Assembly: GCA_012512705.1 (NCBI GenBank)
Contig: JAAZDR010000241.1
Location: 1-14,743, forward strand
Source: Bacillota bacterium
Lineage (GTDB): Bacteria > Bacillota > Dethiobacteria > DTU022 > JAAZDR01
Length of the DNA: 14,743 nt
Reading direction: 5' to 3'
The position numbers were made by a program, and so were the translations under genes. Below, one piece after another: positions 1 to 14,743 of the stretch (its first letter is position 1; every line of letters begins with the position of its first letter). The notes beneath the pieces are model-generated. The model had not been told where the DNA came from, ran no database searches, and saw nothing but the letters and a program-made list of their open reading frames with translations.

Positions 1-348
1 AACAATCGGGATCAGGGCGATCATGATCCCCGCCTCTGATGAAGAGATTAGATTGATGCCTGCTGTCTCAAATGACATATAGGCGATCGGCTGGAAAAGA
101 GTTAAGGCTCCAAGGGCAAAGAGCTTTTTACCCCGATATTTTAGCTTTATAATTCCTGTAATCAGCAAAACAGTGAGCAGGAGCAGGGCAAACAAAAAAC
201 GAAGCCCCAGCAGATGATAGGGGGCTAAAGAATCGAGGGCTTCCTTGGTAAAAAGAAAGGAGAAGCCAAAAATAATCGACGCTCCTAACCCAGAAAGGAA
301 CGGATACAATTTTTTTATTTTTTTAATAATAGGGCTTAATTCTTTCAT
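1..348 (-). CDS. EamA/DMT-family membrane transporter, N-terminal part (runs off the left edge)
   Basis: The first 116 residues are visible; the 3' part lies outside the window. The reading frame is open from an ATG at 348 to base 1. After a lysine-rich cytoplasmic start there is a hydrophobic segment at about residues 16-36 with the Gly/Phe-rich pattern GASIIFGFSFLFTKEAL. A second segment at about 44-65 begins PYHLLGLRFLF, and two more hydrophobic stretches follow (about 76-90 and from about 98). This is the N-terminal layout of EamA-domain drug/metabolite transporters, which usually have ten helices and about 300 residues and export amino acids or related metabolites. The start is one base after the stop of the upstream flavoprotein gene, with an AAGGAG ribosome site, so the two are very likely co-transcribed. 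It may export a product or by-product of the operon; the substrate cannot be told. Confidence 0.85.
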   Translation of the reverse strand, partial: MKELSPIIKKIKKLYPFLSGLGASIIFGFSFLFTKEALDSLAPYHLLGLRFLFALLLLTVLLITGIIKLKYRGKKLFALGALTLFQPIAYMSFETAGINLISSSEAGIMIALIPIV

Positions 349-349
349 A

Positions 350-1309
350 CTACTCCTTCACAACTCCGGCAGCCTGCTTAATTGCTTCCTTTGCCTCCTG
401 CATAAAAGATTCGACAACTTCGGCTGCTGTAATGATCCTATCGATCGGGGCGAGGTTCTGTCCGGCATAGGCAAAGCCTTCCTGCAGATCTCCATCAAAC
501 ACAGCAATTTTATTGCGGTTTCCGCTTCTTAAGGCGATAATCTGTTCCTGGGAAAGTTCCTTTTCCCCTGCCCCAAGATATTTCTTTACAAATCCAGAAT
601 TCAAGACGCGCAGGAGATGGCCTAAACCGCGGCCAAAGACAACGGTGTCTGTCTCTTTCGCCTTTACAAGTGCTTCCTTGAAACGAGGGTGAGCGCAGCA
701 TTCCTTGGTAGCCATAAAACGCGTTCCCACCTGTACACCAGCAGCGCCGAGGCATAGCGCCGCGGCAAGGCCTTTGCCGTCGACGATCCCCCCGGCAGCG
801 ACAACAGGTTGGCTCAGGCGGGGAACAATGCTCGAAAGCAGGGTTAAAGTGGTTAGCTCAAGGGGACTGTTATGCCCCCCTGCCTCAAAACCTTCGGCAA
901 TGATAATATCTGCCCCCGCCTCCGCTACTTTGACAGCGTGATAGGAGGAAGCAACGACAGCCATAACCGTTATCCCGCTCTCCTTTAAGGGGGCAATATA
1001 GGGGAGCGGATTGCCGCCGCCCAGGGAGACAGCCTTCACTTTTTCCGCTTTCATCAATTTTATAAAGCTTTCCATATCTGTTCGCCGGCCGATAGGAATA
1101 TTAACACCAAAAGGTTTAGAGGTCAACGACCTGATCCTGGCGATCTCCTCTTTGATCTCCGGGATCTCCAGACCTCCGGCACCGATCTGGCCAAAGGCAC
1201 CGGCTTCAGAGACAGCGGCTGCTAACTCTGCTGTCCCGACAAGAGCCATACCCCCTAAAATTATCGGGTATTTAATTTGTAGTATATCAGATAACTTTCG
1301 TTGCTCCAA
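350..1309 (-). CDS. FabK/nitronate monooxygenase-like FMN oxidoreductase
   Basis: A 319-residue TIM-barrel flavoprotein of the 2-nitropropane dioxygenase (NMO)/FabK family. The visible family signatures are the N-terminal YPIILGGMA segment, AEGFEAGGHNS at about 139-147 (H146 matches the catalytic/FMN-near histidine of the family), the phosphate-binding AAGGI at 171-175, and GAAGVQVGTRFMATKE at about 188-203. Known members either reduce enoyl-ACP with NAD(P)H (FabK) or oxidise nitronates; the sequence alone does not separate these. In an anaerobe and beside CoA-dependent genes, an NAD(P)H-dependent enoyl reductase or flavin-transfer role fits better than oxygenation, but that is inference. The start codon is TTG, chosen because AAGGAGGAGGA lies directly in front of it (about 1314-1324). 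It follows etfA after 57 bases, and its stop is one base before the EamA gene. Confidence 0.9.
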   Translation of the reverse strand: MEQRKLSDILQIKYPIILGGMALVGTAELAAAVSEAGAFGQIGAGGLEIPEIKEEIARIRSLTSKPFGVNIPIGRRTDMESFIKLMKAEKVKAVSLGGGNPLPYIAPLKESGITVMAVVASSYHAVKVAEAGADIIIAEGFEAGGHNSPLELTTLTLLSSIVPRLSQPVVAAGGIVDGKGLAAALCLGAAGVQVGTRFMATKECCAHPRFKEALVKAKETDTVVFGRGLGHLLRVLNSGFVKKYLGAGEKELSQEQIIALRSGNRNKIAVFDGDLQEGFAYAGQNLAPIDRIITAAEVVESFMQEAKEAIKQAAGVVKE

Positions 1310-1366
1310 CTTATCCTCCTCCTTATTCGCACCGCAAGGACAAAGCTTTCTACTTATTATTTTATT

Positions 1367-2353
1367 TTAATTATCCCCGCCGGGGGAAAGCAACTCGATT
1401 AAAGGGGGTAGGATTTTCGTCAAATCCTCTACTACACCGAAATGAGCATGTTTGAAAATGTTTGCTTTAGGATCTTTATTAATGGCAATAAAAAGCTCCG
1501 GATTCTGCACACCGCTGAGGTGCAGCTGGTCCCCAGAGATCCCCACCGCCAGGTAAAGCTTTGGCCGTACATTGCGGCCGCTCTGTCCGATCATCTTCTC
1601 TTCCTCGACCCACCCTTCATCAACAGGCGGACGGGTCGCGCCAACAGCGGCGTTAAGGGCATGGGCCAGCTTTTCGATCAGCTGCCAGTTTTCTGCATTG
1701 CCCACTCCTGCACCCCCGGCAACGATCACCTCCGCTTCCTCAAGACCTCCTGCGCTGCCTTTTTCTGTTTTAAATTCTACGATTTTTGTTGCCGGCTCTG
1801 CCGGCGGAGAAAAATCAATTTCGATAATCTTTCCCTGACGTTCATAATCGGGTTCAGGAATAGTAAAGACACCAGGGGCAACGGTTGCCATCTGCGGGTT
1901 CCCTTGTGAGCGAAAGACGCAGTGACCGCCGAATGCCGGGACAAGCTGTTTTAAGACCTTGTGTTCGTCAATTTCAAAAGCGACACAATGAGCGGTTAAC
2001 CCGGCACCTATGCGGGCCGCTGTTGCGGCAGCGAGATCTTTACCGCCCTGGGTTGCGCCAAAGAGAAAAATCTCCGGCCTGTAGCGCAAAATCATTTTTT
2101 CTACAAGCGGGATATAAAGTTCGCCGCGGTAGTGATAAAGCTTTGCGTGATCAGCGACGAGGACATTATCAGCACCACAAGCGATCAGCTCAAGGGCAAG
2201 GGGTTGGAGGTTATGGCCGATGAGGATCGCACTGAGCCCTACATCTAACCTGTCAGCGAGGCGTCGCCCTTCCCCCAGGAGTTCCAACGACACCGGTAAA
2301 AGTTTGCCTTCCACCGCCTGGGCAAACACCCAGAGGCCGTTTTCTACGCTCAT
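1367..2353 (-). CDS. etfA: Electron transfer flavoprotein, alpha subunit
   Basis: A 328-residue EtfA. The N-terminal two thirds form the Etf domain shared with the beta subunit. The C-terminal FAD domain is clear: GATRPPVDEGW at 238-248, GQSG at 256-259, GISG at 271-274, H278, and AINKDPKANIF at about 290-300. These are the residues that bind FAD in known EtfA proteins. With EtfB it carries electrons between the neighbouring acyl-CoA dehydrogenase and another partner. There is no N-terminal ferredoxin domain such as the one in CarE of the caffeyl-CoA reductase complex. It overlaps etfB by four bases (ATGA), with an AGGGTGG ribosome site, which points to translational coupling and equal subunit supply. 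The sequence does not settle whether the complex is bifurcating (NADH/ferredoxin) or a simple carrier. Confidence 0.96.
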   Translation of the reverse strand: MSVENGLWVFAQAVEGKLLPVSLELLGEGRRLADRLDVGLSAILIGHNLQPLALELIACGADNVLVADHAKLYHYRGELYIPLVEKMILRYRPEIFLFGATQGGKDLAAATAARIGAGLTAHCVAFEIDEHKVLKQLVPAFGGHCVFRSQGNPQMATVAPGVFTIPEPDYERQGKIIEIDFSPPAEPATKIVEFKTEKGSAGGLEEAEVIVAGGAGVGNAENWQLIEKLAHALNAAVGATRPPVDEGWVEEEKMIGQSGRNVRPKLYLAVGISGDQLHLSGVQNPELFIAINKDPKANIFKHAHFGVVEDLTKILPPLIELLSPGGDN

Positions 2354-3159
2354 AGGATACCACCCTGTCTGTATTTCTTAATTTTTTGTGCGATCTCCTT
2401 GGCGATCTCTTGTGGGCCCCCTTCGAGGATCTCTGCCCCTTGAGCCTCAGGTAAGGGCAGGAAGTCGAACATCTGTATGCCGGAGCCTTTCAGTCCCAGC
2501 TGGTCGGAAGAAAGGCCAAGATCTGCAGAGGACCACGTCCATATTTTTTTCTTTCTCGCTTTAATAGCCTCGGACAGCCTTAATCCACGGGGTTTATTGA
2601 TCTCACGCCTTACTGTGACCAAAAGGGGCAACTTCCCTTCACAGAGGGCGAAGCCGCCGTCAGTGACGATTTCTGCATAGAGTTTCCCCCCTTTGTAATC
2701 GAGGAAACGGACAGCGCTGAAGTGGTTAATGCCCAGAAACTGTGCTATCTGCGGCCCCACCTGGCCGGTGCTGCCGTAATAACTTACCGCACCGCAGAAG
2801 ATGAGGCCAGGCAGACCGAGTTTCTTTAAAGCAGCAGCAAGGGCCCTGGCGGTAGCCAAGGAGTCAGCACCACCAAAGGCCCTGTCCGAGAGAAATACGG
2901 CTTCATCAGCCCCTAAAGCGAGGGCTTCCTGGATGTTTTCCCTCGCTCCAGGGGAGCCCATGCAGACCACAATAACACTGCCGCCATGGGCCTCTTTCAA
3001 TCTGACCGCTGCTTCCAAGGCATGACGATCAAGAGGGCTAATTATCCGGGGGATTCCTTCCTTTTGGATAGTTTTTGTTTGGGGGTTAATCGTTACCTTG
3101 TGCCACTGTTTAGGGTCGGGTACGGATTTGAGACAGACAGCGATCTTCAAACTCTTCAC
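2350..3159 (-). CDS. etfB: Electron transfer flavoprotein, beta subunit
   Basis: EtfB, 269 residues from a GTG start at 3159. I prefer this GTG to the TTG 24 bases upstream because AAAAGGGGG (3166-3174) sits at proper spacing before the GTG, and the protein then begins MKSLKIAVCLKSVPD, as the family does. Family marks are the N-terminal KIAVCLKSVPD nucleotide-domain strand, SPLDRHALEAA, and the signature near the C-terminus with EGKLPLLVTVRREINKPRG followed by the basic AIKARKKK stretch. It pairs with EtfA and holds the second nucleotide (AMP or FAD). The GTG lies 13 bases after the stop of the acyl-CoA dehydrogenase gene, and the 3' end overlaps etfA by four bases. The order dehydrogenase-etfB-etfA is common for dedicated dehydrogenase/Etf complexes. 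Confidence 0.95.
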   Translation of the reverse strand: MKSLKIAVCLKSVPDPKQWHKVTINPQTKTIQKEGIPRIISPLDRHALEAAVRLKEAHGGSVIVVCMGSPGARENIQEALALGADEAVFLSDRAFGGADSLATARALAAALKKLGLPGLIFCGAVSYYGSTGQVGPQIAQFLGINHFSAVRFLDYKGGKLYAEIVTDGGFALCEGKLPLLVTVRREINKPRGLRLSEAIKARKKKIWTWSSADLGLSSDQLGLKGSGIQMFDFLPLPEAQGAEILEGGPQEIAKEIAQKIKKYRQGGIL

Positions 3160-3172
3160 GATAATCCCCCTT

Positions 3173-4318
3173 TTAGTCGGCAAATTTTTTGAGGGCGGTT
3201 TTGCCCATGATTACTTTCATGATGTCAGAGGTTCCCGCAGAAGGGATCGAGATTAAGGCATCGCGCAGGTAGCGCTGCACAGGGTATTCTTCCATGTAGC
3301 CGTAAGCACCGTGGATGTCACAGGCGTGTTTAGCAACCCTGACTGCAGCTTCGCAACTGAAGTACTTGGCGATCGCAAATTCAACGTCACAGCGTTCACC
3401 GCGATCTTTCATCGCTGCAGCGCGGTAGCCGAGAAGGCGGCTTGCTTCCAAGTCAGCATACATTTCTGCAATTTTAAACTGGACTGACTGCAATTTGCTG
3501 ATCGGTCTTCCGCCGAGAACGCGCTGATTGGCAAATTTCACAGCAGCTTCCAAAGAAGCCTGCAAAAGTCCGAGGGCGACACCAGTCATCCCAGCACGAC
3601 CTACGTCACCAATAGCACTCAGGGCAACTTTGAGCCCGGCACCAGGCTCTCCGAGCAGGTTTTCCTGGGGGATACGGCAGTTGTTGAAGATTATTTCGCC
3701 GGTATCGCTGCCCCTGAGACCCATTTTCTTTTCGGTACGGCCAGGGCGGCAGCCCTCCATCGTTTTTTCAGCGATAAAGGTGTTAAAAGTTTTCTCATCG
3801 TCGGCCATCTTGGCAAGAACGACGACGATATCACTGACTTTGGCGTTGGTGATAAATACCTTCCGGCCGTTGAGGGTGAAATCGCTGCCGTCTTTTTGGG
3901 CAACGGTTTCGATCCCGCTGGGATCAGAGCCCCCGGTAGCCTCAGTAACAGCTATAGTAGCCAGTTTTTCCCCTGTGGCGAGAGGGGGAAGGTATCTTTG
4001 TTTCTGCTCCTCTGTACCAAAGACAACGATCGGCTCGATCCCCAGGCCGAAGACCTGGAGCATCATCGCTGCTGCTGCAGATACCCGTGCTATCTCTTCA
4101 ATGATTATTAGACGTGCCGTATGGCCTAGTCCGAGGCCCCCGTATGCTTCGGGGATCGTTACAGCAAGGAAGTCGCGTGCAGCCATCTCCTCGATCAGTT
4201 CGCGGGGGAGTTCATCGTTGGCTTCGATCTCTTCTGCCCGCGGGGCAAGTACATCGGAAGCGAATTCACGGGCGGCTTTACGAAGCATCTCCTGGTCTTC
4301 ACTAAATTTAAAATCCAT
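3173..4318 (-). CDS. Acyl-CoA dehydrogenase family flavoprotein with unusual active site
   Basis: A 381-residue protein of full family length. The FAD and acyl-CoA frame is intact: TEATGGSD at 125-132, FITN at 156-159, MGLRGSDTGEIIFNNCRIP at 199-217, the FAD-contacting NQR-LGG-I--LQ-VQFKIAEM block at about 264-286, and HGAYGYMEEYPVQRYLRDA at about 336-354. The family normally oxidises acyl-CoA to 2-enoyl-CoA, or runs in reverse, passing electrons to Etf; the etfBA genes follow directly. The catalytic Glu of the usual YEGT motif is replaced: the sequence reads IPSAGTSD, with A361 in its place. The alternative Glu position of isovaleryl-CoA dehydrogenase, in the helix around 236-243 (IGDVGRAG), also appears to hold Gly rather than Glu. 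The substrate is unknown. The ATG start has AAAGGAGG nine bases upstream. Confidence 0.93.
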   Translation of the reverse strand: MDFKFSEDQEMLRKAAREFASDVLAPRAEEIEANDELPRELIEEMAARDFLAVTIPEAYGGLGLGHTARLIIIEEIARVSAAAAMMLQVFGLGIEPIVVFGTEEQKQRYLPPLATGEKLATIAVTEATGGSDPSGIETVAQKDGSDFTLNGRKVFITNAKVSDIVVVLAKMADDEKTFNTFIAEKTMEGCRPGRTEKKMGLRGSDTGEIIFNNCRIPQENLLGEPGAGLKVALSAIGDVGRAGMTGVALGLLQASLEAAVKFANQRVLGGRPISKLQSVQFKIAEMYADLEASRLLGYRAAAMKDRGERCDVEFAIAKYFSCEAAVRVAKHACDIHGAYGYMEEYPVQRYLRDALISIPSAGTSDIMKVIMGKTALKKFAD

Positions 4319-4372
4319 GGTTCTGTTCCTCCTTTCTTCAAACCAAAATGAGGATGTTAAACTTCGCTGGGG

Positions 4373-5536
4373 TCAGTTGCTGGAGAGGACAGTATATTTT
4401 TTGATCAATTCTTCATCGAGTTCAACGCCGAAACCTGGTTTCTGGGGCAGTGGGAGGCAGCCGTCTGCCGGATCGATCAGGAGCGGCTCGGTTATCCCTC
4501 CCTGGAATACCTCAGGAACGATTGCCGGCGGGTCATAGGGATATTCAAGGTGAGTGGTATTAGAAAGGGAAGCCGCGAGGTGCAGGGAAGCGATAAGTCC
4601 CACGCTCGGGATCCAGCTGTGCAGGTTGCAGAGTTTGTCATGGTTTTCAGCGATGGCAGCGATCTTTTTCACCTGGCTCATTCCGGCGGCCATGGTGCAG
4701 TTTGGCTGGAGGATATCATAGCAGTCCCTTTCGATAAGCATGGCAAATTCGGGAACATCACGGTTGATTTCGCCGCCTGCTATGGGGAGGTCAACCTCTG
4801 CCGCTAATTTGGCAAGGAGCTTGTAATCGTAGCGGTAGAGAGGTTCCTCCAGCCAAGATACGTCGTATTCTTCTAAGGCTTTCGCTGTCTGATAGGCCCG
4901 TTCGTACGACCAGATTGAGGTTTCGCCGACAATACCGCTGCGTTCCCTTGCTGTGCCCTGATTGGCATCGATCATGATCTGCAGCTTGTCGCCGACAGCT
5001 TTGCGGATCGTCTCGATCAGGCTGAGGTCATCTTTGATTGTATCGCTACAGAAGCGTACCTTAACTGCTTTAAATCCCTGCTCAACGAGCATCTGGGCAT
5101 CTTCATAGCGCTGTTCGTTGGGTTTTAATTCTCCCCAGGCAGCGTAGACGGGCATTTTATCCCTGAAGCCGCCGAGTATTTTGTATACGGGCTGGTTGGA
5201 GGCTTTACCGATGATATCCCAAAGGGCGTTTTCGACCACCCAGGGGCGGGTAACCACACGGGCGACGTCTCTGAGTTTCCAAATGATCTTTTCAACCATA
5301 AAGGGATTGTCGTTGAGAATGGCGGGCTCAATAAGATGCTTAATCGTTTCGATAAATACCGGAGCGAGGCCAAAAGGAGCCTCTGCCGTGGCGATCCCAG
5401 TGATACCTTCATCTGTATATACCCGGACTAAGAAAATTCCCTGTTTTTTCTCTTCGCGGCCCGGGTACCATGTCGGTTTAAAGGGTTTGCTATAGGGCAG
5501 TTGTATGAATTCCGCTTTTATACCCGTTATTTTCAC
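4373..5536 (-). CDS. Enolase-superfamily enzyme, mandelate racemase/muconate lactonizing subgroup
   Basis: A 387-residue protein with the N-terminal capping domain (about 1-125) and a TIM-barrel. Active-site positions read from the sequence are K159-V-R161 on the second barrel strand, metal ligands D190 (IDAN), E230 (WLEEP) and E256 (AGGE), D274 (DILQPN), H306 (NLHSW) and E331 (LEYPYD). The Asp274/His306 dyad and the terminal Glu place it with mandelate racemase and acid-sugar dehydratases rather than with MLE or enolase. These enzymes abstract the proton alpha to a carboxylate, giving epimerisation or dehydration. The second Lys of the usual KxK is Arg, so His306 is the more likely base. The substrate is unknown; inside a CoA-catabolic operon it may prepare a hydroxy or unsaturated acid. 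The GTG start overlaps the upstream stop (GTGA) and has a GGAGGGAG ribosome site. Confidence 0.92.
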   Translation of the reverse strand: MKITGIKAEFIQLPYSKPFKPTWYPGREEKKQGIFLVRVYTDEGITGIATAEAPFGLAPVFIETIKHLIEPAILNDNPFMVEKIIWKLRDVARVVTRPWVVENALWDIIGKASNQPVYKILGGFRDKMPVYAAWGELKPNEQRYEDAQMLVEQGFKAVKVRFCSDTIKDDLSLIETIRKAVGDKLQIMIDANQGTARERSGIVGETSIWSYERAYQTAKALEEYDVSWLEEPLYRYDYKLLAKLAAEVDLPIAGGEINRDVPEFAMLIERDCYDILQPNCTMAAGMSQVKKIAAIAENHDKLCNLHSWIPSVGLIASLHLAASLSNTTHLEYPYDPPAIVPEVFQGGITEPLLIDPADGCLPLPQKPGFGVELDEELIKKYTVLSSN

Positions 5537-7713
5537 TTTTTACTCCCTCCTTGGAGAAGGAAAAGAGCATCCAGTACTTCTACACCTTTTCCTTTTTGGT
5601 AAACACGCAGTGGATTTATATCCACCTGTTTGAGCAGTTCTCTCTGTTCCCAGCCAAAGGCAGCGACCTTTTCAATGGCCTGGTAGAGGGCTTCCAGGTC
5701 ATAAGGTCCGGATCTGCGGGCGCCTTTGAGTATCTGGTAGGCCCTGCTGTTGCGCACCAGTTCTTCAGCTTCGCCTTTTCCCAGAGGAAGAAGGGCCAGA
5801 TTGACATCGTCTAAGATTTCGGTAAAGATGCCCCCGGAGCCGAATAAGAGAGTCGGTCCGAACTGGGGATCTCGGGTAAGGCCGATAATTACATCAAAAC
5901 CTTCTGGGGCCATCTTCTGCACTAAGACGCCCTCAATAGAGGCAGAGGGTTGTTTGGTTTTTGCTGCTTTAATGATCTCATGGTACGCACCCCTGACTTC
6001 TTCTGGGCTCTGCAGGTTGAGCTTCACACATCCAAGGTCGGTTTTATGCAGAATTTCCGCAGAGTCGACCTTCAGCGCAACTGGATAGCCGATTTCTTCT
6101 GCCGCAGCAACTGCTTCGGCTGCGCTCTGGGCGGCAGCTTCGCGGACACTGGCGATGCCCAGCTCCTGCAGTATTCTTTTGCCCTGTTTCTCGCCCAGGG
6201 TGTTGTAAGTGCTGCTGTAATCGCGCAAGAGCGCTCCTGCTTTCTGGAGAGCCTCTTTGCTCCCCGAAGAAGGAACGGTCGTGCTCTGCTTTTGACTGGC
6301 GAGCAGTTTTTCCTTCTGCGCGTTAAAATCAATCAGCTTTTTCACCGCAGCGAGCGCTTCTTCTGTCCCCAAAAGATAGGGGAGATCATCACTGTCTACC
6401 AGCGGCTGCATCACTTTCGGCTCATACGCTGTGGAATGATTGGAAAAGACAATAATCTGTTTTGGCAGCTCATCTTTTACCTTTAATACTGCCCTTACGA
6501 TTTTACTGTAGTGATCGATTGTGCTTGCACCGATCCCCTGGGGGGCGTCCTGCGACACGAGGAGCAGATCAACATTGTCGTCCCCAGCAAGGATGCGCAA
6601 ACAGCGGGCGTAGTCATCAGCATCAGCGGAGCCGAAATCAGCAACATCAAGGGGATTATTCACATGCAGGTAATCGGGGAGGATCTCCCTCAGGGTTGAA
6701 CGTGTCTCCTCTGTATATTCGGCGAGTTCCAAGTTAAAATCTTCAGCAAGGTCGGTAATCAGCGCTGACTGCCCTCCGGAGATGGCAATAAAGGCCGCTT
6801 TCTTGCCGTAGGCCTTCTTTGCTTTGACAAATAGAGTAACCGTCTGCGCCATCTCATCGAGGTTTTTGACCATGACAATCCCTGTCTTGCTGAAAGCGGC
6901 TTCAAAGACCTTGTATTCGCCAGCCATCGCCCCGGTATGGAACTGGGTAATTTTCCGACCTTTGGCCGAACGGCCGACTTTCAAGACGATTACCGGTTTC
7001 CCGGCGGCAAGCGCTTTTTCCGCGGCCTGCAAAAATTTTCTCCCGTCATCAACTCCTTCCATAAATACAGCGATCACTTTTGTTTGCGGATCATCTGCTA
7101 AGTAATGGAGATAGTCGCCGAGATCGAGCACGGCCTGGTTACCGGTAGAGATAACTTTGCTCAGGCCCAGGGATTTATAGGCCTGGGCAATGGCGATCAC
7201 CATCGAGCCGCTTTGCGCTAAAACAGCAACGCCTCCCTTCTTAACTCCCGGCGGGATCGAAGCACTATATAAACCGCTGTCGCCGCCTACATTCAGCAGA
7301 CCGAGGCTGTTTGGGCCACACATGGGGATCTTTTCTCTCTCGAGCAGCCCTTTGATCTGCTCCTGCATGACTTTACCCTCTTCGTTCAGTTCGGCAAAAC
7401 CGCCGGTTAAAATACAGACAGAGTTTACCTTCTTCTCGATACACTCTTCTAAAAGGGAGGGAATAAAGCGTGCCGGCACACCGATCGCTACTGCATCTAC
7501 ATCTGTAGGAATATCTTTAATGCTTGGATAGCATTTATAACCAAAAACTTCACTATATTTAGGATTAACAGGGTAGATTCCTCCACTATATCCCTGTGTT
7601 TTTAGATTAAAAAGAACATTGCGTGCCGGACCAACTTTTTCGGAAGCGCCAATTATCGCAATTGATTGTGGATCAAATAGAGACTTAAGATTTCTTTTCC
7701 AACCTTCACTCAT
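5533..7713 (-). CDS. Acyl-CoA synthetase, ADP-forming (fused alpha-beta)
   Basis: A 726-residue fusion of both parts of the ADP-forming acetyl/acyl-CoA synthetase family. Residues about 8-130 form the CoA-binding Rossmann domain (SIAIIGAS, YPVNPKY), and about 150-460 the succinyl-CoA-ligase-like domains, with the phosphorylated histidine at H259 in FHTGAMAGE. About 505-726 is the ATP-grasp domain (GYPVALKVDSAEILHKTDLGCV; DPQFGPTLLFGSGGIFTEILDD). The enzyme interconverts acyl-CoA + ADP + Pi and acid + CoA + ATP, in the cytoplasm. In fermenting organisms it usually conserves energy as ATP, but it can also activate an acid. Acyl specificity is not readable. It sits between the crotonase (30 bases upstream) and the enolase-superfamily gene (four-base overlap). 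The ATG start is preceded by GGGAGGATT. Confidence 0.94.
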   Translation of the reverse strand: MSEGWKRNLKSLFDPQSIAIIGASEKVGPARNVLFNLKTQGYSGGIYPVNPKYSEVFGYKCYPSIKDIPTDVDAVAIGVPARFIPSLLEECIEKKVNSVCILTGGFAELNEEGKVMQEQIKGLLEREKIPMCGPNSLGLLNVGGDSGLYSASIPPGVKKGGVAVLAQSGSMVIAIAQAYKSLGLSKVISTGNQAVLDLGDYLHYLADDPQTKVIAVFMEGVDDGRKFLQAAEKALAAGKPVIVLKVGRSAKGRKITQFHTGAMAGEYKVFEAAFSKTGIVMVKNLDEMAQTVTLFVKAKKAYGKKAAFIAISGGQSALITDLAEDFNLELAEYTEETRSTLREILPDYLHVNNPLDVADFGSADADDYARCLRILAGDDNVDLLLVSQDAPQGIGASTIDHYSKIVRAVLKVKDELPKQIIVFSNHSTAYEPKVMQPLVDSDDLPYLLGTEEALAAVKKLIDFNAQKEKLLASQKQSTTVPSSGSKEALQKAGALLRDYSSTYNTLGEKQGKRILQELGIASVREAAAQSAAEAVAAAEEIGYPVALKVDSAEILHKTDLGCVKLNLQSPEEVRGAYHEIIKAAKTKQPSASIEGVLVQKMAPEGFDVIIGLTRDPQFGPTLLFGSGGIFTEILDDVNLALLPLGKGEAEELVRNSRAYQILKGARRSGPYDLEALYQAIEKVAAFGWEQRELLKQVDINPLRVYQKGKGVEVLDALFLLQGGSKK

Positions 7714-7743
7714 CTCAAATCCTCCCGACCTTGTGTTAAATGC

Positions 7744-8553
7744 TTAATTGTCTTTTTTTGCGCTCGCCCACTGCATCGCTGCCTTAAGGCCTTTTTCTCT
7801 GACGATTTTGGCAAATTCCTCACTATCATCGGTATTGCTCAAACGGCAGAGGTTGAATATTTCACAACCATAATTGAATGTATCCAAAATTCCCTGCAGT
7901 TCATAAGTGCGGTTCACGGAATATTTAGTCAGCTGCAGCGGCTCAACGGGCATATCAGCTAGCTTCTGCGCCAACCCATAAGTAGCCTCCATCAGCTGAT
8001 CGTGCTCGACTACCTTGTTCACAATCCCCAGACGCTGTGCCTCATAGGCGTCAATGCTTTCCCCGGTATAGAGCAGCTCCCGCGCTTTTCTCATCCCCAC
8101 AGCCCAAGGTAAAATGGGAATCTGCACCATGTAGGAAAAGATAATCTCCGGCTCGCCAAAAACTGCCCTATCAGACGAGATCGCCAGATCGCAGAGGAGC
8201 ATCATCTCCAGCGCTCCGCCGAGACAATGACCATTTACAGCAACAATAATCGGTTTCGGGTAGTTCCAGACCCTAAGCCAGCGCTGCTTTTCCTGTTCCG
8301 TATCTAATCGCCTGGCTGCCACAGTCGTCTTCGGGTTCAAAATCGACTCTTTAATATCAAATCCCGCAGAAAAGGATTTTCCTGCCCCGGTGATTACCAG
8401 TACATGTACATCATCGTCTTCCTTTGTCTCTTCGAGAGCCAAATCCAGCTCCTGCAGCATTTTTACGTTAAAAGCGTTGCGGCTCTCCGGTCGATTAAAA
8501 GTAAGAGTTGCAATCTTACCTTCTTTGGTTAATATGATAGTTTCATACTTCAT
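7744..8553 (-). CDS. Enoyl-CoA hydratase/isomerase (crotonase) family protein
   Basis: A 269-residue crotonase-fold protein of typical length. Visible marks are the substrate-loop SFSAGFDI at about 60-67 (oxyanion-hole side), NGHCLGGALEMMLLCDLAI at about 107-125, and FGEPEI at about 132-137. E115 and E135 align with the two catalytic glutamates of classical 2-enoyl-CoA hydratase, so hydration of an enoyl-CoA or dehydration of a 3-hydroxyacyl-CoA is plausible. The usual GAGG segment after PEI is replaced by a hydrophobic YMVQIPILPWAVG stretch, which may reflect an unusual acyl group. Carnitinyl-CoA dehydratase-like and isomerase roles remain possible. The start has TAGGAGG ten bases upstream. 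It is separated from the symporter by a 143-base gap that holds an inverted-repeat structure. Confidence 0.92.
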   Translation of the reverse strand: MKYETIILTKEGKIATLTFNRPESRNAFNVKMLQELDLALEETKEDDDVHVLVITGAGKSFSAGFDIKESILNPKTTVAARRLDTEQEKQRWLRVWNYPKPIIVAVNGHCLGGALEMMLLCDLAISSDRAVFGEPEIIFSYMVQIPILPWAVGMRKARELLYTGESIDAYEAQRLGIVNKVVEHDQLMEATYGLAQKLADMPVEPLQLTKYSVNRTYELQGILDTFNYGCEIFNLCRLSNTDDSEEFAKIVREKGLKAAMQWASAKKDN

Positions 8554-8600
8554 AGCAATTAAGCCTCCTAATACAATATTATAAATTAAAAACAGACTAC

Positions 8601-8664
8601 AGGGGCGATTCCAGCTTCTGCCCTGGCGGTTTTTGCTCCGCTGCAGGCTTGCCAGATCGCCCCT
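8601..8664 (-). other. GC-rich inverted-repeat structure between symporter and crotonase genes
   Basis: The ends of this 64-base stretch are perfect 9-base inverted repeats (AGGGGCGAT and ATCGCCCCT on the transcribed strand). Inside, GCGG/CCGC closes an A-rich loop, and further short GCC/GGC pairing is possible, so the RNA would fold as a long irregular hairpin. About nine bases after the stem comes TTTTT, too far for a classical intrinsic terminator. It may be an intra-operon attenuator, a processing or stability element, or a small mobile repeat; the sequence alone does not decide. Confidence 0.5.
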
Positions 8665-8696
8665 AATAGCTGAGTGCTTACATACAAGGACCTTTA

Positions 8697-10088
8697 TTAA
8701 GCCCCAACTGGACTCTGCACCGATGGTTTTGTCGCCAAGCTAACGGCAACATAGACAATCAGGGAAGGTATCATACTAAAGATGTTCGGGTAAGGAACAG
8801 TAAACAATCCGAGGAAAGACGGGCTGGTAATGATAAAGAACACAGTCCCAGCAATAAAAGACCAAAAAGCACCTTGCTCTGTTGCTCTACTCCAGAAGAA
8901 ACCTCCCACTACAGGGACAAAACAGCCGGCAAGAAGAATTGAATAGGCAGTAACGAGCATACTAAAAATTGTCGGCATGCTTAAAGCCATTACTAGGCCA
9001 AAAATACCTACAACTGCAGTAGCAATATATGATACCTTGAGCAGCTGCTTTTCTGTAGCCGACGGATTGATGATCTTCTGATAGAAGTCCCGGTTAATAT
9101 GCGCTGTTACTGCAAGGAGCATACTGTCCGCTGTGGACATGATCGCGGCCAGAAGGGCAGCAAGCACGATAGCAGCGGCAAAAGGTGAAAGAGCATGCTG
9201 GATGATCTCCGGCATCGCTAGAGCGGGGTCGAGATCGGGCCACATGGCCTTGGCTGCCATACCAGTTATAACAGGGATGAAGGAAAGCGGGACAAGGATC
9301 ACCCCGGACAACCACGGCGCACCAACAGCAGTCTTCAAGTCTTTAGAAGCAAAAGTACGCTGGAAAGAGGCCTGTGATACAAAACCATAGAGCGCAGTGG
9401 GTGCTAAAATCATGATCCAATCTTCAAAGGAGAAAGGAATAGCTTGGAAATAGGAAGGGGTTAGTGCCGGAGCAGCGGCAAGCCCATCAAAGCCACCAAC
9501 AGTAGCCAGCGCGATCACACTAGCGATGATCACCCCAATACCGGCGATAATAACCTGAATGGCGTCAGTAATGATTACAGCCCAGAGACCGGAGAGGGTT
9601 GCATAGCCAACGAGAATAACCGTACCAATTATCGCTCCCCATTGCGACGGTATCCCAAGCATCTCAAGGATGCTTGCCGCAGCCATAATCTGCGCAGCAA
9701 AGATCCCGATATTGCCCAGAGCGCTGACGAGTGCAAAGGCAGCGCGAACCCTCTTCGATCCGTAGCGAAGATCAAGGAAATCAGGAATTGTATAGATATT
9801 ACCGAGGTTGTATGCACGGCGGGCTAAAAACGCACCGAAGAGAAAATAGGAGATTGCGCAGGCCAGCCCGTACCACACCCCGCCAATACCGTACAAGGCG
9901 CCGTATTCCGCACCACCTATGGCAAAACCGCCGCCAAAGTGGCTGGCAATATAGGAGCCGGTGATGAAAAAAAGTCCCATTTTACGGCCGGCAACAAGAA
10001 AATCCTCAGAATCCTTAATAAATCTACGACAATAAACACCGATGGCAAACATAAAAAGCATATAAACGGCCACTAAACCAACAATCAT
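8697..10088 (-). CDS. Sodium:solute symporter (SSS family)
   Basis: A 463-residue membrane protein with about 12-13 hydrophobic segments, usual for the solute:sodium symporter family (PutP/PanF-like, LeuT fold). Marks include the first helix from about residue 3, GSYIASHFGGGFAIGG at 44-59, LSGLWAVIITDAIQ at about 165-178, FQRTFASKD at 242-250, and MSTADSMLLAV at 317-327. S318, T319 and S322 of the last motif match the family sodium-site helix. It should import an organic acid, amino acid or similar solute with Na+ across the cytoplasmic membrane; the substrate is not determined. Its place as second gene of the operon suggests that it brings in the substrate degraded by the following enzymes. 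AGGAGG lies ten bases before the ATG. A two-codon ATGAAATGA minicistron lies between them and overlaps the start. Confidence 0.94.
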   Translation of the reverse strand: MIVGLVAVYMLFMFAIGVYCRRFIKDSEDFLVAGRKMGLFFITGSYIASHFGGGFAIGGAEYGALYGIGGVWYGLACAISYFLFGAFLARRAYNLGNIYTIPDFLDLRYGSKRVRAAFALVSALGNIGIFAAQIMAAASILEMLGIPSQWGAIIGTVILVGYATLSGLWAVIITDAIQVIIAGIGVIIASVIALATVGGFDGLAAAPALTPSYFQAIPFSFEDWIMILAPTALYGFVSQASFQRTFASKDLKTAVGAPWLSGVILVPLSFIPVITGMAAKAMWPDLDPALAMPEIIQHALSPFAAAIVLAALLAAIMSTADSMLLAVTAHINRDFYQKIINPSATEKQLLKVSYIATAVVGIFGLVMALSMPTIFSMLVTAYSILLAGCFVPVVGGFFWSRATEQGAFWSFIAGTVFFIITSPSFLGLFTVPYPNIFSMIPSLIVYVAVSLATKPSVQSPVGA

Positions 10089-10122
10089 TTCATAAAAACC
10101 TCCTCAATTCTAAAATAAGTAA

Positions 10123-11397
10123 TTATTTACGCTTAATCGCCTTTCGCAAACTTTCCAGATCAGCATCCAACACCTGCCCCTGTCCTTCTTGCACAGCCAG
10201 CTTGCGAGCACTATCATTATCTTTAAAGCCGCTTCCTGTAACTACCACAAGAACGCGCTCACCTGCTTTGATTATCCCCTGCTGACGCATTTTCCGTGCC
10301 CCGGCAAGGCCGGCGACTCCGGTAGGCTCAGCAAAAATACCTGCTTTTAAAGCCAGCTCTCTTTCTGCCTCTAAAAGCTCTGCATCAGTTACTGTCAGTG
10401 CTGTCCCTCCGGTTTCCCTAACTGCTTTAAGTCCCAGATAAGCATTGAGCGTAACCCTTTGCGAGATCCCTCCGGCAATCGTCTCCTGTTTGCCCGGTAT
10501 CGCTTCTTCTTTTCCAGCAAGGAAACCATCCACAAAAGAAGGAGAGCCTTCCGGCTGCACTCCAGCCAGCTTAGGCTGTTTATCAATGAGGCCAAGATTT
10601 TGTAGATCCCTAAAGCCTTTCCAGTGCCCAACTAGGTTATCAGCAAAGCCAACGGGGAGAACAATCCAATCCGGAAGGGCAGAGCCGAAATATTCCCACT
10701 CCTCATAGGCCATGGTCTTAACGCCTTCACTGCCATAAGGTGTAAAGGGTGAATTGCCGTTAAACCAGCCCGGTTCTCTTACTGCTGCTTCATTCAATGA
10801 GATGCGGTCAGAGCCGGTGCCCTTTACCTTTAATGTATGCCCCCCGTAGAGCCTGATTTGCGCAATCTTCTCCCCTGGAGTGTCCGGCGGCAGGATGACA
10901 TATGTTTTAATCTCTGCCAGCGCTGCATAAGCAGCCACCGCAGCTGCCATATTGCCTGAGGAAACAAGGCTTATAGCCTCTGCACCAGCTTCCTTTGCTT
11001 TTGCCACAATTACCGGCGCCAGGCGATCCTTATATGAACCTGTCGGGTTTCCAGTTTCGTTTTTAAGGTAAAGTTCTTCTATGCCGTAATCCTTACCTAG
11101 CAAACTTGCCCTGATAATTGGCGTGTGTCCCTCACCAAGAGTAAACTGAAACTCTGGAGGCACATCAGCCAATAACTCTTTAAACCGCCAGATCCCCTTA
11201 CTATAACAATTTCGGCTATTAAATAAAATATTATTGCTAATTAAAACTTCCTTGAGAGCAGAATAATCATAAACAAGATCGAGAACACTCAAGTGCTCAA
11301 TATCTTGGTGACATGCAGGGCAAGTTGTAAAATCTGGCTTGACAGCATACTCCCCACCACATTTTGGACATTTAAGGCAGGTGACGAATTTCCTCAA
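10123..11397 (-). CDS. Threonine synthase-like PLP enzyme with N-terminal zinc ribbon
   Basis: A 424-residue fold-type II PLP protein. Residues 10-29 carry two CxxC pairs (C10/C13 and C26/C29), a small zinc ribbon found in many threonine synthases of this type. The PLP lysine is K123 in NPTGSYKDR. SSGNMAAAVAAYAALA is the substrate/phosphate loop, and VVVTGSGFKD near the C-terminus resembles the threonine synthase glycine-rich end. Threonine synthase makes threonine from O-phosphohomoserine, but relatives are ammonia-lyases or make cysteate. No hom or thrB gene is adjacent, and the operon looks catabolic, so a beta-elimination (deaminase) role is a real alternative. The TTG start is supported by the GGGGGTGAAAGG ribosome region, keeps the zinc ribbon complete, and follows a good promoter by about 60 bases. 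This is the first gene of the long operon. Confidence 0.88.
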   Translation of the reverse strand: MRKFVTCLKCPKCGGEYAVKPDFTTCPACHQDIEHLSVLDLVYDYSALKEVLISNNILFNSRNCYSKGIWRFKELLADVPPEFQFTLGEGHTPIIRASLLGKDYGIEELYLKNETGNPTGSYKDRLAPVIVAKAKEAGAEAISLVSSGNMAAAVAAYAALAEIKTYVILPPDTPGEKIAQIRLYGGHTLKVKGTGSDRISLNEAAVREPGWFNGNSPFTPYGSEGVKTMAYEEWEYFGSALPDWIVLPVGFADNLVGHWKGFRDLQNLGLIDKQPKLAGVQPEGSPSFVDGFLAGKEEAIPGKQETIAGGISQRVTLNAYLGLKAVRETGGTALTVTDAELLEAERELALKAGIFAEPTGVAGLAGARKMRQQGIIKAGERVLVVVTGSGFKDNDSARKLAVQEGQGQVLDADLESLRKAIKRK

Positions 11398-11462
11398 CCT
11401 TTCACCCCCTTTCCTTTAATCCTCCAATATAGACGTTAAGAAATTTCCTTCTATGCTTTAAT

Positions 11463-11491
11463 ACTTTACCAGATTAAAGCTATCTTGGCAA
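11463..11491 (-). promoter_or_regulatory. Sigma-A-type promoter for the nine-gene operon
   Basis: On the minus strand, TTGCCA (11486-11491) and TAAAGT (11463-11468) are separated by exactly 17 bases, with a TGG extended -10 element just before TAAAGT. Transcription would start near 11456, giving a leader of about 60 bases before the TTG start of the threonine-synthase-like gene. No other good promoter was found in the gaps downstream of it, apart from a lone TATAAT at 8578-8583. Confidence 0.65.
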
Positions 11492-11493
11492 TA

Positions 11494-11528
11494 GGGAAAA
11501 AATAAGACAGTATTTTAAAATAAAACTG
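11494..11528 (-). terminator. Weak terminator-like repeat after the hut genes
   Basis: On the minus strand an AT-rich imperfect inverted repeat (11508-11528, CAGT/ACTG ends with partly paired interior) is followed by TCTTATTTTTT (11497-11507). A larger ACAGTA/TACTGT pairing (11507-11550) is also possible. The stem is weak, so some read-through into the next operon is likely. Confidence 0.4.
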
Positions 11529-11549
11529 AATTTTTAAAACAACTTACTG

Positions 11550-12167
11550 TTAGAGGCCGTGGGATGTAAGCGTTTGTTTAACTGACTGATAGAGTTTTTC
11601 ACCTGTTGTTAGAAGCGCTCGTATTTTTTCCTTAAAATCGTTGACAAAAGAAACTTCATCAAGGGATTGCAGATTAATCTTCACGTTTAAAAGCGCCCCC
11701 TCTAGGGCGGCATGAGCAAGGTGAGCTGCTACGCCCCAATCGGTGATTGCGTTTTTATTGATCTCCTCTTTATGCTGCTCTAACAATTCAAGAAGTTCAA
11801 CGCTCAAGCGGGCTGTCTCAAATGGAGCAAGGGCTGCTTGGCGGAAAGCCTCTTGGATTGATTTTTCCCGTTTTTGTTGCTCTTCAAAACTTCCTTTAGG
11901 CAGTTTAAAGGCCGCAACCACCTGGTTAAAAGCATCCTCATCCCTACGGGCAAGACGTAAGAAATTTACGCGCATCTCCTCCGCTTTCTCTAACACTTTC
12001 TCTATCTGATGATGGGCATATTCCTTATTTTTGAGAGTCAGGCGGCAGACCATAGCTGCGAGAGAAGCCGCGAGCGCAGCAGAGACACTGGCGGCACTTC
12101 CCCCGCCCGGAGCTGGTGCCTCCGAACGCAAATTATCTAAAAATTCTTCCACTTTGCGATAGGTCAT
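11550..12167 (-). CDS. Formimidoyl-tetrahydrofolate cyclodeaminase
   Basis: 205 residues from the ATG at 12167. The GTG at 12176 is also in frame, but AGGTGGGGG is well spaced only for the ATG. Family marks of the FTCD_C/FchA group are APAPGGGSAASVSAALAASLAAMV near the N-terminus, LTLKNKEYA, DEDAFNQVVAAFKLPK, and NAITDWGVAAHLAHAALEGALLNVKIN near the C-terminus. The protein is mostly helical. It converts 5-formimidoyl-THF to 5,10-methenyl-THF and ammonia, which recovers the one-carbon unit from histidine breakdown. It is normally partnered with glutamate formimidoyltransferase, which is absent here and must be elsewhere if the pathway is complete. It lies 57 bases behind hutP and is the last gene of the hut unit. 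A related methenyl-THF cyclohydrolase activity cannot be excluded from sequence. Confidence 0.92.
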   Translation of the reverse strand: MTYRKVEEFLDNLRSEAPAPGGGSAASVSAALAASLAAMVCRLTLKNKEYAHHQIEKVLEKAEEMRVNFLRLARRDEDAFNQVVAAFKLPKGSFEEQQKREKSIQEAFRQAALAPFETARLSVELLELLEQHKEEINKNAITDWGVAAHLAHAALEGALLNVKINLQSLDEVSFVNDFKEKIRALLTTGEKLYQSVKQTLTSHGL

Positions 12168-12224
12168 TTCCCCCACCTGCCTTGTAAGAATTCCTCTTCT
12201 TAGTTGCTTTTAACAGCAGTATGC

Positions 12225-12665
12225 CTAGATGTGATTTATTCCCAGCCCAACGACTTCGTGTTCGCAACCTTTAATCGGTGCGCCCATATGGCCATAGAGG
12301 GCAACAGCGATCCATTCACCGTCCCCAGTATCTCTCACATTTCGCGGGCCGCGAACGATAACGAAGCGCAGACCCACTGTGCGCAAAATAGTCCCCAGCT
12401 CCAGCTCTCCCCGGCAGATGCCATGAAAAGCCTCAATGCAGGCGTGGTAGAGAGCATGTTTTTGCCAATATTTCTTAGAGATGAGCCCTTCATTGATCGC
12501 TGCTGTTTCAATCGCTGCTACAATTTTTTTGAATTCCATGGAGCCGGCTTGTCCAATGCAAATTCTAAATTTATTCTGCTCTGCATTTTTCAGATAGCGG
12601 TCAAGATCTTCCCCTGAAGCCATAGCCAAAATCATGCTTGTCTTGCCGATCGTGGTGCAGTCCAT
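12225..12665 (-). CDS. hutP: HutP, histidine-responsive RNA-binding antiterminator
   Basis: 146 residues, about the length of Bacillus subtilis HutP and, from memory of that protein, clearly similar along the whole chain. Shared segments include GSMEFKKIVAAIETA (about 41-55), KHALYHACIEAFHG (69-82), LRTVGLRFVIVRG (94-106), EWIAVALYG and APIKGCEHEVVGLGINHI at the end. H70, H74 and H136 correspond to the histidines that bind Mg2+ and L-histidine in the known protein. HutP forms hexamers that, with histidine and Mg2+, bind repeated NAG triplets in the hut leader RNA and prevent the terminator from forming. A matching leader lies before hutH. Here hutP is downstream of that attenuator, unlike in Bacillus. 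It has the same 14-base ribosome-site block (CTAGGGGAGGAAGG) as hutH. Confidence 0.95.
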   Translation of the reverse strand: MDCTTIGKTSMILAMASGEDLDRYLKNAEQNKFRICIGQAGSMEFKKIVAAIETAAINEGLISKKYWQKHALYHACIEAFHGICRGELELGTILRTVGLRFVIVRGPRNVRDTGDGEWIAVALYGHMGAPIKGCEHEVVGLGINHI

Positions 12666-12777
12666 TACCTTCCTCCCCTAGCAGGATTTTTTTAAAGAAT
12701 AGTACCCTTTTAAGAATTCTTTTTTGCTTACGCCATTCTTTTTAATTCAAACTATGAGACGAAGGCTTTATGACGAG

Positions 12778-14331
12778 TTAAAGAGCAGTTAAATTAACCT
12801 TCTCCTCCACATGCTTAACCAGGCAGCCGCTGGAAATCAAGGAGGCCGCCTTTTCTAAATCAGGATAAAGAATACGATCTTCAGCTAGTGGAGGGATGTA
12901 GCGGCGAAGGTAAGACAGCGCTCGAGCACTTCCTATTCCAAGGTCTGATGAACCGTTAATCTCTATTGCCTGGGCTGCAACAAGCAGTTCTACTGCCAAA
13001 ATATAAGCGATGTTCTGCACTACCTGGCGCGCCTTTCGTGCCGCTGTCGTTCCCATGCTCACATGATCCTCCTGAGAGGCGGAACAAGAGATCGAATCAA
13101 CGCTTGCTGGATGGGCGTAGATCTTGTTTTCACTGGCAATAGAGGCCGCTGTATACTGGGCAATCATGAAGCCGGAGTTTAGGCCTCCTTGTCGTGCTAA
13201 AAAAGGAGGCAGCCCGCTTAAAGAGCTGTTCAGCATACGCTCCACACGCCGTTCGGATATGCTTCCGAGCTCTGCGACAGCCATGCAGAAAAAGTCCATT
13301 GCCTGGGATACAGGCTGGCCGTGGAAATTCCCACCGGAAAGGATCCGTTCCCCTTCTGGAAATACAAGGGGGTTATCGGTCGCAGAATTGATCTCAATAT
13401 CAATGACTGATTTTATATAACGAAGCGCATCCTTGGCCGCACCATGCACCTGCGGTATACAGCGTAAGCTATAGGCATCCTGAACCTTATGCTTGCGACC
13501 GATCCATGCGCTGCCTTGGAGCAGACTTTCGAGATTCTCCAGTGTCGCCTTGTGGCCAGGATGAGGGCGTGCTTCCCAAAGTTGTATATCAAATGGTTCG
13601 GGAAGCGCTTCCAGGGCCTCCAGCGTCAAGGCAGAAATAATATCTGCCGCCTTTAAAAGATTAAGGGCATCATGAACAGCGAGGGCAGCGAGAGCAGTCA
13701 TCACCTGCGTACCGTTAATTAGCGCCAGCCCCTCCTTCTCCTGCAGAGTGAGAGGTTCCAAACCCGCAGCATTGAGGGCAGCCGCCCCGTCCATACGCTT
13801 TCCTTTAAAAATTGCCTCACCGCGCCCGGTCATGACCAGGGCCATATGTGCAAGTGGAGCCAGATCCCCGCTTGCTCCCAAAGAGCCTTGAGCAGGGATC
13901 AGCGGATGAACTCCGCGGTTAAGCATCTTCAGAAGCATTTCAATAACCTTTGGCCGCACTCCGGAATAGCCGCGAGCGAGGGCATTAGCGCGCAAAATCA
14001 TGATCGCCCGCACCACCTCTTCATCAAGAGGTCTACCCACAGCAGTAGCATGGCTGGCAATCAGGTTGTTCTGCAGACGCAATAGATCCTCTTTGGGGAC
14101 AACAATCTCACTGAACTTACCAAACCCAGTATTTATACCATAAGCGGTCCGCCCCTCCCTCACAATCTTTTCAACTACTTTCCGTGAAGCCCTTACTCGT
14201 TCAACTGTTTCCTTGCTGATAAATGCATTTACTTTTCCCCGGGCAATTAGGGAGACTTGTGCAATAGTCATGGAGCGACCGTCAACCTCTAAGTAGTCAG
14301 CCCTTTTTACCTCCGGTTCCGGCAGATTCAT
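12778..14331 (-). CDS. hutH: Histidine ammonia-lyase
   Basis: 517 residues from the ATG at 14331, which has GGGGAGGAAGG upstream. An in-frame ATG at 14379 lies in the loop of the terminator hairpin and has no ribosome site, so it is rejected. The MIO-forming Ala-Ser-Gly triad is at 153-155 within GSLGASGDLAPLAHMAL, the signature of the HAL/PAL family. Y64 in AYGINTGFG, TDNPLVF, HGQPVSQAMDF and QEDHVSMGT are further active-site segments. The enzyme deaminates L-histidine to urocanate and ammonia in the cytoplasm, the first step of histidine use. It is the first gene of the hut unit, directly behind the HutP-type attenuator, so its expression should rise with histidine. hutU and hutI are not in the window. 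Confidence 0.97.
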   Translation of the reverse strand: MNLPEPEVKRADYLEVDGRSMTIAQVSLIARGKVNAFISKETVERVRASRKVVEKIVREGRTAYGINTGFGKFSEIVVPKEDLLRLQNNLIASHATAVGRPLDEEVVRAIMILRANALARGYSGVRPKVIEMLLKMLNRGVHPLIPAQGSLGASGDLAPLAHMALVMTGRGEAIFKGKRMDGAAALNAAGLEPLTLQEKEGLALINGTQVMTALAALAVHDALNLLKAADIISALTLEALEALPEPFDIQLWEARPHPGHKATLENLESLLQGSAWIGRKHKVQDAYSLRCIPQVHGAAKDALRYIKSVIDIEINSATDNPLVFPEGERILSGGNFHGQPVSQAMDFFCMAVAELGSISERRVERMLNSSLSGLPPFLARQGGLNSGFMIAQYTAASIASENKIYAHPASVDSISCSASQEDHVSMGTTAARKARQVVQNIAYILAVELLVAAQAIEINGSSDLGIGSARALSYLRRYIPPLAEDRILYPDLEKAASLISSGCLVKHVEEKVNLTAL

Positions 14332-14347
14332 AATCCTTCCTCCCCTA

Positions 14348-14399
14348 GAAAAATAAAAGGGGCTTTTGTGATCAAGCATTTGATCACAGAGCCCCTCTT
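14348..14399 (-). terminator. Intrinsic terminator in the hutH leader (attenuator)
   Basis: On the minus strand, positions 14399-14380 pair with 14375-14355 around the four-base loop ATGC. Nine base pairs (TGTGATCAA with TTGATCACA) and ten more (AAGAGGGGCT with AGCCCCTTTT, one G-U) are separated by a 1x2 internal loop. The stem runs into TTTTATTTTT at 14358-14349. It ends 17 bases before the hutH start, so most transcripts would stop unless it is prevented from folding. The CCCCT of its 3' arm could alternatively pair with AGGGG of the hutH ribosome site. Confidence 0.9.
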
Positions 14400-14413
14400 A
14401 TACCTATCAACTC
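14397..14413 (-). promoter_or_regulatory. HutP-binding NAG repeat
   Basis: On the transcribed strand the sequence reads GAG-TTGA-TAG-GTAT-AAG: three NAG triplets with 4-base spacers, a 7-base period. Three UAG triplets with 4-base spacers are the known Bacillus HutP RNA site. The last triplet (14397-14399) is also the base of the terminator stem, so a bound HutP would compete directly with it. A further TAG stands at 14426-14428, one base out of phase. Confidence 0.7.
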
Positions 14414-14743
14414 TTGAGCGAAAAACTATTAAATTACCGGATGCCCGGCAAAACTAATTTCTTCTATATAAAAATTACTACCGGTGTCTATCATCTTGGT
14501 ATAATATATTCGCCCAAAAATTTAATTTTCCTGCTTTAAAAATTATCATTAAATTTTAATATATCTGAACAATTGGAAGAACTAACAATCAACCGACCCG
14601 GAAAGTCAATTCGACTAATTAAAACAAAACATGCTACTACATGCTAAAAGCATTATTTATATTTAAATAATAAAGATCAAATATAATGATGGTTAGGTGT
14701 AAAAATTCCTATCGGGAAAGAAATCCTCCATCTACAGGAAGAA
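14414..14743. other. Gene-free AT-rich region upstream of hutH
   Basis: These 330 bases hold the 5' part of the hutH leader and presumably its promoter. No reading frame with a ribosome site was found. No convincing promoter could be fixed: TTGACT (14604-14609, minus strand) lacks a good -10, and the TATTAT near 14501 lacks a -35. A direct repeat ACATGCTA (14629-14636 and 14639-14646) and an AT-rich hairpin (14653-14670, TTATTTA/TAAATAA) are candidate protein-binding sites. The last 35-50 bases are open in one frame on each strand and might be the tip of a neighbouring gene. Confidence 0.5.
14434..14451 (-). other. Small upstream hairpin in the hut leader
   Basis: CCGG-GCAT-CCGG, flanked by a G-U and two A-T pairs, gives a seven-pair stem with a GCAT loop, about 20 bases before the NAG repeat. 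It could organise the leader RNA for HutP or be incidental. Confidence 0.35.

Follow-up and report, generated by a model that had tools for sequence, protein, structure and literature searches.

A predicted HutP attenuator ahead of hutH in a Bacillota bacterium, and a covarying stem around NAG triplets in its relatives

The hut locus and its HutP

The window, by which we mean the whole stretch of 14,743 nucleotides analysed here, carries on its minus strand a hut operon in which a leader with a hairpin is followed by hutH and then by hutP. The features to which we refer are listed here; P1 and the RNA model R2 are described further below.

14397..14413, minus strand: predicted HutP binding site GAG-TTGA-TAG-GTAT-AAG (from the sequence; the phase is kept, directly before a terminator, in 56 of 81 hutH upstream regions)
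14416..14419, minus strand: predicted 5' arm of P1 (antiterminator), GCUC, pairing with GGGC at 14394-14391 (R2 alignment; covariation in relatives)
14391..14394, minus strand: predicted 3' arm of P1, GGGC, also within the 5' arm of the terminator (fold and R2 alignment)
14355..14399, minus strand: stem-loop of the intrinsic terminator, with AAG in its base; 19 pairs, -27.0 kcal/mol (folding)
14349..14358, minus strand: T-tract TTTTATTTTT, the first four T paired in the stem base (sequence and fold)
14334..14347, minus strand: ribosome-binding region TAGGGGAGGAAGGA, ahead of the hutH ATG at 14331-14329 (sequence)
12778..14331, minus strand: hutH, histidine ammonia-lyase (TIGR01225, 682 bits against a cut-off of 539; PF00221)
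12225..12665, minus strand: hutP, 146 aa, 3' of the attenuator (PF09021, 106 bits; NF002838, 179.3 bits against a cut-off of 155; PDB 1wmq, E 6e-42)

The profile search for hutH started at 14334, one codon 5' of the ATG. From the sequence the start of hutH is best read as the ATG at 14331-14329, behind GGAGGAAGG; the start of a longer hutH open reading frame, at 14379, falls within the terminator hairpin. Behind hutH follow hutP, an FTCD_C gene, a PLP enzyme, a sodium symporter and a crotonase, and further on the operon holds a gene with acyl-CoA-ligase (NDP-forming) domains, an enolase-superfamily gene, an acyl-CoA dehydrogenase and both electron-transfer flavoprotein subunits. The crotonase, the acyl-CoA-ligase-domain gene, the acyl-CoA dehydrogenase and EtfA/B lie between 350 and 10088 on the minus strand. 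The acyl-CoA dehydrogenase has acryloyl-CoA reductase as its best NCBIfam match, below the cut-off, and the genome to which the window belongs (G000, 87% complete) yielded no urocanase. A CoA thioester may be the form in which urocanate is reduced. Beyond hutH and hutP, the stretches of relatives that were compared showed only FTCD_C, one symporter (L119) and weak ligase or dehydrogenase matches at 28-30%. A hut operon in which no urocanase is detected is a metabolic lead of its own.

A HutP attenuator calls for a HutP ortholog encoded with the operon, and one is present here. The HutP of the window scores above the NCBIfam HutP equivalog cut-off (NF002838, 179.3 bits against 155) and matches the PDB HutP chains at E 6e-42. 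Its gene is the next one after hutH; the original prediction likewise had hutP in the same unit. The order hutH-hutP is also found in many relatives within the order. The HALYH, RG and EHE motifs of the protein are those of the B. subtilis chain, and H70, H74, E135, H136 and E137, presumably the metal- and histidine-binding residues of the structural literature, are identical in all 11 aligned HutPs, that of B. subtilis included.

The genome of the window also encodes, on contig C50 (L001, 4-420, minus strand), a second Pfam HutP protein of a type that is frequent in the order and that we call A-type. A-type HutP was rejected as the regulator on two grounds: the one A-type protein compared is without HALYH and EHE, and the order genomes with A-type HutP alone are without a match to the RNA model R1 at E <= 1e-3, except G053.

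Phased triplets and terminator in the window

Read along the minus strand, the leader has GAG at 14413-14411, TTGA, TAG at 14406-14404, GTAT and AAG at 14399-14397, that is, three NAG triplets with spacers of exactly 4 nt, the HutP-type pattern, at 14413-14397. A hairpin and a T-tract reaching to 14349 come directly after the AAG. In local folding this hairpin is a terminator of 19 pairs and -27.0 kcal/mol whose stem starts at the AAG, and the triplets thus abut or overlap an intrinsic terminator ahead of a hut gene, with hutH next. The fold of the 151-nt leader has a z of -5.46 against its own shuffles, none of 200 being as good. A simple terminator scan of the window did not list the attenuator hairpin before hutH, and folding was therefore used in its place. 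The arrangement given in the original prediction, GAG-N4-TAG-N4-AAG running into a 19-pair terminator with a T-tract, is exact on the minus strand; that prediction was silent on the strand, on the P1 stem and on the position of hutP 3' of the terminator.

Conservation ahead of hutH in relatives

Three sources supplied loci with a hut-type HutP: the order (71 genomes), a sample of the phylum (299 genomes) and 80 named loci. When the window HutP served as single query against named genomes, no relative was found; a repeat scan with a HutP alignment (A1) gave 397 relatives, and the best 80 of the 397 were kept. Once identical regions had been removed, the hutP-bearing loci provided 81 hutH upstream regions, all distinct and none shorter than 100 nt. 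N4-phased triplets stand directly before a terminator in 56 of these 81 regions, and the figure is 69 of 81 with spacers of 4-6 nt. By the folding rule the unit is absent from 12 of the 81, some of which have degenerate or wider-spaced triplets or are without a terminator. Of the 56 N4-phased leaders, 39 have a terminator stem that begins 2-3 nt inside the last triplet. The 7-nt AG period first noticed in the window is therefore kept in most of the hutH leaders compared, and this conservation of triplets and terminator supports the proposed identity of the element as a HutP-type attenuator; the placing of the last triplet in the base of the terminator stem, also proposed at the outset, agrees with the stem of the window, which starts at AAG, and with the 39 leaders just mentioned.

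The first bases of the triplets vary among 60 aligned cores, being T 35, G 13, A 6 and C 6 in the first triplet, T 44, G 11 and C 5 in the second, and G 25, T 16, C 10 and A 9 in the third. All three triplets are UAG in 9 of the 60 aligned sites, and sites in Bacillales also have GAG and CAG triplets. Because degenerate first bases are the rule across the 60 cores, the GAG, TAG and AAG of the window are not special, and what the original prediction took for a variant is the usual state. The contrast that had been drawn with a uniform UAG, U-rich Bacillus site is too strong: L175, a B. subtilis-like locus, does have uniform UAG triplets, but its spacers (AUCU and ACGA) are not U-rich.

A covarying stem around the triplets

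In most leaders the flanks of the triplets are complementary to each other, as in GCUC-A-(triplets)-G-GAGC, GCCC/GGGC, UACUC/GAGUA and CUUGCCU/AGGCAAG, and we call the predicted stem P1. Each of the inner three P1 pairs is formed in at least 59 of the 60 cores, 59 of 60 cores have an A just 5' of triplet 1, and all 60 have a purine just 3' of triplet 3. The covariation score of the 60 cores is 0.407, compared with 0.239 +- 0.021 in shuffles (0 of 500 reach it) and at most 0.175 when the arms are slid, and five of six P1 pairs change on both sides, a count of five being reached by 14 of 500 shuffles. This alignment (A2) is without L074 and L158, which were dropped for a poor or misplaced P1, and includes five Bacillales cores added through a pattern of P1-like flanks; its score therefore leans slightly towards P1. 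A test with arms chosen blind is free of both of these selection biases. It kept 81 of 87 clusters, those whose terminator begins no more than 2 nt beyond the last triplet, and then 80 after an overlapping cluster was dropped, which gave 57 distinct cores and 35 distinct arm pairs. Among the 35 arm pairs 153 of 175 cells pair, against a mean of 131.5 cells when the arms are re-paired between leaders (0 of 10,000 re-pairings reach 153); other registers give 31-54% pairing. What is observed directly is the sequence of the leader, its conservation alongside hutP and hutH, and P1 covariation among relatives.

The predicted covarying P1 stem around the NAG triplets is the new element of this analysis. 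The idea of an antiterminator is itself not new, since the title of a 2004 paper cited in PMC12456014 contains the words 'hut antiterminator RNA'. At L175, whose HutP is 99% identical to that of B. subtilis, the site reads AGCCC-A-UAG-AUCU-UAG-ACGA-UAG-G-GGGCU, and P1 is therefore not peculiar to the bacteria studied here. The 3' arm of P1 is the 5' arm of the terminator, so that the two structures are mutually exclusive, and covarying flanks that share this arm suggest an antiterminator closed by HutP. The median energy of P1 is -5.0 kcal/mol (57 cores) and that of the terminators -20.1; being this weak against the terminator, P1 would be expected to win only with HutP on its loop or by its earlier transcription.

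An alternative is that HutP antiterminates without P1, its hexamer gripping the triplets and the base of the terminator and so keeping the terminator open, which is the usual account for B. subtilis, and that the complementarity of the flanks in the window is incidental. PMC7430163 has HutP preventing terminator formation, and both the start of the terminator stem inside the last triplet (the 39 of 56 leaders above) and the mere 4 bp of P1 in the window agree with this. Against it stand the strong covariation of the flanking arms, found in the 60 cores as well as in the 35 arm pairs chosen blind, and the retention of P1 at L117, L119 and L157/L286, between hutP and hutH, where no terminator was found by the rule. 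We consider antitermination without P1 unlikely and prefer the reading in which P1 serves as the antiterminator.

Several variants of the arrangement were observed. A 5-nt spacer occurs with P1 kept at L051, L053, L054, L056, L110 and L179; L075 and L078, which also keep P1, have TTG as an in-phase third triplet, or GAG at 6 nt. Tandem attenuators with two units before hutH are found at L070, L073/L279, L084/L275, L087 and L277 (Syntrophaceticus, DTU068 and related MAGs), and L277 has a third attenuator unit ahead of its MttB gene. In Fictibacillus (L116, L118, L123, L125 and L129) four phased NAG triplets stand just 5' of the approximate hutP start, and these are a possible autoregulatory site. 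At L117, L119 and L286 (the L157 site) P1 and the triplets lie between hutP and hutH and no terminator was found by the folding rule, which suggests that HutP may act there in another way.

The window copy against the family model and chance

The copy in the window is the weakest case for the P1 family. Its P1 has 4 bp, one of them G-U, and -2.5 kcal/mol with the triplets held unpaired, its P1 loop has one extra base on each side, and its terminator, at -27.0 kcal/mol, far outweighs it. The RNA model R1, which had the window copy in its training, ranked the window site first in its own genome (E 0.026); the large-scale R1 run, with stricter filters, listed no match at E <= 0.01 for this genome. 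The model R2, made from 59 cores with the window copy left out, gave the window site 9.8 bits and E 0.72 on the window, third behind two unrelated places, and on the whole genome the site was not among the four matches listed (13.4-18.7 bits, likely chance). On the 409-nt upstream region alone it was the sole match (E 0.02), with the P1 arms named above aligned. Given the weak R2 score, it is the phased triplets, the spot where they stand, hutP and hutH that carry the case for the window, with P1 contributing less.

This bears on a further alternative, that the terminator is under other control or none and that the phased triplets of the window are there by chance. The failure of the left-out model to single out the window copy in its genome speaks for it, as does the finding that a cluster somewhere in a shuffled 266-nt leader is not rare (424 of 5000). 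A cluster ending at most 3 nt from the stem, as it does here, is rare (11 of 5000 shuffles of the pre-stem part), and of the six NAG-N4-NAG-N4-NAG clusters on the two strands of the window only the present one lies directly before a terminator by the folding rule. Moreover, hutP comes next after hutH, relatives keep the arrangement in front of hutH, and Rfam 15 offers no other regulator: the whole window had no match up to E 1, whether T-box or riboswitch, and the leader alone, searched up to E 10, matched rli60, mir-365, mir-548 and MIR1120, unrelated families all far under their gathering scores. We therefore regard chance triplets under other control or none as highly improbable.

A second site in the same genome (contig C97, 2188-2224; E 0.13 with R1 and 0.34 with R2) was rejected, having no terminator by the folding rule. 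The weak R1 matches at L247-L252, L284 and L285 were set aside as chance, being without a terminator or without triplets.

Proposed mechanism and known systems

The element of the window is probably a histidine-responsive HutP attenuator with a P1 antiterminator. When there is little histidine, the 19-pair terminator would halt RNA polymerase before it reaches hutH. If histidine and a divalent metal are present, the hexamer of HutP would bind the three NAG triplets as they emerge, keep the last of them out of the base of the terminator and bring the flanks together as P1. Formation of P1 would block the terminator, and hutH, hutP and the genes behind them would be transcribed. With its gene situated behind the terminator, HutP would be expected to boost its own production. 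We infer the binding of HutP, its dependence on histidine and metal, the order of these events and the action of P1 in the weak copy of the window.

The hut operon of B. subtilis likewise has three NAG triplets, spaced by 4 nt, just before a terminator that precedes hutH, and the B. subtilis-like L175 also has P1 arms, AGCCC/GGGCU. The attenuator of the window differs from what is described for B. subtilis in its gene order and in the missing second NAG cluster. The B. subtilis element lies between hutP and hutH, whereas the order in the window is leader-hutH-hutP. According to PMC7430163, B. subtilis has a second set of three NAG triplets some 20 nt further on; L175 has CAG, CAG and TAG at that position, as judged by eye, and no such cluster is present in the window, whose terminator has one NAG besides a GAG that overlaps the last triplet (in an automated count that ends with the first TTTT beyond base 20 and was used for the window alone). 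The triplets also differ, being G/T/A-AG in the window and all UAG in the B. subtilis-like site, and the P1 loop of the window is one base longer on each side, unlike the B. subtilis-type loop. TRAP, like HutP, is a ring-like oligomer that reads repeated NAG triplets (in trp leaders), but its sites have many more repeats with short spacers, and it favours termination. BglG/LicT proteins, to which HutP is presumably unrelated, provide another comparison. If the P1 model holds, the likeness to their antiterminators is that of a protein-stabilised hairpin which excludes a terminator; the P1 loop presents phased triplets to a hexamer, unlike the bulged stem of the BglG/LicT type.

HutP is a textbook antiterminator, and the descriptions consulted concern one species and binding at the terminator. 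A covarying P1 in many lineages offers a concrete antiterminator model that is open to testing.

The element and HutP across genomes

R1 matches at E <= 1e-3 were present in 27 of the 34 genomes of the order that have a hut-type HutP (HutP scores of 87-107 bits) and in 3 of the 37 that have none, many of the 27 positive genomes having themselves supplied training rows for R1. The three positive genomes without a hut-type HutP are 86% (G053), 73% (G060) and 66% (G052) complete. In a phylum sample, 18 of 398 genomes had an R1 match at E <= 0.01, as against roughly 4 that chance alone would give. A strong HutP match is present in 10 of these 18 and also in G012 and G442, and hutP lies near the site in G815 and G827. 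The matches in G766 and G775 look like chance, with no terminator or no triplets, and G774 and G795, the remaining two, are outside this HutP tally. Conversely, 5 of 15 genomes with a strong HutP (G000, G176, G331, G172 and G284) have no match at E <= 0.01 among those listed, though it is uncertain that all five were in the sample.

Sites before non-hut genes

HutP-type elements were also found ahead of genes outside the hut group. SBP_bac_5 peptide-type ABC importer genes are preceded by triplets, P1 and a terminator at L243 and L246 and, behind a ferredoxin-domain gene, at L276 and L278. One element stands ahead of an MttB-family methyltransferase (L277, 1687-1721) and another right behind hutP and ahead of a corrinoid protein gene (L287, 859-893), where methylated histidines may be the substrate. 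At L043 (1662-8601) a P1/NAG element is followed by a HisC-like transaminase, an acyl-CoA ligase, hutP, an indolepyruvate oxidoreductase and an MttB fragment, a gene set that is a possible oxidative histidine route; L240 (2087-2121) has the same type of element in a HisC-like transaminase context, in a locus cut by the contig end. At L282 (5663-5697, minus strand) the element is followed by a tryptophanase/tyrosine phenol-lyase-like gene and then by a 45%-identical HutP that retains HALYH and EHE. L242 is a further site, in a stretch that ends 210 bases past the element. The terminator rule holds at the non-hut sites with triplets and P1 except L043 and L240, which have a hairpin and then an interrupted T-run. 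hutP lies beside the sites at L046, L287, L043, L282 and L278, and was not found in the fetched stretches of L276, L277, L243, L246 and L253.

Taken together, the P1-enclosed NAG cluster may be an undescribed HutP RNA family across Bacillota, with a regulon wider than hut and, in the window, an operon with no detected urocanase that may route urocanate via a CoA thioester; we put this joint reading forward tentatively, as a conjecture somewhat short of probable. The targets of HutP would then include peptide-type ABC importers, MttB and corrinoid proteins, a HisC-like transaminase with an indolepyruvate-type oxidoreductase, and a tryptophanase-like lyase, and the role of the MttB and corrinoid proteins is perhaps the demethylation of methylated histidines such as hercynine. 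We found no link between HutP and corrinoid proteins in the literature searched, nor, in the portions of it available, between HutP and the histidine uptake and breakdown routes suggested by the non-hut sites; HutP appears in the accessible part of PMC4448311 only in gene tables. The P1-closed element as a family, without a threshold match to Rfam 15 in the window, together with its occurrences before non-hut genes, is to us the most interesting result. A searchable RNA model makes HutP a regulon finder that points to routes of histidine uptake and breakdown.

Two non-hut sites are weaker, both with a P1 that is poor in the fixed register. One (L046) lies behind hutP and ahead of an ABC permease and has no terminator by the rule; the other (L253) lies ahead of an oligopeptide ABC ATPase, and there a terminator is present.
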